DNA of 64,000 nt. It comes from Paenibacillus sp. FSL H8-0537. GTDB lineage: Bacteria; Bacillota; Bacilli; Paenibacillales; Paenibacillaceae. The stretch covers positions 6,548,501 through 6,612,500 of the forward strand of contig NZ_CP150290.1 in assembly GCF_038051995.1 (NCBI RefSeq). Direction: 5' to 3'. A program made the translations under genes and the position numbers. The notes beneath the pieces were generated by a model that worked only from the letters and a program-made list of their open reading frames with translations, did no database searches and had not been told where the DNA came from. Shown one piece after another: positions 1-64,000 of the stretch (its first letter is position 1; each line of letters starts with the position of its first letter).

Positions 1-1157
1 TAATAGCTGCGAATAATCCCCGTCTTGCTATCTACGGTTGCCGATACAGAGCCCGTCTCTCTGGCTCCGCTTTTCGTCGTCCAATTGAGGTTCCAATACG
101 ATTCGTTATGGCCTGTTGTATCGTCGCTGTACTCATTGTAGCTCGTATTTGACAGCACAGCGCCTGTTGGCAGCTTGAAAGTCGACTCTACGAGTGCAAC
201 CGCCTGTTTATCGGTCAAATTGCCCGCTTTTGGCGCTTCGCCGAGTGCTGCTGGGGCAATTGGCGTTGCAGATACGCTGCTTGTCTGATCATATAGCTTC
301 TTAATAAGCGAGCCGTCTAGTGCATTTACCGCCAAGCCGCCCATCTCGTAGCTAAGCAGAGGGGTGTGCTGGCCTTCTGGACTATAAGGCACAATATATT
401 GCAGCTCTGGCTGGGCAAGCTCGCGAAGCTTCGCATTTGCCTGCGCTAGCGTAATGCGCGAGTCTGCTTTTGGGAACTGCAGCGTATCGTCCCATTGCAA
501 TTTATAATTGGTAATATGGCCTTCACTGTCCACATCGAGTTCAATATAGTTGTCTACATAAGGAATGTCGTTAACCATTCGGTCATAACGAATATTATGA
601 ACAACCTCGCCTGTCAGCGGGGGAAGCACCTGCGCCCCGTATTCGGGATTGTAGCGCACCTGTCCTACGTAATCTGCTGCAATTTGCTTCATGAAGGAAG
701 CAGCAATATCCTGGGCAGCCGCACGCTCTACCTTGAGCGGATACGTCGGCTTGGAGCTAGGATTGTCTATATAGGAATTAAAGGACAGCAACTGGCCGCC
801 GTCAGCATCAATTTGAACATAAATGCTGCCCTTATGCTTGCCGTTTACTTTCTTGACGAAATCAAGACCCCAAACATTACGTTTGCCCTGTGCCAGCACG
901 CTGACCGCCAAAGAAGCGCCCTGCAGCGTGTATTCCTTCGGGATGCTCACAAGCTCGCGCGCCAGCTTCTCTGCCTTATCCTTCGAAACCGATACATTCG
1001 CCGCAGAATCCATCGAACCCTCCCCGGAAATATTGTCTGCCAGAGTAGTCTGGCGATCAATCGTCACCTTCGCTCCATTTGCAAAAGCGGCGGTAGGTAC
1101 ACTGCTTGTTATCGCAACTAGCGCAACAAATGCAATCAACCGTTGTTTGCTTCCCAT
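1..1157 (-). CDS. Secreted YcdB/YcdC-repeat protein (partial, 3' end outside window)
   Basis: Read on the minus strand from an ATG at 1157, preceded by a GGAGGGGG ribosome site about ten bases upstream. The first 26 or so residues form a signal peptide ending in ...PTAAFANG. The mature part resembles the repeated PepSY-like YcdB/YcdC module (phrases such as VWGLDFVKKVNGK, GSIYVQIDADGGQLLSF, YVDNYIELDVDSEG and, in a second copy, SYWNLNWTTKSG). In Paenibacillus such proteins often end in S-layer homology domains, but that part lies outside the window. Probably an exported cell-wall-associated protein with a non-enzymatic or protease-modulating role. The family call is from memory of sequence style, so function is uncertain. 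Confidence 0.75.
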   Translation of the reverse strand, partial: MGSKQRLIAFVALVAITSSVPTAAFANGAKVTIDRQTTLADNISGEGSMDSAANVSVSKDKAEKLARELVSIPKEYTLQGASLAVSVLAQGKRNVWGLDFVKKVNGKHKGSIYVQIDADGGQLLSFNSYIDNPSSKPTYPLKVERAAAQDIAASFMKQIAADYVGQVRYNPEYGAQVLPPLTGEVVHNIRYDRMVNDIPYVDNYIELDVDSEGHITNYKLQWDDTLQFPKADSRITLAQANAKLRELAQPELQYIVPYSPEGQHTPLLSYEMGGLAVNALDGSLIKKLYDQTSSVSATPIAPAALGEAPKAGNLTDKQAVALVESTFKLPTGAVLSNTSYNEYSDDTTGHNESYWNLNWTTKSGARETGSVSATVDSKTGIIRSY

Positions 1158-1286
1158 CTCCTGCTTCCCCCTCCAATACATTCCTGAATATCCTATAGAC
1201 GCCCGAGCTTTGTGGGAAGTTGCGTCTTTTTGAAGAATAATTTGCCCAAGCGTAAACGGAGTTGTCATCCTTTAGTTTCCTTATAC

Positions 1287-1331
1287 AAAAAAAGAAGCCG
1301 CACACCGATGAATCACCGGCAATGCAGCTTC
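1287..1331 (-). terminator. Rho-independent terminator of trxA
   Basis: On the minus strand GAAGCTGCA pairs with TGCGGCTTC around an inner CCGGTG/CATCGG stem and is followed by seven T. It lies 32 bases after the trxA stop. Confidence 0.85.
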
Positions 1332-1362
1332 CCTTCATTTAATCCATGTCCGACCAAAGGTC

Positions 1363-1674
1363 TTACAGTTGATTGTTGATTTTTGTTTTCAACGCATCTT
1401 TGCTTTGCAGACCTACCATTTTGTCAACGGGCTGTCCGTCTTTGAACAAAATAAGCGTTGGAATGCTCATTACGCCGAATTGCGAAGCCAGTTCAGGCTC
1501 TTCATCGACATTGATTTTTGCAATTGTAGCTTGGCCTGCAAGCTCAGTTGCCAATTCTTCAACGATTGGAAGCTGCATTTTGCAAGGTCCGCACCAAGGT
1601 GCCCAGAAATCTACTAGAGATACGCCGCTCTCTACGTTAGATGAAAAGTTGTCTTTCGTTAATGCTACTGCCAT
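1363..1674 (-). CDS. trxA: Thioredoxin
   Basis: Small thiol-disulfide oxidoreductase of the cytoplasm that reduces protein disulfides with electrons from thioredoxin reductase. The 103-residue protein has the classic redox motif WCGPC (Cys28 and Cys31) in the context VDFWAPWCGPCK, and the cis-proline loop MSIPTLILFKDG. Length is typical. An ATG three codons upstream directly abuts the GGAGAGG ribosome site, so the ATG at 1674, nine bases from it, is the better start. It lies downstream of the Rrf2-type regulator on the same strand. A GGGTAT element at 1713-1718 (minus strand) resembles a sigma-B -10 box, but its -35 partner is weak. Confidence 0.95.
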   Translation of the reverse strand: MAVALTKDNFSSNVESGVSLVDFWAPWCGPCKMQLPIVEELATELAGQATIAKINVDEEPELASQFGVMSIPTLILFKDGQPVDKMVGLQSKDALKTKINNQL

Positions 1675-1744
1675 TTCAATCATCCTCTCCAGCTGTGTTG
1701 TATGATAAGGGAATACCCCTCACACCGTCTTTATAATCAGTTGC

Positions 1745-2164
1745 CTATTCACATGCATGAATCTGGCCTAGCACATCCTGAATGGTCGTGTGACTGAAAT
1801 GCGCTTCAAGCTGCTTCTCCGCCTCACAAAAAATCCGGAACATCACTTGGTTCATATTGGAGCCAACGACGCACTCCATGCCCGGATCGCCCGAGCACCA
1901 GCTTGGAATAAGCGAACCTTGCGCCATCACTCGGTAAACATCGGCAAGCGTTACTACACTCGGATCAATCGTCAGCCGATAGCCGCCGCCCGATCCTTCG
2001 CGCGTATCCACATAGCCGCTGCGGCGCAAGCCGCTCATCACCTTGCGAACGCGGGCCGAATGAGTCCCAACGTTGACGGCAATCATTTCGCTGCTTGCCA
2101 TGTTTTCCGGCAAATGAGCTAAATATACAAGACTGTGTACGGCAATTGTAAATTCGCTGTTCAA
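1745..2164 (-). CDS. Rrf2 family transcriptional regulator
   Basis: 139-residue winged-helix regulator of the Rrf2 family: N-terminal helix-turn-helix (about residues 5-50), the family's wing motif GSGGGYRL at 58-64, then a linker with Cys90, Cys98 and Cys113. The cysteine spacing is not that of the [2Fe-2S] ligands of IscR or NsrR, so a cluster or a thiol-redox switch is only possible; it is closer to the YwnA type. The start codon is TTG, with GGGAGG nine bases upstream; no ATG or GTG fits. A perfect inverted repeat lies just upstream of the gene, consistent with autoregulation. trxA follows on the same strand, which suggests a thiol-stress link, but this is inference. Confidence 0.88.
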   Translation of the reverse strand: MNSEFTIAVHSLVYLAHLPENMASSEMIAVNVGTHSARVRKVMSGLRRSGYVDTREGSGGGYRLTIDPSVVTLADVYRVMAQGSLIPSWCSGDPGMECVVGSNMNQVMFRIFCEAEKQLEAHFSHTTIQDVLGQIHACE

Positions 2165-2187
2165 TGTGAACGGCCTCCCTGTTTAGT

Positions 2188-2210
2188 ACTGTAATTTTAT
2201 CAATTACAGT
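2188..2210. promoter_or_regulatory. Candidate operator of the Rrf2 regulator
   Basis: Perfect inverted repeat ACTGTAATT-(5)-AATTACAGT, 24 bases upstream of the TTG start. A second overlapping repeat CAGTT..AACTG follows at 2207-2218. Position and symmetry fit a dimeric Rrf2 operator; binding is inferred. Confidence 0.65.
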
Positions 2211-2298
2211 TCAAACTGTCAATAGTCCGTTCCACTAAAATTCATGATTAGGATGCGATGACACTCGATCTATTATGCATTGGCCGTTTATGGCGGCT

Positions 2299-3132
2299 TT
2301 AAAAATTAAAAGTCATCGGATTGGAGCCATAACGGCGGCCTTCGTTCAACCCATCGATTGCTGCAATCTCCGCTTCCGTCAGCTCAAAATCAAAAACGTC
2401 GCCATTTTCGATAATGCGCTCTTTTCGAACAGATTTAGGAATCGTAATGACGCCTTTTTGCAGATCCCAGCGAATGACGACCTGCGCCGGGCTTTTGCTG
2501 TATTTGCCAGCCAGCTCCTGAAGCAGCGGCACATCTAAATTCCCTTGCATGAGCGGGCTCCAAGCCTCAAGCTGGATGCCTTGCTCGCGGCAGAAGCTCT
2601 GCAGCTCCGGCTGTGTCAGCAGCGGATGGAATTCCACCTGATTGACCATCGGTTTAATTTCGCAGCCTGGCAGCAGCTCGTCGAAATGCGGCAGCAGAAA
2701 ATTGCTCACGCCAATCGCCCGAACGTAGCCATCCTTATAGAGCTTTTCCAGCGCGCGATACGTTTCCGTAAATTTTCCGGCTACTGGCCAATGAACTAAA
2801 TACAAATCTATCACATCCAAGCCTAGACGCTTACGGCTTGCTTCGAATGCTTGCAGTGTCGTTTCATAGCCTTGGTCACGGTTCCATACTTTTGTCGTAA
2901 TGAACAGCTCGTCCCTTGCAATACCGCTATCGGCAATTGCACGCCCCACACCCGTTTCATTGTTGTAAGCGCTCGCCGTATCAATACTGCGATACCCTGC
3001 CTCTATGGCGTAACGCACAGCGTGCTCAACCTCATCGCCTTCTTTTGACAAGTATACGCCAAGCCCCAGCCGCGGCATTTGCACCCCGTTTTGCAGAGTC
3101 GTTACTTCCGTGCTTATTGCAGCTTTAGTCAA
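2299..3132 (-). CDS. Aldo/keto reductase
   Basis: NADPH-dependent reductase of aldehydes or ketones with a TIM-barrel fold. The 277-residue protein carries the full catalytic tetrad Asp51, Tyr56 (SIDTASAYNNE), Lys81 (ITTKVWN) and His114 (LYLVHWP), and the C-terminal cofactor motif IPKSVRKERI. It belongs to the YvgN/YtbE type of small bacterial AKRs. The open frame extends further upstream, but homology starts near TKAAIS and the TTG at 3132 has an ideal AGGAGG seven bases before it, so I take TTG as the start. Monocistronic by context; an ATAAGT/ACTTAT inverted repeat lies upstream at about 3173-3190. The physiological substrate cannot be read from sequence. Confidence 0.93.
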   Translation of the reverse strand: MTKAAISTEVTTLQNGVQMPRLGLGVYLSKEGDEVEHAVRYAIEAGYRSIDTASAYNNETGVGRAIADSGIARDELFITTKVWNRDQGYETTLQAFEASRKRLGLDVIDLYLVHWPVAGKFTETYRALEKLYKDGYVRAIGVSNFLLPHFDELLPGCEIKPMVNQVEFHPLLTQPELQSFCREQGIQLEAWSPLMQGNLDVPLLQELAGKYSKSPAQVVIRWDLQKGVITIPKSVRKERIIENGDVFDFELTEAEIAAIDGLNEGRRYGSNPMTFNF

Positions 3133-3437
3133 TTTTGTTCCTCCTGTTCTTTTTTTAAAATATAAGCTTGTATAAGTTTCACACTTATCATTAGGCTTAT
3201 ATTTCTCGGAATGAAACGCGCCGCGCCGCCAAAGGACGGCGACAGCCTTTTCACCTTGAGAAAAGTGATGAACGATAGCAGCAAAACTATTTTCCACAAA
3301 ATAGTAACAACAAATAGCGGATGGGTCAACTTATTCCTGTGACTGAAGGCGCGATGAAGCGGCTTGCTGCAGGGATGTCTAGCCTGTCGGCAACGTGATA
3401 TAATAGATATTAACGTATCGAACGGAGTTGATTATTG
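3133..3437. other. Intergenic region with divergent promoters
   Basis: 305 bases without a convincing gene. It holds the upstream region of the aldo/keto reductase, with an ATAAGT-type inverted repeat near 3173-3190. On the other side is a TATAAT at 3399-3404 that can serve the + strand Rpn gene starting at 3438. Short open frames here have no ribosome sites. Confidence 0.5.
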
Positions 3438-4289
3438 ATGGCGGAACTGCTTAACCCCCGAAATGACTTCTTGTTTAAACGTATTTTTGGTAGCGAAGAG
3501 AACAGAGATGTACTGCTTGCCTTCCTTAACCGGACCTTTACAGAAGCAGGAAAGCCACCATTAACGGAAATTACTCTTCTTAATCCCTAAACAGAGAAAG
3601 ATGCTCCGCGAGATAAACAATCGATCTTAGATATTCGAGGCAAAACTGCCGAAGGTGAACTAATCAATGTTGAAATGCAATTATTTAATAAATATGATAC
3701 TGAGAAACGCACTCTTTTTTATTGGAGCAAGCTCTACAACGGACAATTGCAAGAAGGTCAATCTTATAAACTGCTCAAAAAATGTGTCACAATCAATATA
3801 CTTAATTACTCATTTTTACCTAACGAACAGTATCATAACGTATTTCATCTTCGAGAAGATCGCAGTGGCATCTCCTTAATCGATGATATAGAACTGCATT
3901 TTTTAGAATTGCCTAAGCTTGATGACCTCGCTGTACCTGTTGAAAATGGCGGATTGGTTAATTGGCTCCTTTTTCTAAAGAGTACGAATAAATCCAATTG
4001 GGAGGTGCTCACCATGAACGATCCTGTATTAAAGAAAGCTATGAATACACTTGAGTTCCTTAGTCAGGATACAGAAGCGCGCCGCTTGTATGAAGATAGG
4101 CAAAAATATTTGCACGATGAGGCTTCCATGATTGAAGGCGCTTTAGCAGAAGGGGAGGCCCGTGGCGAGCGAAAAAAAGCAATCGAAATCGCTTCTGAGC
4201 TTATAGCTCTTGGAGTTGAAGCGCATATTATTGCTAAAGCATCCGGTCTTACTGAGTCTGAAATCTTAAACATGAAAAAAATCACTTAG
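3438..4289 (+). pseudogene. Rpn-family recombination-promoting nuclease, nonsense-disrupted
   Basis: The frame starts at ATG 3438 (GGAG ten bases upstream) with the typical Rpn opening LLNPRNDFLFKRIFGSEEN. After 50 codons it meets an in-frame TAA at 3588-3590, and the same frame then runs on to 4289. The full length of about 283 codons is normal for this family of PD-(D/E)XK nucleases formerly called transposase_31. The catalytic region (SILDIRGK...INVEMQ) lies just after the stop. The only good internal ATG (3675) is inside that motif, so a restarted product would lack the catalytic acids. The C-terminus has the usual EGALAEGEARGERKKAIEIA helix. A single substitution in a LysAAA, GluGAA or similar codon, or a sequencing error, would explain it. 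Confidence 0.85.
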
Positions 4290-4317
4290 GACACTAAAAT
4301 ACGATTACCTCAAAAAA

Positions 4318-4355
4318 GCGGCAAGCCCCTCCAATTAAGTGGTGGGACTTGCCGC
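4318..4355 (-). terminator. Terminator of the GH125/ABC sugar operon
   Basis: GCGGCAAG pairs perfectly with CTTGCCGC; on the minus strand six T follow the stem. It lies 28 bases after the last permease stop and could also stop + strand transcripts from the Rpn pseudogene. Confidence 0.85.
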
Positions 4356-4383
4356 TCTTTCATTTAAACCAAATTCTTTGTAA

Positions 4384-5238
4384 TTAACCCTTATTCGCCC
4401 CGCCAAAGCTAAAGCCTTGGGACATAAAGCGTTGGCCGAACACATAAAGCGCGACCGCAGGGATCGTGTAAATGATTGAGAAGGCGGCCAGCTTGCCGTA
4501 TTGCACGATGCCATTTTGCCCGAAATACTGGTAAATGGTAACGGCAGCAGGAAGCTTCTGTGGGCTTTGCAGCAAAATAAACGGAACGAGGAAGTTCCCC
4601 CAGCTGCCTGCAAAAGCGAAAATGCCTACTGTGAAAATACCTGGCAGCATCAGTGGCACAACGACTAGGCGAAGCGTCGTCCAGATGGAGGCGCCGTCCA
4701 CCCAAGCAGCCTCCTCCAGCTCCAAAGGCACGGAATCCATGAAGTTTTTCATCATCCAGATGGAATATGGCAACGCGGATGCGGCCAAGAACAAAATGGT
4801 GAAAAACAAGGAATCCTGAATTTCCATAAAGAGGAAAAACTGATAAACCGGAACCATAACCGCCGTAATCGGCAAGCCTGTTGCGAACAGGATTACATAC
4901 ATAAACGGGCGTTTATACCTCAGCTGATAACGTGACAGCGGATAGGAAGCAAGCCCCGCCGCAGTGACGACAAGCAGTGCTTGTCCAAGGGCCAGCAGCA
5001 AGCCATTGCCGAAAGAGCGCTGATTGTCAGAGCTCGCTAGCGTAGACGTATAATTGCTTAGCGTTACCTCATCAGGCACCTTCAAAGCAAGGGTTGCGGC
5101 TCCATCGAATGAAGCCAATACGAGCCACAACATAGGAAGCAGGAACAATAAAGCGATAAAACTCAAAATAATATAAGGAAGCACCCGACCAACCATAAAC
5201 CGATTCATTCTGGGGCGCTTGCGTACGTTGCTGCTCAT
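4384..5238 (-). CDS. Carbohydrate ABC transporter permease (MalG/MsmG type)
   Basis: 284-residue inner subunit of a CUT1-type sugar importer. Six membrane segments are visible, starting with VLPYIILSFIALLFLLPML near residue 20. The EAA loop that contacts the ATPase reads LELEEAAWVDGAS..., followed by the family's typical LPGIFTVGIFAFAGSWGNF. A clear AAGGAGG precedes the ATG. It is the last gene of the operon, 48 bases after the MalF-type gene. No ATPase gene is in the operon, so a shared MsmX-type ATPase encoded elsewhere probably energises it, as is usual for CUT1 systems in this group. Confidence 0.93.
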   Translation of the reverse strand: MSSNVRKRPRMNRFMVGRVLPYIILSFIALLFLLPMLWLVLASFDGAATLALKVPDEVTLSNYTSTLASSDNQRSFGNGLLLALGQALLVVTAAGLASYPLSRYQLRYKRPFMYVILFATGLPITAVMVPVYQFFLFMEIQDSLFFTILFLAASALPYSIWMMKNFMDSVPLELEEAAWVDGASIWTTLRLVVVPLMLPGIFTVGIFAFAGSWGNFLVPFILLQSPQKLPAAVTIYQYFGQNGIVQYGKLAAFSIIYTIPAVALYVFGQRFMSQGFSFGGANKG

Positions 5239-5286
5239 TCTCGCGTCCTCCTTTTAATAAACCATTATCCAAGCTTTGCGCATGGC

Positions 5287-6198
5287 TTACAGCTTCACTT
5301 TTAGAAGCTTCATATACAACAGACTGGCAACAATACCGATCAACAGCAGAACAAGCGAAATAGCTGTGCCGTAGCCAAGCTGATAGTTGACGAAGGCCTG
5401 ATGATACATATAGATTGGCAGCGTCTCCGTTGCATTTCCCGGACCGCCACCTGTCAACGCATAAATAAGCGTGAAGGAGCCTAATGTTTGAAGTGTTACG
5501 AGTACCATATTCGTTACAACAGAACCGCTGATCATTGGAATGGTAATACGGATAAGTCTTTGCCAAGCCGAAGCGCCATCAATCATTGCCGCTTCCTCAA
5601 CCTCTTTAGGCACGTCGCCCAGTGCAGCCTGGAATACCATCATCGAGAAGGCTGTTCCATGCCATACGTTTGCAATAATAACGGATACCATCGGGAATGT
5701 GTACAACCAAGCAATAGGTTCAAAGCCGATTCCTTGAATGAATGCATTAGCCGTTCCCGTATCATTCAGAAAAGCGAACCATACAAATGCGCATACTACT
5801 TCCGGCGCTACCCAGCCAGAAATAACGATGGAGCCGACAACACTGCGGAATACGCGGTTTCTGCCATTCATTAGAAACGCAATAAGAAAGCCCATAACTT
5901 GCTGGCCAATAACGGCCGAGAAGATGAGGAATAGGATGGTGTTGCCTACAGAAGTGCGGAATGTCGCATCCTGAAACATATTCGTGAAGTTTTGGAATCC
6001 AACAAACTGCGTATTCGCTGCTGCCGCTCCGGTCAAAGCCATATTTGTAAATGCGAAATAAAAAGTTAAAACTGCCGGCACGAAGAAAAAGAGTAAAAGC
6101 AGCAGCCAGCTAGGCGATAAGAATAGCGCCGCCCTCCACTTTTCACCGCCGTTCCCTTTCCTTTTCGCTTTGGGAAATCGCGAGTTTATCGCTTCCAT
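5287..6198 (-). CDS. Carbohydrate ABC transporter permease (MalF/MsmF type)
   Basis: 303-residue membrane subunit paired with the permease encoded downstream. The N-terminal cytoplasmic tail is followed by LSPSWLLLLLFFFVPAVL and five more membrane spans. The EAA motif is DVPKEVEEAAMIDGASAWQRL, near residue 200, and the family phrase ALTGGGPGNATETLP is present. Start ATG has AGGAGG nine bases upstream. It follows the binding-protein gene after a 75-base gap that holds a strong hairpin, so it may be expressed at a lower level than the binding protein. Confidence 0.93.
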   Translation of the reverse strand: MEAINSRFPKAKRKGNGGEKWRAALFLSPSWLLLLLFFFVPAVLTFYFAFTNMALTGAAAANTQFVGFQNFTNMFQDATFRTSVGNTILFLIFSAVIGQQVMGFLIAFLMNGRNRVFRSVVGSIVISGWVAPEVVCAFVWFAFLNDTGTANAFIQGIGFEPIAWLYTFPMVSVIIANVWHGTAFSMMVFQAALGDVPKEVEEAAMIDGASAWQRLIRITIPMISGSVVTNMVLVTLQTLGSFTLIYALTGGGPGNATETLPIYMYHQAFVNYQLGYGTAISLVLLLIGIVASLLYMKLLKVKL

Positions 6199-6230
6199 CT
6201 GGTATCCTCCTGACTGAATTTGAAAAAGAC

Positions 6231-6261
6231 AAGCCGATTGTTGTTAAGCAACAATCGGCTT
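6231..6261 (-). promoter_or_regulatory. Intercistronic hairpin between binding protein and permease genes
   Basis: Perfect 13-bp stem AAGCCGATTGTTG/CAACAATCGGCTT with a 5-base loop, followed on the minus strand by GTCTTTTTC. This placement is typical of leaky terminators or RNA-stabilising hairpins that keep the binding protein more abundant than the permeases. Either role fits. Confidence 0.7.
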
Positions 6262-6273
6262 CCCAGCTATGTG

Positions 6274-7647
6274 CTACTTCGCCGCTACTTTATCAGCGCC
6301 GACTGTTCTTTCTACGCTTTTTGCATATTCTTGCATAGCAGCTTCAGGAGCAAGTGAGCCCGATGCCACTTTTTCAACCATTTCTTGAATGGAAGTCGAT
6401 ACTGCTGGATAATTCGCATTAGTCGGACGAACGTGTGTGTACGTAATAAATTCAGCAGCTACGCCATACAGCGTGCCAGGCTGGCCCGTGTATTCTGTGT
6501 CAGCCGCAACGTCGGTACGAGGCGTTAAAGCGCCGTCCAGCATAGCGAACTCTTTGTTGTGCTGTTCATTAGTAGCCATTTTAATAAATTCGAAGCCCAG
6601 CTCTTTTTCAGCGGATTTCGCGCCAACGCTAAGCGTCCAGCCGCCAGACATCGAAGTGAAGCCAGGATTTTGGCCTTTTTCTGTCGGCATTTTCACGAAG
6701 CCGTATACATCAAGCGCTTCCGGCCAAGGCTTGCCACCGCTTGCCGACCAGTTGCCTGTCAGCCAGTTGCCGTTCAGGACGATTGCTACCTTTTGATTCG
6801 GCATCAGATCTGTCTCCAATACTTGACCTGCTTGTGCAGTCAGTACTTGCGACATTTTTGGACCCATGCCCTCGGAGTAGATGGAGTGAATGAAGTTCAG
6901 CGAGCTCAAAATGCCCGGGCTTTGTGTAACCCATTTGCCATCTTCATAAAGCGTATCGTCTGTTCCGTAAAGCAGCATTTCGAACGTTTGCATCGTTGTT
7001 GCTTCTTGGCCTGCTTTACCAGAGTTCATCCAGAAAGGAATAATGTCTGGCAGCTTGGATTTAATGGTGCGGGAAGCGCTCAGCACTTCATCCCAGCTCT
7101 TAGGCTCCCAAGGCACAGGCAGACCTGCTTTCTTGAACAGCTCTTTGTTGTAATACAAGCCGCGAACGTCAGTGGAGAAAGGCACGCCATAAACTTTGCT
7201 GTCCGTGGCTGTTACAGCTGCTTTAATACCTTCGTTGAATTTGCTCCAATCTTCCCATGCATCCACAGCAAGCGGCTCAAGGTAGCCAGCTTCGCTGTCA
7301 GCATTAATCATGAAGGAATCTTCAGCAAGCACCTCTGGCGCCGTTTTCCCATCCATCATGAGCAGCGGAATTTTTGTTGCATATTGCGAGCCTTCAATCG
7401 GTTGCAGCTCAACGGTAACGCCAGGGTTCGCTTTTTCAAAATCCGCCTTTACGCTAGTCAGCCACTTGCCCCAGTTATCCGTCTCATTCCATTTGCCATA
7501 AGCAACTTTAACCGTCTTTGTTGCTCCCGCTGTGGAGGTTGCTTCTGCGCCCTCTGTGCTATTTGTACCTGCATTTCCTGAACATGCTGCAGTGAATACA
7601 GTTAAAGCTGCAACCGTACCTGCCAGAATTGTTTTTTTACCTGCCAT
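6274..7647 (-). CDS. Sugar ABC transporter substrate-binding lipoprotein
   Basis: 457-residue extracellular binding protein anchored by lipid. The N-terminus MAGKKTILAGTVAALTVFTAAC has a lipobox ending at Cys22, followed by a Ser/Thr/Ala-rich linker and a type-1 (MalE-like) SBP fold, for example VKVAYGKWNETDNWGKWL and YGVPFSTDVRGLYYNKELFKKAGLP. A second gene in a four-gene operon with GH125 upstream and two permeases downstream, so the ligand is probably a mannose-containing oligosaccharide. That ligand is inferred from context only. AAGGGGAGCG precedes the ATG. Confidence 0.93.
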   Translation of the reverse strand: MAGKKTILAGTVAALTVFTAACSGNAGTNSTEGAEATSTAGATKTVKVAYGKWNETDNWGKWLTSVKADFEKANPGVTVELQPIEGSQYATKIPLLMMDGKTAPEVLAEDSFMINADSEAGYLEPLAVDAWEDWSKFNEGIKAAVTATDSKVYGVPFSTDVRGLYYNKELFKKAGLPVPWEPKSWDEVLSASRTIKSKLPDIIPFWMNSGKAGQEATTMQTFEMLLYGTDDTLYEDGKWVTQSPGILSSLNFIHSIYSEGMGPKMSQVLTAQAGQVLETDLMPNQKVAIVLNGNWLTGNWSASGGKPWPEALDVYGFVKMPTEKGQNPGFTSMSGGWTLSVGAKSAEKELGFEFIKMATNEQHNKEFAMLDGALTPRTDVAADTEYTGQPGTLYGVAAEFITYTHVRPTNANYPAVSTSIQEMVEKVASGSLAPEAAMQEYAKSVERTVGADKVAAK

Positions 7648-7694
7648 CTTGATCGCTCCCCTTATTGTCCGTCTGTTACGCTTATTATTTGTTC

Positions 7695-9011
7695 CTATAT
7701 TAAACGAGCATTCATGCTCGATGGAACCTTAAAGCCGCAATACGTCAAAATCAATTCGCTAAACAAGGCATTAGCCCAAGAAAACCATTCGCGCGTATAC
7801 TCGCTTGGATCATCTTTATGAAAGCCTTCATGCAGAAAATCAGTTCCAGCATCCGTGTTTTCCAGCACGTTCAGCAGCCGTTCAACCTCAGCCTCATCTT
7901 GTGAAGTCAGCGCTTGCATAGCCAGCGAAATGTGCCAAATATAGTTTTCCGGGGTATGAGGGCTGCCAATTCCTTGCGCTGCCGTACCTTTGAAATAATA
8001 AGGATTATCCTCACTCAGCACGAAGCGTCTTGTATTCAAATATATCGGATCATCCAGCTTGCAGCAGCCGAGGTAAGGCAGGGACAGCAAGCTTGGGACA
8101 TTCGCATCATCCATCAGATTGTAGCCGCCAAGACCGTCTGTTTCGTAAGCGAAAATTTTCCCGAACTGCTCATGCTCGACAGTTGCATACTCTTCGATAC
8201 CGGATTGAATTTCCTGACGGAGAGCAACCGCCTGCTTCGCCAGCACTTCATTGCCAAGCACTTCAACCGCTATTTCCGCCATATAATCCAGCACAACAAC
8301 TGCAAACATGTTCGATGGAATGAGGTAGCCGTAGTCGCAAGCATCGTCACTTGGACGGAAGCCCGACCAGGTCATGCCCGTCACTGCGCTTGGCGTGCCT
8401 TTGCCTTCATTAAGCAGCGTGTCCGACGGCGGGCAGTCCGTTCTTTGGAAACGGTAGCTCGATTGCTGATCGTGGTTCTGCTCTGTTCTCCACACCCGCA
8501 AAATGCTGAAGCAGGCTTCTTTAAATGCCTCGTCCAAATGCGCGGTAGTTCCAGTTGTCTTCCAAAGAAGATAAGCAAGCTGAATCGGGTAGCAGAGCGA
8601 ATCAATTTCATATTTGCGCTCCCATAGCCAAGGAGACATTTCCGTTAGATCCTTCTGATGCCCCTTGCTGTTGGCGTGCTCATTAAACGCATTTGCATAA
8701 GGGTCCTGCAATATATGTTGAATTTGCCGTTTGACAACGCCTTCAATTAAACGGGCCATCTCGGCATCTTCATTCGCTAAAATTAAGTACGGACGAACCT
8801 GTGCCGCAGAATCCCGGAGCCACATCGCTGGAATATCACCCGTAATGACGAAAATTGCACCGTCAGGCTGAGGCTTCAACGTCGTTGTTAACGTATTGGA
8901 GAAACAATTTGCAAACATGCGGGCCAGCTTCGTACGGGAACCCAGCTTTCCTTCTACTTCCTGGATTAACGACTGCACCGATGTCGGCAGCGTTTCCATT
9001 ACTTCAGTCAT
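7695..9011 (-). CDS. GH125 exo-alpha-1,6-mannosidase
   Basis: Cytoplasmic (no signal peptide) 438-residue glycoside hydrolase of family 125, inverting enzymes that remove terminal alpha-1,6-linked mannose. Family landmarks are visible throughout: GDIPAMWLRDSAAQVRPY, NEHANSKGHQKDLTEM, SPWLWERKYEIDSLCYP, the acidic stretch FRPSDDAC..YGYLIPSNMF (about residue 220) and YTREWFSWANALFSE near the C-terminus, which should hold the acid and base residues by analogy with characterised GH125 enzymes. Start: an ATG three codons earlier touches the AAAGGG ribosome site, so 9011 (nine-base spacing) is preferred. First gene of the operon; it probably degrades the mannosides taken up by the transporter encoded downstream. 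Confidence 0.92.
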   Translation of the reverse strand: MTEVMETLPTSVQSLIQEVEGKLGSRTKLARMFANCFSNTLTTTLKPQPDGAIFVITGDIPAMWLRDSAAQVRPYLILANEDAEMARLIEGVVKRQIQHILQDPYANAFNEHANSKGHQKDLTEMSPWLWERKYEIDSLCYPIQLAYLLWKTTGTTAHLDEAFKEACFSILRVWRTEQNHDQQSSYRFQRTDCPPSDTLLNEGKGTPSAVTGMTWSGFRPSDDACDYGYLIPSNMFAVVVLDYMAEIAVEVLGNEVLAKQAVALRQEIQSGIEEYATVEHEQFGKIFAYETDGLGGYNLMDDANVPSLLSLPYLGCCKLDDPIYLNTRRFVLSEDNPYYFKGTAAQGIGSPHTPENYIWHISLAMQALTSQDEAEVERLLNVLENTDAGTDFLHEGFHKDDPSEYTREWFSWANALFSELILTYCGFKVPSSMNARLI

Positions 9012-9058
9012 TTCATACATCCCTTTCTATTAAGCGCTTTCAAGAGGTTTATGTACCG

Positions 9059-9096
9059 ATATTAATCTATATTTCATGGTATGTCAATATACTATG
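9059..9096 (-). promoter_or_regulatory. Sigma-A promoter and overlapping operator of the mannoside operon
   Basis: On the minus strand TTGACA (9087-9082) and TAATAT (9064-9059) are separated by exactly 17 bases. An imperfect 22-bp palindrome, half-sites CATGGTAT and ATACTATG six bases apart (9075-9096 on +), covers the -35 box, a repressor-like arrangement. Part of it recurs upstream of the adjacent regulator gene. Confidence 0.75.
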
Positions 9097-9184
9097 TTAT
9101 ATTATTTATTTGCAAATAGCATACTAATCATTTTACTAGGCACAGCTCCGATTCGAGCCCATAAGGCATAACGATATATAGCAG

Positions 9185-9215
9185 AAAACCCTTGCTGTCT
9201 CGGTTGACAGAAGGG
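9185..9215 (-). terminator. Terminator of the GntR/LacI regulator gene
   Basis: CCCTT.TGTC pairs with GACA..AAGGG and is followed by TTTT on the minus strand, about 90 bases after the regulator stop. Confidence 0.7.
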
Positions 9216-9303
9216 CTTTGTCCATCTATATCCTGGTATTCAGTTTCTCTAATAAGCCAGAAAATATGCAAAGCATATACATCCTGCCCAGCAGCCCGTT
9301 TTT

Positions 9304-10458
9304 CTATTGGGGTGCAGGCCCTGTCGATTTGCCAGGGACAAGCTTTACCTGCAGCGATATTTTGCTTGGGAGCGTGGCGCCTTGAATAAGTTCCAGAACA
9401 TTATTGACGGCGAGGCGGCCAATCTCCTTCTCATTCTGCTCCAAGTGCGTGAACGGATACAGCGCCGACGTGCTCTGCGGGCTATCAAAGCAAATAATCG
9501 AAATTTGCTGTGGAATTTGCAGGCCCATCTTTTCTACCGCTTCCTTCGCGATGAGCGCCAGCTCATATTCCATCGCAAACAATGCGGTAATTCGGGGATG
9601 CTCGCGCAGCATCTGCTGAATGATTTTCACATATTTATCAATGAGGTGGCTGCTGGAATTGTCATTGGACGTCCAGTTCATATCGGTCAGCCAGGACGAG
9701 CGGTCCAGCAAAATACCGCCTTCGGCATGCGCCTGCACAAACCCCTCAATCCGTTCCTCAATCGCTACATTATCCGTCACCCGCGAAGCAAGCAGCCCAA
9801 TATGGCGATGCCCGTGGTTAAACAAATGCTGTACACCCATTTTCGTCGCTTCCACATTGTCTGAGCTGATTGCCGTTGTATCCGTCCATTTCAAATAACG
9901 GTCAACCAGCACATGCGGAAATTTATCAATGACCAGCTTCAAAATTTCCGGGCTGAAGTTTTGCCCGCGCGTCGGATAAATAATCAGGCCATCTACCCCG
10001 TATTGGCGCAGCATCTGAATCGCTTTCTCCTCCACATCGGGCTGGGAAAAAGAGATGCGCAGCATCAAATAAACGCCGAGCGCCTGTGCTGTCCGTTCCA
10101 TCTCTGACAGCATTTCCTTGCCATAGCTGTCGCTAAAATCCTCCATAATAAGCCCTAATACAATTTGCTGTGTACGAGCAGCAGCCACTGGATCTTGAGC
10201 AGGAGAGGCTTCCACCTGTTCCTGAATGGCATGCTCAATAACGAAAGAGCCGCGGCCCGGCTGACGCATAATATAGCCGTCCTGCACGAGCATATCCAGT
10301 GCTTTCTTGGAGGTAATCCGGCTGACTGAAAATTCCTCCATCAGCTCCTTCTCCGAAGGGATGCGGTCACCGACCGTATAATCTCCGATTTGAATCTTTT
10401 CGCGCAGCATCAGATACATTTGTTCATATCTAGGCTTTAAAGCGTTCATGCCTTCCAT
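9304..10458 (-). CDS. GntR-type DNA-binding / LacI-type sugar-sensing regulator
   Basis: 384-residue one-component regulator with the AraR-like layout. It has an N-terminal winged helix of the GntR family (residues about 8-78: YEQMYLMLREKIQIGDY, RIPSEKELMEEFSVSRITSKKALDML, GYIMRQPGRGSFV) and a C-terminal periplasmic-binding-like domain of the LacI/GalR type (IVLGLIMEDFSDSYGKEML, DGLIIYPTRG, TAISSDNVEATKMGVQHLFNHGHRHIGLL). It lies just upstream of the GH125/ABC operon on the same strand. A shared sequence near both promoters suggests it represses that operon and itself until a mannoside binds. GAAGGTGA lies seven bases before the ATG at 10458. Confidence 0.92.
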   Translation of the reverse strand: MEGMNALKPRYEQMYLMLREKIQIGDYTVGDRIPSEKELMEEFSVSRITSKKALDMLVQDGYIMRQPGRGSFVIEHAIQEQVEASPAQDPVAAARTQQIVLGLIMEDFSDSYGKEMLSEMERTAQALGVYLMLRISFSQPDVEEKAIQMLRQYGVDGLIIYPTRGQNFSPEILKLVIDKFPHVLVDRYLKWTDTTAISSDNVEATKMGVQHLFNHGHRHIGLLASRVTDNVAIEERIEGFVQAHAEGGILLDRSSWLTDMNWTSNDNSSSHLIDKYVKIIQQMLREHPRITALFAMEYELALIAKEAVEKMGLQIPQQISIICFDSPQSTSALYPFTHLEQNEKEIGRLAVNNVLELIQGATLPSKISLQVKLVPGKSTGPAPQ

Positions 10459-10507
10459 TATACATTCACCTTCAGCATCTATTTGGTCGTACTGGGACGA
10501 TGTCGTA

Positions 10508-10538
10508 ATTATACATATCCACCTAGTATACTATGTCA
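10508..10538 (-). promoter_or_regulatory. Promoter and candidate operator of the GntR/LacI regulator
   Basis: Minus-strand TATAAT at 10513-10508. The + strand 14-mer AGTATACTATGTCA (10525-10538) lies in the -35 zone and differs at two positions from AATATACTATGTTA inside the operator region of the mannoside operon. The -35 hexamer is weak. Confidence 0.55.
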
Positions 10539-10685
10539 TGTCATTTCTGGAAAGCTTATAATGCCGCTTCCGGCAAATGCAAGCTTATCCTTTAGCCCTT
10601 TGAATAAATCTGTCATGGCAGCGGGAGGACCCGGAATATATATAGCTTGAACGGATAATCTGTGCAGAACTCGGAGGTGCATAGG

Positions 10686-10892
10686 ATGGGGCTGCTGTGG
10701 CGGCGGTGGGTTGCCATCAGAACCGAAAGCGGTTCTAGGGCGGATATCATTGACCGATTGGAGGCTCATTTGAAGGCAAGCGGCATTAAGGCAAAAGTTA
10801 CTCTTGAAGGCAATTTGAAACGGCTTCACGTGCTTAAAAAGGACGTTGAAGCCGCTCAGCACCAGCTGGACGCTTTCGACGCCGAACCTTAA
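10686..10892 (+). CDS. Small protein of unknown function (68 aa)
   Basis: I do not recognise this family. The frame starts at ATG 10686 with GGAGGTG eight bases upstream; a start 24 bases earlier lacks such a site. The product MGLLWRRWVAIRTESGSRAD... has no signal peptide or membrane span. It is predicted mostly helical with an alternating pattern (DIIDRLEAHLKASGIKAKVTLEGNLKRLHVLKKDVEAAQHQLDAF) that looks like a compact alpha/beta domain. It is the only + strand gene between minus-strand neighbours, so it must have its own promoter. Composition is protein-like, so I judge it probably real. Confidence 0.6.
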   Translation: MGLLWRRWVAIRTESGSRADIIDRLEAHLKASGIKAKVTLEGNLKRLHVLKKDVEAAQHQLDAFDAEP

Positions 10893-10947
10893 GCAAAGGC
10901 GCGGGCCGGGCACGCATCGATGGATGCGGCTGCCCGGCCGCGCAGAG

Positions 10948-11613
10948 CTATCTGGATGAAGAACGCACCCAGCGATAGCCTTTGCGGACACCATTCATGA
11001 CCCACTCAGGCACAGGCATGGAATGTTTGGATAGAAACGGCATGTAAATCCGGTTGTACGCTTTTTTCAAGTCATCCCACATCATGCAAGGCTCTTCTTT
11101 AAGAAAATCGGATACATCCACGACAAGGCCACGGTCATCGCTCGATACCATTACATTTTTGCCATGAACATCATGTGGAAACAGTCCCTGCTCACGAGCG
11201 TAATCCAAAGCTGCATCAATTTCCGCAATAATTCGGTCCTCGATGATTACACCCTCAAGCACACACTTGTATAACGTTTTCCCTTCAAGCCTGCGCAGCA
11301 TTAAATATTCCAGATCATTGCTTTTGGATGCATGGTAGCAGGTGGAATATGCAGGATGATTGCCCAAACGGCGATAAACTTCCCTTTCTGCTTCCCAGCC
11401 TTCCCTGCCCGGCGCATACACCTTCACGGCTATATCCTGCGCATCCCGATGAACGAATACACCAGCATAATTTCCCGCCCCAAGCAGCTCCCAGCCTTCC
11501 GGCAATACATCCACTTGAATGGGCTCGCCATGGTTAATGCTTTGGAGCTTCACGCCTGCAAGCAGCGTCCGTTCGGTCATCTCAATCCATTTCTCCAGCC
11601 GTTTCTCTTCCAT
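10948..11613 (-). CDS. Kinase-fold protein (Ser/Thr-kinase-like, RIO/Bud32-type)
   Basis: 221-residue soluble protein with a minimal protein-kinase fold. A glycine loop GAGNYAGVF (residues 45-53), the ATP-anchoring Lys64 in AVKVY, a helix-C-like EAEREVYRRL, a catalytic-loop equivalent HDVHGKNVMV (147-156) and a metal-binding Asp166 in VVDVSDF are all visible. The HxxHGKN loop instead of HRDLKxxN places it with the atypical kinases that phosphorylate small molecules, LPS or proteins. No partner gene is adjacent. The target cannot be inferred; activity seems plausible since all key residues are kept. Confidence 0.8.
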   Translation of the reverse strand: MEEKRLEKWIEMTERTLLAGVKLQSINHGEPIQVDVLPEGWELLGAGNYAGVFVHRDAQDIAVKVYAPGREGWEAEREVYRRLGNHPAYSTCYHASKSNDLEYLMLRRLEGKTLYKCVLEGVIIEDRIIAEIDAALDYAREQGLFPHDVHGKNVMVSSDDRGLVVDVSDFLKEEPCMMWDDLKKAYNRIYMPFLSKHSMPVPEWVMNGVRKGYRWVRSSSR

Positions 11614-11685
11614 ACCTTGTGCCTGCCTCTCTCACCATGTCTATACTCTATTCTATTATTTTAAATCGGAAACGGCGAAAAGAAA

Positions 11686-11716
11686 AGAAGAGCGACATAG
11701 GATCGCTCTCCTTCTT
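11686..11716 (-). terminator. Terminator of the TetR-SMR operon
   Basis: AGAGCGA/TCGCTCT stem extended by AAG/CTT pairs, followed on the minus strand by TTCTTTTC. It lies about 40 bases after the last SMR stop. Confidence 0.75.
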
Positions 11717-11752
11717 TAGGTTTATCGTCTATTATTATCCATATCGCAAATA

Positions 11753-12067
11753 TTAACCTACCAGCTTGAGGCCAATAACGCTGCCAATAATCATGAGGAC
11801 GAAGAAGATTTTACGCCAATCGCGTGATTCTCCGAAAAAAATCATCCCCAGAATGACGCTGCCGACCGAGCCGATTCCCGTCCAAATGCCGTATGCGGTA
11901 CTGATCGGAATGTCCTGAAGCGACCGCGACAGGAAGTAGAAGCTGATGAAGCCGAAAATAATCGCTCCTACCGTCCCTCTCCACCGTTTAAAGCCATCTG
12001 ACAGCTTCATGAATGTGACGCCGCCGACCTCGCCAAGGCCGGAAATAATAAGAAAAATCCATGCCAT
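11753..12067 (-). CDS. SMR-family multidrug/guanidinium efflux subunit (YkkD/SugE-like)
   Basis: 104-residue protein with four membrane helices, typical of small multidrug resistance transporters. The essential membrane glutamate is in the first helix (SGLGEVGGVTFMKLSDGF, Glu13). The conserved helix-2/3 motif STAYGIWTGIGSVGSVILGMIFFGES and the C-terminal IGSVIGLKLVG are present. It starts one base after the stop of a second SMR gene, and paired SMR genes usually form heterodimers (YkkCD, EbrAB). The cargo could be cationic drugs or guanidinium; sequence alone does not decide. No guanidine riboswitch was seen; a TetR gene upstream is the likely control. Confidence 0.9.
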   Translation of the reverse strand: MAWIFLIISGLGEVGGVTFMKLSDGFKRWRGTVGAIIFGFISFYFLSRSLQDIPISTAYGIWTGIGSVGSVILGMIFFGESRDWRKIFFVLMIIGSVIGLKLVG

Positions 12068-12068
12068 T

Positions 12069-12476
12069 TTATTTTCCGCCCCTTCCCTGCACGACCGGTG
12101 CTGATTTCAGTGCTTCCGGCGCCGATCCATCCGATGCCTGCTCCTGCTTCGGCTTTTCGCTGGATACGAGCTTAAGTCCGATAATGCCGATGATCAGCGT
12201 GCCGACCAGCAGCAGGCGTTTAATATCCGCAGACTCGCCCAATACCAAAATGCCGAACACGACCGTACCCGCCGTACCAATTCCGGTAAATACCGCATAA
12301 GCCGTGCCGATTTCCAGCAATTGCATGGAACGGGCAAACAGCACAAAGCTAATAATAATTAAAATGACTGTAATGACGCTTATTAGCGGGTCTGTAAATC
12401 CTTTCGAATATTTAAGACCGAAGGTCCAGAATACTTCAAATATGCCCCCGAGTATGACATAAAGCCACGCTTTCAT
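12069..12476 (-). CDS. SMR-family efflux subunit (YkkC-like) with extended C-terminus
   Basis: 135 residues: a normal SMR core of about 105 residues with four membrane helices (Glu14 in GGIFEVFWTFGLKYSKGF; IGTAYAVFTGIGTAGTVVFGILVLGES; IIGIIGLKLV), plus a hydrophilic tail of about 28 residues (SSEKPKQEQASDGSAPE...). The tail is unusual for the family and ends only one base before the next SMR start, so it may have formed by 3' extension. It lies 40 bases after the TetR gene and forms an operon with it. Acts with the following subunit as an inner-membrane proton antiporter. Confidence 0.9.
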   Translation of the reverse strand: MKAWLYVILGGIFEVFWTFGLKYSKGFTDPLISVITVILIIISFVLFARSMQLLEIGTAYAVFTGIGTAGTVVFGILVLGESADIKRLLLVGTLIIGIIGLKLVSSEKPKQEQASDGSAPEALKSAPVVQGRGGK

Positions 12477-12516
12477 ATTAATCTCCTCCTGTTAACCTTC
12501 AATGAAGCCAAGATGA

Positions 12517-13131
12517 CTAAGCTGTCGTCCAGTCTTTCTCTAGCATTTCCCATACGGTCTGCTTGTGCGAGCTGAATACCGACTGTTCATAAATCTGATT
12601 CGCCACGAGCAAACCATCCAGCAGCGTATAAAACACCGCAATCATATTCTCCACATCCCGCTGAGGAAAAATGCCTGCCTGCTGCCCCTCCAAAAATAAT
12701 GCGCCCACAATAGCGTCCACCCGCTGCTCATGCTCCAAAAAATCGACGCGGAACTGCTGCTGCAAATGCTTGGGCGGCATTAGCATCATCCGTTTCAGAA
12801 ACCATTGGCCGACCGTCAAATGCGGAAAGTCCGTGAAAAAATCGTACACCTCGCGCAGCCGCTCCAAAACAGGCCTGCCTTGTGATTGCTGCATAAGCTC
12901 CTCAAATTTCATGCCCTCTTCGGCAATAACATCCGCGCAAAGCTCTAAAAAAAGCTGCTCCTTCGACTTAAAATGAGCATAGATAGATGGCGTCTTAATC
13001 TGAACCGCCTTAGCGATATCGGACATCGACGTTCCTTCGTAGCCAAATTCGGTAAAGATCGTCAAGGCGGCATGCTTAAGACGCTCTGCCGTTGCTTTTG
13101 ATGCTGGCACTTGTATGGTGTCCTTTTTCAT
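12517..13131 (-). CDS. TetR/AcrR family repressor
   Basis: 204-residue regulator. The N-terminal helix-turn-helix (RLKHAALTIFTEFGYEGTSMSDIAKAVQIKTPSIYAHFKSKEQLFLEL) matches the TetR signature; the rest is the variable ligand-binding helical domain with LTVGQWFLKRMMLMPP and LLDGLLVANQIYEQS. A GTG start four codons earlier touches the GAGAGG site, so ATG at 13131 is preferred. First gene of a three-gene operon with two SMR efflux genes. A palindrome just upstream fits an autorepression model in which drug binding releases the operon. Confidence 0.9.
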   Translation of the reverse strand: MKKDTIQVPASKATAERLKHAALTIFTEFGYEGTSMSDIAKAVQIKTPSIYAHFKSKEQLFLELCADVIAEEGMKFEELMQQSQGRPVLERLREVYDFFTDFPHLTVGQWFLKRMMLMPPKHLQQQFRVDFLEHEQRVDAIVGALFLEGQQAGIFPQRDVENMIAVFYTLLDGLLVANQIYEQSVFSSHKQTVWEMLEKDWTTA

Positions 13132-13166
13132 AGCCTCATTCACCTCTCGGCAATCATTCTTTTTAC

Positions 13167-13180
13167 CTAACGAACGTTAG
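13167..13180. promoter_or_regulatory. Candidate TetR operator
   Basis: CTAAC-GAAC-GTTAG inverted repeat, with a further TTAG on its right, 36 bases upstream of the regulator start. This is the usual form of TetR/AcrR operators. Confidence 0.7.
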
Positions 13181-13306
13181 TTAGTCTTTCGATATTGTAT
13201 GACGCCTTTATCTAAAAGTCAAGGCTGCAGGCTCTAGAAGGCAAATTGTACCCGCTCCTCCTTCCATCCTGTACACACAATTGCGGCGGCGTTTACCTTT
13301 ATATAC

Positions 13307-13343
13307 AAAAAAAAGCCCCCTGCCGCTTGGAAGCAGCAGGGAG
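13307..13343 (-). terminator. Terminator of the stalk-protein gene
   Basis: CCCTGC.GCTT pairs with AAGC.GCAGGG and runs into eight T on the minus strand, about 60 bases after the stop at 13405. Confidence 0.85.
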
Positions 13344-13404
13344 GACTTCTTTATTCCTATATTCCAATATTCATATAGCGAGGCGTTTGTTTCCCTCGTC
13401 AATC

Positions 13405-14100
13405 TTATAGTTTTGCTACGCTCACTGCGATTTTTTCCATTTGCGCCTGAGTCAGCACTTGGTCAGGAGAGCTGATGGTGATCGTACGGTCATCAAGCTG
13501 GAAGCTAAGCATTGGCAGGTCGCTTGGCGTATACCATTTCGCTTTTACTCCGTTCGACAGCACAACCTCCTTGCTTTCATAACCGTCCGAGTAGTCTCTC
13601 GGAGATACATTGACGGTCATATGATTGAAAATCACACTAACGCCGTCGCCCCCAGCAAACGATTTGACAAAAGTATCTCCGGCTGCCATCTGCTTAGGTG
13701 CATATGCCGTTTCGAAGCCATCAAATGCAGCGAATTCCTTCTTGATCGCTTTTATTTGCGCATCGCTGTATTTAACCTCCACATACTGCTCGGATGCTTG
13801 CTGCCCTTTGCCAATCAGCACCTGATTGTTTTTCGAATCATATTGAATCGGTGTATGGAGCGCTCCGGCAAGCGAGCGGACAGGCAGATACATTTTATCC
13901 TGATACATAATTGGCGAAAGCTTGTGGCCGTTCTCATCTTTAAGGGTATAAGCAGCTCCGTCGACTTTGACACTGATATTGCCATTCAAATAGGCAGAAA
14001 TTTTTTGGAGGCTAGCTCCAGCGTATACGCCTGCTGCGCCCGTCAATGTCATTCCAACAACTACCATCGATACGATACCTTTTTTCATGTTGTTTTTCAT
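13405..14100 (-). CDS. Secreted stalk-domain protein (copper amine oxidase N-terminal-like)
   Basis: 231-residue exported protein: signal peptide MKNNMKKGIVSMVVVGMTLTG..AAGVYA, then a 'stalk' or copper-amine-oxidase-N-like beta domain (ISAYLNGNISVKVDGAAY..., SPIMYQDKMYLPVRSLAGAL, NQVLIGKG), then a C-terminal region I do not recognise (FETAYAPKQMAAGDTFVKSF to the end). Such domains are abundant in Paenibacillus and sit at the cell surface without the oxidase catalytic part. AAGGAG precedes the ATG. Monocistronic, with its own terminator. Confidence 0.8.
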   Translation of the reverse strand: MKNNMKKGIVSMVVVGMTLTGAAGVYAGASLQKISAYLNGNISVKVDGAAYTLKDENGHKLSPIMYQDKMYLPVRSLAGALHTPIQYDSKNNQVLIGKGQQASEQYVEVKYSDAQIKAIKKEFAAFDGFETAYAPKQMAAGDTFVKSFAGGDGVSVIFNHMTVNVSPRDYSDGYESKEVVLSNGVKAKWYTPSDLPMLSFQLDDRTITISSPDQVLTQAQMEKIAVSVAKL

Positions 14101-14407
14101 TTTTATGATCTCCTTTTGAATACTCCGATTTTTTGTTTTATCTCTATTTTTATAATTTCAATTATTGGACGCTCTAGCTGGACGCTACTGCTGTCCCTCC
14201 TCGTTTGCCGCTGCTGCGTCCTCCCTGATGAATACAGTATATAAAGCGGATATCTCAAGACTACGTCCAGCTTGTATCTAACTTGTAAATAATATTCCCC
14301 AATTACAGCGCGTCTGAATACTTTAGCAGGCAGCAAAAAACAGCAGGGCTTCATTACGACATTTTAGCGCCGTGAATTCCTGCTGTTTTCTGTTTTCTAT
14401 TTTCCAT
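14101..14407. other. Intergenic region with terminator of the MBL/ABC operon
   Basis: 307 bases. The part at 14335-14389 is a minus-strand terminator: AACAGCAGG pairs with CCTGCTGTT over a long loop and six T follow. The rest is the upstream region of the stalk-protein gene; no convincing gene or clear promoter boxes were seen there. Confidence 0.55.
14335..14389 (-). terminator. Probable terminator of the MBL/ABC operon
   Basis: Nine-base stem with long loop and a run of six T on the minus strand, 19 bases after the MBL protein stop at 14408. The large loop (about 35 bases) lowers confidence. Confidence 0.55.
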
Positions 14408-15772
14408 TTAAAAATTCAACCGATCCCCCGGACTCAGCGAATAAACGCCCTCATAGCCCTCTTCCTTCAACACCGCAAGCAGCCCGTCGGTTCTTGGCTT
14501 AACCGCATGCGCTAGCACGGTGGTGCGGCTGGGCACCCGCTCCAGCATCTGGCGGACATCCGGCAGGCCCTGATGCACCTTATAGCGGATATGCTGCACG
14601 GATAGCCGGTAGCGCGACGGGCTACTCCCACTGCCGCCACTGTCCTCGCTGCTCCGCAATGCCTTTTCGCCATAAGAGCCTGCTGCGAGATGTCCGGTCA
14701 GCAATACGGCATGGTGAGCGTCACCCGAAAGCTGCTGATAGTACCACCGTGCAACTTCTGACTGCATCATGCCATCATTCGTAAAAATCAGGGCACTGCC
14801 CTTGCAGGCAAGCGCCCTTAAGCGCTCCTCTTCGCTTGCGACAATCGCAAGCCTCCCACTCGCCAGCAGCGCCTCCATACGAGCCAGCGCTCCGCCGGCC
14901 AGCCATTCCGGCAGCGCAGCCAGCTGTTGGAGCGGCTCCATCAGCGCCCGCTCTACGATAAGCTGCACCTCTGGGAAGCGCTCGCTCGCCCACACCAATA
15001 GCTCCTGCCCTCTCCCGCTCGTCGGCACCGGATAAAGCACTGAGCCCTGTGCCCGCAGCACCTCCTCGGTCGCCCGTTCCAGCTCCGCCAGCCGAACCGC
15101 CTGCGAATCCGGATTCGCCCCGTAAGCTGCGTCGATGATCGCAAGATCGGCGATACAGCTTGTCTCTGAAATCGGACAGCGAGCGTCATCCGCCCCTTCT
15201 CTGCCCCCGCCAATCGCTCCGAGCCGCGGCTCATCTGCTGCAAGCAAGCCCGATTCTGCGGTATAATCGCCTGAGAAATACACCAGCTTGCCGTGCCAAT
15301 CAAGCGCCAGCCATACCGCGCCTGGCAAATGCCCGCTGCGCCCCCATTTTATGCGCAGCCCAGGGACTACGCTGCTCCATTCATCAGCGGTGGATCGCTC
15401 CTCCAAATAGGCAAATCGGATAGCCGCAATATGCTCATCCCCATAAGGAAGCTCGGCAGCCTGTGAGCGGGCATAACGATTCCACGCCTGAAAATAACCC
15501 GGAAGCTGCTGCGCCGTCACGCGGCTCGTCCATACTTCACCTTCATAACCGTGCTTATACAGCAGCGGCAGCGCCATGGAATGATCCTCATGCGCATGCG
15601 ATAAGAATACCGCTTTCAGCTGCGGAATCACTTCCGGGCACATGAGCGGATATTGTCCGCCGCCTTCTTTTTTTCCGCCGCAATCCAGCAACACCGCTTC
15701 GTCTTTATATTGCAGCAAATAGCTGGAGCGTCCGTGTTCGCCCGCTCCGCCCCATATGGTCAGTTGCATCAT
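14408..15772 (-). CDS. Metallo-beta-lactamase fold hydrolase (beta-CASP-like)
   Basis: 454-residue cytoplasmic protein of the MBL superfamily. The metal-binding motif is SHAHEDHSMALP (His59, His61, Asp63, His64), with further ligands in GHLPGAVWLALDWHGKLVYFSGDYTAESG and a C-terminal TVLAHAV. The layout with an inserted cap domain (residues about 215-330) and a late His is that of RNA-processing beta-CASP enzymes such as YSH1/RNase J relatives, but the RNA-binding parts of RNase J are absent. Its start is three bases after the permease stop and has only a weak GTGGA site, so translation is likely coupled. Why it is in a transporter operon is unclear; it might act on the imported compound. Confidence 0.8.
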   Translation of the reverse strand: MMQLTIWGGAGEHGRSSYLLQYKDEAVLLDCGGKKEGGGQYPLMCPEVIPQLKAVFLSHAHEDHSMALPLLYKHGYEGEVWTSRVTAQQLPGYFQAWNRYARSQAAELPYGDEHIAAIRFAYLEERSTADEWSSVVPGLRIKWGRSGHLPGAVWLALDWHGKLVYFSGDYTAESGLLAADEPRLGAIGGGREGADDARCPISETSCIADLAIIDAAYGANPDSQAVRLAELERATEEVLRAQGSVLYPVPTSGRGQELLVWASERFPEVQLIVERALMEPLQQLAALPEWLAGGALARMEALLASGRLAIVASEEERLRALACKGSALIFTNDGMMQSEVARWYYQQLSGDAHHAVLLTGHLAAGSYGEKALRSSEDSGGSGSSPSRYRLSVQHIRYKVHQGLPDVRQMLERVPSRTTVLAHAVKPRTDGLLAVLKEEGYEGVYSLSPGDRLNF

Positions 15773-15775
15773 CAG

Positions 15776-17446
15776 CTATTCCACTTTCTGTTGTGAGCTA
15801 AAAACATTCATCGCCAGCAGCAGTATGGTTGTGACGCCGACCGTTATGACGGCCATCGCCATCCCCATCGACACCTCTCCCTGCTCAAACTGGGCAAAAA
15901 TATAGGTCGCCGACGTTTTCATCGAAGGCGGCAGGACGAGCAGCGACGCCACAAGCTCCCGATTGGATATCGTGAACGTCATCATCCAGCCCGCCAGCAT
16001 GCCGGGCAGCAGCAGCGGCAGCAAAATCCGCCGCAGCACATATAGCTTGCGCCCTCCAAACACTTGGCCCGCCTGCAGCAGCATCGGGTCGATTTGCCCG
16101 TAGCTCGCTTTCACATACTGCACAGTGTAAGGCAAGAACAAGATGACATACGTTAGCACCACCATGCCGTATGTATTGTAAAGCGGAATCGGCATCCACT
16201 TCGCATTCCATAACAAAATCAAACCTACGACGATAACGATGCCCGGCACTGTATTCGGCAGTAAGCTGAACAGATCAACCAGCTTCTGTCCCGGCGTACG
16301 TGAACGCTGCACCGTTAGGGCGAACCATGTGCCCAGCACGACGGCAATCGTGGAAGCGACAATCGACAGGCCGAAGCTGTTCAATAGCGCATCCAGACTG
16401 GAAGAACCCGGCGTAAGCAGCTCCACATAATGCTGAAGCGTCAAATTGTCCCATGCGAGGCCGACGCCGCGCAGCTTCAAGAGGGATGCCGTAATAATCG
16501 AAAAATAAGGAATGCCGATGGAGGCAATGAGCAGTACCGCAATGTACAGCCAGCACAATATCCGGCCCCAGCGGCTCATCGTTGCAGTCTGCTTGATGGC
16601 GCCCTTGCCGCCGACTAAACGATAGGAAAAGCGGCTGCTAATCGTGCTTTGGATGTACCACATCACAAGGCAAGCCGCGAGCAGCACCGAAGCAAGGGAA
16701 GTCGCCTTGCCAAAATCAATCGGCCAGCTGGAAATATATTTATGGATTTCCGAGGTCATGACGTAAAAGCCGATTTTGCGCCCAAAGGTCGCGGGTGTGC
16801 CGAACTCGGCAATCGTTTTTACAAAAATGAGCAGGCTGCCCATGACGTAGCTGGACAACAGCAGCGGCAGCACGATGCGCCGCAAGCGGTACAGGAAGCC
16901 GCCGCCATGTACCGCTGCCGCTTCCTCCATGCTTCCGCCGATTTGCAGCAGCGCATTGCGCAGCAGCAAATACAGAAACGGAAATAAATGCAGGCTCATA
17001 ATCGCCACCATGCCGCCAAAGCTGAAGAAGGCGGGGGTGATGGCCGAGGATGCCGGAATGAATTGCTCCATGTAGCCATTCGTCTGCATGAACAGCATCC
17101 AGCCCATCGACCCGATGTAAGGCGGCGTCATGAAGGGGATGAGCAGCACGATATCCAGCCACTTGTGGCGGCGCAGCGGCGTCTTTGCCATAACCCAAGC
17201 CAGCGGGAAAGCAAGCACTGTCGTCGCCGCGATGACGCATAGTCCCAGCCAAATCGAGTTAAACAGCACCTCGCTAAGCTCGCTCTGCCTAATGATTTGC
17301 AGCGGTGCCAGCAAATCCAGCTTCTGGTCGGTATATAAGCTCGTGCCGAATACGATCAGCAGAGGCGCGAGTACCAGCATCCCGAGAAGAGCCAGCGCCA
17401 GTCCCATGCCGAGCCAAACATAGTTTTTGAACAAAGAGGATAACAT
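15776..17446 (-). CDS. Fe(3+)/phosphonate-type ABC transporter permease (double-domain)
   Basis: 556-residue permease made of two homologous BPD-type halves of about 270 residues each, as in FbpB/SfuB/ThiP. Two EAA loops are visible: SMEEAAAVHGGGFLYRLRRIVLPLLL in the first half and DPMLLQAGQVFGGRKLYVLRRILLPLLLP in the second, the latter deviating at the EAA position. About twelve membrane helices in all. Start ATG has AGGTGG upstream. It follows the binding-protein gene after 100 bases that include an 11-bp direct repeat. Works with the adjacent ATPase and lipoprotein as an importer. Confidence 0.9.
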   Translation of the reverse strand: MLSSLFKNYVWLGMGLALALLGMLVLAPLLIVFGTSLYTDQKLDLLAPLQIIRQSELSEVLFNSIWLGLCVIAATTVLAFPLAWVMAKTPLRRHKWLDIVLLIPFMTPPYIGSMGWMLFMQTNGYMEQFIPASSAITPAFFSFGGMVAIMSLHLFPFLYLLLRNALLQIGGSMEEAAAVHGGGFLYRLRRIVLPLLLSSYVMGSLLIFVKTIAEFGTPATFGRKIGFYVMTSEIHKYISSWPIDFGKATSLASVLLAACLVMWYIQSTISSRFSYRLVGGKGAIKQTATMSRWGRILCWLYIAVLLIASIGIPYFSIITASLLKLRGVGLAWDNLTLQHYVELLTPGSSSLDALLNSFGLSIVASTIAVVLGTWFALTVQRSRTPGQKLVDLFSLLPNTVPGIVIVVGLILLWNAKWMPIPLYNTYGMVVLTYVILFLPYTVQYVKASYGQIDPMLLQAGQVFGGRKLYVLRRILLPLLLPGMLAGWMMTFTISNRELVASLLVLPPSMKTSATYIFAQFEQGEVSMGMAMAVITVGVTTILLLAMNVFSSQQKVE

Positions 17447-17460
17447 CGTCAGACCACCTA

Positions 17461-17493
17461 TCTATTACCTGTCTATTACCTGTCTATTGCCAG
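17461..17493. repeat. Short tandem repeat, 11-bp unit
   Basis: TCTATTACCTG twice, then a third degenerate copy TCTATTGCCAG, between permease and binding-protein genes. The related string TGTCTATTA also occurs upstream of the ATPase gene near 19682. Possibly slippage; no function evident. Confidence 0.5.
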
Positions 17494-17549
17494 CACCGCC
17501 CGATAACTGATGCCTTAGGGCAGCAGATATCAGGCGGCTGGTGTTCGCT

Positions 17550-18635
17550 TTATTTAAACAATTGGGTAAACTTCGTCGTCACGCTGTCGCTATTTTCGTT
17601 CATCCACTGCCAGTTCACGTTGAAGGTAGGAATTTCGTCCACACTTGCACGGTCCTTCGCTTCCACATCCGAGCGGCCTGGAAGCAAATACGCACCAGTA
17701 ACCATTTTCTGAGCATCATCGGAGAGCAAATAATCGATAAAAGCTTTGGCATTGTCAGCATTTTTGGTCGTGCCGACAATAGCAGCCGGACGCGGGCTAA
17801 TAACGCTGCCCTCTTTTGGATAAACAATATCAACCGGCTCGCCAGCCGCTTTCGCTTTGTACGCCATGTAATCAACGCCGGCGGCTACAACAGATTTCGC
17901 TCCTGTAATAACCGGATCAAGCGCCTCTTGATTCGCGCCTGCCATCGCTACGCCGTTTTGCTTGTAGCTGTCGAATAGCGACCAGCCGCTATCGCCCGAT
18001 GCGCTTAAATAGCCGGAAATAAAATCAAGTGCCGAGCCAGACAACGATGGATCGGGAATGTTAACCTTGTCCTTCCACTCCGGCTTAGCCAGATCTGCCC
18101 ACGAAGCAGGAGGCGTCTGTACGAGCTTCGTATTGTACACAATGCCAAGCGCAGAGGCGCTGTAGCTGAAATATTGCCCATCTTTATCCGACCAGTCGGC
18201 AATCAGCTTGTCCGCATTAGCCGCATCCGGATAGCTCATCAAAATGCCTTCCTCTTTCAATCCCTGCATCGCCGGAAGTGACGCAAGCACAAGCACATCA
18301 ACCGCTGGATTGGATTTCTCCGCTTCCATGCGGGCAAGAATTTTGCCCGTTGTGCCTTGGAACATCTCGACCTTCACGCCAGTCTTCGCTTCAAAGCCTT
18401 CCTTTATTTTGTTCGCAAGTCCTTCTGGTCCTGCGCTGTATACGACTACGCTGCCGCTCAGTTTAACCTCTGTTTGCTGCGGCTGCTCTGCTGCTGTAGA
18501 AGCGGCTGGTGCCGAAGGTGACGCAGACGCTTCACTGCTTGCTTGTCCATTGCTTGCTGCTGTTCCGCAGCCTGCCAAGCTGACTCCCATAAAAGCGGTT
18601 AAAGCAAGCATCATGCCTTTTTTAGCTAATTTCAT
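17550..18635 (-). CDS. Fe(3+)/phosphonate-type substrate-binding lipoprotein
   Basis: 361-residue lipoprotein: MKLAKKGMMLALTAFMGVSLAGC ends in a lipobox, followed by a Ser/Ala/Gln-rich linker. The mature part has the PBP2 fold of the AfuA/FutA/PhnS group: GSVVVYSAGPEGLANKIKEGFEAKTGVKVEMFQGTTGKILARMEAEKSNPAVDVL, YSASALGIVYNTKLV, and INDs such as DAQKMVTGAYLLPGRSDVEAKD. The group binds ferric iron, 2-aminoethylphosphonate or similar small anions; the residues here do not let me choose. GGGAGG precedes the ATG. Second gene of the operon. Confidence 0.9.
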   Translation of the reverse strand: MKLAKKGMMLALTAFMGVSLAGCGTAASNGQASSEASASPSAPAASTAAEQPQQTEVKLSGSVVVYSAGPEGLANKIKEGFEAKTGVKVEMFQGTTGKILARMEAEKSNPAVDVLVLASLPAMQGLKEEGILMSYPDAANADKLIADWSDKDGQYFSYSASALGIVYNTKLVQTPPASWADLAKPEWKDKVNIPDPSLSGSALDFISGYLSASGDSGWSLFDSYKQNGVAMAGANQEALDPVITGAKSVVAAGVDYMAYKAKAAGEPVDIVYPKEGSVISPRPAAIVGTTKNADNAKAFIDYLLSDDAQKMVTGAYLLPGRSDVEAKDRASVDEIPTFNVNWQWMNENSDSVTTKFTQLFK

Positions 18636-18691
18636 TGGTAGGGCCTCCCGATTGTTCTCATTTTTATTTGTAAAACATATAACCCGCTCGT

Positions 18692-19666
18692 TTATGACAC
18701 CACTTCGTGCACATGCTCCGGCGAGGCGTAAACTTGCACCTTATCGCCAACGAGCAGCCTTGACGGAGAGTAGGCCGTCCAAGTGCCCAGATTCTCCTGC
18801 ATCTCAAGCTCTACCTCATAGCGGTCGCCCATGTAGCTGGCATGCCGCACCTCCGCCTCGAAGCGATGATCCTCAGCATCCGCCTCGTGAAAGCGCACAT
18901 GCTCCGGCCGCAGCATCCACTTGTCCTTCATCAGCCAATTGGACTTGCCGATGAAGCGGGCGACGAAGGGATGCTCCGGGGTGCTGTATATTTGCTCCGG
19001 CGTCCCTTGCTGCAAAATCTCGCCGCCTTGCAGCACGACAACCTCATCCGACATGCTCATCGCCTCCGTCTGGTCATGGGTGACGTAAAGCGCCGTCACA
19101 CCCGCTTCCTTCACCAGATGGAGCAGCTCTGCCCGCATCTCATCGCGCAGCAGCGCATCCAATGCGCTGAGCGGCTCGTCGAACAGCACGAGCTGCGGCT
19201 TCATGACGATCGCTCTGGCAAATGCGACGCGCTGCTGCTGACCGCCGGACAATTGATGGGGATAACGCTTCTCCATGCCCCCAAGACGGACGGTCTGGAG
19301 CGCACCTAGCACCGCTTCCTGAAGACCAGCCTTCATGCCGGCAGCTCGCAGGCCGAAGGCGACATTTTCAAACACCGTCATATGCGGCCAAAGCGCAAAG
19401 TCTTGAAACACCATTCCGAATTGCCTTTGATGAGCTGGCTTATTGATTCGCTTTACTTTGGAATAGTAGCACTCCCCATTCACATGAATCTCACCGCCGT
19501 CCGGCGTCTCAAGTCCTGCGAGCATTCGCAGCAGCGTCGTTTTGCCGCAGCCTGAGGGGCCGAGCAGCGTTGTAAAGCTGCCTTTGGCAATCGATAGGCT
19601 GGAAGGCCGCAGCGCCTGAACGGCGCCGAAAGACTTTTCCAAATGATTCATTACGATATGTCCCAT
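18692..19666 (-). CDS. ABC transporter ATPase (Fe(3+)/phosphonate/polyamine type)
   Basis: 324-residue cytoplasmic ATPase of a binding-protein-dependent importer. Walker A is GPSGCGKTT, the signature LSGGQQQRVAFARAIV, Walker B VLFDEPLSALD with switch His in YVTHDQTEAMSM; a C-terminal TOBE-like regulatory domain follows (about residues 245-324). Of two near starts, ATG at 19666 has the better spacing from AGG than the one at 19672. It is the first gene of the operon ATPase - binding protein - permease - MBL hydrolase, divergent from a LysR gene that may regulate it. Confidence 0.92.
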   Translation of the reverse strand: MGHIVMNHLEKSFGAVQALRPSSLSIAKGSFTTLLGPSGCGKTTLLRMLAGLETPDGGEIHVNGECYYSKVKRINKPAHQRQFGMVFQDFALWPHMTVFENVAFGLRAAGMKAGLQEAVLGALQTVRLGGMEKRYPHQLSGGQQQRVAFARAIVMKPQLVLFDEPLSALDALLRDEMRAELLHLVKEAGVTALYVTHDQTEAMSMSDEVVVLQGGEILQQGTPEQIYSTPEHPFVARFIGKSNWLMKDKWMLRPEHVRFHEADAEDHRFEAEVRHASYMGDRYEVELEMQENLGTWTAYSPSRLLVGDKVQVYASPEHVHEVVS

Positions 19667-19862
19667 ATGCATTAACCTGCCTGTCTATTAAATGACTGGC
19701 GGAGCAGGCAGCCGAGGCTTCCTTGTCCGCTAGGCTTTAAGCTTGACCTCAGTATAGCCCCCGACTATTCGTTGTTTATTTGAGCTGTGTAAATGAAAGA
19801 TTAACTTTTTAGTGGATTTGTTTTAACATTCATCGAATTTTTCTATGCTACTTTTATAAGTA

Positions 19863-20023
19863 GTGGCGGAAAAGCGGCTACGCTGCATGAAAAACTTGAC
19901 TTCCGATCGCCATTAGCCTTGAATTTATATTAATAATTTTCCACAGGAAAAAATTCAAGGCTAAAAGCGAACGCTATCGCTTCTCCAGTTCAAGCTTTTC
20001 ATTTCGCTTCTCCTTTCCGCCAC
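19863..20023. repeat. 161-bp imperfect inverted repeat (MITE-like or long hairpin)
   Basis: The two ends are GTGGCGGAAA and its exact complement TTTCCGCCAC. The arms remain recognisably complementary throughout (ATGAAAA.ACTTGA against TCAAGCTTTTCAT) and finish with a perfect 14-bp stem TTAGCCTTGAATTT (19913-19926) / AAATTCAAGGCTAA (19951-19964) around a 24-base loop. It occupies most of the space between the divergent ATPase and LysR genes. Similar strings ACTTTTATAAGTA and ACTTTTACACTTA flank it, which could be remnants of a target duplication. No coding capacity. Confidence 0.7.
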
Positions 20024-20064
20024 ACTTTTACACTTATCCGTTCATAAGTAGGAGGCAACCGCCT

Positions 20065-20988
20065 GTGAATTTATTGAAGCTGAAAATTATTGAGCTGCTC
20101 GACAAGCATAAGAAAATTACTCCCGTTGCCCACGAGCTGGATCTCAAGCAGCCGACCATTACCTATCATATGAAAAGCCTGGAGCAGGAAATGGGCGTCA
20201 AGCTATTCGAGGCGCGGGCGGATAAAATGCTGCTGACTGCGCCTGGCAAAGCGCTGCTTCATTATGCAGTACGCATCAACAAGCTGGCGCAGGAGGCTGA
20301 GCGTGTCGTTATGGAATATGGCAGCCTTGCCCGCGGGAAGCTGACCATTGGAGCGAGCTACGTCCCGGCTACCTATGTGCTGCCGGAGGTGCTGAGCGAT
20401 TTTTCCAAACATCACCCGGGCATTGAGATTTCAGTGCTGGTGAAGCCCGCCCCTATTATTAAGGAAAAGCTGTGGAACCATGACATTCATCTCGGCCTCA
20501 TCTCCTCCGAGCCGTTCGAGCAGCCCTCCTTGTCCACGCATAGCATTTGCGAGGATGAGCTGGTCGTTATTTTTGCCCCTACTCATCATCTGGCTGCTTA
20601 TGAAACGCTTAATCCGGGGCTTATTGCAACCGCAAATTTTGTGCTGCATGGCGAACAGTCCAGCACACGGGAAATGACAACGAGATGGCTGAACAATCAC
20701 CGCATTGACCTCATCGGGCCCATTGAGCTCGATTCGATCGAAGCCATCAAGCAGACGGTGCAGCAGGGCGGACATATTGCTTTTATTTCAGAGCTTTCCG
20801 TGCAGGAGGAGGTTCGAAAGGGGCAACTGCTCATGCGCAAAATTCCTAATACCCGCTTTCAGCGCTCGATTTATTGCTGTTATAACAAGGATCGCTATGA
20901 TACCCGGCTGACCGAACAATTCATTGATACCCTCCATAGAAGCTTTAAAAATTCTCCGTCCCCATCCATTAATTATTGGAAAAATTAA
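20065..20988 (+). CDS. LysR family transcriptional regulator
   Basis: 307-residue regulator with the N-terminal LysR helix-turn-helix (ITPVAHELDLKQPTITYHMKSLEQEMGVKLFEARADKMLLTAPG) and a C-terminal co-inducer domain of the PBP2 fold (LARGKLTIGASYVPATYVLPEVLSDFSKHHPGIEISV, ELVVIFAPTHHLA, GGHIAFISELSV). The recognition helix and the long linker helix are standard. Start is GTG at 20065, nine bases after AGGAGG. It is divergent from the ABC importer operon, a usual layout for a LysR activator and its target. The inverted repeat between them may disturb or modulate that control. Confidence 0.92.
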   Translation: MNLLKLKIIELLDKHKKITPVAHELDLKQPTITYHMKSLEQEMGVKLFEARADKMLLTAPGKALLHYAVRINKLAQEAERVVMEYGSLARGKLTIGASYVPATYVLPEVLSDFSKHHPGIEISVLVKPAPIIKEKLWNHDIHLGLISSEPFEQPSLSTHSICEDELVVIFAPTHHLAAYETLNPGLIATANFVLHGEQSSTREMTTRWLNNHRIDLIGPIELDSIEAIKQTVQQGGHIAFISELSVQEEVRKGQLLMRKIPNTRFQRSIYCCYNKDRYDTRLTEQFIDTLHRSFKNSPSPSINYWKN

Positions 20989-21075
20989 CATAAGTCGTTT
21001 CCGTTATTGATTCCTCACGAACAATAGCTCCCTAAAGTAGAGCTTGTACTTCCATTATGAAGAGGAGCTGAAATA

Positions 21076-21939
21076 ATGAAACATTGGTTAACGAAAGCAG
21101 GCACGATGGTATTGAGCGCAACGCTGCTGCTGTCGGCGTTCCAAGCGCCCGAGACGGTACAGGCAAAAAAACAGGAAGCTAATATGGTCCCATCCTACGA
21201 GGTCAAGCTGCTGCTGGATTCCACACAAGTGTTGAACAGTAATTTAACGCTAACCTCCGCGGTAAGCTCTCAGTTCAATCTGACCACCTCGAGACAAACC
21301 AATGTGGAATATTTCGATACCAATAGTCATGCTCTGGATGATGCAGGCTGGAATGCGCGTTTTCGTAAAAAAGAGGATAAAAACAACTACGAGCTCACGT
21401 ACAAAAAACGCTATCCCGTACAAAACGGCAACATCGATGCAGCGCTGACGCTCGCCAACACAGAAGGCTTTGACATCACCGATGACAATTACAAGGCGGA
21501 GATCGATTGGGGCTACAGCAAGCAGACGCTGAGCATGTCAGTGGATAAAAAGGTGACTAAATCCTTGAATGGCGCACTCGGACTTCCATCCGAATCCGCA
21601 GCTCGCCAAATGCTGCTCGACGAGCTGCCAGGCAAGCTGAAAAACTGGGGAACAAGCAATTGGGGCAAGACGCAGCTGCAAAACTCGCACGCTTACGGCC
21701 CTGTTCTCACAACTAAGCACACAGGAACGTGGAATGGCCTTGAGGTGGACGTTGAAATTTGGCCCATTCGCAATGCTGCGGGTACAGGCGTAGAGCCAAT
21801 CGTGGAAATTTCCTTCAAAACGGATGAATACAGCGTAGCTAATACGAACCGCACCGCGCTAATCAACAGCTTGAACAACCTGGGCTGGCTCGTGCCAGCG
21901 GACGGGCTGAAAACACAGCTTTTATTGGAACGTTATTAA
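21076..21939 (+). CDS. Secreted CYTH-like domain protein
   Basis: 287 residues with a signal peptide (MKHWLTKAGTMVLSATLLLSAFQAPETVQA). The mature part begins YEVKLLLDS and continues with VEYFDTNSHALDDAGWNARFRKKEDKNNYELTYKKRY, which strongly recalls the CYTH/triphosphate-tunnel fold: beta strands with alternating acidic and basic residues, a YFDT strand, and R/K-rich strands. The canonical ExExK start is reduced to EVK, and being exported it is unlikely to use cytosolic triphosphates in the usual way. It could bind polyphosphate or phosphorylated substrates at the surface. GAGGAG precedes the ATG; it has its own terminator. Confidence 0.7.
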   Translation: MKHWLTKAGTMVLSATLLLSAFQAPETVQAKKQEANMVPSYEVKLLLDSTQVLNSNLTLTSAVSSQFNLTTSRQTNVEYFDTNSHALDDAGWNARFRKKEDKNNYELTYKKRYPVQNGNIDAALTLANTEGFDITDDNYKAEIDWGYSKQTLSMSVDKKVTKSLNGALGLPSESAARQMLLDELPGKLKNWGTSNWGKTQLQNSHAYGPVLTTKHTGTWNGLEVDVEIWPIRNAAGTGVEPIVEISFKTDEYSVANTNRTALINSLNNLGWLVPADGLKTQLLLERY

Positions 21940-21960
21940 ATAACTAGGTTATTGAAAAGC

Positions 21961-22009
21961 AGAAGACCGCATAGCCACCTGTCGAAACAGGCCGGTTATG
22001 CGGTCTTCT
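21961..22009. terminator. Bidirectional terminator between CYTH protein and rnjA
   Basis: AGAAGACCGCATA pairs with TATGCGGTCTTCT, with an inner CCTG/CAGG stem. T-rich downstream on both strands is only short. It lies between convergent genes. Confidence 0.75.
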
Positions 22010-22073
22010 TGTTCATAAATCTATTCAATGATCGGCTCACTAAGCAAAGTGAAGTGGACTGGTTAGGCGCCGA

Positions 22074-23750
22074 TTAAACTTCCATGATGATCGGAAGAAT
22101 CATCGGCTTTCTTTTCGTTTGCTCATATAAGAATCGTCCGAGCGCGTCTTTTACATTAGATTTTAGCGTCGTCCATTGATTGACGTTGTCGCTAATTGAT
22201 TTAGTAATGGTGCGGGATACAATGCGGCCTGCTTCGTCGAGCAGACCTTCCGATTCACGTACATAGACGAAACCGCGCGAAATAATATCCGGACCTGACT
22301 TGATTGTTTTATCCTGCTTGCTGATTGTTACTACGACAACGAGAATGCCGTCCTGCGACAAATGCTTGCGATCGCGCAAAACAATATTGCCGACATCGCC
22401 AATGCCCAGGCCATCGATATACGTATTGCCAGACGAAACTTTGCCCGCTTTGCGTGCTTGGCCATTCGCAATTTCGACCACCTCGCCGTTATCGACAAGG
22501 AAAATATTTTCCTTCGCGACGCCTACTGCTTCAGCAAGCTTCTTGTGGTGAAGCTGCATCCGGTATTCGCCGTGAATCGGAATGAAATATTTTGGAGCCA
22601 TCAGATGAAGCATCAGCTTCAGCTCTTCTTGGCTGGCATGGCCGGATACATGCATGCCTGTAGCAGCGCCCTGACCGTAGATAACGTTCGCGCCAAGGCG
22701 GAACAGCTCGTCTACAGTACGGCCAATGCTCCGCTCGTTGCCTGGAATCGGCGTAGCGGAAATAATGACCGTATCTCCTTCCAGAATTTCAATCTGGCGG
22801 TGATTGGAACGTGCCATACGCGTAAGCGCCGACATTGGCTCGCCTTGGCTGCCCGTGCACAAAATAACGACCTGATTGTCAGCATAACGGTTCACTTCAT
22901 TCGTTTCAATAAGCATACCGTCAGGAATATTCAAATAGCCTAGCTCAGAAGCAATCGTAATCATATTGACCATACTGCGGCCAATAATCGCCAGCTTGCG
23001 GTTCGTTGCGACACCCGCGTCAATAACTTGCTGCAAACGGTATACGTTCGATGCGAACGTCGATACGATAACACGGCGCTCTGCTTTGCGGAAAGCGTCT
23101 ATGAAGTTCGCTCCGACGTTTCTTTCCGAAGGCGTGAAGCCCGGACGCTCTGCATTTGTGCTCTCCGATAGAAGCGCCAGTACGCCTTTGCGGCCAATAT
23201 CAGCCATGCGGTGAAGATCAGCATGGTGATCATTAACCGGCGTCTGATCAAACTTGAAGTCGCCTGTGTGTACAACGACACCTTCAGGCGTATCCAGTAC
23301 AACACCGAGGGAATCCGGAATACTGTGGTTCGTACGGAAAAAGCTTGCAGTTAGCGTCCCGAATTTCAGCTCGGATTCTGCATGAATCAAATGTCTTTCC
23401 GTTGCGCCCAGCAGGCCGGCTTCCTTCAGCTTGCCTTCGATCAGTCCCATTGTCAGACGACTTGCGTAGACAGGCAGGCTAAGCTGCTTCAAAATATAAG
23501 GTAATCCACCGATGTGGTCTTCATGGCCGTGCGTAATTAGCAGCGCTCTGACCTTGTCCTTGTTCTCGATTAGATAAGAAATGTCCGGCACGATAATATC
23601 GATGCCCAGCAGCTCTTCATCGGGAAACTTGGAACCGCAATCAATGACAATAATATCGTTAGCGTATTGTACTGCGTACATATTTTTCCCAATTTCACCT
23701 ACGCCGCCCAAGGCAAAAATGGATAGTTTGTTTTCTGTTCTGTTATTCAA
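22074..23750 (-). CDS. rnjA: Ribonuclease J1
   Basis: 558-residue ribonuclease with 5'-to-3' exo- and endonuclease activity, central to mRNA turnover in Bacillota. The MBL/beta-CASP core has ITHGHEDHIGGLPY (His74, His76, Asp78, His79), HTGDFKFDQTPV, GRSMVNMI, and HVSGHASQEELKLMLHLMAPKYFIPIHGEYRM. The C-terminus ...KRKPMILPIIMEV is that of the J1 paralogue, and the intact HGHEDH (not the HGHDEN of J2) also fits J1. Start is TTG, seven bases after AGGAGG. Monocistronic here. Confidence 0.95.
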   Translation of the reverse strand: MNNRTENKLSIFALGGVGEIGKNMYAVQYANDIIVIDCGSKFPDEELLGIDIIVPDISYLIENKDKVRALLITHGHEDHIGGLPYILKQLSLPVYASRLTMGLIEGKLKEAGLLGATERHLIHAESELKFGTLTASFFRTNHSIPDSLGVVLDTPEGVVVHTGDFKFDQTPVNDHHADLHRMADIGRKGVLALLSESTNAERPGFTPSERNVGANFIDAFRKAERRVIVSTFASNVYRLQQVIDAGVATNRKLAIIGRSMVNMITIASELGYLNIPDGMLIETNEVNRYADNQVVILCTGSQGEPMSALTRMARSNHRQIEILEGDTVIISATPIPGNERSIGRTVDELFRLGANVIYGQGAATGMHVSGHASQEELKLMLHLMAPKYFIPIHGEYRMQLHHKKLAEAVGVAKENIFLVDNGEVVEIANGQARKAGKVSSGNTYIDGLGIGDVGNIVLRDRKHLSQDGILVVVVTISKQDKTIKSGPDIISRGFVYVRESEGLLDEAGRIVSRTITKSISDNVNQWTTLKSNVKDALGRFLYEQTKRKPMILPIIMEV

Positions 23751-23876
23751 AATAATCCTCCTATTTTATAAGACTGACGACGATTAATATACATCAAACT
23801 AAAAAGATCCGAACCAGTCACTTGTCACCATTATAGCACGAAAATTTAATAAAAAGGAAATAGGCTTATATGCCTT

Positions 23877-24299
23877 TTATTCCTTGTTCATTCGACCCAA
23901 AATATAAAGCAAGCCTTTAACAAACATTCCCACAAAAGCCGATGCCGCTACCGTGCATAAATTCAGCCCGTGAATATAAACAACGAGCAAACCTCTGGAT
24001 GTCACTTCATCAGATAAAGGGAGCAACAGCCCAAGCCCATACGATAAAATGACCGTAATAGGTACCCAAAGCACCGGAATAAATAGCGGGAAATACCAAT
24101 AGCGTCCGCTAAAGCTTCGAACGATGGCTATCGTATAAAGCACGCCAAGCAGGACCAGCAAAGTGAATACACCATTCAAAATCGTCACGCTGTAAGCCGT
24201 CGCATAATACAAAGTATTGCCGATTAACGAGAAAATTAAGCTAAGCAGCGTAACCCTCCGCATAGCAAAACCGAACGGCGAACGATTTTCCTCGCTCAT
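23877..24299 (-). CDS. Small membrane protein of unknown function
   Basis: I do not recognise this family. 140 residues with four likely membrane helices: VTLLSLIFSLIGNTLYYATAY, SVTILNGVFTLLVLLGVLYTIAIV, YFPLFIPVLWVPITVILSYGLGLLLPL and a last one around GLNLCTVAASAFVGMFVKGLLYILG. The ATG overlaps the hisC stop by one base (TAATG), so it is translated with hisC. No conserved catalytic residues were seen. Confidence 0.7.
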   Translation of the reverse strand: MSEENRSPFGFAMRRVTLLSLIFSLIGNTLYYATAYSVTILNGVFTLLVLLGVLYTIAIVRSFSGRYWYFPLFIPVLWVPITVILSYGLGLLLPLSDEVTSRGLLVVYIHGLNLCTVAASAFVGMFVKGLLYILGRMNKE

Positions 24300-25363
24300 T
24301 ACGGCTTTACAATGTCAGCGATTACGTTAAGAAAGACGTCCATTTCCTCATCCGTACCAATACTTACCCGCAAATACTGGTCAATGCGAGGCTGCTTGAA
24401 ATATCGAACGAGTACGCCCTGCTCGCGCAGCTTGCCAAAAATCGTTTCTGCCGCTTGGTCAGGGTGGGAAATGAACAGGAAATTGGCTGTGGAATCGGTC
24501 ACGACAAAGCCGAGTTCCCGCAGACGCACAGCCGTCTGTTCTCTAGTCTGATTCACCTTAAATGTAATATCTTGGAAATACTCCTCATCTTCTATAGCCG
24601 CAACAGCACCCGCAAGTGCTAAACGATCGATCGTATAGGAGTTGAACGAATTTTTCACACGGTTAAGACCATCGATAAGCTCCTCGCTGCCAATCGCCCA
24701 GCCTACCCGCAAGCCCGCCAGCGAACGCGACTTTGAAAGCGTCTGAATAACGAGCACATTCGGATAATCGGCAACTAGCTTAACGGCCGTTTCGCCGCCG
24801 AAATCAATATAGGCCTCGTCAATGATGACCACTTGATTGCGGTTATGCTCAAGGATCAAGCGGAACTCGTCAACCGGAACAAGCATCGCTGTCGGAGCAT
24901 TCGGATTGGGAATAACAATGCCGCCATTTTCACGCGTATTAAATAGCTCCAGAGGTATACGGAACTGCTCATCCAGTGGAATTAAATCCGCCTGGAGCCC
25001 GTAAAACTCGGCATACACTTTGTAGAAGCTGTATGTAATATCGGCAAACAGCACCGGCTTTGCAGGATCGAAGAACGCCGCGAAAGCGAACGCCAGCACC
25101 TCATCGGAGCCATTGCCCACAAAAACCTGGCTTGGGGAAACCTTAAAATAAGAAGCCAGCGACTGCACAAGCGCTCCGCTCGTAGGATCAGGGTATAAGC
25201 GCAAATCCTCATTTGCCGCCGCTTGGATCGCCTCAATCACCTTCGGTGAAGGCGGATACGGGTTTTCATTTGTGTTGAGCTTAATGTATTGCTTGTCCTT
25301 TGGCTGCTCGCCCGGCACATAAGGCACTAACGATGCCGCCAGTGGGCTCCAGAACTTACTCAT
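24299..25363 (-). CDS. hisC: Histidinol-phosphate aminotransferase
   Basis: 354-residue PLP enzyme of fold type I that converts histidinol phosphate and 2-oxoglutarate to imidazole acetol phosphate and glutamate in histidine synthesis, and can act on aromatic amino acids. Seen: YIKLNTNENPYPPSPKVIEA, FVGNGSDEVLAFAFAAF, IPNPNAPTAMLVP, IIDEAYIDFGGETAV, and the PLP-lysine motif QTLSKSRSLAGLRVGWAIG. Length is typical. It stands apart from other his genes, as the second HisC copies of Bacillota often do. AAGGGAGC precedes the ATG; a small membrane-protein gene overlaps its stop. Confidence 0.93.
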   Translation of the reverse strand: MSKFWSPLAASLVPYVPGEQPKDKQYIKLNTNENPYPPSPKVIEAIQAAANEDLRLYPDPTSGALVQSLASYFKVSPSQVFVGNGSDEVLAFAFAAFFDPAKPVLFADITYSFYKVYAEFYGLQADLIPLDEQFRIPLELFNTRENGGIVIPNPNAPTAMLVPVDEFRLILEHNRNQVVIIDEAYIDFGGETAVKLVADYPNVLVIQTLSKSRSLAGLRVGWAIGSEELIDGLNRVKNSFNSYTIDRLALAGAVAAIEDEEYFQDITFKVNQTREQTAVRLRELGFVVTDSTANFLFISHPDQAAETIFGKLREQGVLVRYFKQPRIDQYLRVSIGTDEEMDVFLNVIADIVKP

Positions 25364-25459
25364 GAGTCAAGCTCCCTTCATTCGATTAACGGCCCCTGCC
25401 GTTTGTCCGTCTTATTCATCCTCATTCAGCATAAAACATTTTGATGCCGAATGCATCCA

Positions 25460-26125
25460 CTAATTTGCGATAATGCCAATGACTAAAAAAGGCAATACAA
25501 GAATCATTACAAGCGCGAATACGGCGAACATAATGATTAATGAAACGCCAAGTGAACGCCAAGCTGAAAACTGATGGGCCTCGCCGACCGCATGCAGCAT
25601 AATAATGAACACCCAAATGCTCAAACCAATTTTAATAATCGCGAACAGTAGGCTGAGAGCCATCAGCACGCCGCCTGGAAGGTCAAGCCCCGAGGCCAGT
25701 CCACCCGAATATACAAGCGTATCGGTAAAGCTTCTTCTTCCTAATAGCACAAACTGCGGAATCCAAAGCAGTCCGATTAATACGGAAGGCGCCAAAACGC
25801 CACGGGCAAATGCAATGTACATCTGATGCCTGGTGGCAGTGCCGCCGAACCATGAGCCCACCCATTTATACAAAACGCCGGATAAAAATAATCCCCCGAT
25901 TCCAAGCGGTGCGCCAACTAAAACCGCCAGCAGCAATAGCAAGCCCAAATAAATATGATTACCCCACTCATTATCCGCGCCGGTATCCAAAAATTGAAAG
26001 ATGCCGCTGAATAAAGCAATTACAACAAGCGGCCAAAATGGCCCCGGATGCTTGAGAAAATGCCTAATCGTCTGACGAGGATGAATCCACACTCGAAACC
26101 AATATTTCCAATTTCCCTGCTGCAT
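25460..26125 (-). CDS. Yip1-domain membrane protein
   Basis: 221 residues with five membrane segments. The N-terminal WFRVWIHPRQTIRHFLKHPGPFWPLVVI is the usual start of bacterial Yip1-domain proteins, where short 'WxxxxxxPRxTxR' motifs precede the membrane region. Later helices include LLLLLAVLVGAPLGIGGLFLSGVLYKWVGSWFGG and SLIIMFAVFALVMILVLPFLVIGIIA. Function unknown in bacteria. AAGGAG precedes the ATG; it lies 20 bases after the GNAT gene and is likely co-transcribed with it. Confidence 0.8.
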   Translation of the reverse strand: MQQGNWKYWFRVWIHPRQTIRHFLKHPGPFWPLVVIALFSGIFQFLDTGADNEWGNHIYLGLLLLLAVLVGAPLGIGGLFLSGVLYKWVGSWFGGTATRHQMYIAFARGVLAPSVLIGLLWIPQFVLLGRRSFTDTLVYSGGLASGLDLPGGVLMALSLLFAIIKIGLSIWVFIIMLHAVGEAHQFSAWRSLGVSLIIMFAVFALVMILVLPFLVIGIIAN

Positions 26126-26145
26126 CTATTCTCTCCTTTCGTCCT

Positions 26146-26652
26146 TTATCCAACGCGCAGTCCCATAATGACCAAATCGCGCTCCACCCCATCCAGCTCC
26201 GCCACTTTGGGCATATAAGCCCATTGCTCGAACCCGAACTTGCCAAGCAGGCTCAGGCTAGGAGCATTGTGGGCAAAAATAAAGCCGAGCAGCGTTCGAA
26301 TATGCAAGGATGGACATGCCTCCAGCGCATGCTTCAGCAGCATGCTTCCCAAACCGCGTGCACGGTGCTGCTCGGCAATGTAGATACTGATTTCGGCTGT
26401 TGCCTGATAAGCCGGACGTCCATAAAATGACTGAAAGCTGAACCAAGCCAGCAGCTCTCCATCCTCTTCCACTACCCAGAGCGGCCTAGTATCCGGCGCA
26501 TGCTCGTCAAACCAAGCCTGCTTTGCTTCCACCGTTGACGGCTCCAAATCCGCTGTAACCTGGCGAGATGCAACCGTTGAATTATATATAGCTACAATGC
26601 CGGACAAATCCTCCTGCACCGCATCGCGAATACGATACGTTTCCTCTGCCAT
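26146..26652 (-). CDS. GNAT N-acetyltransferase (phosphinothricin acetyltransferase-like)
   Basis: 168-residue acetyl-CoA-dependent transferase. The fold elements are clear: [25 protein letters not shown] at the N-terminus, [44 protein letters not shown] with the acetyl-CoA pyrophosphate-binding R/Q-x-x-G-x-G/A loop (RARGLGS), and [40 protein letters not shown]. The pattern matches the PAT/Bar/YwnH group. The true substrate (toxin, amino-acid analogue or protein) is open. AAGGAGAG precedes the ATG. Confidence 0.9.
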
Positions 26653-26748
26653 AAACCGCTCTCCTTAGCGTCATATTATCAACATTTTACCACCGCAGCT
26701 GGAAATTGTCTGCCTACCTTGCCGCTTCAATCGCAAGCCATCGTTGGC

Positions 26749-28347
26749 TTAACACAATGCGCGCAGCACATCATCAATTTTTCTATGATGGGAAAGCACG
26801 CCATAATTCATCCACGACAAAAAATCGACTTCATATACGCTGCCATTTCGCACGGCGGGCAGCGACCGCCAGAGCGGCGATTGCAGCAGCTCGATTTGCC
26901 TGCCCGCAATCGTATCAATGGTAATAAACAGATGTTCGGCGTCAAGCAGCGCCAGCTCCTCCATTGACAGCTCAACGAACCGCAAACCTTTAGCCAGCTT
27001 TTCTACGAGTGAATGAGGGCTCAGCCCTAAATCGCGGTAAAGCACCGGGCCGGTGTAGCCATGGTCAGGACCGCCATACAACTGCACTCTATCGGCCGAC
27101 AAACGCAAACAGGCGACCGTTTGCCGCTTCACCGCCCGCAGCAGCTTTGCCTTGGCGGCAGCCGCTTTATTTTCATAATCAGCAATAACAGGGCTTACTT
27201 CCTCAGCCTTCCCGAGCAAATCCGCAATGTTATGCAGCGTTGAACGCCATTCCTCGCCTTTATAGGAAAGCTGGATACTCGGTGCAAGGCTGGCAAGCTT
27301 GTCCATGCCCCACCGTTCAATGCCCGCATCCATCAAAATAAATTCCGGCGCGAAGCCAGATAGGGTCGCTTCGTTATCGGTGTCCACATTAAATTCTGGC
27401 ACATCATCAAGACCAAGATATTCCTGCCGCCCCCAATGATCGTGGCTGAATTGCATAATAGGCCTGATGCCAAGCGCCAGCAAATAATCCTCGATAAAAG
27501 GTGCAAAGACCCGAATATTTTCCCGCTGATGGCGGCGATATTGGCCCGGTGTAAGGCCAACGGACTGCTTGAAGCGGCGGCTAAAATAATATTCATTGCT
27601 ATAGCCGACGCTTTGCGCGATGCGAAACAGCCGATCATCCGTGCTTGCCAGCAGCTTTTTCGCCTGCTCTACACGTACCTCGTTCAAATAATGCAGCGGA
27701 ATTTCGCCCGTCAGCTCCTTGAATAGACGGGAATAGCGCCAGCGCATCATGCCTGCATGGTCGGCAAGCTTGTCTACCGTCAGCTCTTCCCGGAAGTTTT
27801 GCCGAATATGGGCAATCGACTGTTCCATCGCTCGCCTTTCGCCGCTTTCTGTGCGCAGAGGCAGGTTTTGCTGCATGATGAATAATAGAAGCTGCTGAAA
27901 TCTGATATCATGACGGAAAGCCTCCAGCTCATCCTCCACTTCCCGCTTATCATGGAGCGCCTGAAGCTCACTCATACAATAGGAGAAGGGCTTGCAGGAA
28001 ACCTCGCCCAGACAAGGAAAAGGGACAGACGTCGGCTCCGCTCCAATTCCATCAAAGGCAAGGTAGTAGAACGACAGTTCCTCCTCTCCGCGCTCAAATC
28101 CACCAGCTGCAAACTCCATCCTCGTACCCGGGCCAAAAATAAAACAGGCTCCACGGCCCAGAGCATGCCGCTCTCCCTCTCCATTTACGTAAAGCGTTCC
28201 AGCTCCACCCGTCACTATCATGATGATATGGTCATCAGCGGTGGGCAGCACCTGCTCCTGTCCATTTTCTACGTTCCAATATTGTATAGCAGTCAGCCTA
28301 TAGAATATCGCATGGCGCAGCTGCGGCTTATTTCCCTCGTCGATCAA
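26749..28347 (-). CDS. AraC regulator with C-terminal siderophore-binding domain (Btr-like)
   Basis: 532-residue cytoplasmic regulator. An N-terminal cupin-like region is followed by the two AraC helix-turn-helices (LTVDKLADHAGMMRWRYSRLFKEL; LFRIAQSVGYSNEYYFSRRFKQSVGLTPGQYRRHQ) and a FeuA/FhuD-type binding domain (LLALGIRPIMQFSHDH, PEFILMDAGIERW, SVYEVDFLSWMNYG). This is the architecture of B. subtilis Btr, which binds a ferric siderophore and activates its uptake genes. There is no signal peptide or membrane span. Start is TTG at 28347 after AAGGGGG; the nearer ATG is followed at once by a stop. A Fur-box-like sequence upstream and a siderophore-binding lipoprotein gene as neighbour support this role. 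Confidence 0.9.
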   Translation of the reverse strand: MIDEGNKPQLRHAIFYRLTAIQYWNVENGQEQVLPTADDHIIMIVTGGAGTLYVNGEGERHALGRGACFIFGPGTRMEFAAGGFERGEEELSFYYLAFDGIGAEPTSVPFPCLGEVSCKPFSYCMSELQALHDKREVEDELEAFRHDIRFQQLLLFIMQQNLPLRTESGERRAMEQSIAHIRQNFREELTVDKLADHAGMMRWRYSRLFKELTGEIPLHYLNEVRVEQAKKLLASTDDRLFRIAQSVGYSNEYYFSRRFKQSVGLTPGQYRRHQRENIRVFAPFIEDYLLALGIRPIMQFSHDHWGRQEYLGLDDVPEFNVDTDNEATLSGFAPEFILMDAGIERWGMDKLASLAPSIQLSYKGEEWRSTLHNIADLLGKAEEVSPVIADYENKAAAAKAKLLRAVKRQTVACLRLSADRVQLYGGPDHGYTGPVLYRDLGLSPHSLVEKLAKGLRFVELSMEELALLDAEHLFITIDTIAGRQIELLQSPLWRSLPAVRNGSVYEVDFLSWMNYGVLSHHRKIDDVLRALC

Positions 28348-28411
28348 TTCATATCCCCCTTAGGATGTCTTGGCAAACAGCACGTGTTATGCCCGTACAT
28401 GCCAAAGTAAA

Positions 28412-28426
28412 TGAGAATGATTTTCA
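28412..28426. promoter_or_regulatory. Candidate Fur box upstream of the Btr-like regulator
   Basis: TGAGAAT-G-ATTTTCA fits the 7-1-7 Fur consensus with about two mismatches; 65 bases upstream of the TTG start. Confidence 0.65.
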
Positions 28427-28446
28427 CAACTAGTATAAATGAAAAA

Positions 28447-28478
28447 GGAAAGCCCATCAATGCACAGATGGGCCTTCC
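28447..28478 (-). terminator. Terminator of the siderophore-binding lipoprotein gene
   Basis: GGAAGGCCCATC pairs with GATGGGCTTTCC and is followed by five T on the minus strand. It separates the lipoprotein gene from the regulator gene. Confidence 0.85.
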
Positions 28479-28516
28479 TCTTCATTTCTTGAATAGCGCA
28501 GCTACTCAAGCGTTAT

Positions 28517-29548
28517 TTATTTGACGAACATTTTCAAAATATCATCGATTTTCATGGCATTTGCTGTTATGCCGCCGGACTGCCAATAGGATCTCTCCAC
28601 CCGGTGTACATGTCCTGCCTTCACTGCGGGGATAGCCTGCCAAATTTTGCTATCCAGCAGCTTCAGCGCTTCCTGATTTTCAGGTGAATCCCAAGTTCCA
28701 TTGGACAATAAAAGAATAATGTGGTCGGCATCTAGATCCGGTAAGCTTTCTTCTGTTAAAATCTTTTGAAATTCCTCCATATCCTTCGACCATGTATTGG
28801 GCGTAAGACCCAGATTGGGATATATGGAGCCAATAAAACGGTTGTTCACTCCGAACAATGCGAAGGTGCTATCTTCCACATTCAAACGAATGACCGCTAC
28901 GGATTCATCGCCAAGCGCTGTATTGAGCTTCTCCTTGGCATCGGCTATTTTCTGCTCGTAAGCACTAATCACGCGATCTCCCTGTTCCTTCATATTCAGG
29001 ACATCCGCAATGGTCGTCAAAATCGCTTGAGAATCCAGCAAAATATTTTCCGGCAAACGGTAGGTAGGTGCTATTTTAGAATATAAATCGTATTTGGCTT
29101 TGTCTGCCCCGCCGTCCACTATAATTAAGTCCGGTTCCATTTCAAGCAGCGCTTCAATATTGCCCGAAATATCAAACGTTGGCAAATCCAGCTTCAAATA
29201 TTCCTGCGTCCCCCAATTCGGGTGATACCACTGGACAACTGGCGTTACACCAAGCGCCGTCAAATAGTCCTCCAAATAAAGTGCCGCTACGCGCTTCGGA
29301 TGTGCCGGAATCGTTACCTCTCCAAATTCGTCCTGGAGCACTCGCGTTTCCGCTACCTGCTCCGCAGCTGCCGGCTCATCCGCTCTAGCAGGAGATGGGC
29401 TTACAGTGGCCGCTGCATCGCTAGCCTCCGTATTAACAGCTGTCTCGCCTTGCGAACCGCAACCCGCGAGCGCTATGATAACGGCTAACGCCAGCAGCGT
29501 GAGCACCGTCATTTTACCCTTGAACCTCTTTTTCCCCCATTGCATCAT
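28517..29548 (-). CDS. Iron-siderophore ABC transporter substrate-binding lipoprotein
   Basis: 343 residues: signal peptide with lipobox (TLLALAVIIALAGC), then a type-3 binding protein fold with a rigid central helix, as in FeuA/YfiY (VTIPAHPKRVAALYLEDYLTALGVTPVVQW, LLEMEPDLIIVDGGADKAKYDLYSKIAP, HIILLLSNGTWDSPENQEA, SYWQSGGITANAMKIDDILKMFV). The frame extends 14 codons upstream, but those overlap the Fur region; ATG at 29548 has GGGGAG ten bases upstream. No permease or ATPase genes are adjacent, so it must use an uptake system encoded elsewhere. Fur control is indicated by a box 27 bases upstream of the start. Confidence 0.92.
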   Translation of the reverse strand: MMQWGKKRFKGKMTVLTLLALAVIIALAGCGSQGETAVNTEASDAAATVSPSPARADEPAAAEQVAETRVLQDEFGEVTIPAHPKRVAALYLEDYLTALGVTPVVQWYHPNWGTQEYLKLDLPTFDISGNIEALLEMEPDLIIVDGGADKAKYDLYSKIAPTYRLPENILLDSQAILTTIADVLNMKEQGDRVISAYEQKIADAKEKLNTALGDESVAVIRLNVEDSTFALFGVNNRFIGSIYPNLGLTPNTWSKDMEEFQKILTEESLPDLDADHIILLLSNGTWDSPENQEALKLLDSKIWQAIPAVKAGHVHRVERSYWQSGGITANAMKIDDILKMFVK

Positions 29549-29574
29549 CCCTGCTCGACTCCCCTTTAAATCAG

Positions 29575-29589
29575 TGATTATCATTATCA
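29575..29589. promoter_or_regulatory. Fur box of the siderophore-binding lipoprotein gene
   Basis: On the minus strand TGATAAT-G-ATAATCA, one mismatch from the perfect 7-1-7 Fur palindrome, overlapping a possible -10 (TAATCA) 17 bases from TTGATC. Confidence 0.85.
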
Positions 29590-29779
29590 AATGACGAGAT
29601 CAAGTTTAGCCTATCCCCCGCCCTGCCTTCAATGCACATACGCTACAATTTTCTTATACAAACGCTATCGGCATAGCCATAGCCTATTCGCCTCACCCCA
29701 TCCAGCTGCCCTCTATATATTCCAGTCCCTGCAAAAATATTGTTAAAAACATGCATTTATGGGCATCTAGAAGCGTTCC

Positions 29780-29799
29780 CATATGACATATGTCATATG
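29780..29799. promoter_or_regulatory. Perfect 20-bp palindrome upstream of des (candidate DesR site)
   Basis: CATATGACATATGTCATATG is fully self-complementary. It is 124-143 bases upstream of the des start, and related TGAC/GTCA words follow (ACTGACG..TATGACTTATGG..CATGACAT) up to the likely promoter near 29838-29870. In B. subtilis DesR-P binds palindromic sites upstream of des. Assignment is by analogy. Confidence 0.6.
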
Positions 29800-29922
29800 T
29801 CTTTACTGACGTTTATGACTTATGGCGCATGACATTTTTCTTTACAATATAAATATAGCTAGCAGGTTACGGGCATCTTTAACAGAGGATGTACGACTTG
29901 TTATTGAAGGAGGAGCTTCATT

Positions 29923-30969
29923 ATGGATCAGAAAGCCAAGCAAGCGAGCTTGAAAAAGAGTCTTGCCCCTTACGAAAAAGTGAATATGAAAACCAGCATA
30001 CGACAATTAATCAATACGTTACTCCCACTCGGGTTTTTCTGGTACGCGGCGTATGCCGTCATGCCAATCTCTTATTTGCTCACGATTGTTTTTTCCTTAA
30101 TTACTGCAGGCTTTGTCATTCGGACCTTTATTATTTGCCATGATTGCTGCCACGGTTCATTCTTCAAGAGCAAACGGGCAAATGCTATCGTCGGCACGAT
30201 AACAGGGATTATTACCCTCGTCCCTTTCCAACAGTGGAAATACAGCCACTCCATCCATCATGCAACGAGCAGCAATCTCGACAAGCGTGGTATCGGTGAC
30301 ATTTGGATTATGACCGTAGATGAATATATTGCAGCAACGCCTTTGCGCCGCCTTTTCTATCGTATTTACCGCCATCCGGTCGTCATGTTTGGCCTTGGCC
30401 CGATTGCTGTGTTTCTTATTCAATACCGTTTCAACCGTAAAGGCGCTAGACGCCAGGAACGCTTCAACACGTATTTGATCAATGTTTCGATTGTTGCTTT
30501 ATATGCAGGTCTTAGCTGGCTTCTGGGCTGGCAGGCATTCGTCATGGTACAGCTGCCCGTTATGTTTTTATCCGGACTGTTCGGCATTTGGCTGTTCTAC
30601 GTCCAGCATCAGTTCGAAGATACGTATTTTGAAAATGAAGATGAGTGGAGCTATGTGAAAGCAGCCGTTGAAGGCAGCTCTTATTACAAGCTTCCCCGTC
30701 CATTACAATGGATTACCGGCAACATCGGCTTCCATCATGTGCATCACCTGAGCCCGAAAGTGCCTAACTACTATTTAGAGGATGCGCACAACTCGTCCGT
30801 TCCGCTTCAGCAGGCAACGACGATTACTCTTAAAACAAGCTTGACGGCACTGCGTTTCCGCTTGTGGGATGAAGAGAACAACATGTTCGTCAGCTTTAAA
30901 GGCATGAAGCATCGTCTGCGCAAGCCGCGTGCGGCAAGCACCAAGCTGGATACAAGACGCGTTGGTTAG
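29923..30969 (+). CDS. des: Acyl-lipid fatty acid desaturase
   Basis: 348-residue membrane di-iron enzyme that introduces a double bond (delta-5 in B. subtilis) into acyl chains of membrane lipids. The three histidine boxes are present: HDCCHGS, HSIHH and HHVHH. Four or more hydrophobic spans flank them (LINTLLPLGFFWYAAYAVMP..., SIVALYAGLSWLLGW). Length is like B. subtilis Des. GGAGGAG precedes the ATG. It is followed by its own terminator and by the desK-desR pair, the known thermosensor that switches des on in the cold. Confidence 0.95.
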   Translation: MDQKAKQASLKKSLAPYEKVNMKTSIRQLINTLLPLGFFWYAAYAVMPISYLLTIVFSLITAGFVIRTFIICHDCCHGSFFKSKRANAIVGTITGIITLVPFQQWKYSHSIHHATSSNLDKRGIGDIWIMTVDEYIAATPLRRLFYRIYRHPVVMFGLGPIAVFLIQYRFNRKGARRQERFNTYLINVSIVALYAGLSWLLGWQAFVMVQLPVMFLSGLFGIWLFYVQHQFEDTYFENEDEWSYVKAAVEGSSYYKLPRPLQWITGNIGFHHVHHLSPKVPNYYLEDAHNSSVPLQQATTITLKTSLTALRFRLWDEENNMFVSFKGMKHRLRKPRAASTKLDTRRVG

Positions 30970-30991
30970 CAGGTACAAAGATATACACACG

Positions 30992-31029
30992 AAAGAGGCT
31001 GCGCGGAACCAAATGCGCGAGCCTCTTTT
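30992..31029 (+). terminator. Terminator of des
   Basis: AAAGAGGCT.CGC pairs with GCG..GCCTCTTT followed by TTAT, 22 bases after the des stop. Confidence 0.85.
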
Positions 31030-31093
31030 ATGTTAAAATAGCTTCAAAGCAGCTCCTTATGCTGCAACAGCGATTTGAAAAGGCGGGACGCAT

Positions 31094-32242
31094 ATGCAAA
31101 AATGGCATCATATTTTTCATAAAAATACGGGAATCAGCCCCTATGTATGGGTCGTTTTCTACATCCTGCCCTTCTACTTTATTTTCCGCAACTCATCGCC
31201 CTACCAAGCGACTTCCGGTATTGTGATGATCGTTTTATTTTTCATCTGCTATATGCTTTCCTTTATGTCCAAGGGCTGGCAGGTTTATTTCTGGACCAGC
31301 ATCCAAATTATTATTTCCATCGCGATGACGCTCATGTTCGGCTATGTGTATTTTTCCATCTTTCTCGCTTATTTTATCGGCAATATCCAGAACCGCATCG
31401 GCTTCTTTACGCTGTATTCTATTCATATCGTCACGACCTTCCTGAGCATCAACTATGGGCTGGCTGTGCAAAATCCGGTCTTTCTCGCGCAATTCCCCTT
31501 CGTACTCATTAGCTTGATCGGCGTCATTTTGCTTCCGGTCAATACGTACAACCGCAATAAGCGGGACAAGCTGGAAGGCGAGCTTGAGCATGCCAACAAG
31601 CGGATTTCCGAGCTCGTCAAGCTGGAGGAGCGGCAGCGGATCGCCCGCGACCTGCATGATACGATCGGGCAGAAGCTGTCGCTCATAGGTCTGAAAAGCG
31701 ATCTGGCGGGCAAGCTGATGCAGAAAAATCCCGCCAAGGCGCAGGAGGAAATCGATGATGTGCGCCAAACGGCGCGCACGGCGCTCAAGGAAGTACGGGA
31801 GCTTGTTACGGAAATGCGTGGAACACGGCTTGAGGATGAGCTTTTTCGGGTAAAACAAATTTTGAAGGCTGCTGATATCCAGCTTATAATTGAAGGCGAC
31901 CCGTCGCATACCGACACTTCACTGCTTGCCGAAAATGTCGTCAGCATGTGTCTCAAGGAAGCGGTAACGAATATTGTCAAGCACAGCTCCGCTACCAAAT
32001 GTCTGGTCGAGATTGAAGCAACCCGTACAGAGCTCATTGTCCGCGTTCAAGACAATGGCACGGGCATTGCTACGGGCGGCAAAGAGTCGCGCAGCTATTA
32101 CCGGGGAAATGGCCTTAGGGGCATGAAGGAAAGACTGGAGTTTATTAATGGCAGTCTGGACATTATTTGCAGCGATGGCACGATGCTCGTCATTAAAGCG
32201 CCAAATGTCGTCCAGAAGCCGGAAAAGGAGTCCTCTCTATGA
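31094..32242 (+). CDS. desK: Thermosensor histidine kinase DesK
   Basis: 382 residues. Four to five membrane helices occupy the first 150 residues (VVFYILPFYFIF, IVMIVLFFICYMLSFM, IQIIISIAMTLMFGYVYF, PFVLISLIGVILLPV), the region that measures membrane thickness in B. subtilis DesK. A two-helix coiled coil leads to the HisKA_3 motif ERQRIARDLHDTIGQKLS; the phosphorylated His is residue 188, the same number as in B. subtilis. The HATPase part has AVTNIVKHSSATKCLVEI and VQDNGTGIA..GNGLRGMKERL. It acts as kinase in the cold and phosphatase in warmth on DesR. AAGGCGGG precedes the ATG. Confidence 0.94.
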   Translation: MQKWHHIFHKNTGISPYVWVVFYILPFYFIFRNSSPYQATSGIVMIVLFFICYMLSFMSKGWQVYFWTSIQIIISIAMTLMFGYVYFSIFLAYFIGNIQNRIGFFTLYSIHIVTTFLSINYGLAVQNPVFLAQFPFVLISLIGVILLPVNTYNRNKRDKLEGELEHANKRISELVKLEERQRIARDLHDTIGQKLSLIGLKSDLAGKLMQKNPAKAQEEIDDVRQTARTALKEVRELVTEMRGTRLEDELFRVKQILKAADIQLIIEGDPSHTDTSLLAENVVSMCLKEAVTNIVKHSSATKCLVEIEATRTELIVRVQDNGTGIATGGKESRSYYRGNGLRGMKERLEFINGSLDIICSDGTMLVIKAPNVVQKPEKESSL

Positions 32243-32838
32243 TAAGAATTGTAATCGCCGAAGACCAGCGGATGCTGCTGGGAGCACTCGCTTCCCTGCT
32301 TGAGCTGGAGGACGATATGACCGTGGTCGGCAAAGCTGGAAACGGCGAAGAAGCGATCACGCTCGTCCAGCAACACAAGCCGGACATTTGCATTATGGAC
32401 ATTGAGATGCCGGTCAAGAACGGATTGGAGGCAGCGGAAGAAATTCGCCAGCTGGGCTGCAAGGTTATCATTTTGACCACCTTCGCCAGAAGCGGCTATT
32501 TCGACCGTGCGCTCAAGGCCGGCGTGTGCGGCTATTTGCTCAAAGACAGCCCAAGCGAGGAGCTGGCCAGCTCCATACGCAGCGTCATGACCGGCCGCCG
32601 CATTTATGCGCCAGAGCTGGTGGACGACGCCTACGGGCAGGAAAACCCGCTCACCGAACGGGAGAAGGAAGTTCTCGGCCTCATCGCCGACGGCAAAAAT
32701 ACGAAGGAGATCGCCGACCAGCTTTATTTGACCAATGGCACCGTGCGCAACTATATTTCCGTCATTTTGGATAAGCTGGGCGTGAGCAACCGGATCGAGG
32801 CGATTACCCGTTTTAAGGAGAAGGGCTGGTTTAAATGA
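32239..32838 (+). CDS. desR: Response regulator DesR
   Basis: 199-residue NarL/LuxR-type regulator. Receiver domain with Asp54 as phospho-acceptor (DICIMDIEMPVKNG), conserved Thr and Lys (IILTTFAR, YLLKDSP), and a C-terminal helix-turn-helix (LTEREKEVLGLIADGKNTKEIADQLYLTNGTVRNYISVILDKLGVSNRIEAI). It overlaps desK by four bases (ATGA), so the two are translationally coupled. When phosphorylated it should activate des through sites upstream of 29830. Confidence 0.95.
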   Translation: MIRIVIAEDQRMLLGALASLLELEDDMTVVGKAGNGEEAITLVQQHKPDICIMDIEMPVKNGLEAAEEIRQLGCKVIILTTFARSGYFDRALKAGVCGYLLKDSPSEELASSIRSVMTGRRIYAPELVDDAYGQENPLTEREKEVLGLIADGKNTKEIADQLYLTNGTVRNYISVILDKLGVSNRIEAITRFKEKGWFK

Positions 32839-32864
32839 AATAAGGCTAAGCTGTAGCCTTTAAT

Positions 32865-33263
32865 TCAGCTTAAAGCTACCGAAGAAATTTTACCTTTTAC
32901 GAATTTAGTAAATAAATACCGCACAAGCGGTCCTACAATCAGGAGCTGCAAGGGCAGAGCAAACACAAAATTTTTAATCACTAAGGAAAAGTAACTCTCA
33001 AGTAAGGAGCTCCCATTGAGGCTGTTGAAAAAGTAAGCCGTCCCCAAGCCATATAGCGACATACAGAGGACCATTCCAATCACCATGAAAAAAGATAGTG
33101 ACACAACGGCAAATATCTTTTTAGATTTGTCATACGGGAGAGCGAAAGCTATCTTCTTAGCTATTGGGCCGACAATAACGATTTCGAGCGAGGCAGCCAC
33201 GATAAAGCATACAACCAATTGAAAAAGTATTTCTGATTCAGTCACTGTGCCAAACAAGGCCAT
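32865..33263 (-). CDS. DUF2798-like membrane protein, probably 5'-truncated
   Basis: The product (132 residues from ATG 33263; the frame also allows a TTG at 33311) resembles a duplicated DUF2798 protein. There is one complete copy (ILFQLVVCFIVAASLEIVIVGPIAKKIAFALPYDKSK... and FFMVIGMVLCMSLYGLGTAYFFNSLNG...IKNFVFALPLQLLIVGPLVRYLFTKFV), but the first membrane helix of the first copy is missing. Neither start has a ribosome site, and the frame begins inside the 3' end of the IMPase gene. I read this as a gene that lost its 5' end in a rearrangement, perhaps still translated from the IMPase message. The family call is by motif memory. Confidence 0.55.
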   Translation of the reverse strand: MALFGTVTESEILFQLVVCFIVAASLEIVIVGPIAKKIAFALPYDKSKKIFAVVSLSFFMVIGMVLCMSLYGLGTAYFFNSLNGSSLLESYFSLVIKNFVFALPLQLLIVGPLVRYLFTKFVKGKISSVALS

Positions 33264-34056
33264 TATGCACAAGACCGCGAAAAAAAGGCAACTGCTGCGG
33301 ATGGCACGCAATCAAATAGGGCTCGCTGCTCATGCCCGTGAAAGGCCTGCCCTCAAAGTCGGTAATGCTGCCGCCCGCCTCGCGCACCATGAGCATTCCC
33401 GAATAAAGGTCCTCGCCCTCCGAGTTGTACAAAATAATCGCCTCCAAATCGCCCTTTGCCAGCATCGTCCATTGCAGGGTAGGCGCCCACAGCCGCATCA
33501 TTCGCTTGGTGCTCGCATCAAGATGCTGGCGCAGCCTAACCGCCCGCGGCTCTTGCTGCACTTTATGCCCTTGAATCCAGCCAACTGTCGCTCTATTGAA
33601 GGCACGCGGCTCACCTAATCTAATGATTCTGCCATTGCAGCGAAAACCGCCGTTTGCCACCGCCTCATACAAGCGATCCGTCATCGGCTCATAAATGACT
33701 GCCATCACAGCCTCCCGCTGATACATGAGCGTAATGGAAACGGCAAATAAGGGCATTCCGACAGCAAAATTGTTCGTCCCGTCCAGCGGATCAACGAGCC
33801 ATAGCCAATCGCTTGAAAGGCGGTTGTCTCCTGCTTCCTCCGATATGATGTGATGCTCAGGGAAGCTCTGCTTAATTTTGCCCAAAATAATCTCTTCCGC
33901 CCTATGGTCGGCTTCCGTCACCAAGTCCCCATACTCGTCCTTTTGCTTATAGGTATGGGTATCCAGCTTGTCAAAAAGCTTCTTTAGCAATTCCCCCGCT
34001 TCCCTTGCTGCCTCAACAGCGACTCGCTGCGCCTCTCTCACTACTGCTCGATCCAT
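33238..34056 (-). CDS. Inositol monophosphatase family protein
   Basis: 272-residue Mg(2+)-dependent phosphatase of the IMPase/FBPase/CysQ family. Metal ligands are visible: ISEEAG (Glu73/74), WLVDPLDGTNNF (Asp89, Asp92) and the late Asp in NSEGEDLYSGMLMVREAGGSITDFEGRPF. The substrate could be inositol phosphate or another small sugar phosphate. AGAGGGG precedes the ATG. The last residues (HNGLVWHSD) and the stop lie at the junction with the truncated DUF2798 frame, so the natural C-terminus may have been replaced, though length is normal. Confidence 0.9.
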   Translation of the reverse strand: MDRAVVREAQRVAVEAAREAGELLKKLFDKLDTHTYKQKDEYGDLVTEADHRAEEIILGKIKQSFPEHHIISEEAGDNRLSSDWLWLVDPLDGTNNFAVGMPLFAVSITLMYQREAVMAVIYEPMTDRLYEAVANGGFRCNGRIIRLGEPRAFNRATVGWIQGHKVQQEPRAVRLRQHLDASTKRMMRLWAPTLQWTMLAKGDLEAIILYNSEGEDLYSGMLMVREAGGSITDFEGRPFTGMSSEPYLIACHPQQLPFFRGLVHNGLVWHSD

Positions 34057-34122
34057 TATAAAAACCCCTCTTTCATCTACTGGCTGAATTAGGAAGCATA
34101 GCTCAAAAACACGGTAGGCAAA

Positions 34123-34156
34123 ATAAAATCCTTCTCGAAATGAAGAAGGATTTTAT
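34123..34156 (-). terminator. Terminator downstream of the 34206-34667 gene
   Basis: Perfect 13-bp stem ATAAAATCCTTCT/AGAAGGATTTTAT with an 8-base loop and a T-rich 3' side on the minus strand. Confidence 0.8.
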
Positions 34157-34205
34157 CCACTGCGACAACTACGCATCACCTTAAAACTATAGGCTGCCGC
34201 TGTTA

Positions 34206-34667
34206 TTATTTATTATTATTCTGATCCTGATCTGAATTTCGGAACTGGTTGGGCAACGGCGGCGGTGACGGTTTGGTCAGCTGAATTTGGTTCGCTGCAT
34301 CATAAGGGCTGCCTGGAGGATTGATAGGAGCAGGAGCCCCTTGCTGGTAACCGTTCCCTGAAGGTCCATTGAATACAAGCTCATTCTTTTCTTCCACAAT
34401 AAGCTCCAGTCCACCAAACTTCTTGGCAAGCACACCATACAGAAGTGCAATAACCATGCTGATAACGCCGTACATTCCAACGATAAAGACCGGCATAATA
34501 GTATAGGCTAACCCAATGCCCCATAAGCCAGGCTCGCCTACCGCTATTCCGATCAGCAGCATCGCTAATCCTATTAAAAATAAAAGTGCAGCAGGGATAA
34601 TGGTAATATAAGTGACCGCTTTCAAAGCACTTATCGTCCCTATTCCTTTTATCTCCAGTTTCTTCAT
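34206..34667 (-). CDS. Small membrane protein with proline/asparagine-rich tail
   Basis: Unrecognised 153-residue protein. Two long hydrophobic segments are seen (AVTYITIIPAALLFLIGLAMLLIGIAVG and GLAYTIMPVFIVGMYGVISMVIALLYGVLAKKF), then a short soluble strand GGLELIVEE and a disordered tail rich in Pro, Gly and Asn ending in NSDQDQNNNK. The gene has a good GGAG site, its own terminator, and normal composition, so it is probably real. No functional hint from the neighbours. Confidence 0.7.
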   Translation of the reverse strand: MKKLEIKGIGTISALKAVTYITIIPAALLFLIGLAMLLIGIAVGEPGLWGIGLAYTIMPVFIVGMYGVISMVIALLYGVLAKKFGGLELIVEEKNELVFNGPSGNGYQQGAPAPINPPGSPYDAANQIQLTKPSPPPLPNQFRNSDQDQNNNK

Positions 34668-34917
34668 TCATTTCGCTCCTGTCTATGTTTGGCTGAAAAA
34701 AACTAAAAACACAACACAATAAAAACTCCAGCGACAGCTTGGCTCAGCCGAGGCCGATGCATGGATGTTGTCGCGAATTTACAATATCATATAAAGCATC
34801 CCCTAAATTTGTCAACCCAACATCCGGAAGAAGCTCCCCAAAAGCCCCCTGCCTGCTCGTTTTAAATAAGCTTTTGCCGTCTAAAATCCGCTTCTATAAA
34901 ACGATGCTTATTGATTA

Positions 34918-34932
34918 TGATAATGATTATCA
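34918..34932. promoter_or_regulatory. Perfect Fur box upstream of the AraC gene
   Basis: TGATAAT-G-ATTATCA, an exact 7-1-7 palindrome, 48 bases upstream of the ATG at 34980. Confidence 0.9.
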
Positions 34933-34979
34933 GTAAAATGAAAGAAACATGTGGAACAGACGATGAATGGGGGTGCAAG

Positions 34980-36962
34980 ATGGAATGGAATGAGCATGCT
35001 CATTTATGGACACAGGCGTCGGTGAAGCTGATGGATGTCAGGTTCGTGTCGTTGCGGGGAAGCGATACGCCGCCAGTCTATCAGCTTCCAGCAAACGGCT
35101 TCCTCTTTGCCGTGCGCGGTTCGGCGCACATCGCACTTGATTATACGGAATATGAGGTGAACGGCATGTTCGCGCTGCATGGCGGCAAAGGGATGCTGCT
35201 GGATATTCGCCTCGCAGCAGAGCAGTTTGACTACTATCTTGTTCTGTATAAAGCCAATGTTCCTTTGCCCAGCGACCCGCACAAACACCCTATCCATTCG
35301 CCAGCCTACCCTTTTCAGGTACAATACGGCTGTATTCCCTCCTATCCATTGTCACTGTTCGACAAGCTTGAGCTTCTCTTGCATGCTTGGAACTCGCTGG
35401 GGAATGTGGAGAAGCTTCATGCCAAAACCTTATTCTATCAGCTCATATATGAGCTTACACGGCAGCTTCGCGAGCAGACGGTAAAAATCATTCCGGCCGA
35501 TCCAGCCGAACAGGCTTTGCGGTATATCCATGAGCATTACGCGGAACCCCTTACACTTGACAAGCTGGCGTCTATGCTGGATTGCAGCCCCAGCCATCTC
35601 TCACGCATATTCAAGCAGCGCGCTTCCTGCAGTCCTATTGAATATATGATTCGTTTAAGAGTGGGCAAAGCTCGCCACCTGCTTATCCACACGGATGCGA
35701 GCTTGCAGGACATTGCTGCGGCTATCGGTTATTCCGATGTCTATTATTTCAGTAGAATTTTCAAAAAACAGTCCGGTTTATCGCCGCTTAAGTATCGTGA
35801 GCATGAGTCCGCGGAGCGCAATAACATCAAACAACATAATCCATTCCTGATGCTAAGATCGTCCATTGTTCCAGCCAAGCTCAAACGTTATATTAAAGCT
35901 CGAAGTGATAATGGTTATCAATACGAGAGCAGAGGGGATTTTCAATTGGTTAGGAACAAAAGAAACTCAGCGGCGTTGACATTACTGGTATGTCTCACGC
36001 TGCTATTGAGCGCTTGCTCAGGAACGACAGCAGGAAATCGGGCAGCAGGCAGCAATGGTGCGGCAAACAATTCTGTAGCGACGTCTGGCAATACTGCAGG
36101 CAATGTTGTGCAATCGGAAGCGGCTACTATGAATTACACGGGAGCAGACGGCGAAGTCGAGGTTCCCCGCAATCCCCAACGAATTGTAGTCCTCACCCAC
36201 GCTTATGTCGGCTACTTTATGGTACTTGGCATTAATCCGGTCGGGGCGCCGAGCATGACGATGGAGAACCCGCTATACGAAGGCAAAATTGACGGAATGG
36301 AAGATATCGGAGCATGGGGCGCTTTCTCGATCGAAAAAATTATCTCCTTGAATCCGGATCTTATCGTAGCGCTGGCTAATACGGAAAACCTGGATGAGAT
36401 TAAGAAGATTGCTCCGGTTGTTACCGTAAACTATGGAGAGAAAAATTATAAAGAGCAATTAATCGAATTCGGCAAGCTGACGAACCGCGAGGATGCGGCC
36501 AAGCAGTGGGTTGCTGGCTGGGAAGCCAAAATCGCCGAGGCTAAGCCTAGAGTGCTGCAGGCAGTTGGCGATAAAACCGTATCGGTGCTAAGCCCTCACA
36601 ATAAAGGCGTATATATTTACGGCGAAGGCTTTGGACGCGGAACCGAAATTTTGTACGACGAGTTTGGGCTCAAGGTACCTGCTGACTTCGATGTCAAGCT
36701 TGGCTCCAAGGAAATCTCGCTTGAGAGGGTCGCCGACTTCGCGGGAGACTACATCTTCACTACGCCAGATACAAGCGAGAGCAGTGACACAAGCCCGACG
36801 TATGAAACGGAAATATGGAAAGGGCTGCCGGCCGTTAAAGCGAACCGTGTTTTCTACATGGAAAAAGGGTCTGCTGCATTTAATGATCCAACGACACTAG
36901 AAGCGATGCTTCCGTTTATTGTAAACAGCCTCACCAATGGAGAAAATGAAGATGGAGCATGA
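34980..36962 (+). CDS. AraC regulator fused in frame to a siderophore-binding lipoprotein
   Basis: One uninterrupted 660-codon frame from ATG 34980 (GGGGGTG upstream). Residues about 1-175 are a cupin-like sensor. Residues about 180-290 carry the two AraC helix-turn-helices (LTLDKLASMLDCSPSHLSRIFKQ; LQDIAAAIGYSDVYYFSRIFKKQSGLSPLKYREHE). About 35 residues of non-conserved, basic linker follow, then an internal signal peptide with lipobox (ALTLLVCLTLLLSACSG, Cys near residue 341), then a type-3 iron-siderophore binding domain (VEVPRNPQRIVVLTHAYVGYFMVLGINPV, IISLNPDLIVALANTENL, FYMEKGSAAFNDPTTLEAMLPFIVNSL). The linker DNA contains a Fur box, promoter-like boxes and an AGAGGGG-TTG start at 35946. 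Two genes whose stop codon was lost, or a membrane-spanning sensor, are both possible. Confidence 0.85.
   Translation: MEWNEHAHLWTQASVKLMDVRFVSLRGSDTPPVYQLPANGFLFAVRGSAHIALDYTEYEVNGMFALHGGKGMLLDIRLAAEQFDYYLVLYKANVPLPSDPHKHPIHSPAYPFQVQYGCIPSYPLSLFDKLELLLHAWNSLGNVEKLHAKTLFYQLIYELTRQLREQTVKIIPADPAEQALRYIHEHYAEPLTLDKLASMLDCSPSHLSRIFKQRASCSPIEYMIRLRVGKARHLLIHTDASLQDIAAAIGYSDVYYFSRIFKKQSGLSPLKYREHESAERNNIKQHNPFLMLRSSIVPAKLKRYIKARSDNGYQYESRGDFQLVRNKRNSAALTLLVCLTLLLSACSGTTAGNRAAGSNGAANNSVATSGNTAGNVVQSEAATMNYTGADGEVEVPRNPQRIVVLTHAYVGYFMVLGINPVGAPSMTMENPLYEGKIDGMEDIGAWGAFSIEKIISLNPDLIVALANTENLDEIKKIAPVVTVNYGEKNYKEQLIEFGKLTNREDAAKQWVAGWEAKIAEAKPRVLQAVGDKTVSVLSPHNKGVYIYGEGFGRGTEILYDEFGLKVPADFDVKLGSKEISLERVADFAGDYIFTTPDTSESSDTSPTYETEIWKGLPAVKANRVFYMEKGSAAFNDPTTLEAMLPFIVNSLTNGENEDGA
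35866..35948 (+). promoter_or_regulatory. Embedded promoter, Fur box and ribosome site for the binding-protein half
   Basis: Inside the fused frame: TTGTTC (35866-35871), 17 bases, TATATT (35889-35894), then TGATAAT-G-GTTATCA (Fur box with one mismatch, 35906-35920), then AGAGGGG (35931-35937), eight bases, and TTG (35946) that starts the lipoprotein signal peptide. The product from this TTG to 36962 would be 338 residues, normal for such a lipoprotein. Confidence 0.7.
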
Positions 36963-37518
36963 GGCTCTCGGCGTTCGCTCTACGATTACAGGCAGAAGAA
37001 CGATCCGCGATTTTAACGGCGAGCCGCTGACAGAAGCAGCGATTCAGCAATTGCTGGAGGACGCGGTGTGGGCACCGTTTCATTCCTCCAAAGAGCCTTG
37101 GCGTTTTATTCTATTTACGGGAGACGGCCGGAGCAAGTTTGCGGATGCTGTAAGGTTAACCCAACCCAAGGAGATGCTTGAAAAATGGGGCACTTGGATC
37201 GAGACGCAATACTGCTCTCTTATACAAGCCCATCTAATTGTCGTCGTCAAAGCCCATCCCCGGCAAAGAGAGTGGGAGGAAGCGCTGATGGCTGCTTCCG
37301 CTCTCATTCAAAATGTACAATTGCTGGCATGGGAGCGGCAGATTGGTGTCGTATGGAAGACGCATGACTACAACTGGGATCCCCGATTTCATCGTGCTAT
37401 TGGCGTTAAAGCAGATGAGAGAATCGCCGGCACGCTGCATCTCGGCTATTTTGACAAAACACCGAAAGCAAGGCGCAGAACCCCCGCAGCCAAGCTGCTA
37501 ACCTGCTTTAGGGATTAG
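36952..37518 (+). CDS. Nitroreductase family protein
   Basis: 188-residue FMN-dependent oxidoreductase of the NfsA/NfsB superfamily: STITGRRTIRDFNGEPLTEAAIQQLLEDAVWAPFHSSKEPWRFILFTGD at the N-terminus (FMN phosphate-binding R-R-x-R/I and the W-P/APxxxNxxPW-like segment), and QNVQLLAWERQIGVVWKT further on. The first ATG is at 36937, but the one at 36952 has GGAG nine bases upstream and matches the family start better; either overlaps the end of the preceding gene. Linked to siderophore genes, it could reduce ferric complexes, which is inference. Confidence 0.88.
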   Translation: MEHEALGVRSTITGRRTIRDFNGEPLTEAAIQQLLEDAVWAPFHSSKEPWRFILFTGDGRSKFADAVRLTQPKEMLEKWGTWIETQYCSLIQAHLIVVVKAHPRQREWEEALMAASALIQNVQLLAWERQIGVVWKTHDYNWDPRFHRAIGVKADERIAGTLHLGYFDKTPKARRRTPAAKLLTCFRD

Positions 37519-37536
37519 CCGCCTGAATTGCGGGCA

Positions 37537-37579
37537 AAGAAGCATAGCTCAGGGCTGGCCCTGCTCTATGCTTCTTTTT
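37537..37579 (+). terminator. Terminator of the AraC/binding-protein/nitroreductase operon
   Basis: AAGAAGCATAG..CAGGGC pairs with GCCCTG..CTATGCTTCTT followed by TTT. Confidence 0.88.
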
Positions 37580-37588
37580 CTTGCCAGT

Positions 37589-37636
37589 AAAAAAAAGCCG
37601 TGAAGACTGCCTGACAGGCAGACGTTCACGGCTTTT
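37589..37636 (-). terminator. Terminator of glnS
   Basis: AAAAGCCGTGAA pairs with TTCACGGCTTTT with an inner CTGCCTG/CAGGCAG stem; eight T follow on the minus strand. Confidence 0.9.
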
Positions 37637-37657
37637 GCTATTAAGCTGATGCGGTAC

Positions 37658-39331
37658 TTATGCTTTTGCTGGATCGAAGGAGCTTTTCAGCGAAACGATA
37701 CGGTTGAAAGCAAGCTTCTCCGGCGTCGTATCCTTCGGATCTACATTGAAATAGCCGTGGCGGAAAAATTGGAACTTCGCTTGTCCTTCGGCATCCTTCA
37801 TATTCGGCTCCACGAAGCCTTGAAGCACCTCAAGGTTATTCGGGTTGATGCATTCAAGGAACGGCTTGCCTTCCTCTTCTGCTTCATTCGTAATAAGAGG
37901 CTCGAACAAACGGAAGTCTGCCGGAACTGCCTGTGACGCCTCCACCCAGTGAATCGTGCCCTTTACCTTGCGGGCGTTGAAGCCCGAGCCGCTTTTCGTT
38001 GCCGGATCGTATGAGCAGCGAAGCTCAATAACGTCGCCCGCTTCATTTTTCACAACCTCTTGGCAAGTAATGAAATAAGCATGCTTCAGACGCACCTCAT
38101 TGCCAGGGAACAGGCGGAAATATTTATTCGGCGGATTTTCCATAAAATCGTCCTGCTCAATATAAATCTCGCGACCGAAAGGAATTTGACGAATGCCCAT
38201 GTCTTCGTTCTCGGCGTTATTTTCTGCATCGAGCAGCTCGGTTTCGCCTTCCGGATAGTTCGTAATAACGACTTTGAGCGGTCGCAATACCGCCATCGTC
38301 CGAAGCGCCTTAAGCTTCAAGTCCTCACGGATAAAATGCTCCAGCATCCGCTCATCGACCGTGCTGTTCGCCTTCGCAACCCCGATCTCGCGACAGAAGG
38401 CGCGAATAGCTTCCGCCGTAAAGCCTTTGCGGCGCAGACCGCTGATCGTCGGCATACGCGGATCATCCCAGCCGTCCACCACTTTCTCGTCGACAAGCTG
38501 CTTTAGCTTTCTTTTGCTCATCACGGTATTCGTAACGTTCAGACGGGCGAACTCGTATTGACGAGGCACTGCCGGCATCTCGCATTCGGCAATCGCCCAG
38601 TCATAGAGCGGACGGTGATCGGCGAACTCCAGCGTACAGATGGAATGCGTAATGCCTTCAATTGCGTCGCTGATCGGATGAGCATAGTCATACATCGGAT
38701 AAATGCACCAAGCATCGCCAGTCCGGTGATGGTGGGCATGAGCGATACGGTACAGCACGGGATCACGCAGGTTGATATTCGGCGAAGCCATGTCGATCTT
38801 CGCTCTCAGCACCTTCGAGCCGTCAGGAAATTCTCCTGCGCGCATACGGGCGAACAGATCGATATTCTCTTCTGCACTGCGCTCACGGTAAGGACTGTTT
38901 TGCCCAGGCTGTGTCAGTGTGCCGCGCGTCTCGCGGATTTGCTCGGCGGACAGGTCGCATACGTATGCTTTGCCTTTATTAATGAGCAGCACTGCGCGAT
39001 TATAAAGCTCTTCGAAATAGTCCGAGGCAAAACGCAGCTCGTCCCAATCAAAGCCCAGCCACTTTACGTCCTCCTGAATGGAATCGACGTATTCGGTATC
39101 TTCCTTAACCGGGTTCGTATCGTCAAAACGCAGATTCGTTCTGCCTTTGAAATCATCAGCCAGCTCAAAATTCAAGCAAATGGACTTCGCATGCCCAATA
39201 TGCAAATAGCCATTCGGCTCCGGCGGAAAGCGCGTCACGATTTCCTTGACATGGCCGGTCTTCAAATTTTCGCTCACAATATTTTTTATAAAGTTAGAGG
39301 ATGACAGCTTTGTGTCCACGTTGTTTTCCAT
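37658..39331 (-). CDS. glnS: Glutaminyl-tRNA synthetase
   Basis: 557-residue class I aminoacyl-tRNA synthetase that charges tRNA-Gln directly. Signature [16 protein letters not shown] (HIGH at 44-47), the GlnRS phrase [63 protein letters not shown], and the KMSKS-type loop [13 protein letters not shown]. The C-terminal anticodon-binding beta-barrels are complete (ending [12 protein letters not shown]). ATG 39331 has AAAGG ten bases upstream; a longer frame start is unlikely. Many Bacillota lack this enzyme and use GluRS plus GatCAB, so its presence is notable. Ends in its own terminator. Confidence 0.95.
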
Positions 39332-39534
39332 TGTGACCAACCTTTCCCACGAAAATAGATATCTTTCTATAATACACAAAATCCCGCAAAATTATAAGAT
39401 CATCCGCATGGTTAATAAAATAGATGGCATGTGATCAACCTTTGTTTTCATAGGTTCTATCAATAACGTATTTGCTCGCGGCATGGCGCGCGCTGCCAGT
39501 AGCCCTTGCAACCTGAACGGATGGTGAAGACATC

Positions 39535-40899
39535 ATGACTGGGAAGCCGATCGTTATTTTTCCCTACAGCCGCTTTGGAGCGTTCCCGGCGGCGGAGCGC
39601 GACTGGCTGGCTAAGCTCGGAGAGCAGCGTCACATCTATATGATCGCCGAGGACGCGCTCCCGGACTGGGCAAGCGCCGCGTCCATCGTTCCCCTATCGC
39701 TCGCTCGTCTGCCTGAGCTGGATTGGGACCGCACCTGCGCGCTTGTGCTCCATCCTTGCTGGACACATATTGCAGCACCGCTGGCATCGCGCAGCCTGAT
39801 CGCCTATCTTCCTGATTCAGAGCCGCAGGAAGCAGAGCGATGGCGCTCCTATCGCAGCTGGCTGTGCGCGCGGGCGACGCTCGTCGTTGCTGCCACCGAA
39901 GCCTTTTATTTGGAGCAGGCCTTTTGCCGCGGCGATATTTTCCTGCTTGATGGCACCGATGAAACGTCCGATCTGCTGGCGAGACAAGCGATTGAATGGC
40001 ATATCGACGGCTATGAATCACAGATGCTCATACGGCTGCAGCAGCGCTACCGCGCCATTTGGCATGAGGAGCAGGCCGACAAAACGCGGGCCGCGGGCCG
40101 GATTGCTGAAGCAAGGGAGCAGGCAGATATGGCGGCGCTGGAGCAGAACAATCGAGCTGAAGGTGAGCAAGACGCTGCGACGCTGCAACAAAGCAGGCAA
40201 GCGGCGGCGAGGGAGGAAGATGATCAAGCTGGCATTCCAGCCGTTTATAGGCGAAGACTGACGGACCAGCTTTTTTTCCATGCGGTGTATCGCTACTTGA
40301 CTGGCGAAAGTCTGCGAGCGCAAGGCGAACTGCTCGCCGCCTTTGAGCAAGCCGTGCTGGATGGGCGCGAGCAGGCGCTGCAGCATATTTATCGATTTCG
40401 TTCCGCCATGCAGCTGGAGCTGGGATTGATAGATGAAGCGGTGCGCACCTATCTGCACACAGCGCTTTCTGATGAAGAGCAGCTGCAGGGCGAGCGGCTG
40501 CTCCGGTGGATGGACGGCGGCAAGCACTTCCTAGCAGAGGCACTGCTGTACCAGCTCAACGATGATTATCGATCGGCGATTGCAAGGCTTGAGCCACTGC
40601 AAGCCGATCCGGAAGCCCGCAAGCTGCTTGCTGAGCTTTACCTGCAAAGCGGCAGGCTGGAAAGCGCCTACCTGCTGCTGTCTAAAGAACCGCTGGGGAG
40701 CATAGCGGAACGCGAGCAGTTTCAGCTGATGACCGGCACGGTGCTGCTGCTTCAGGGCAAGCGCCATGAAGCCATCCATTGCTGCCTTATCGCGGCGGAG
40801 ACTAACATCGAGGCGCTTGGCAACATCATCGAGCTTGCCAAGCTCGATCATATCGTAATGGAGCAGGCGCACCATCGCGATAGGGAGGTTCAGCCATGA
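39535..40899 (+). CDS. GT-B-half plus TPR protein, glycosyltransferase-associated
   Basis: 454 residues. The first 165 (KPIVIFPYSRFGAFPAAERDWLAKLG..., LIAYLPDSEPQEAERWRSYRSWLCARATLVVAATEAFYLEQAFCRGDIFLLDGTDETSDLLA) resemble the N-terminal acceptor-binding Rossmann half of TuaH-like GT4 enzymes, including the 'store as killer of SxA.. LLP/LDG' transition. The nucleotide-sugar-binding C-terminal half is missing. Instead there is a charged linker (residues about 190-235) and a helical TPR-like region (LAAFEQAVLDGREQALQHIYRFRSAMQLELG, ..DYRSAIARLEPLQADPEARKLLAELYLQSGRLESAYLLL). Possibly a non-catalytic partner or sensor for the following glycosyltransferases. First of three overlapping or adjoining + strand genes; ribosome site is weak. 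Confidence 0.65.
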   Translation: MTGKPIVIFPYSRFGAFPAAERDWLAKLGEQRHIYMIAEDALPDWASAASIVPLSLARLPELDWDRTCALVLHPCWTHIAAPLASRSLIAYLPDSEPQEAERWRSYRSWLCARATLVVAATEAFYLEQAFCRGDIFLLDGTDETSDLLARQAIEWHIDGYESQMLIRLQQRYRAIWHEEQADKTRAAGRIAEAREQADMAALEQNNRAEGEQDAATLQQSRQAAAREEDDQAGIPAVYRRRLTDQLFFHAVYRYLTGESLRAQGELLAAFEQAVLDGREQALQHIYRFRSAMQLELGLIDEAVRTYLHTALSDEEQLQGERLLRWMDGGKHFLAEALLYQLNDDYRSAIARLEPLQADPEARKLLAELYLQSGRLESAYLLLSKEPLGSIAEREQFQLMTGTVLLLQGKRHEAIHCCLIAAETNIEALGNIIELAKLDHIVMEQAHHRDREVQP

Positions 40900-41654
40900 G
40901 TGGCTTAAAGCCATTTCGCATTCCTCGCAAAACGACAGGCAATAAGCTCACTGCTATTATGCAAGTACGCAATGAGGAGGGCCGCTATTTGGAATCGCTG
41001 CTTGCCGACCTGTCCAGCTTCGTCGATGAAATCGTCATTGTGGACGATGCAAGCACCGATGCAACCGTCGATATTTGCAAAGCCTGCCGCAAAGTTGTGA
41101 GGCTGGTGGAAAATGAGGAGCGGCTGTTCGGCTGCGAATGGCGGCTGCGCCAAATGCTGTGGCGGGCAGCCGAGGAAACCGAACCCGACTGGCTGCTCGC
41201 GGTCGATGCGGACGAATTTTATGAGGATGCCGCCAAGACTGAAATGCGAAGCTTGATCAATCAGGGAGCGTATGACTGGGTAGCTTTTCGCATGTATGAT
41301 TTCTGGGGGTCTGTGACGCATTACCGGGAGGATGCCTGGTGGAATTTGCATCAGCGACCGACGGTGACGCTCACTCGCTACTTGCCCGGCTATCATTATG
41401 CCTATCCGCAATGGGCCCATCATGTGCCGCGTCTCCCGCTCACATGCAGCGCGCTTCCCGGAGCGCTGACGGAGCTGCGCATTAAGCATTTCGGATGGGC
41501 AGGAAGTGCAGCGCAGCGCCTTCAAAAATATGAGCGGTACATGCAGCTTGACCCGGAGGGCAAATGGGGCAGCCTCGCCCACTATGCCTCGATTCTTGAT
41601 CCGAACCCCCGGCTTGTTCGCTGGGCGGAGCGAATGATACCGAAGGGGGAGTAG
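40896..41654 (+). CDS. Family 2 glycosyltransferase
   Basis: 252-residue GT-A-fold enzyme. Nucleotide-sugar site: TAIMQVRNEEGRYLESLLADLSSFVDEIVIVDDASTDATVDIC; DxD motif in WLLAVDADEFYED. The rest (AYDWVAFRMYDFWGSVTHYREDAWW..., RIKHFGWAGSAAQRLQKYERYMQLDPEGKWG) is typical of short GT2 proteins that act on proteins or surface glycans. Its ATG overlaps the previous stop by four bases and GGGAGG lies seven bases upstream. No membrane segments, so cytoplasmic. Confidence 0.88.
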   Translation: MSGLKPFRIPRKTTGNKLTAIMQVRNEEGRYLESLLADLSSFVDEIVIVDDASTDATVDICKACRKVVRLVENEERLFGCEWRLRQMLWRAAEETEPDWLLAVDADEFYEDAAKTEMRSLINQGAYDWVAFRMYDFWGSVTHYREDAWWNLHQRPTVTLTRYLPGYHYAYPQWAHHVPRLPLTCSALPGALTELRIKHFGWAGSAAQRLQKYERYMQLDPEGKWGSLAHYASILDPNPRLVRWAERMIPKGE

Positions 41655-41658
41655 AGGG

Positions 41659-42867
41659 ATGGGCAATGGGGAAGCACGGGCAGACGTCACGATTTTGACC
41701 CATAGCTATTTGAATGCCTATCAGCAGCAGTATACACGGCCCTTCGGTGGCGGGCTCGAGCGTTATGTAGGGCTGCTGTGCCGCACCATTGCAAGGATGG
41801 GGCTGCGCCCGCTCGTCTACCAGCTCTCTTATTATGGAGAATTCTCCACCAGCTACGAAGGGAGTCCGGTCCGCGGCTGGACGTATGAGGTGGACGCATT
41901 GGCTGCCGCCTTCGAGCGTATGGCGGCTGCCGCCGAGGGTCTCATTATATATGCCAGCTGCATTTGGCAGCCCATTGCCTACCGTCCTGGCAGCATCGGC
42001 ATCTGCCATGGCATCAACTGGGATTACAGCCGCATGGAGCTGAAAACGAAAGCGAACATCGCCGCCATAATCGGCAGCGCCATCCGCCAGCTCGACCTGA
42101 TCGTGTCGGTCGACTCGCATTTTCAAACCTATTGCCGCTCCACCTGCGAGTTTGACGATTCCTCCAAAATCGCCTTGCTGCCAAATCCGGTGGACACTAG
42201 CCAGTTTCGGCCAAAAAACGAGAAATCGGCAAATCGCCTGTCGTCTAAAGAAGCTTCGGGTCAGACCTATGGAAAAGAAGTGACAGCCCCTAAGCCGCTG
42301 CGCGTGCTCTATCCAAGGAGGCTGAGCTATGAGCGCGGTGTTGTAGCGATGATGCTCGTAACAGACAAGCTGCTGGACCGTTTTGCAAATGTGACCGTGG
42401 AGTTCGCGGGAGAGCTGCTGGACCATACTCCTGTCGCTGCTGCTTTTCAGCTCTGGATAGAGGCCCAGCCGCATAAGGAGCGGATCCTCGTGCGGACCTA
42501 CAGCTTTGATACCGTGCAAGATGCCTATCATGCGGCAGATATTGCCGTCATTCCTACGCTTTATTCTGAGGGAACCTCCCTCTCGTGCCTTGAAGCGATG
42601 AGCTGCGGCGTACCCGTCGTCGCCACGGATATCGGCGGGCTCAATGACATCGTCATCGATGGTTTGAACGGGCGCCTCGTGCCGCCTCGCTGGGTGCCGC
42701 TTTACGAAGCGATATGCGACTTGCTTGGAGACGCCTCTCTTCGGGGAGAAATGGCTGCTGCCGCACGTCAAACCGCGCTCGCCTTCGATGAAGCGAGATG
42801 GAGCAGCAGGTGGGAGCGCCTAATTGCGGCCCAGCTTGAGAAGCTTGGGCAGAATGCAGCGACATAA
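41659..42867 (+). CDS. Family 4 glycosyltransferase
   Basis: 402-residue GT-B retaining glycosyltransferase. N-terminal half: ILTHSYLNAYQQQYTRPFGGGLERYVGLLCRTIARMGLRPLVYQLSYYG. C-terminal half: donor site PLRVLYPRRLSYERGVVAMMLVTDKLLDRFANVTVEFAG, DAYHAADIAVIPTLYSEGTSLSCLEAMSCGVPVVATDIGGLNDIVIDGLNG with the E-x7-E motif. It starts four bases after the preceding stop with AGAGGG upstream. Last gene of the + strand group; converges with the GT2-TPR operon 72 bases away. A GCGGCTGC/GCAGCCGC hairpin at 42930-42952 separates them weakly. Confidence 0.9.
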   Translation: MGNGEARADVTILTHSYLNAYQQQYTRPFGGGLERYVGLLCRTIARMGLRPLVYQLSYYGEFSTSYEGSPVRGWTYEVDALAAAFERMAAAAEGLIIYASCIWQPIAYRPGSIGICHGINWDYSRMELKTKANIAAIIGSAIRQLDLIVSVDSHFQTYCRSTCEFDDSSKIALLPNPVDTSQFRPKNEKSANRLSSKEASGQTYGKEVTAPKPLRVLYPRRLSYERGVVAMMLVTDKLLDRFANVTVEFAGELLDHTPVAAAFQLWIEAQPHKERILVRTYSFDTVQDAYHAADIAVIPTLYSEGTSLSCLEAMSCGVPVVATDIGGLNDIVIDGLNGRLVPPRWVPLYEAICDLLGDASLRGEMAAAARQTALAFDEARWSSRWERLIAAQLEKLGQNAAT

Positions 42868-42939
42868 CACCAGAGCATTGATGCTGTGAAACTTTTTCAA
42901 CTACAATCATCATGCCATTCATAAAGGAAGCGGCTGCCG

Positions 42940-44925
42940 TTATAGCAGCCGCAAGGGGAATAGGGCCGAGCTGATGCGCTGCATCAGCTCGGTTTCGCTT
43001 TGCAGCGGCGCGGGCGCGGGAATGACGCCGCGCGCTGCGGGGCTGTCCGCCCGGCGGCCGCATAGCAGCCGGGCGCGGGACGCGTAGGCGGCGGCTGCGC
43101 CGGAGGCCGCCGCACGCGCGAGCCAGGGCGGCGCGGCAATGGCGCGCGCCGCCGTGAAGTGCACAGCGGCAGCAGGCCAGGCGCCTGCCGCGGCTGCGAA
43201 AGCGCCCGCGGCCAGCGGCGAAGCTGCTGGCCGGCGGCCCGGGCTTGCAGCCTGCATGCGCAGCAGGCTGCACCACGCCAGCGGCGGCGCATCCGCCGGC
43301 GCGCCGCTGGCGCAAAGCGCTTGCCAGGCGCGCACATGATGCAGCGCCTGTGTCACCAGTGCGGAGTCGGCTCCGCCTCCCGCACTAACTGAGTCATCGG
43401 CTGCTGACGAGTCCAGCGCAGCCGTATAAACCTCCCCCCATCCCCCGGCGGGCAGGCTTTGCCATAGCTGGGAACCGCCAGCCTTGTCGCCCTGCTGAAC
43501 AAGCAGCAAGCCTTGCCAAAATATACGTTGGTCGCGCTCCACCAACGCTTCAATCAGCTGAGCGGACACCTCCGGCTGCAGCTCCAAGCCAATATAAGCA
43601 AGCTTGCACAGCAGGTGGTTCAGCAGCGTCTGCTGTTTCAGCCCTTCTCCCGCCTGGCCTCCCTTCTTCGACGTTTCATCTTCATCTGCTTGAAGAAGAC
43701 TTGTGCTCGCCAGCAGCCATTTGCTGCGTATCTCTTCGTCCCACGCACCTAACAGCAGCAGCCGTTCCCAAGCCGGAGCATAGTCTGGCCTCGCCTGAAT
43801 GGCGGACACGTAGCGGTCAGCAGCCGCTTCCCACTCATACATCCGCTCATGGCAAAAGCCTGCTCCGCACATGGTCCGGTAGCTCCCGGCTCCCGCGGCT
43901 GACGAATAAAAGCTGGATGCCGTTCCAAGCTTAAGCGCTATCTCCAGCTTTTTTAACGCTTTCTCAGCAAAATCCAATTCCAGCAGCGCTGCCGCCCAAG
44001 CTTCATATAAATCAGGGAAATCGGCGTAGCCGAATGCTTGGACTCCCCTGTCCGCCCAATGCGCCGCTGCTTCCGCCATCCCCATTGCTAGGCAAGAGCG
44101 GCTCAGCTTAAGCAGCACATCCGACGCATAGCCGCAATCCGGCGGCAGCTCGGCGGTCAGCGGTTCGAGCCAGCCAATCGCTTTTTCCCAATCGCCATAG
44201 GTGCAGCATTCCGTGCCCATTGCATAGCGCAGGACGGGATCTGCGGGATTACGCCGCAAGGCGTTTTGCAAAATAGCGGCGTTCCGCTGTTTTTTGCCCC
44301 GTGCGGCTATAACCTCATCCCGATAGCCCTCATGACGCACGACAACCGGAGCAAGCGGCAGGCCACCCCGTTCCAGCGCAGCGACAGCTGTCGCCGTCTC
44401 CTCATGGATAGCGCCTGCAAACCGAATCCGCTCATCATTGCGGAACAGACGGCATACCGCATCCGTCAGCTCGTCTTCCGCCCCTTCGCACCCTACCCGG
44501 CTAATAAGCTGGACATAATAGCCGAATCGCTCCTCATCAGCGAGCAGCATCTGCCACTGTTCCAGAGGTAGCGGCTCCAGCCGTTCATCGGCGTCCAGCA
44601 CTAAAATCCATGGCTGCACAGCTGCCTCCAGCCCTTTGTTGCGAGCCTGTGAAAAGTCGCTGTGCCATGTGGCTTGCAGTACCCGGGCACCATATGATTG
44701 CGCGATTTTCACCGTCCGGTCAACCGAACCCGTATCGACGACTATCATTTCACTCACATAGGGGAGGACGGATTCCAAGCAGCCCTGCAAAAACCTTTCC
44801 TCGTCGCGAACTATCATGCATAAGGATATACGCAGCTTTTCTGACTCTGCTGTCCTCGCTTCCTCCCACCATTCGTCAACGGCACCACCTTCACGAAACG
44901 CTGCTTCCACATCTTCCCCCTTCAT
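42940..44925 (-). CDS. GT2-TPR glycosyltransferase with Ala-rich, very GC-rich tail
   Basis: 661 residues. Residues about 30-250 form a GT2 domain (LRISLCMIVRDEERFLQGCLESVLPYVSEMIVVDTGSVDRTVKIAQSYGARV, DFSQARNKGLEAAVQPWILVLDADERLE with the DxD), of the same group as the SunS peptide glycosyltransferase. Then come helical repeats (NPADPVLRYAMGTECCTYGDWEKAIGWLEPLT..., LPDLYEAWAAALLELDFAEKALKKLEIALKLG) likely to bind protein substrate. The last 120 residues are an Ala-rich stretch encoded by extremely GC-rich DNA (42960-43350), unlike the neighbours. Last gene of the minus-strand operon that begins with the repeat protein. Confidence 0.85.
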   Translation of the reverse strand: MKGEDVEAAFREGGAVDEWWEEARTAESEKLRISLCMIVRDEERFLQGCLESVLPYVSEMIVVDTGSVDRTVKIAQSYGARVLQATWHSDFSQARNKGLEAAVQPWILVLDADERLEPLPLEQWQMLLADEERFGYYVQLISRVGCEGAEDELTDAVCRLFRNDERIRFAGAIHEETATAVAALERGGLPLAPVVVRHEGYRDEVIAARGKKQRNAAILQNALRRNPADPVLRYAMGTECCTYGDWEKAIGWLEPLTAELPPDCGYASDVLLKLSRSCLAMGMAEAAAHWADRGVQAFGYADFPDLYEAWAAALLELDFAEKALKKLEIALKLGTASSFYSSAAGAGSYRTMCGAGFCHERMYEWEAAADRYVSAIQARPDYAPAWERLLLLGAWDEEIRSKWLLASTSLLQADEDETSKKGGQAGEGLKQQTLLNHLLCKLAYIGLELQPEVSAQLIEALVERDQRIFWQGLLLVQQGDKAGGSQLWQSLPAGGWGEVYTAALDSSAADDSVSAGGGADSALVTQALHHVRAWQALCASGAPADAPPLAWCSLLRMQAASPGRRPAASPLAAGAFAAAAGAWPAAAVHFTAARAIAAPPWLARAAASGAAAAYASRARLLCGRRADSPAARGVIPAPAPLQSETELMQRISSALFPLRLL

Positions 44926-44954
44926 CTAATCACTCCCGCCGCTTAACTTACCGT

Positions 44955-46529
44955 CTACCAGCCTTCCTCACCCGGCAACAGCAAACGGGCAAGCTGAACC
45001 GCGTCTTTCCTCAAGCTCGCTCGACCAGCCTGACCCGCCTGCCGCAGCTGCTGGTGCTTTGCCAACCATTGATCGGCTCGCAGCCACCACTGGCGGGCGG
45101 TTACAGCTCTATTCCCCCTTTCCCGTTCCCCCGATCCATCGCCTATGCTCCACTCCGCATCCCTTACGAGCTGCTGTGCCAGCTCATCCGGCAGCGGAAA
45201 CCCGCTGTAATCCTGCAGCTCGATAGCCCCCGCCTGCTCACGAAGCAAACGGCGATGCTCGGGCTGCTCCTGCAAATCCGCCTGCCATCGCAGCCAATCG
45301 GCAGCTGCAACAGGGCAGCCGGAAGCCAGCATAACGGCGGCAAGCTTCCGTACAGCTCCCTCGTTAGGGCAGCCGATACGTGCGGCAAGCACAGCTAACA
45401 ACCGTTCTTCCTCGCCAGCCGCGTGAAAATACCTGCACAGCCTGAACAGTGGCGGCAGCAGACTCGGCTGCTGCCGCAGCGCCGCCACATAGGCGGACAC
45501 CAGTCCTTGTTCATCGAGCAAAGCTTCGTTGATGCGCCCTAGCAAATAGGCGGTGCGATACGTCCCAATGCCCTCTTCTGTATGGTAGTGGGCGGGCGCG
45601 CCTGCAAGCTCAAGCGCATGCTCTGCTGTCTGGGCCGCTTCCCGCAAGCTTCCGAGCTGGGCGAGGCTAAGCGCCCAATAATGCCACATATCCGTATAAT
45701 CTGGATAGCGAGAGGTACCTTCCGCTGCGACCTCGGCGGCTTCGGCCCATTTTTCCAAGGCATGCAGGCTTCGCACCTCATATTTGACAACGAGATGAGC
45801 ATAGTTTAAATGCGCAAATTCCTGTGAGCCGCGCGCCCTTCGAAAAGCATCCAGCGCCTTATCCGCCTCGCCCCGCCGCAAAAACTCCACGCCTATATTG
45901 TAGTGGTGAAACGTATTCGACGGCTCCTCCGCAAGCGCGAACTGGAGCAGCTTCATATTGCGCTCCAGCTTATTTTTCTCTAAAACCTCCTGCGCCCTGT
46001 AGCCATAATGATGAATGACGACATCCGTCATTTGAAATTTCGCTTCCGGGTTTCCGCGCAAAATCACCGCCGCGATTTGCTCATGTATCCGCCCTTCGAA
46101 CCGATGCTTCTCAGCATTGCGGAACATGCGCAGTACCGGATGAACGGTGGAGCCTGCCGATTCCTCATCGCCAATGACGTTCCGCACCTGAAGCAAGAGC
46201 GCCATCTGCTCCTCATCTTGGGCCCACACCCGCAGCTGCCCTCCGCCTGCCGCATCCAGCGATTCATCGGCATCCAGAAATAAAATCCATTCCCCGCGCG
46301 CCTGATCGAGCCCAATATTCCGCGCCTTGGAAAAATGCTGCTCCCACTCCGCCCTTATGACCGTCGCTCCAAAGCTCTGCGCAATTTCAACCGTCCGGTC
46401 CTTTGATCCGGTATCCACCACAATGATTTCGTCCACTACTCCTCTGACGCTGGTCAAACAATTCGGCAAATGCTTCTCCTCATCTTTAACGATCATGCAT
46501 AAAGAGATCAGCTTCCGCTGCCCCGCCAT
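44955..46529 (-). CDS. GT2-TPR glycosyltransferase
   Basis: 524-residue paralogue of its two operon neighbours. GT2 domain: KLISLCMIVKDEEKHLPNCLTSVRGVVDEIIVVDTGSKDRTVEIAQSFGATVIRAEWEQHFSKARNIGLDQARGEWILFLDADESLD. TPR-like helices follow (EPSNTFHHYNIGVEFLRRGEADKALDAFRRA..., YPDYTDMWHYWALSLAQLGSLREAAQTAEHALELAG). An open frame begins 17 codons earlier, but ATG 46529 has GAGGAGG seven bases upstream and fits the family. It overlaps the end of the preceding gene by 44 bases, so translation is probably coupled. Likely glycosylates protein in the cytoplasm. Confidence 0.88.
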   Translation of the reverse strand: MAGQRKLISLCMIVKDEEKHLPNCLTSVRGVVDEIIVVDTGSKDRTVEIAQSFGATVIRAEWEQHFSKARNIGLDQARGEWILFLDADESLDAAGGGQLRVWAQDEEQMALLLQVRNVIGDEESAGSTVHPVLRMFRNAEKHRFEGRIHEQIAAVILRGNPEAKFQMTDVVIHHYGYRAQEVLEKNKLERNMKLLQFALAEEPSNTFHHYNIGVEFLRRGEADKALDAFRRARGSQEFAHLNYAHLVVKYEVRSLHALEKWAEAAEVAAEGTSRYPDYTDMWHYWALSLAQLGSLREAAQTAEHALELAGAPAHYHTEEGIGTYRTAYLLGRINEALLDEQGLVSAYVAALRQQPSLLPPLFRLCRYFHAAGEEERLLAVLAARIGCPNEGAVRKLAAVMLASGCPVAAADWLRWQADLQEQPEHRRLLREQAGAIELQDYSGFPLPDELAQQLVRDAEWSIGDGSGERERGNRAVTARQWWLRADQWLAKHQQLRQAGQAGRASLRKDAVQLARLLLPGEEGW

Positions 46530-48702
46530 TCGCCCGCCTCCTCTGCATGGCATTCCAGCTCGTGTGCCAGCCGAGCGCATTCACCCGTGCAAGTGCTGCG
46601 CGAAGCCGCTCCTCATCCTGCTCGGCCCAGCTGCCATCCCAGCCTCGACTGCCGCTATATTGGCCGGGCTCCAGCGCTGCAATTCCCATTTGGAGGCAAG
46701 CTGCCGCCGAGCCAAGCTGCGCTCGATCACCATACTCTCCTGTCTCAGACATATTTTCGAACAGGGATAAGGCTTCGCCGTAAAGCCCTTTATCATACAG
46801 CAGCTCCCCTAGCCGAAATTGCTGCCCCGCGCTCATTCCGCCCTCTCTGGCATACCGGCGAAGCATAAGCTCCGCTGCCATAGCGACATACCCGTTATCA
46901 TAAAGCAACTGCTCGCCTTCCAATTGCAGCCCCGGATGGCAAGCCGTCAGCCTTGCCGCCAGCAGAAGCATATTCAGCTCAATGGCCTGTTTTACATAGG
47001 CGGTAGCTGTCTGCTCGGCAAGCTGATTCCACCACTCTTTTTCCACTGAAAAAATACGGCCATTAGCCTGCTCTCGCCCCAAAAAGCGCTGCAGTGCTCC
47101 AAGACCTGTTCCTTCTTTTACCGTTTCACCAAGCTGCCAGCAGCATAAAGTCCAATCGAGAGCCAGCGAATGCAGAACAGCCTGTTCTTCCGGCCCCTTT
47201 AAAGCTTCTCGATCTGCAATCGGCATACGGTCCAGCCAAGTCTCCCAGAGCGCATTCGCCTCCACATATTGACTGCAAGCCATGAGGCATTCGCCAAATT
47301 GGCGGATTTCTTCCACACTCCAGTCGGACTGCTCTGTTGAAAAAGAATCCTTATCAGGCATTCCTTCATGCCCTCCCACAGCAACAATCAGGCCCGCCTC
47401 ATTCGCGCCTTCCATCCACAGCTCTCTGGCGCATTGCCAAGCGCCAATCTGCTGCATGACGGAGGCTAAGCGTTTGTTGGCCGCATCCCGCCTCTCTCCA
47501 ACGGCGCATAAATCCCTCAACCGCTTCGCAATAGCCGTATCGCTCCAGCCAATAAGCTGAAGCGTATCCGCCATGCCAACAGCCGCTGGCTGATGCCATG
47601 CTGCAGCGAGCGCCAGCTCATATTGACTTATTGCCGCCTCATGGTTGCCCATACGTTTCAGCACCTCCCCCCATGCCGTTCGAATCAACGTTCCATCTGA
47701 GCCAAGCTCGGTAATATAATCGCCAGTGGAGACTTTATTCGTGTTTATATCTAGCTGACCTAATGCCTTGGTTGATATAAGAGCCGCCGTCTCATAGGCC
47801 TGTGCTGCTTCTGTAAGCATGCCAGCAGAAGAGAGTGCCTCTCCCGTGAGCCAATGGAGGTCTGCATAGTTTGGGTAACGCAGCACTTCTTCACGGAGCA
47901 GAGCCATCGCTTCCTCTGGCCTTGCGAGTGCGAGCAGCACTTTTACATAGTCCCGAATGAGCGAAGGGCGATAGGGTGCGTTTATTGGCACCCCTGCCCA
48001 AGAAGCACTTAGCGCAGGTTCAGCCTCAGCCGTTCTGCCCAGCTGACACATTGTCACCCCGTAGTTATAAAGACAAAAAGGATCATGAGGCCGCTGGGAC
48101 AGCTGCCTGGCAATGATCCGTAAATTTCTTTCCGCTTTATTTTTGCGGGCAATGACTGAAGGCTTATAGCCGTCGTGAACAAGCGTGAGCGGTGTTTGAA
48201 GCAGCGGCCCGTCTATACTTTTCGCCTCAGATGCACGCCTACTCTCAATGGAGCTGGAAATAAGCTGTTCATGAATTTCACCTTCATAACGATAGCCGCG
48301 GTCGGCCCGAAACAACCTAATTGCTTGGCTGTAAAGACAGTGGTCTGCCGAATGGTCATCATATAGATGACGCATCGGCAGACGGAGAGCTGGATTTTTC
48401 GTATGCTGCAGCTCTTGCCTTAACGCTTGGCCCGTCTCGCCTTCCAGCCATTCGTCGGCATCCAGCACCAAAACCCAGAGCGTACGCGCCTGTTCAAGTG
48501 CCGCATTGCGGACGCTGGAAAAGTCGTCCTGCCACTCCACAGTCAGCACTCTGGCTCCATACTGGCTGGCCAGCTCTATCGTGCCGTCTGTGGAGCCTGA
48601 ATCTGCAACGATAATTTCGTCTGCGATATTTTTAATGCTTTTGAGGCAGCGGCCCAGCACATCCACTTCGTTGCGAGCGATAATGTGAACTCCCAGCAGC
48701 AT
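46486..48702 (-). CDS. GT2-TPR glycosyltransferase, large
   Basis: 738 residues, the largest of three tandem paralogues. GT2 core: LLGVHIIARNEVDVLGRCLKSIKNIADEIIVADSGSTDGTIELASQYGARVLTVEWQDDFSSVRNAALEQARTLWVLVLDADEWLE. Over 450 residues of TPR-like helical repeats follow (PHDPFCLYNYGVTMCQLGRTAEAEPALSAS..., YPNYADLHWLTGEALSSAGMLTEAAQAYETAALIS, LGELLYDKGLYGEALSLFENMSETGEYGDRA). GGAGGG lies nine bases before ATG, 18 bases after the stop of the 33-repeat protein gene. That arrangement suggests the repeat protein is its substrate, an inference from context. Confidence 0.88.
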   Translation of the reverse strand: MLLGVHIIARNEVDVLGRCLKSIKNIADEIIVADSGSTDGTIELASQYGARVLTVEWQDDFSSVRNAALEQARTLWVLVLDADEWLEGETGQALRQELQHTKNPALRLPMRHLYDDHSADHCLYSQAIRLFRADRGYRYEGEIHEQLISSSIESRRASEAKSIDGPLLQTPLTLVHDGYKPSVIARKNKAERNLRIIARQLSQRPHDPFCLYNYGVTMCQLGRTAEAEPALSASWAGVPINAPYRPSLIRDYVKVLLALARPEEAMALLREEVLRYPNYADLHWLTGEALSSAGMLTEAAQAYETAALISTKALGQLDINTNKVSTGDYITELGSDGTLIRTAWGEVLKRMGNHEAAISQYELALAAAWHQPAAVGMADTLQLIGWSDTAIAKRLRDLCAVGERRDAANKRLASVMQQIGAWQCARELWMEGANEAGLIVAVGGHEGMPDKDSFSTEQSDWSVEEIRQFGECLMACSQYVEANALWETWLDRMPIADREALKGPEEQAVLHSLALDWTLCCWQLGETVKEGTGLGALQRFLGREQANGRIFSVEKEWWNQLAEQTATAYVKQAIELNMLLLAARLTACHPGLQLEGEQLLYDNGYVAMAAELMLRRYAREGGMSAGQQFRLGELLYDKGLYGEALSLFENMSETGEYGDRAQLGSAAACLQMGIAALEPGQYSGSRGWDGSWAEQDEERLRAALARVNALGWHTSWNAMQRRRANGGAAEADLFMHDR

Positions 48703-48720
48703 GACGAAAGCCCTCCTAAT

Positions 48721-50502
48721 TTAGCTGCCCTGACCGTTGAAAAATACATCCAGCGTCGTCGACGAGCCCGCCAGACTGGAGCGGTACGAAAGCCGCGTGT
48801 ATTTTAAGAAACGCTGTGGCACCAGCACATCCACCGATCCTGTGGCAATGCCCGTTACCGTTTCAACATCCGTATACCAGTTCGATCCGTTAGCGCTAAT
48901 TTCCACACGCGCATCTGCACGACCGGCCCCCGGACCCCGGTTGTATACGAAGAAGGAATAAGTGCCAAATACGCTGGTTGTAACAGCGGTCAATGCCGTA
49001 TATGCGTCTGCTGTTACAATATTCAAGCTGGAGCTTTCTTGGAAGCTCCTTTGTGAAATTGACGTTACACTGCTCAGTGTACCTGTCGTGATTGTTGCTC
49101 CATTTACCGCTGTCAAAGTTCCCGCCGTAATCGTCGCTCCCAAGACAGACGTCAACGTTCCAGCTGTGATTGTTGCTCCGTTCACTGCGCTCAATGTTCC
49201 CGCTGTTATCGTCGCTCCTAATACTGCCGTCAATGTTCCGGCTGTGATTGTTGCTCCATTTACCGCCGTCAAAGTTCCCGCCGTAATCGTCGCTCCCAAG
49301 ACAGACGTCAAGGTCCCAGCTGTGATCGTTGCTCCGTTCACCGCACTCAACGTTCCAGCTGTGATTGTCGCTCCGTTCACCGCGCTCAATGTTCCAGCTG
49401 TGATCGTTGCTCCGTTCACTGCGCTCAATGTTCCGGCTGTGATCGTCGCTCCACTCACCGCACTCAGCGTTCCAGCTGTGATTGTTGCTCCGTTCACCGC
49501 ACTCAATGTTCCGGCTGTGATTGTCGCCCCTTCTACTGCTGTCAACGTTCCAGCTGTAATCGTTGCCCCGTTCACCGCACTCAATGTTCCGGCTGTGATC
49601 GTTGCTCCTAATACTGCCGTCAACGTTCCTGCCGTGACGGTTGCTCCGCTCACTGCACTCAGTGTTCCGGCTGTAATCGTTGCTCCGTTCACCGCACTCA
49701 ATGTTCCGGCTGTGATTGTCGCCCCTTCTACTGCCGTCAACGTTCCTGCTGTAATCGTTGCTCCGTTCACCGCACTCAGCGTTCCCGCTGTGATCGTCGC
49801 TCCTAATACTGCCGTCAATGTTCCCGCTGTAATTGTTGCTCCGTTCACCGCGCTCAATGTTCCAGCCGTGATCGTCGCTCCTTCTACTGCCGTCAACGTT
49901 CCAGCTGTGATTGTCGCTCCACTCACTGCACTCAGTGTTCCTGCTGTAATCGTCGCTCCATTCACCGCACTCAACGTTCCAGCTGTGATTGTCGCTCCGT
50001 TCACCGCGCTCAATGTTCCAGCTGTGATCGTTGCTCCTAATACCGCGCTCAACGTTCCAGCTGTGATTGTCGCTCCACTCACCGCACTCAGCGTTCCCGC
50101 TGTGATCGTCGCCCCATTCACCGCACTCAACGTCCCTGCCGTGATCGTCGCCCCATTCACCGCACTTAACGTCCCTGCTGTGATCGTCGCCCCGTTCACC
50201 GCGCTCAATGTTCCCGCCGTGATCGTCGCTCCATTTACCGCATTCAATGTTCCCGCCGTGATCGTCGCTCCATTTACCGCATTCAGTGTTCCCGCCGTAA
50301 TTGTCGTTCCCAAGACAGCTGCGATGGTACCAGTGGTAATTGTCGCCCCCATCAAATTGCCAATTGTGCCGTCCAGCATAATGTTCAGCAAGTTGCCTGA
50401 TGTGTCTGTTGCAAGGGGCTGAGCCGTTTGTGTGCCGTCTTTACCAAATATTAATGTACGTAAATTATCCGGATTCGGATTAAACGTCGAAAAGTTTGGC
50501 AT
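48721..50502 (-). CDS. Thr/Ser-rich 13-residue-repeat protein with C-terminal beta domain
   Basis: 593 residues without a signal peptide. Residues 1-51 (MPNFSTFNPNPDNLRTLIFGK..., ATDTSGNLLNIMLDG) form a small head. Residues 52-480 are 33 uninterrupted copies of a 13-residue unit, consensus G-A-T-I-T-A-G-T-L-S-A-V-N. Residues 481-593 are a compact C-terminal domain (YSFFVYNRGPGAGRADARVEISANGSNWYTDVETV...) that resembles DUF6385-type proteins. Each unit holds four to five Thr/Ser, about 140 in all, and the alternating small/beta-branched pattern suits a beta-solenoid or fibre. It heads an operon with three GT2-TPR glycosyltransferases, so heavy O-glycosylation is the natural guess. TAGGTGA precedes the ATG. 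Surface or spore-coat location is inferred from the lack of a signal peptide. Confidence 0.85.
   Translation of the reverse strand: MPNFSTFNPNPDNLRTLIFGKDGTQTAQPLATDTSGNLLNIMLDGTIGNLMGATITTGTIAAVLGTTITAGTLNAVNGATITAGTLNAVNGATITAGTLSAVNGATITAGTLSAVNGATITAGTLSAVNGATITAGTLSAVSGATITAGTLSAVLGATITAGTLSAVNGATITAGTLSAVNGATITAGTLSAVSGATITAGTLTAVEGATITAGTLSAVNGATITAGTLTAVLGATITAGTLSAVNGATITAGTLTAVEGATITAGTLSAVNGATITAGTLSAVSGATVTAGTLTAVLGATITAGTLSAVNGATITAGTLTAVEGATITAGTLSAVNGATITAGTLSAVSGATITAGTLSAVNGATITAGTLSAVNGATITAGTLSAVNGATITAGTLTSVLGATITAGTLTAVNGATITAGTLTAVLGATITAGTLSAVNGATITAGTLTSVLGATITAGTLTAVNGATITTGTLSSVTSISQRSFQESSSLNIVTADAYTALTAVTTSVFGTYSFFVYNRGPGAGRADARVEISANGSNWYTDVETVTGIATGSVDVLVPQRFLKYTRLSYRSSLAGSSTTLDVFFNGQGS
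49063..50349 (-). repeat. 33 tandem copies of a 39-bp coding repeat
   Basis: Exactly 33 in-frame units of 39 bp with many synonymous differences, so the repeat is old and kept at protein level. Superimposed is a younger duplication of a 5-unit block of 195 bp: units 14-18 and 19-23 have the same order of variants (position 13: L,N,E,N,S). DNA at 49484-49539 recurs identically 195 bases further on. Confidence 0.95.
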
Positions 50503-50744
50503 GCCATCACCTAGTTTCCATTTAGTATTACAGGAAAGAGATAGAAGAATGCCCGTATGTCCTTCCCCGTTCGCTTCCTCTCTATGTCCATGTGCTCACA
50601 CTGTATGTACATTTGAAAGTCTCGGAGACGGCAGCTGTCCGTATAAAATCCGCCTTTTCTTCACAACGTGCGGCATGTCCCCATACCTATAAACGCTAAT
50701 CCCCATATCCTGTCATATATCGATTTGATTTAAGAGGTGATGTA

Positions 50745-51278
50745 ATGACCAATAATGCTGTTTTTAATAATGAAAAAAGCCCCTTAAGCATGCTCATCAA
50801 CAACGTTTATACTTCACCGGCCATCATAGCGCCGCCAGAGGAAAATGCAGCTGTAAACGGCCGATTGTTTATCGTAACAAGCGGAAGTGCCAGCATAGGC
50901 GCTGGAAACAATCAGCTCATTCAAATTACAAACCCTTCAGGAAGTGGAAGATCACTGTACATTTCCAGTATCTCCGGCGGCATTACAGCTGCCGCCACCC
51001 TTAATTTCTATTCCACCGGTACGGTCACCGGGGGAACAACGCCTACACCCTTTAACAGCCAGTTCGGCAATGTTACAGCAAGTATTGCCACTGCCCGCGT
51101 TGCTACGGGAAACGTAACCGGATCACCAACGCTATTTATGACCATGCTGCTGGCAGCAGGTGTATTCAACTTTACGTTTACGGGAGCTATCATCGTGCCG
51201 CCAAACCGGGCTATAACGATTTCCGTTGGGACAGGCGTTATTACCACAGCCACCAACATTGTGTGGTGGGAAGCCTAA
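50745..51278 (+). CDS. Small beta-rich surface-type protein, ends in WWE
   Basis: I do not recognise a named function. 177 residues, no signal peptide. The N-terminus MTNNAVFNNEKSPLSMLINNVYTSPA is polar; the rest is Gly/Ala/Thr/Ser-rich with alternating hydrophobics (NNQLIQITNPSGSGRSLYISSISGGITAAATLNFYSTGTV..., AGVFNFTFTGAIIVPPNRAITISVGTG), a jelly-roll-like pattern, ending VWWEA. It is a paralogue of the next gene (shared NP.GSG.. and IVVPP.R/QTI.I motifs and WWE end). It is divergent from the repeat-protein operon, so it may be a second component of the same structure. GAGGTG precedes the ATG. Confidence 0.75.
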   Translation: MTNNAVFNNEKSPLSMLINNVYTSPAIIAPPEENAAVNGRLFIVTSGSASIGAGNNQLIQITNPSGSGRSLYISSISGGITAAATLNFYSTGTVTGGTTPTPFNSQFGNVTASIATARVATGNVTGSPTLFMTMLLAAGVFNFTFTGAIIVPPNRAITISVGTGVITTATNIVWWEA

Positions 51279-51863
51279 ATGCCGAACCAGTCTATTTTTA
51301 AGACCTCCAATAAACCGCTGATCGGGCAAGCTGCGAACACCATAAATAAACTGGGCTGTTACCTCCCTTCAGATGCGGCCACTTCAGCAGCAGTTGCTGG
51401 AGCCTTCTCCATCTATGCTGCCAACAGTGCCTCTCTTGGGCTTCTGGGCGGAACCGTGAATACGTCGCTTCAGGTCGTTAATCCCGTTGGCAGCGGCAAG
51501 CGGCTTTTCCTCGATCAGGTTTACTGTTATATCAGCGTTGCCCTAAACCTGCTATCTGGCTTTAGCGGACAATTATCCATTCTTCAAGGAGGCAGTATCG
51601 GTACTTCTACATCGCAAACACCTGCAAACCTCGTGCTTGGCAGCAGTGTTGCAAGCGTAACGACCGCAGCTTCATCCATCAATACCGTAAGCGGGGGAAC
51701 CACCTGTCAGGTTTATGCGCTGTATCCCGGTCCGTTTCAAATTCCGCTCGGCGGCAACATCGTCGTGCCGCCAGGTCAGACCATTACGATCAATGTGTTT
51801 GGCTCCCTAACCCTGCTAGGAATACTGGGCAATGGCGCCTCTGTAACTTGGTGGGAGAAGTAA
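51279..51863 (+). CDS. Small beta-rich surface-type protein, paralogue of the preceding gene
   Basis: 194 residues; ATG follows directly on the TAA of the previous gene, so the two are co-translated. Matching blocks: LQVVNPVGSGKRLFLDQVYCYISVALNLLSGF against QITNPSGSGRSLYISSISG, NIVVPPGQTITINVFG against IIVPPNRAITISVGTG, and VTWWEK at the end. It contains a YCY and a TCQ cysteine that could cross-link. No signal peptide. Function unknown; a mother-cell-assembled or otherwise non-Sec surface layer is conceivable. Confidence 0.75.
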   Translation: MPNQSIFKTSNKPLIGQAANTINKLGCYLPSDAATSAAVAGAFSIYAANSASLGLLGGTVNTSLQVVNPVGSGKRLFLDQVYCYISVALNLLSGFSGQLSILQGGSIGTSTSQTPANLVLGSSVASVTTAASSINTVSGGTTCQVYALYPGPFQIPLGGNIVVPPGQTITINVFGSLTLLGILGNGASVTWWEK

Positions 51864-51891
51864 CATGGGCAGCAACCTAAGACAAAACAAA

Positions 51892-51935
51892 AAGGCCGCC
51901 CCAAACATCAAATGAATGATGCTTGAAACAGCCTT
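51892..51935 (-). terminator. Terminator of the glutathione peroxidase gene
   Basis: On the minus strand AAGGC pairs with GCCTT around inner CATC/GATG pairing, followed by TTTTTG; 18 bases after the stop. Confidence 0.55.
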
Positions 51936-51952
51936 ATGGGCTATTTTAAAAG

Positions 51953-52498
51953 CTAGAGCAGCTTCTCAATATCTTCTTTCATGCTGAGTGGCTCATAGGT
52001 CGATTCAAAACGTTTGACAACCTGGCCTTCCCGGTCAATGAGGAACTTGGTAAAATTCCATTTGATGGAGTCTCCATCCATAAAATGCGGCAGCTTTTCG
52101 GTCAAAAATGCACTAAGCATTTTGCCGCTAGCTTCAGCTGTATCAAATCCATTAAAAGGCGCTTCAGCCGTCAAATAGTTGAACAGTGGGTGTGCGGTTT
52201 CATCCCTTACATCCGTCTTCGCAAACAATGGGAACGTTACACCATAGTTCAACTGGCAAAAGCTTTGTACATCCGAGTTTTCACCCGGCTCCTGCTCGCC
52301 AAATTGATTGCTTGGGAAACCGAGTATTTCCAGGCCTTGATCCTTGTACTGCTCATAAAGCTTTTGCAAATCAGCATATTGGGGTGTAAAGCCGCATTTG
52401 CTCGCCGTATTGGCAATAATAACGACCTTGCCTTTATATTGCTCCAGACTAACCGTCTTTCCTGTAATCGTATCCGCTTGATAAGTATAAATGGACAT
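51953..52498 (-). CDS. Glutathione peroxidase-family thiol peroxidase
   Basis: 181-residue Cys-type peroxidase (BsaA/Gpo group) that reduces hydroperoxides, usually with thioredoxin in Bacillota. Peroxidatic Cys in [23 protein letters not shown], catalytic Gln in [13 protein letters not shown], and Trp/Asn in [14 protein letters not shown]. The resolving Cys is probably the one in [17 protein letters not shown]. Length is slightly longer than the usual 160. AGGAG precedes the ATG. Monocistronic. Confidence 0.95.
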
Positions 52499-52584
52499 GA
52501 ATGCACACTCCTATTTGTAGGTTCGTCTATCTGTCTTCCAACCTGTACACCTATTTGGCAGCTGTTGCGGAACATACTTTTTCG

Positions 52585-53928
52585 TTAATCCGTATTTGAT
52601 TTATTGCCCAGCCAATCTACAAACAGCGCATAATCCTGCTCAACTTGATCTGCATAGGACATCGCCCACTCTGCGATGAAGCGGCTAAAGGACTCTTCGT
52701 CACTGCCCATCGCTTTGACGATTTCATGCTCGCTATGGTAGTCCAAAATGCCGCTTTGCACATCAGAATCCGCTCGCGCATGCAGCTTCGCGGTCAGCTT
52801 GCCCATCGTCTCTGTCACGATTTGCATATCCTCCGCCGTCTCCAGCGTTTCAAGCTTGAGCCGCTTCTTGAAGGGAGAACGCTCCCGCACATAAAACTGT
52901 CTGCCGCCTATCGTCAGATGGCCGAGGTATGGATCAGCCTCATGGTGCATGGCCTGCTGGGTCATCGTCACGCGTTTGCCCTGATGCTCAAACGCTGTCC
53001 AGAACGACTCATCATAGGGCAGAAAATAAGCCGGAACGGCAATGCGCACTTCTTTCACTTCCAGCACAATATCATCCTCGTGCCCTAGCTCGCCGCTGCC
53101 CGCTTCAATCAGTACATAAAAACGGTCCAGCCCGATTGAGGCTGTTCCAGAGCCATGCTTTACGGCTATATCTTTAATCTGATAATGGACAGCCTCCTGC
53201 GCATCATCAGCATGCAGGCTTTCTATATATTGCGGCCAAGCCTCTAGAAGCGCAGCGCGCTCTTTTTCCGTCGGGGCGACGATCTCATCCGTATGCGCAA
53301 ACTTGCGATGCTCCTGTACAAGCGCCGTAACCTTTTCCAAAAAATGCTGTTCCTTGCGCTTGCGCAGCTTGCGAAGCAGCTTTCTCACCTTGCCGCTTGC
53401 TCGCTCCTCATCCATTATGAACGATGCCGGATCATCCTTACCCTTGACGAACTTCCACATTTGTTTCGCATAGGCGCGCAAATAAGCCTCGATTTGATGC
53501 TGCTCAGCATCCTCCGACTCGCCTTTCATGCGGCATACAAGTGCTATGCTGACCGACATGCGCAGCAAATCATATAAATAGGAGCCCAAGTAGCCCTCGT
53601 CAAAATCATTCACATCATACACAAGCGCCCCTTGCTCATTGCGGAAGGCACCGAAATTTTCAAAATGCAAATCGCCCTGAATCCAGGTCGGACGCTCTGC
53701 CGGCGTGTGATAGGGAAACCACTCCCTCGTCACATCCATATAAAATAAATAGGCGCTGCCGCGAAAAAAGGAAAACGGGCTTAGCGACATTTTGCGGTAT
53801 TTCTCCTCACGCTTCTCCGTGCCGAGTCTCATGATTTTATGATCAAATTCATTAAGAACGGCCGTAATCGTCCGTTTCCGAAGCCTCTTTTGCGTAAGCT
53901 TTACACGTTCTGTCAATGCTCTGTCCAT
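52585..53928 (-). CDS. DUF2252 family protein
   Basis: 447 residues matching the DUF2252 pattern: MSLSPFSFFRGSAYLFYMDVT, WIQGDLHFENFGAFRNEQGALVYDVNDFDEGYLGSYLYDLLRMSVSI, and GTASIGLDRFYVLIEAGSG. The GDLHFENFG and NDFDE motifs recall the catalytic loop (HxDxxxxN) and DFD metal motif of aminoglycoside-phosphotransferase-like kinases, so a small-molecule kinase role is plausible but unproven. AAGGGGG precedes the ATG. It lies 44 bases from the CcdC gene on the same strand. Confidence 0.88.
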   Translation of the reverse strand: MDRALTERVKLTQKRLRKRTITAVLNEFDHKIMRLGTEKREEKYRKMSLSPFSFFRGSAYLFYMDVTREWFPYHTPAERPTWIQGDLHFENFGAFRNEQGALVYDVNDFDEGYLGSYLYDLLRMSVSIALVCRMKGESEDAEQHQIEAYLRAYAKQMWKFVKGKDDPASFIMDEERASGKVRKLLRKLRKRKEQHFLEKVTALVQEHRKFAHTDEIVAPTEKERAALLEAWPQYIESLHADDAQEAVHYQIKDIAVKHGSGTASIGLDRFYVLIEAGSGELGHEDDIVLEVKEVRIAVPAYFLPYDESFWTAFEHQGKRVTMTQQAMHHEADPYLGHLTIGGRQFYVRERSPFKKRLKLETLETAEDMQIVTETMGKLTAKLHARADSDVQSGILDYHSEHEIVKAMGSDEESFSRFIAEWAMSYADQVEQDYALFVDWLGNKSNTD

Positions 53929-53972
53929 GCCAGTTCCCCCTTAGATAGCTCTATTATTTATAACGATTTCAT

Positions 53973-54455
53973 CTATGAAGAAAGCTTGTACAATCTGAGA
54001 TAATCATTGACCATTGCCAGACGCCACGGAATGATCATGCCGAAGGCCACGAGATAGAACAATGCCCCCGTCTGCGGAATCGACATATATTGCTCCACCA
54101 CGCTATGCAGCGCCAATCGAATAATGAATAGGGTCAGCATGATGAAAATAAAAGCTTTGGAACGCCTGACATAAATATCGGCATTAATCCGCTCCAGCCG
54201 GGTCGATACGACCAGCGGAAAAGAAAAAATCAACAGGCCTGTCCCGAAAGCAGCTAAACCCCAGCCCCAAGGAATATGAGTCATAGGTGCCAGGAACATC
54301 ATAAAGCCGGTCGACATGCCGACTGGCGGGATAATGATCTTACGAAGGGTAGTCGGCTGCTTGCCTGCCCGGATACGCAAAAAGATGAGCATAAGCCCTG
54401 CGATAGCCGACATTATAATGAAGCCTACCTGAATCGTTTCAGTAGACAGCTGCAC
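53973..54455 (-). CDS. ccdC: CcdC family membrane protein
   Basis: 160 residues with five membrane helices. The pattern (FIIMSAIAGLMLIFLRIRAGKQPTTLRKIIIPPVGMSTGFMMFLAP, IPWGWGLAAFGTGLLIFSFPLVVSTRLERINADIYVRRSKAFIFIMLTLFIIRL, FGMIIPWRLAMVNDYLRLYK) is that of Bacillus CcdC (YneJ), found near ccdA in cytochrome c maturation gene sets. No ccdA is adjacent here. Start is GTG at 54455, nine bases after GGGGGA. Exact role unknown. Confidence 0.85.
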   Translation of the reverse strand: MQLSTETIQVGFIIMSAIAGLMLIFLRIRAGKQPTTLRKIIIPPVGMSTGFMMFLAPMTHIPWGWGLAAFGTGLLIFSFPLVVSTRLERINADIYVRRSKAFIFIMLTLFIIRLALHSVVEQYMSIPQTGALFYLVAFGMIIPWRLAMVNDYLRLYKLSS

Positions 54456-54635
54456 CGCCCTTTTCCCCCTTGCTCTTTAAAGAATACCTTTTCTTTCTTT
54501 ATCCTACTTCAAAAGACAGGCCGCTGCAAATATTGTCTAATCGCTTAGAACCGCTGGCTGGAGCGCTTTCTAATTGAAGCGGGCAACACTTCTTTTTTCA
54601 TCTTTTCATAAAAAAGGAAATGTAGGAGATCGCAA

Positions 54636-54665
54636 AAATCCACAACCTCTTGCGGTTGTGGATTT
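54636..54665 (-). terminator. Terminator of the fic operon
   Basis: Perfect 12-bp stem AAATCCACAACC/GGTTGTGGATTT, followed by TTTTTG on the minus strand. Confidence 0.85.
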
Positions 54666-54740
54666 ACATGTTAGAGAGAATTGAATTTGAAGCCCTGTCC
54701 AGAGGCATATATGGATGTAAACTCAACTCAGTAAGTAATA

Positions 54741-55327
54741 CTAAATCATTTTCGTCGTAATTGCCTGCAGAATAGATCTTAGTCTTTCATAATTATACGG
54801 GGATTCAATCATGGCTTTAAGCATTAAAGCAGGGTTAACAAGAGTAAAATCTATATAATAGTTTGATTCTAGTACCAATAACCTTATAAACTCGCGTTGA
54901 GTACGGCCATTCCCTTCTCTAAACGGATGAAGAACATTTAATTCCGTAAGGTAATAGGCAACTTTCTCTACAAGTGCTTCAAACGATAAACTTTTTAGTA
55001 AGTTTTCGCTTTTAAGTTCCTCAAGTAATTGATCCGTTTGACTGGCTATAAACCTTACATTTGCAAAACGAAAATTATCTTTTGCAATCTCTTCCTCGCG
55101 AAGCTTACCAGCAAAAGGATAGATATCCTTAAATATAAATTTATGAATATTCACAAATGACCTCGATTAAACTTCCCCTTTAGAGGCCTTAATTGAAGTA
55201 GCCTTAATCGATCCAAGGTTACCATTCTTTCGAAGGCATCTAAATTTCTCTGCTCTGTAAAACCAGGTAAGTTGATTAGGACATCACTATCAGGATAACA
55301 ATAAATCGAATTGCTTTGCTCATACAT
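54741..55327 (-). pseudogene. Fic-domain toxin gene split by a frameshift
   Basis: The first part (ATG 55327: MYEQSNSIYCYPDSDVLINLPG..., RLLQLRPLKGKFNRGHL) is the normal start of a class I Fic protein. It stops at TGA 55153-55151. The second part continues the homology in the -1 frame from GTG 55154 (NIHKFIFKDIYPFAGKLREEEIAKDNFRF, HPFREGNGRTQREF with the catalytic His and anion-binding loop). One missing base restores a 195-residue protein. Fic enzymes transfer AMP to target proteins. The stop and the GTG overlap as GTGA, and GAGG lies six bases upstream, so re-initiation could produce the catalytic core as a separate chain. Hence inactive pseudogene, sequencing error, or split gene remain open. 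Confidence 0.8.
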
Positions 55328-55544
55328 TTTTCGCAATTTCCATGGCAAGAGCTAGAAATTCATTGTTTTTCACTTCACCGTTAACCCTTCTCATGAGTAG
55401 CTGTTCTTCTCTAGTAGTCAGAAACATGCCTTCAATTGCAAGTGACGCTTTAGCATTAAGCAGTGCATTAAGCTTTTTTTCATGAGTATTTCTTCTCACA
55501 ACCAACACCCGCTTTTTGTAGCGATTTACTACATATATATTCAC
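55320..55544 (-). CDS. Fic antitoxin (VbhA-like)
   Basis: 74-residue protein encoded directly before, and overlapping by eight bases, the Fic gene. It holds the Fic inhibitory-helix motif S-x-x-x-E-G (KASLAIEGMFLTTREEQLLMRRVNGEV, SLAIEG), whose Glu blocks the gamma-phosphate site of the toxin. The start is GTG at 55544 after AAAGGTGG. The motif and layout match class I Fic toxin-antitoxin pairs such as VbhA-VbhT. It is intact even though the toxin frame is broken. Confidence 0.82.
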   Translation of the reverse strand: MNIYVVNRYKKRVLVVRRNTHEKKLNALLNAKASLAIEGMFLTTREEQLLMRRVNGEVKNNEFLALAMEIAKNV

Positions 55545-55732
55545 TTAGCTTGTCCACCTTTCCTGAGACAAATACTCTTTATATGTAATTATAACAAAAA
55601 ATCGATTCAATAGTGATAAGTGATTAGGAGCCAAATCTCCCACCCAACATTCAGTTACCATTCAGGCAAGCGAAAAATTGAAGGCTTGTTCGATCCTGAA
55701 ATGGGGATAAATAAAGCTTTAAAAAACAATAG

Positions 55733-55783
55733 AAAAAGCTATCCCTGAGACCGTTCGAAAACGGCTGAGGAGATAGCTTTTTT
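55733..55783 (-). terminator. Terminator of the 55834-56931 gene
   Basis: AAAAAGCTATC pairs with GATAGCTTTTT, with inner CCGTT/AACGG; near-symmetric and may act on both strands. Confidence 0.88.
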
Positions 55784-55833
55784 AATACCCTGCCTTCTAT
55801 TCAATACTAGCACTAGGCAGTATTTATACGAAT

Positions 55834-56931
55834 TTAGTTGTAGTAATTTACGGTAGGCGCAGGCTCGATTCCATTTGCATAATAGTAATTCAAACTACTA
55901 ACAAAATCGATGACCTTGTTCGTATTCAAATCATAAACCAATATATTTGGATTACCGATTGAATCTAAAAAGCCAAATTTTCTTGGTGTCGTTAGCCCTT
56001 TTGTATCCGTAAAGGACGAGAAATATTGCGTTGGAGGACCTGAAGAGAAGGTCGAATAGTGATACGTGAACAAGGTATCTTCCTTCAATACAATAAGTAC
56101 AGCATTATTGGAGCTTGCATAAGTAGACTGATAGTCTACCGCCGTCGTAATATAATTCACCCGTGCATCCGAAATGCTATGCGTGCGTGAATTATAGCCG
56201 CCTCCATAAGAGAAGTAATATACTCTCTCCCAATCGAGCTGCGGATTAGCATTCGCTGTATCTGATGTGTTTGCAATCAATTTATTGTTGAGATATAAAT
56301 CATTATTCGCATACTTCCATACTACCGATTGCAGAAGAGTTGAAATTTGAGTATAAGATAGGGCACCACTTGGAGCGGAAACATTGGACTGGACATTATA
56401 CGATGCCCCTACTGTACCTGTGGAAGTAACTAATAGTCCAAAGTCGCCTGCCGGCACATTATTAGCAGCCGACAAATTGCCACTTGTATTGCCAATCCCC
56501 GTCGGATAAGCGGTTCCCGTGCTCCAATCAATTTGATACAGATCTACACGATAGCTGGCATTGGTAGATTCCGTCCGAAAAATAATGCTGCGTGCCGCAG
56601 CCACACTGAAGAAATAAAAGTTTTGCGGATTGCTTGCGGTTAATGAGCTGCTATGGTACAGAATATCGCCATCCACATTATAATTCAATCGGCTTGCTGC
56701 ATTTGCCGGCTTAGGCTTTTGCAAAAGCTCTGACGGACTAAGCGCTAGACCGCTTTCCCAATCCGTTTGTATACTTTCGACTTCCCCAAGCACCTCAGGC
56801 TCTATTTGAACAGCAGGCAGCAGCCCCGAATGATTAGAAGGGACGGCTTCAGCTGAAATAGGAAGAGCCATTACGAAGAACAGCAGAAGCACTAAAAAAG
56901 GCGTAGTCACGTATTTTCTTTTCAATGTCAT
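55834..56931 (-). CDS. Secreted protein of unknown function
   Basis: I do not recognise the family. 365 residues with a clear signal peptide (KYVTTPFLVLLLFFVMALPISAEA). The mature part has one early domain resembling bacterial pre-peptidase C-terminal/jelly-roll modules (DILYHSSSLTASNPQNFYFFSVAAARSIIFRTESTNASYRVDLYQID...VPAGDFGLLVTSTG), then a Tyr-, Asn- and Ser-rich region (WERVYYFSYGGGYNSRTHSISDARVNYITTAVDYQ). Start: ATG 56931 has GGAGG eight bases upstream; a longer frame lacks one. DNA here is more AT-rich than in neighbouring genes, possibly acquired. Confidence 0.65.
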   Translation of the reverse strand: MTLKRKYVTTPFLVLLLFFVMALPISAEAVPSNHSGLLPAVQIEPEVLGEVESIQTDWESGLALSPSELLQKPKPANAASRLNYNVDGDILYHSSSLTASNPQNFYFFSVAAARSIIFRTESTNASYRVDLYQIDWSTGTAYPTGIGNTSGNLSAANNVPAGDFGLLVTSTGTVGASYNVQSNVSAPSGALSYTQISTLLQSVVWKYANNDLYLNNKLIANTSDTANANPQLDWERVYYFSYGGGYNSRTHSISDARVNYITTAVDYQSTYASSNNAVLIVLKEDTLFTYHYSTFSSGPPTQYFSSFTDTKGLTTPRKFGFLDSIGNPNILVYDLNTNKVIDFVSSLNYYYANGIEPAPTVNYYN

Positions 56932-57290
56932 GGATGATACCTCCAATATCTTTATTATTTTTTTCTCCAAAAAAACATGCATCATACGACCATAACTGAT
57001 TATTCCCTACTAAAAAAATGGACTCCTCCCCTGTCTGCTTATTAGGTTAAATCAATTATGTTATAAAAAAAGAAAATTATGTTAATCTCAACTTATACTT
57101 TAATCTAGTTTTCACTAACAATCAATACAATTTTATACAAAAATACCTTTTCTATCGGTATGATAGATGCATAGAATAGCAGAACTACACGCTGGATAAA
57201 GCTTGACGGCGGTTCCAGCCTCGTTTTAGAATATATTTAGTCGACAAACTAATTTTAGGCTTGCATGCTTAATAAGAGAGGGGTGCCGCT
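56932..57290. other. AT-rich divergent intergenic region
   Basis: 359 bases between the secreted-protein gene and the MarR gene, clearly AT-rich over 57040-57150 with no supported gene. The right part contains the MarR promoter zone and a candidate operator at 57237-57252. Confidence 0.5.
57237..57252. promoter_or_regulatory. Candidate MarR operator
   Basis: TTAGT-(6)-ACTAA inverted repeat, 39 bases upstream of the marR-type ATG, a usual size for MarR sites. Confidence 0.55.
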
Positions 57291-57749
57291 ATGCCATTTC
57301 GCAGAGGGCCTGACCATATTACTCGGATCTTCCGCCATTTAACCCGCCAGCATCAGAAGCAGCTGCATGCCCAGCTTCAGGACTATGATCTTTATCCGGG
57401 GCAGCCGCCGCTTATGTTCGCCTTGGAGCGCGGACCGGGACGGAGCCAGAACGAGCTGGCACAGGAGCTTGAGATTAAAGCGGCAACGCTGACCGTGATG
57501 CTGAACCGGATGGAGAAGAATGGAATCGTCCGTCGGGAAGCCGATCAACGCGATCAGCGCGTGTCGCGAATTTTTATGACCGACAAAGGAAAAGCGATGC
57601 TTGGCAAGCTGCGAGAGACGCTTCACCTGCTGGAGGAGCAGTCTCTGCAAGGCTTCAACGAGGAAGAAAAACAAATCCTGAAAGGGATGCTGCACCGAAT
57701 TGGCGATAATTTAAACGCGATGAACCCTACCGAGGGTAATCAGGATTAG
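57291..57749 (+). CDS. MarR family repressor
   Basis: 152-residue winged-helix regulator: RHLTRQHQKQLHAQLQDYDLYPGQPPLMFALERGPGRSQNELAQELEIKAATLTVMLNRMEKNGIVRREADQRDQRVSRIFMTDKGKAMLGKL is the complete MarR DNA-binding domain with the DxRxxRI/V wing. The GAGAGGGG site precedes the ATG. It is immediately followed by two ABC exporter genes and probably represses the operon until a drug or phenolic ligand binds. Confidence 0.93.
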   Translation: MPFRRGPDHITRIFRHLTRQHQKQLHAQLQDYDLYPGQPPLMFALERGPGRSQNELAQELEIKAATLTVMLNRMEKNGIVRREADQRDQRVSRIFMTDKGKAMLGKLRETLHLLEEQSLQGFNEEEKQILKGMLHRIGDNLNAMNPTEGNQD

Positions 57750-57761
57750 AGGAAGTGGACG

Positions 57762-59507
57762 ATGATCAAGCTTGCGCGATATTTAAAACCGCACTGGATA
57801 GCTGTATTGCTCGCCCCGCTGCTGATGGTTTTGGAAGTATGCATGGACCTGCTCCAGCCTAAGCTGATGGCGAGTATTGTAGATGAGGGCATCATAAAAG
57901 GCGATTTAAGCCATATCAAAATAACAGGCTTATATATGCTTGCAGCCGCATTGGTCGGCCTGATTGGCGGGGTTGGCTGCACGGTATACTCCAGCATCGC
58001 CTCGCAGAAATTCGGAGCCGATCTGCGCGGTGATTTGTTCCGCAAGGTACAGACCTTTTCCTTCCGAAACCTAGATGAGCTAAAGACTGGATCATTGATT
58101 ACGCGGCTTACGAGCGATATTGTCCAGCTCCAGACGATGGTGCAAATGCTGCTGCGCATTTTTGTCAGGTCGCCGATGCTGGCCATTGGCAGCATTATTA
58201 TGACGATTGCGATTAGCCCGAAGCTGGCGCTCATCCTCGCCATTATCGTTCCGCTGCTGTTCGTCGTCATGTTTGCCCTTATTCGCTCGACACTTCCGCT
58301 GTTTGCAAGCATGCAGTCGAAGCTGGATGCGGTAAACACGGTGCTTCAAGAAAATTTCACCGGCATTCGGGTCGCCAAAGCATTTGTACGCTCCAACTAT
58401 GAAAACGAACGGTTTGGTCGTGCCAATCGCGATTATACAGGTTCGGCTATTAAGGCGATGCAATTGGTTGCCATTAATATGCCGATTCTCACTTTTATTT
58501 TGAATGCGGCGATTGCTGCTGTGCTCTGGTATGGCGGTCTTGATGTGCAAAAAGGCTCGCTGCCTGTAGGCGATTTAATTGCTTTCATCAATTATGTGAC
58601 ACAGGTCATGATGTCGCTGTCGATGATCGGCATGATGCTCGTCCGCTTCTCGACGGCGAAGGTATCTGCACAGCGCGTGCAGGAGGTGCTGAACACGTCA
58701 TCGGAAATTCGCTCAGCCGAATCGCCCGCCCAACATAACAGCGCGGCGGGAGAAATCGCATTCGAGCATGTTTCATTCGCATACGAGGGTGCATCTGCGC
58801 CTGAAAGGGCGTATGAGCTGCGCGACATTAGCTTCACGGCAAAGCCGGGACAGAAGCTCGCACTGATTGGCGCAACCGGAGCTGGCAAGTCTACGCTGGT
58901 CAACCTGATTCCACGGCTGTACGAAGCTACGCAAGGTCGCGTGCTTCTGGACGGCATTGATGTGCGCGACATGGAGCTGGGCAGCCTGCGCAGCCATATT
59001 GGCATCGTGCTGCAGGAGTCGATTTTGTTCACGGGCACGATTCGTGAAAATATTTGCTTCGGCAAGCCAGAGGCCACCGAAGACGAAATGCTTGCCGCCG
59101 CCAGAGCTGCGGCAGCCCATGATTTTATTACCCGCCTTCCCGAAGGCTATGATACGCAGCTTGGCCAGCGCGGGGTCAATTTGTCTGGCGGGCAGAAGCA
59201 GCGACTTTCGATCGCTCGCGCGCTGCTCCTCCAGCCGTCGGTGCTTATTCTCGATGACAGCACAAGCGCCATCGACATGGGGACGGAGGCGCAGATCCAG
59301 GCTGCGCTGAGGCAGCTGATGCATGGACGAACCAGCATTATGATCGCGCAGCGCATCTCCTCCGTCATCGATGCCGATCACATTATCGTGCTGGATGAGG
59401 GGCAAATTGCCGCACAGGGCACCCATGATGAGCTGCTTCGCTCCTCTGGGCTTTACCAAGAAATTTACCAGTCGCAGGCTGGCAAGGAGGCGACCGTTCA
59501 TGGCTGA
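57762..59507 (+). CDS. ABC exporter half-transporter, degenerate-site subunit
   Basis: 581 residues: six-helix type-1 exporter domain (residues about 1-310) and nucleotide-binding domain (about 335-575). Walker A GATGAGKST, Q-loop IVLQESILFTGTIRENICFG, signature LSGGQKQRLSIARALL, Walker B VLILDDSTSAID. The catalytic Glu after Walker B is Asp here, the mark of the non-hydrolytic site in heterodimeric exporters (BmrC/LmrC, YheI type). Starts 12 bases after the MarR gene and overlaps the second transporter gene by eight bases. Together they should form one multidrug or lipid exporter. Confidence 0.93.
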   Translation: MIKLARYLKPHWIAVLLAPLLMVLEVCMDLLQPKLMASIVDEGIIKGDLSHIKITGLYMLAAALVGLIGGVGCTVYSSIASQKFGADLRGDLFRKVQTFSFRNLDELKTGSLITRLTSDIVQLQTMVQMLLRIFVRSPMLAIGSIIMTIAISPKLALILAIIVPLLFVVMFALIRSTLPLFASMQSKLDAVNTVLQENFTGIRVAKAFVRSNYENERFGRANRDYTGSAIKAMQLVAINMPILTFILNAAIAAVLWYGGLDVQKGSLPVGDLIAFINYVTQVMMSLSMIGMMLVRFSTAKVSAQRVQEVLNTSSEIRSAESPAQHNSAAGEIAFEHVSFAYEGASAPERAYELRDISFTAKPGQKLALIGATGAGKSTLVNLIPRLYEATQGRVLLDGIDVRDMELGSLRSHIGIVLQESILFTGTIRENICFGKPEATEDEMLAAARAAAAHDFITRLPEGYDTQLGQRGVNLSGGQKQRLSIARALLLQPSVLILDDSTSAIDMGTEAQIQAALRQLMHGRTSIMIAQRISSVIDADHIIVLDEGQIAAQGTHDELLRSSGLYQEIYQSQAGKEATVHG

Positions 59508-61356
59508 TCTAAAGCATAGCTCCACTAGCGAGCGTCCGCCAGCGCCAGCAGCAGCGCCTGCTCTGCCAAGCCTCGGAATGCGCGGTGGTCCTCCGGGCAT
59601 TCCAACTGCAAAAGCCAAACCCAAAAATACGTTTCAGACGCTGCGCCGAATTTGGAGCTACTTGAGCCGCTACCGGGCAACGCTAATGAGCGTGCTGTTT
59701 GCCACGATAGGCGCAACGCTGCTGTCGCTCGCCGCGCCGTATCTCATCGGCCACGCCATCGACCAATACATCATTCCGCGCAGCTATGACGGACTGCTGT
59801 CGCTATGCTTCCTGCTGCTTGCTGTATATGCGGGCAGCTCCGTGTTGACCTGGCTCCAGCAGAAGCTTGTGGTGAGCGCATCCCAGAATACGGTGCTGGA
59901 CATGCGCCGCGACCTGTTCGGACGATTGCAGCTGCTGCCGCTTCGCTTCTTCGACGGCAAGACGAACGGGGAACTAATGAGCCGAACCACGAACGATATC
60001 GAAAATGTCTCCAGCACGCTCAGCCAAAGCGTCACGCAGCTGTTATCCAGCGTCATCATGCTTGCCGGCTCGCTGGCCATTATGCTGTCGCTCAATGTGT
60101 GGCTCACTCTGCTCAGCATGGTTACAATTCCGCTCGTGCTGCTGTTCACCAAGAAGGTGGCGGGCTTCACACGCCGCTTCTTCTCCAAGCAGCAGCAGCA
60201 TTTAGGCGAGTTGAACGGCTTTATCGAGGAAACGGTAGCCGGGCAAAAGGTCGTTCAGGTGTACCGCCGCGAGCAGCGGGCCGCGGAGCAATTCGATAAA
60301 ATGAACAGCGAGCTTACGAATGCTAGCATTCAAGCGCAAATTTATTCGGGAACCATCGGACCGTTCATGAACGTGATGAACAATCTCAGCTTTGCGCTTA
60401 TTGCCGCCGTTGGCGGCTTTATGGTGCTGAATGACTGGACGACAGTCGGCATCATCGTCAGCTTCCTGAACTACTCGAAGCAATTTCAACGTCCGCTCAA
60501 CGAGCTGGCAAATCAGTTCAATTTGCTGCAATCTGCTGTGGCGAGCGCCGAGCGCGTGTTTGAGCTGATTGATACCGATACGGAATACGAAGGCGACGGC
60601 ACCAAGCAGCTTGAAGCATGCACCGGCCATGTCCGCTTTGACGACGTATCATTCGGCTATCGTGAAGGGCATCCGATATTAAGCCATGTATCGCTGGAAG
60701 CCCAGCCCGGACAAATGATTGCTCTCGTTGGTCCAACCGGAGCAGGCAAAACAACGATCATTAATTTGCTAACTCGCTTTTATGATATTGACCATGGGAC
60801 AATCACAATCGATGATGCCAATATTCGCGAGCTGGACCGCAACAGCCTGCGCCGCCAGCTTGGCATCGTGCTCCAAGACGCTTATGTATTCTCCGATACA
60901 GTGCGCGAGAACCTGCGCTACGGGCGGCTTGACGCCACCGATACGGAAATCGAGCAGGCGGCGCGGCTGGCGAACGCCCACAGCTTTATCAGCAAGCTGC
61001 CGCAGGGCTATGACACGCCGCTCACCGCTGGTGGCGGCAACCTCAGCCAAGGGCAGCGGCAGCTGCTTACCATCGCCCGCGCCGTGCTTGCCGATCCGTC
61101 TATCCTCATTCTGGATGAGGCAACAAGCAGTATTGATACGCGGACAGAAATGCATATTCAAGCCGCCATGCGCAAGCTGATGGAAGGGCGCACCAGCTTT
61201 GTGATCGCCCACCGTCTCAGCACGATTCGCCAGGCGGACCAAATTCTCGTCATTGCGGACGGCGGCATCAAAGAACGCGGGACGCATGACGAGCTGTTAG
61301 AACAGCAGGGCTTCTACTATGACCTGTATATGAGCCAGTTCCAGCGCAGCGGCTAG
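59500..61356 (+). CDS. ABC exporter half-transporter, catalytic subunit
   Basis: 618 residues. A proline/alanine-rich cytoplasmic N-terminus of about 40 residues (SERPPAPAAAPALPSLGMRGGPPG..) precedes six membrane helices, as in YheH/BmrD-type subunits. NBD: Walker A GPTGAGKTT, IVLQDAYVFSDTVRENLRYG, signature LSQGQRQLLTIARAV, Walker B ILILDEATSSID with the canonical catalytic Glu. The frame runs open far upstream within the previous gene, but ATG 59500 with AAGGAGG nine bases before it is the real start. Partner of the preceding subunit. Confidence 0.94.
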   Translation: MADLKHSSTSERPPAPAAAPALPSLGMRGGPPGIPTAKAKPKNTFQTLRRIWSYLSRYRATLMSVLFATIGATLLSLAAPYLIGHAIDQYIIPRSYDGLLSLCFLLLAVYAGSSVLTWLQQKLVVSASQNTVLDMRRDLFGRLQLLPLRFFDGKTNGELMSRTTNDIENVSSTLSQSVTQLLSSVIMLAGSLAIMLSLNVWLTLLSMVTIPLVLLFTKKVAGFTRRFFSKQQQHLGELNGFIEETVAGQKVVQVYRREQRAAEQFDKMNSELTNASIQAQIYSGTIGPFMNVMNNLSFALIAAVGGFMVLNDWTTVGIIVSFLNYSKQFQRPLNELANQFNLLQSAVASAERVFELIDTDTEYEGDGTKQLEACTGHVRFDDVSFGYREGHPILSHVSLEAQPGQMIALVGPTGAGKTTIINLLTRFYDIDHGTITIDDANIRELDRNSLRRQLGIVLQDAYVFSDTVRENLRYGRLDATDTEIEQAARLANAHSFISKLPQGYDTPLTAGGGNLSQGQRQLLTIARAVLADPSILILDEATSSIDTRTEMHIQAAMRKLMEGRTSFVIAHRLSTIRQADQILVIADGGIKERGTHDELLEQQGFYYDLYMSQFQRSG

Positions 61357-61376
61357 AGCCGCAAGCGAGGACAAAG

Positions 61377-61407
61377 AAGGCGAGCTTGGTGATTTCCGCT
61401 CGCCTTT
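61377..61407 (+). terminator. Terminator of the MarR-ABC operon
   Basis: AAGGCGAGC pairs with GCTCGCCTT, then TTGCTC. It is 20 bases after the stop. Confidence 0.7.
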
Positions 61408-61430
61408 GCTCTATTTTCAGCATGGTCTGT

Positions 61431-61774
61431 CTATTTGATAAAACCGCTCATTGCTGCTTCTACTTTTTTAATCCGCCTGACAAAATAAGCAGCAGCTGCC
61501 GTTTGGAGCAGCAGCATGCCGCCTGCAGCAGACAGCAGCGTGAAAAGCGACAGCTTGGCTTCCAGCCGCAGCACAGCGGCAACCGCCCAAACTGCCGCTG
61601 TCGAGAAGCTGGTAACTGTTACAACGGCAAACAAAGTTTCAACATCCCCATCTCTCGAATGTTCATATAACTGGATATTTTAAATGGTTGAATCGTTAAC
61701 AAAGTAATGATTGAAAGGGCAATAGAAGCTGACCACACGATTATTTTTTGCTTGGATCTAAAGGCCCCGGCCAT
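61431..61774 (-). pseudogene. Small membrane protein, frameshifted
   Basis: Two overlapping frames read as one protein if one A is restored in the AAAA run near 61680: first part MAGAFRSKQKIIVWSASIALSIITLLTIQPFK, second part NIQLYEHSRDGDVETLFAVVTVTSFSTAAVWAVAAVLRLEAKLSLF...YFVRRIKKVEAAMSGFIK. The joined product would be 114 residues with three membrane helices and a charged loop. Ribosome site at ATG 61774 is poor (GAGTGAGG too close). Alternatively the second part alone is translated from TTG 61634. Unrecognised family. Confidence 0.4.
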
Positions 61775-62026
61775 CCTCACTCTATTGATCAGGAGAAGAC
61801 TCGTTGATTTTTTGCTATAATTTATTGAGGGAAGCGCCTTTCGGCAGCTTCTGCGTTCAAATTCCACAATGGGAGTGTTAACGAGGCATGATCATCAAAT
61901 TCATTCGTTTGCGTTAATGAGAGGTATAGAAGGATGAGGCAAGCTTTTTTCGTGCAAAAGGGCTAGGTTTATTTGTCTGTGCCTTCTTTCATTTACTCAA
62001 ATCAAATGAATGAGGTGCTTTTTGTA

Positions 62027-62935
62027 ATGCGTGAAAATATAAAAAAGATCGCGGCGGCGCTAGCCTCCCCCGCTTATTCCAATTTGCTCCGCTGCCCGAT
62101 ATGCATGGGCTCCATGCAGCTGCGGAACGGCCAAAGCCTAGTATGCGGCAGCAAGCATAGTTACGATCTTTCAAAGCGTGGCTCTGTCCATTTTTTAAGT
62201 CGCCCTGTGCGGACAAAATACGAAAAAACGCTATTCGAGGCGCGGAAAAAGGTGATGGACAGCGGCTTCTTCGCTCCTGTTCTCTCCCATATTTCCGAGA
62301 GAATAAACGGCTCGCGGCAGAATCGGACTGAGCCAATCAGGCTGCTGGACGCCGGATGCGGGGAAGGCTCGCATTTGTCCGCGCTTCAGCAGCAGCTCAG
62401 CAGCAGTTCAGATGCTGTGGTGCTGGCGGCAGGTCTGGATATTTCCAAGGATGCGATAGCGCTTGCTTCGAAAAATAACGGCGAAGCACTCTGGTGCGTG
62501 GCCGACCTGGCTCACAGCCCTTTTGCCGACCGCTCCTTTGATTTCATCGTCAATATCCTATCACCATCCAATTATGCCGAGTTCCAGCGGCTGCTTGCTG
62601 ATACGGGCCATGTCATTAAGGTTTTTCCTGGACCTGATTATTTAAAGGAGCTGCGCTCCTTGCTATACAGCAGTACGAATAGCAGTCACAGCACGAGTCT
62701 TACGAGGAGCTTTTACGATAACCTTGCGACTATAGAGCGTGTTAGCGAATATTTTGAAGTGCTGGGCAGCCAGCGGCTGCACTACCGCTTTCTTATGCAC
62801 CAGCCGCTGATTGAGCCTTTCATTGCTATGACGCCATTGTCCTGGGGAATGAAGGAATCGCTTGTACAGCAAATAAAGCAGAGGCTCACGCTTGAAGTGA
62901 CAGTCGACTTGACGGTCATCATTGGGAGGAGATAA
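62027..62935 (+). CDS. 23S rRNA (guanine-N1)-methyltransferase, RlmA type
   Basis: 302-residue SAM-dependent methyltransferase. The N-terminal zinc finger (LLRCPICMGSMQLRNGQSLVCGSKHSYD, with Cys-x2-Cys and Cys..His ligands) and the phrase SKRGSVHFLSRPVRTKYEKTLFEAR are typical of RlmA/TlrB. SAM motif I is LLDAGCGEGSHLSAL; later VNILSPSNYAEFQRLLADTGHVIKVFPGPDYLKELR. By analogy with Gram-positive RlmAII it may methylate G748 in 23S rRNA helix 35, which affects tylosin-class macrolides. The frame starts 18 codons earlier, but ATG 62027 has GAGGTG nine bases upstream. Confidence 0.9.
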   Translation: MRENIKKIAAALASPAYSNLLRCPICMGSMQLRNGQSLVCGSKHSYDLSKRGSVHFLSRPVRTKYEKTLFEARKKVMDSGFFAPVLSHISERINGSRQNRTEPIRLLDAGCGEGSHLSALQQQLSSSSDAVVLAAGLDISKDAIALASKNNGEALWCVADLAHSPFADRSFDFIVNILSPSNYAEFQRLLADTGHVIKVFPGPDYLKELRSLLYSSTNSSHSTSLTRSFYDNLATIERVSEYFEVLGSQRLHYRFLMHQPLIEPFIAMTPLSWGMKESLVQQIKQRLTLEVTVDLTVIIGRR

Positions 62936-63095
62936 ACAGCTGTTTTTTTAGCAGTTATAGCATTTCATGAATGTTGGTCCATTGAGGGCATGCAGCGGCA
63001 AGTATGGCGATTTCTGAGCCCTGATCTTCATGTTCTCGCCAATCGAGTACCATTTGCTCATTTCTCAACTGCTTGATGCAGGAGGAAAATAAAAG

Positions 63096-63141
63096 AAAAA
63101 ACAGGCGGAGTCCCATTTGCCGGGGGAGCCGCCTGTTTTTT
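63096..63141 (-). terminator. Terminator of the catalase gene
   Basis: AAAAAACAGGCGG pairs with CCGCCTGTTTTTT plus inner CCC/GGG; 72 bases after the catalase stop. Confidence 0.88.
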
Positions 63142-63213
63142 CTGCCATTTTTCTGACGCTTCATTGTTCTATTCTATATAAAAACATCATTTCCCGCTGT
63201 AGCTTTGCTCCGC

Positions 63214-64000
63214 TTAACGCTGTGGCATATGCTTGCGAATATCAACGCCAAGCCCTTCGGACAGTCTCATCCCGAGCTCCACGTTGGCCCGGAAAAAGTT
63301 GCAAATGGCACGCAGCTGAATATCCGCATTCGTCTGTCCCAAGTCATTAACCAAATTTTTCACTAAATTGTCCTGCTGTGGACCCGAAAGGGAAAGATAG
63401 CGCTCGCCTGCCTGCGTGAAATCATCGGTTTTATCGATTTTTTGGCGGCCGGCAAAGCCGTGAACAGGCACAGTATGGTCAGCGTGACCCCGCTCGGCTT
63501 CCTGCGGACTTGTGCTTGAGCTGTTCGGCTCATAATTAACGCTGGTGGAATCGGCTTTCATCGTCATCGCTCCGTCGCGCTGGTGATTACGGGCAGGCGC
63601 ATACGGGCAGTTGACCGGAATGTGCAAATAGTTCGCGCCCAAACGGTAGCGCTGTGTATCCGGATAGGAAAATAAGCGGCCTTGCAGCAATTTATCCTCC
63701 GATGGCTCAATGCCTGGCACCAAGGCGCTCGGCGAGAACGCCGACTGTTCTACCTCAGCAAAATAATTTTCTGGGTTGCGATCCAGCGTCATCGTACCGA
63801 CTTTATGCAGCGGGTACATATCCTCTGGCCACGTCTTGGTTGGATCGAGCGGGTCAAAGGAGTAACGCTCCATATGCTCAGGTGGCAGCAATTGCACATG
63901 CAAATCCCATTTTGGGAAATCTCCTTTTTCGATGGAATCATATAAATCCCTTGTCGCATGGTTAAAATCGCGCCCCTGCATCTCCGACGCTTCCTCAGCG
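63214..64000 (-). CDS. Catalase (partial, 5' end outside window)
   Basis: C-terminal 260 or so residues of a clade-type small-subunit haem catalase, read from the window edge without a stop. Seen: SFDPLDPTKTWPEDMYPLHKVGTMTLDRNPENYFAEVEQSAFSPSALVPGIEPSEDKLLQGRLFSYPDTQRYRLGANYLHIPVNCPYAP, which includes the proximal haem-ligand Tyr in RLFSYPDTQRYRLG. The C-terminal QAGERYLSLSGPQQDNLVKNLVNDLGQTN is also typical. It decomposes hydrogen peroxide in the cytoplasm. The distal His and Asn are outside the window. Terminator downstream. Confidence 0.95.
   Translation of the reverse strand, partial: AEEASEMQGRDFNHATRDLYDSIEKGDFPKWDLHVQLLPPEHMERYSFDPLDPTKTWPEDMYPLHKVGTMTLDRNPENYFAEVEQSAFSPSALVPGIEPSEDKLLQGRLFSYPDTQRYRLGANYLHIPVNCPYAPARNHQRDGAMTMKADSTSVNYEPNSSSTSPQEAERGHADHTVPVHGFAGRQKIDKTDDFTQAGERYLSLSGPQQDNLVKNLVNDLGQTNADIQLRAICNFFRANVELGMRLSEGLGVDIRKHMPQR

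Follow-up and report, generated by a model that had tools for sequence, protein, structure and literature searches.

The window analysed here, a 64,000-nucleotide stretch of DNA from Paenibacillus sp. FSL H8-0537, contains a single reading frame that runs without interruption from an ATG at 34980 to a TGA at 36962 (660 codons) and joins a regulator to a lipoprotein. Is one protein made from it or two, and what purpose does the DNA between the two halves serve? A preliminary description had seen in this frame an AraC protein followed by a complete lipoprotein, with a -35 and a -10 box, a Fur box, the ribosome site AGAGGGG, a TTG start and a lipobox. The joined frame was borne out by an ORF check and by Pfam, and every one of these elements was found at its place (Table 1).

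Table 1. Features of the fused reading frame and of its two promoters, in window coordinates
Feature	Position	Strand	Remark
Upstream-promoter Fur box, TGATAATGATTATCA	34918-34932	+	14/14; before AraC start
Fused ORF, 660 aa: AraC-type regulator, linker, lipoprotein signal peptide, siderophore-binding protein	34980-36962	+	
N-terminal domain, residues 1-175: beta barrel, then two long helices	34980-35504	+	AlphaFold2 model
AraC double helix-turn-helix, residues 177-280; recognition helices 204-215 and 254-265	35508-35819	+	Pfam, AlphaFold2
Predicted operator half-site 1: box A 35830-35834, core ATAATCCAT 35836-35844	35830-35844	+	
Predicted operator half-site 2: box A 35852-35856, core ATCGTCCAT 35858-35866	35852-35866	+	22 bp from half-site 1; touches -35
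Internal -35, TTGTTC	35866-35871	+	TTG conserved, remainder variable
Internal -10, TATATT	35889-35894	+	17-nt spacer from -35
Internal Fur box, TGATAATGGTTATCA	35906-35920	+	13/14 consensus bases; protein reading DNGYQ
Internal ribosome-binding site, AGAGGGG	35931-35937	+	
Nested gene: putative free siderophore-binding lipoprotein, start TTG 35946-35948	35946-36962	+	In frame with the fusion
Signal peptide and lipobox LLLSAC, Cys 346 at 36015-36017	35946-36017	+	Alignment, model
Siderophore-binding domain Peripla_BP_2, residues 383-654	36126-36941	+	Pfam, structure matches, model

Pfam identified the double helix-turn-helix of the AraC/XylS family at residues 183-274 (HTH_18/HTH_AraC; PF12833, 83.4 bits for a cut-off of 33.6; PF00165, 68.8 bits, in two stretches) and Peripla_BP_2 at residues 402-628 (PF01497, 102.6 bits). 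Residues 1-175 had no match in this Pfam search of the fused protein; their modelled fold is one that we take to be typical of the AraC sensor and dimer domain. The closest solved chains, 3hxp (E 1.7e-70) and 3g9q (E 1e-68), are ferrichrome/hydroxamate-binding proteins. In an AlphaFold2 model built from 30 sequences (mean pLDDT 80.9, pTM 0.45), the N-terminal beta-barrel with its helices, the helix-turn-helix pair and the binding domain were all confident, and the signal peptide appeared within the fusion as an internal hydrophobic helix (residues 331-345) placed directly before the lipobox Cys 346. Both Peripla_BP_2 and a lipobox being present, the second half is predicted to be a siderophore-binding lipoprotein. 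Residues 284-330 and 347-380 had pLDDT values below 50, and the linker peptide was modelled as disordered.

We then determined how widespread the fusion is. Counting the window's gene, 13 full-length copies reach E<=1e-90 in the same genome, and a 14th (L118) is more distant. At this threshold, 29 of 51 genomes of the genus gave a match, three of them by an unfused lipoprotein only, which leaves 26 of 51 with the fusion. Since a full-length query is biased to fused copies, the search was repeated with residues 1-182 only. This query returned 230 matches in 32 of the 51 genus genomes and, at the level of the order, matched 171 of 392 genomes and 18 of 49 genera. The long form is also carried by Lysinibacillus, to which named contigs gave access. 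Among the 89 matches listed from the protein database, 80, the window's own protein being one of them, carry AraC and Peripla_BP_2 Pfam domains; the source names are mostly those of AraC regulators or substrate-binding proteins, and none of those listed hints at a second product. The preliminary description had suggested that a stop codon and an intergenic region had become translated, and had called for a comparison with relatives: the copies in the same genome and the 26 fused genus genomes say otherwise, the fusion being recurrent rather than recent. Recent stop loss is rejected because the fusion is widespread, and so is an assembly or sequencing error (a missed stop or a frameshift, a possibility raised in that description), to which we give practically no weight, as no interruption lies between the AraC half and the lipobox in an orthologue of 93% identity from a different genome, nor in 155 other ORFs. 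In a 76% identical orthologue (L010), the one TAG reported is the terminal stop only. From its distribution among these sequences, the nested design looks ancient.

Some arrangements of these genes deserve mention on their own account. Two fusion genes lie in tandem, 223 nt apart, in the same genome as the window (G000:C1:4808718-4812858), which also contains a relic AraC half of the family lacking the binding domain (L119:12161-12979, G000 ~739160-739978). Elsewhere, pairs of fusion genes stand head to head, about 120 nt apart, with a common upstream region (G034:C1:297387-298581, also G033:C12, G022:C84 and G018:C18).

All stop-to-stop frames matching both halves were collected for statistics, giving 164 unique ORFs. 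The alignments are based on the 157 that have a cysteine at the lipobox column, 14 of them from the genome of the window; the seven others, mostly short fusions of the Btr type, have neither the linker nor its promoter. Greedy clustering below 60% identity yielded 40 representatives, poorly aligned members such as L118 and L200 being retained.

We considered the possibility that a single fused protein is the only product and that the linker is conserved as protein, the DNA elements being by-products of conserved residues. The residues DNHYQY and SSIV are conserved in the alignment, as this would require. Yet synonymous sites are nearly frozen there. Over 57 independent pairs, the synonymous difference was about 0.27 along the gene versus 0.06, 0.12, 0.06 and 0.16 in four windows spanning residues 286-333, and 0.02 in both the -10 and the Fur box; dS was 0.63 for the AraC half and 0.59 for the binding domain, as compared with 0.14 for the elements and 0.27 for the remaining linker codons. 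Furthermore, the codon following TAT, TAC or CAT in the -10 box was A-N-T in 39 of the 39 representatives having it (17.7 expected from codon usage), while the amino acid varied (Ile 15, Asn 11, Ser 8 and Thr 5 times); across all 157 sequences it was A-N-T in 153, GAT in 3 and absent in 1. One DNA word also recurs 22 nt apart in two codon phases, as detailed below. In addition, the model shows the linker peptide as disordered. A single product is, on these grounds, highly improbable.

The other elements led to the same picture. Among the representatives, the -10 box, the Fur box (35/40), the ribosome site and the start codon (38/40) are kept at the DNA level. The aligned start column contains ATG in 33, TTG in 3, GTG in 2 and another codon in 2; where it encodes Val the codon is always GTG, and where it encodes Leu always TTG (5/5 in representatives, 1.1 expected; 21/21 in all 157, 4.5 expected). 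Third bases of the Fur box exceed codon usage, with T in 39 of 40 at the His column (26.3 expected) and A in 32 at the Gln column (15.5 expected), the first Asp/Glu column being weaker (T in 21, 15.4 expected). Scored over 14 bases against what we take to be the Fur consensus, the best box reached at least 12/14 in 35 of 40 representatives, all in the same frame. The summed score was 516, versus 459 (sd 5.8) for synonymous reshuffles (z 9.8); taken singly, only 5 of 40 representatives, including the window's gene (p 0.01), had p<=0.05. For the ribosome site, the summed score corresponded to a z of 3.7. Spacing is kept as well: a distance of 24 nt separates the -35 from the -10 codon in 40/40 and the Fur core lies 36 nt from the start in 35/40. 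One of seven Lysinibacillus linkers examined (L308) shows the element pattern poorly.

These findings indicate that start codon and ribosome site are conserved beyond protein constraint, as in a nested gene, and that the internal promoter and start are very probably functional. Fur boxes of 13/14 in the internal and 14/14 in the upstream promoter would place the gene, by its sequence, in the Fur regulon. As a point against, the internal promoter was not listed by a consensus promoter scanner, because its -35, TTGTTC, has only 3/6 consensus bases; a weak -35 is usual in activator-dependent promoters. As selection acts on the linker DNA, we consider it highly likely that two products are made, the full-length fusion and a free lipoprotein. 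The preliminary description had already suggested two products, and we prefer this reading because it is as DNA that promoter, Fur box, ribosome site and start are held within the frame; a conserved fusion with a degenerate Fur box and start, which it had named as the outcome that would speak against it, was not what we found, both being conserved in most family members. It had missed, however, the presence of an operator.

Indeed, linkers aligned on the -10 box contain a direct repeat, ATNNTCCAT, at -53 and -31, the second copy of which enters the -35 as ATNNTCCATTG. Self-similarity of the linkers gave a single peak at 22 nt (0.58 versus 0.18-0.31 at other shifts), and the two half-sites stand in different codon phases, because 22 is not a multiple of 3. 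They scored 5.58 and 5.83 of 7, as compared with 4.26 and 4.18 for synonymous reshuffles. Both cores attained at least 5/7 in only 27 of 40 representatives and 118 of 157 sequences overall, a proportion that we count against our preferred reading. In the 7.0-Mb genome of the window, the operator pattern was matched 10 times with up to two mismatches, versus once for the reversed control pattern. All five matches with 0-1 mismatch fell within linkers of fusion genes, two of them, including that of the window's gene, being perfect; so did one of the five with two mismatches. Upstream of the AraC start, no operator of at least 12/14 was present in the 39 genes tested.

To which protein does this operator belong? 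The bases at -6 to -2 before each core (box A) vary between genes, but the two half-sites agree within a gene (agreement 0.55-0.68 within versus 0.30-0.38 between genes; p 0.0000, 5000 permutations). The window's own gene, in which they agree at just 2/5 bases, counts against this. The 271 AraC columns were ranked by covariation in 81 sequences of less than 80% identity and in the 40 representatives. The first recognition helix contained the best predictors of box A in either half-site, residue 209 for half-site 1 and residue 205, followed by 209, for half-site 2. The core of half-site 1 was best predicted by residue 256, followed by 260, in the second recognition helix. For the core of half-site 2, which is nearly invariant because it meets the -35, the signal was weak and mixed (215 first and 260 second in the larger set). 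As controls, spacer and far-upstream segments ranked no residue of either helix above 7th, while the seven bases between the half-sites ranked residue 255, in the second helix, 2nd (81 sequences) or 5th (40), perhaps through their position next to the core.

Given this covariation of operator bases and recognition helices, it is probable that every regulator binds the operator located within its own frame. A direct-repeat operator contacted by both recognition helices is what characterises the AraC/XylS family, and here it is found as a sequence pattern. In AraC-family activators, the first helix-turn-helix is distal and the second is nearer the -35; the order deduced for the linker operator is the same. 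An alternative is that the repeat is the site of a different regulator, or that the AraC half binds there as a repressor rather than as an activator. The tie between regulator and site is one of sequence, from which the effect of binding is unreadable, and this leaves such a possibility some room. We nevertheless consider it rather improbable, in view of the covariation with both helices of the same ORF, of the confinement to fusion genes of the repeat at up to one mismatch in the window's genome, and of its position: in class II activation the activator site is located at a weak -35, and the arrangement in the linker fits this. Binding of each AraC half to the operator in its own linker thus appears quite probable.

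The most serious alternative is that both products are made, but that the full-length fusion has no function, AraC activity coming from the N-terminal part and the frame having stayed open either through inheritance or for the reason that a stop would impair expression of the nested gene. In line with this, the linker peptide is modelled without order and its codons other than those of the elements evolve fast (omega 0.56), so that the linker seems of little importance as a protein, which we also count against our preferred reading. The AraC half, moreover, appears complete without the binding domain (Pfam, AlphaFold2). Unfused forms exist, too: a truly separate AraC and lipoprotein pair in one genome (L280), whereas the only matches in G004 (L036), G014 (L034) and G046 (L035) are unfused lipoproteins that have the same layout and are closely related to the binding half. 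The latter frames read CYIDNDYQYH or LYIDNDYQYH, i.e. the same -10/Fur layout, with no AraC frame before it; they may be either descendants that lost the regulator or forebears. Also, the divergences of the two halves are weakly correlated (r 0.24, label permutations giving at most 0.24), which we count against our preferred reading.

Against a functionless fusion stands the openness of the frame. None of the 40 diverged representative linkers has a stop in frame 0, which is open by construction, whereas stops occur in frame +1 in 33/40 and in frame +2 in 40/40. Linker lengths are equal in 54 of 57 pairs, the three others differing by one or two codons. The 837 linker substitutions in these pairs, which were chosen as open frames, comprise no stop, while 32.3 would be expected if they were blind to coding; this supports, but does not prove, selection for an open frame. 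A less biased view is offered by the search with the N-terminal half, which is blind to the fusion: of the 150 matches listed (230 in all), 146 sit in open frames of at least 600 aa.

The short exceptions to this rule that we examined seem to be mostly decaying copies. In L278 and L279, the linker is still read and the break comes after it, in the binding half. At the order level, the frames of L341, L342 and L343 include the linker and are ended or broken within the binding half, that of L340 is already lost in the linker, and in L339 the AraC half is broken while the lipoprotein frame is intact; L345 has a stop within the AraC half but retains linker and binding half. Relatives of the N-terminal half are found in frames of 575-595 aa in L275-L277 and L281. 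The last of these (G033:C1) is a Btr-like fusion without a lipobox, followed by a separate, similar lipoprotein, and is a possible intermediate between the Btr-like and the nested designs. Standalone lipoprotein genes (L130-L132, L134) and the unfused pair L280 have Fur-like boxes and ribosome sites before their starts; a clear 22-nt repeat was absent there (best 9-11 of 14), as it was from the stretch upstream of L036 (best 11/14). Taking both sides together, we think it unlikely that the fusion is functionless, and lean towards a full-length protein that works as a fusion.

At the upstream promoter, the Fur box scores at least 12/14 in 19 of 39 representatives and is perfect in the window's gene. 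A FecCD permease was found in the fetched flank (mostly ~700 nt) of 31 of 157 loci, 28 times downstream and 3 times upstream, and two such permeases follow the fusion copy at 1304311 in the window's genome; the position of the binding half is thus one expected for a transport lipoprotein. The FecCD search of this genome gave no match near the window's gene. A nitroreductase-family gene at 36937-37518 (+) starts within the end of the fused ORF. The overlap suggests a single transcript, and the product is possibly a siderophore reductase, a function that we guess. About 6 kb from the nested gene, the window also contains a conventional layout, in which a short Btr-like fusion (AraC helix-turn-helix plus Peripla_BP_2, 532 aa; 26749-28347, -) adjoins a separate Peripla_BP_2 protein (28517-29590, -). 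Genes for a fatty-acid desaturase, a DesK-like kinase and a response regulator follow one another at 29923-32838 (+).

The likely best explanation is that of a nested, self-regulated gene, in which a single reading frame would give two products owing to a self-activated internal promoter. It builds on what can be read from the sequence, i.e. the fusion, the open frame, the conservation of the elements as DNA and the covariation of operator and helices. The upstream promoter would drive formation of the full-length protein, comprising AraC regulator, disordered linker, signal helix with lipobox and siderophore-binding domain. The linker DNA would double as a complete promoter, with the AraC half bound to the 22-bp direct repeat that enters the weak -35, and with Fur repressing over the expected transcription start. 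RNA made from this promoter would be translated from the internal start to yield the free siderophore-binding lipoprotein, and the downstream permeases where present. At low iron, Fur would leave both promoters, and a siderophore signal, presumably the ferric siderophore, would cause the regulator to raise the amount of its own binding protein. We infer that the regulator activates rather than represses, that Fur binds, and that a siderophore is the signal.

The full-length protein is probably tethered to the membrane by its signal helix, with the binding domain outside, and would be either uncut, acting as a transmembrane sensor, or cut at the lipobox. Conservation of the lipobox is silent on this point, because the free lipoprotein needs it anyway. 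An uncut transmembrane sensor, such as the preliminary description had envisaged, is a tentative suggestion, which we hold to be possible though somewhat doubtful; beside it we set that the AraC half possesses a beta-barrel N-terminal domain, as predicted by the model. Equally conjectural is a self-contained receptor circuit, in which a tethered AraC protein with an outside sensor would, when loaded, activate the linker promoter to provide free copies of the sensor, each circuit having a private operator code.

How does this compare with known systems? NCBIfam NF049932 is, we assume, Btr (YbbB), the AraC-type bacillibactin regulator of Bacillus subtilis with a C-terminal substrate-binding domain. 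Btr and the nested gene are alike in combining an AraC DNA-binding half with a siderophore-binding (Peripla_BP_2) half in a context of iron uptake. The fused ORF scores 114.9 bits with this equivalog, below its cut-off of 900, and, unlike Btr, has a signal peptide, promoter, operator, Fur box and start between the halves. Btr is not known to have a signal peptide before its binding domain, whereas the lipobox cysteine is present in 157 of the 164 two-half ORFs. PchR-type siderophore-responsive AraC activators are combined with Fur, regulator and target being separate genes; unlike these, the nested gene has promoter and operator inside the regulator's own reading frame. Such activators are described as local regulators answering to the siderophore (PMC12943173). 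For spaO, an internal translation start is described that produces a C-terminal isoform, so that one frame gives two products (PMC13059759). The nested gene would share with spaO the internal start and two products from one frame, but differs from it by a whole promoter with two regulator sites and by a short product predicted to be a surface lipoprotein. FhuD-type siderophore-binding lipoproteins of FecCD transporters have the same domain, lipobox and Fur-boxed promoter (FecCD genes follow at 28/157 of the fusion loci), but their frame does not extend upstream into a regulator, as that of the nested gene does. Finally, ToxR and CadC are membrane-bound one-component regulators with a DNA-binding half, a single hydrophobic helix and an outside sensor. 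The fusion would resemble them by its DNA-binding half, its one predicted hydrophobic helix and its presumed outside sensor, and differs by its AraC helix-turn-helix and by a lipobox in place of a plain anchor.

AraC-binding-protein fusions, joint control by Fur and AraC proteins, and internal-start isoforms are thus each already known separately. A literature search, with most subscription papers outside its reach, found, among the titles and abstract openings that it listed, no description of an AraC-lipoprotein fusion with an internal promoter, and we know of no conserved ORF whose two halves enclose, in frame, the operator of the regulator together with a repressor site, a promoter and the start of the target. 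Here, a single frame seems to hold the regulator and its target gene as well as the promoter with its operator and repressor site, kept across an order as code and as control DNA, which makes a clear natural case of dual-purpose coding. The family also supplies about 40 diverged examples from which to learn how AraC recognition helices read DNA, and suggests a way, amenable to testing, in which siderophores could be sensed from the outside. Multiplication of the receptor circuit, if it is real, would have given some genomes at least a dozen copies, and the private operator code of each copy (box A with residues 205 and 209) would allow separate answers to many foreign siderophores.
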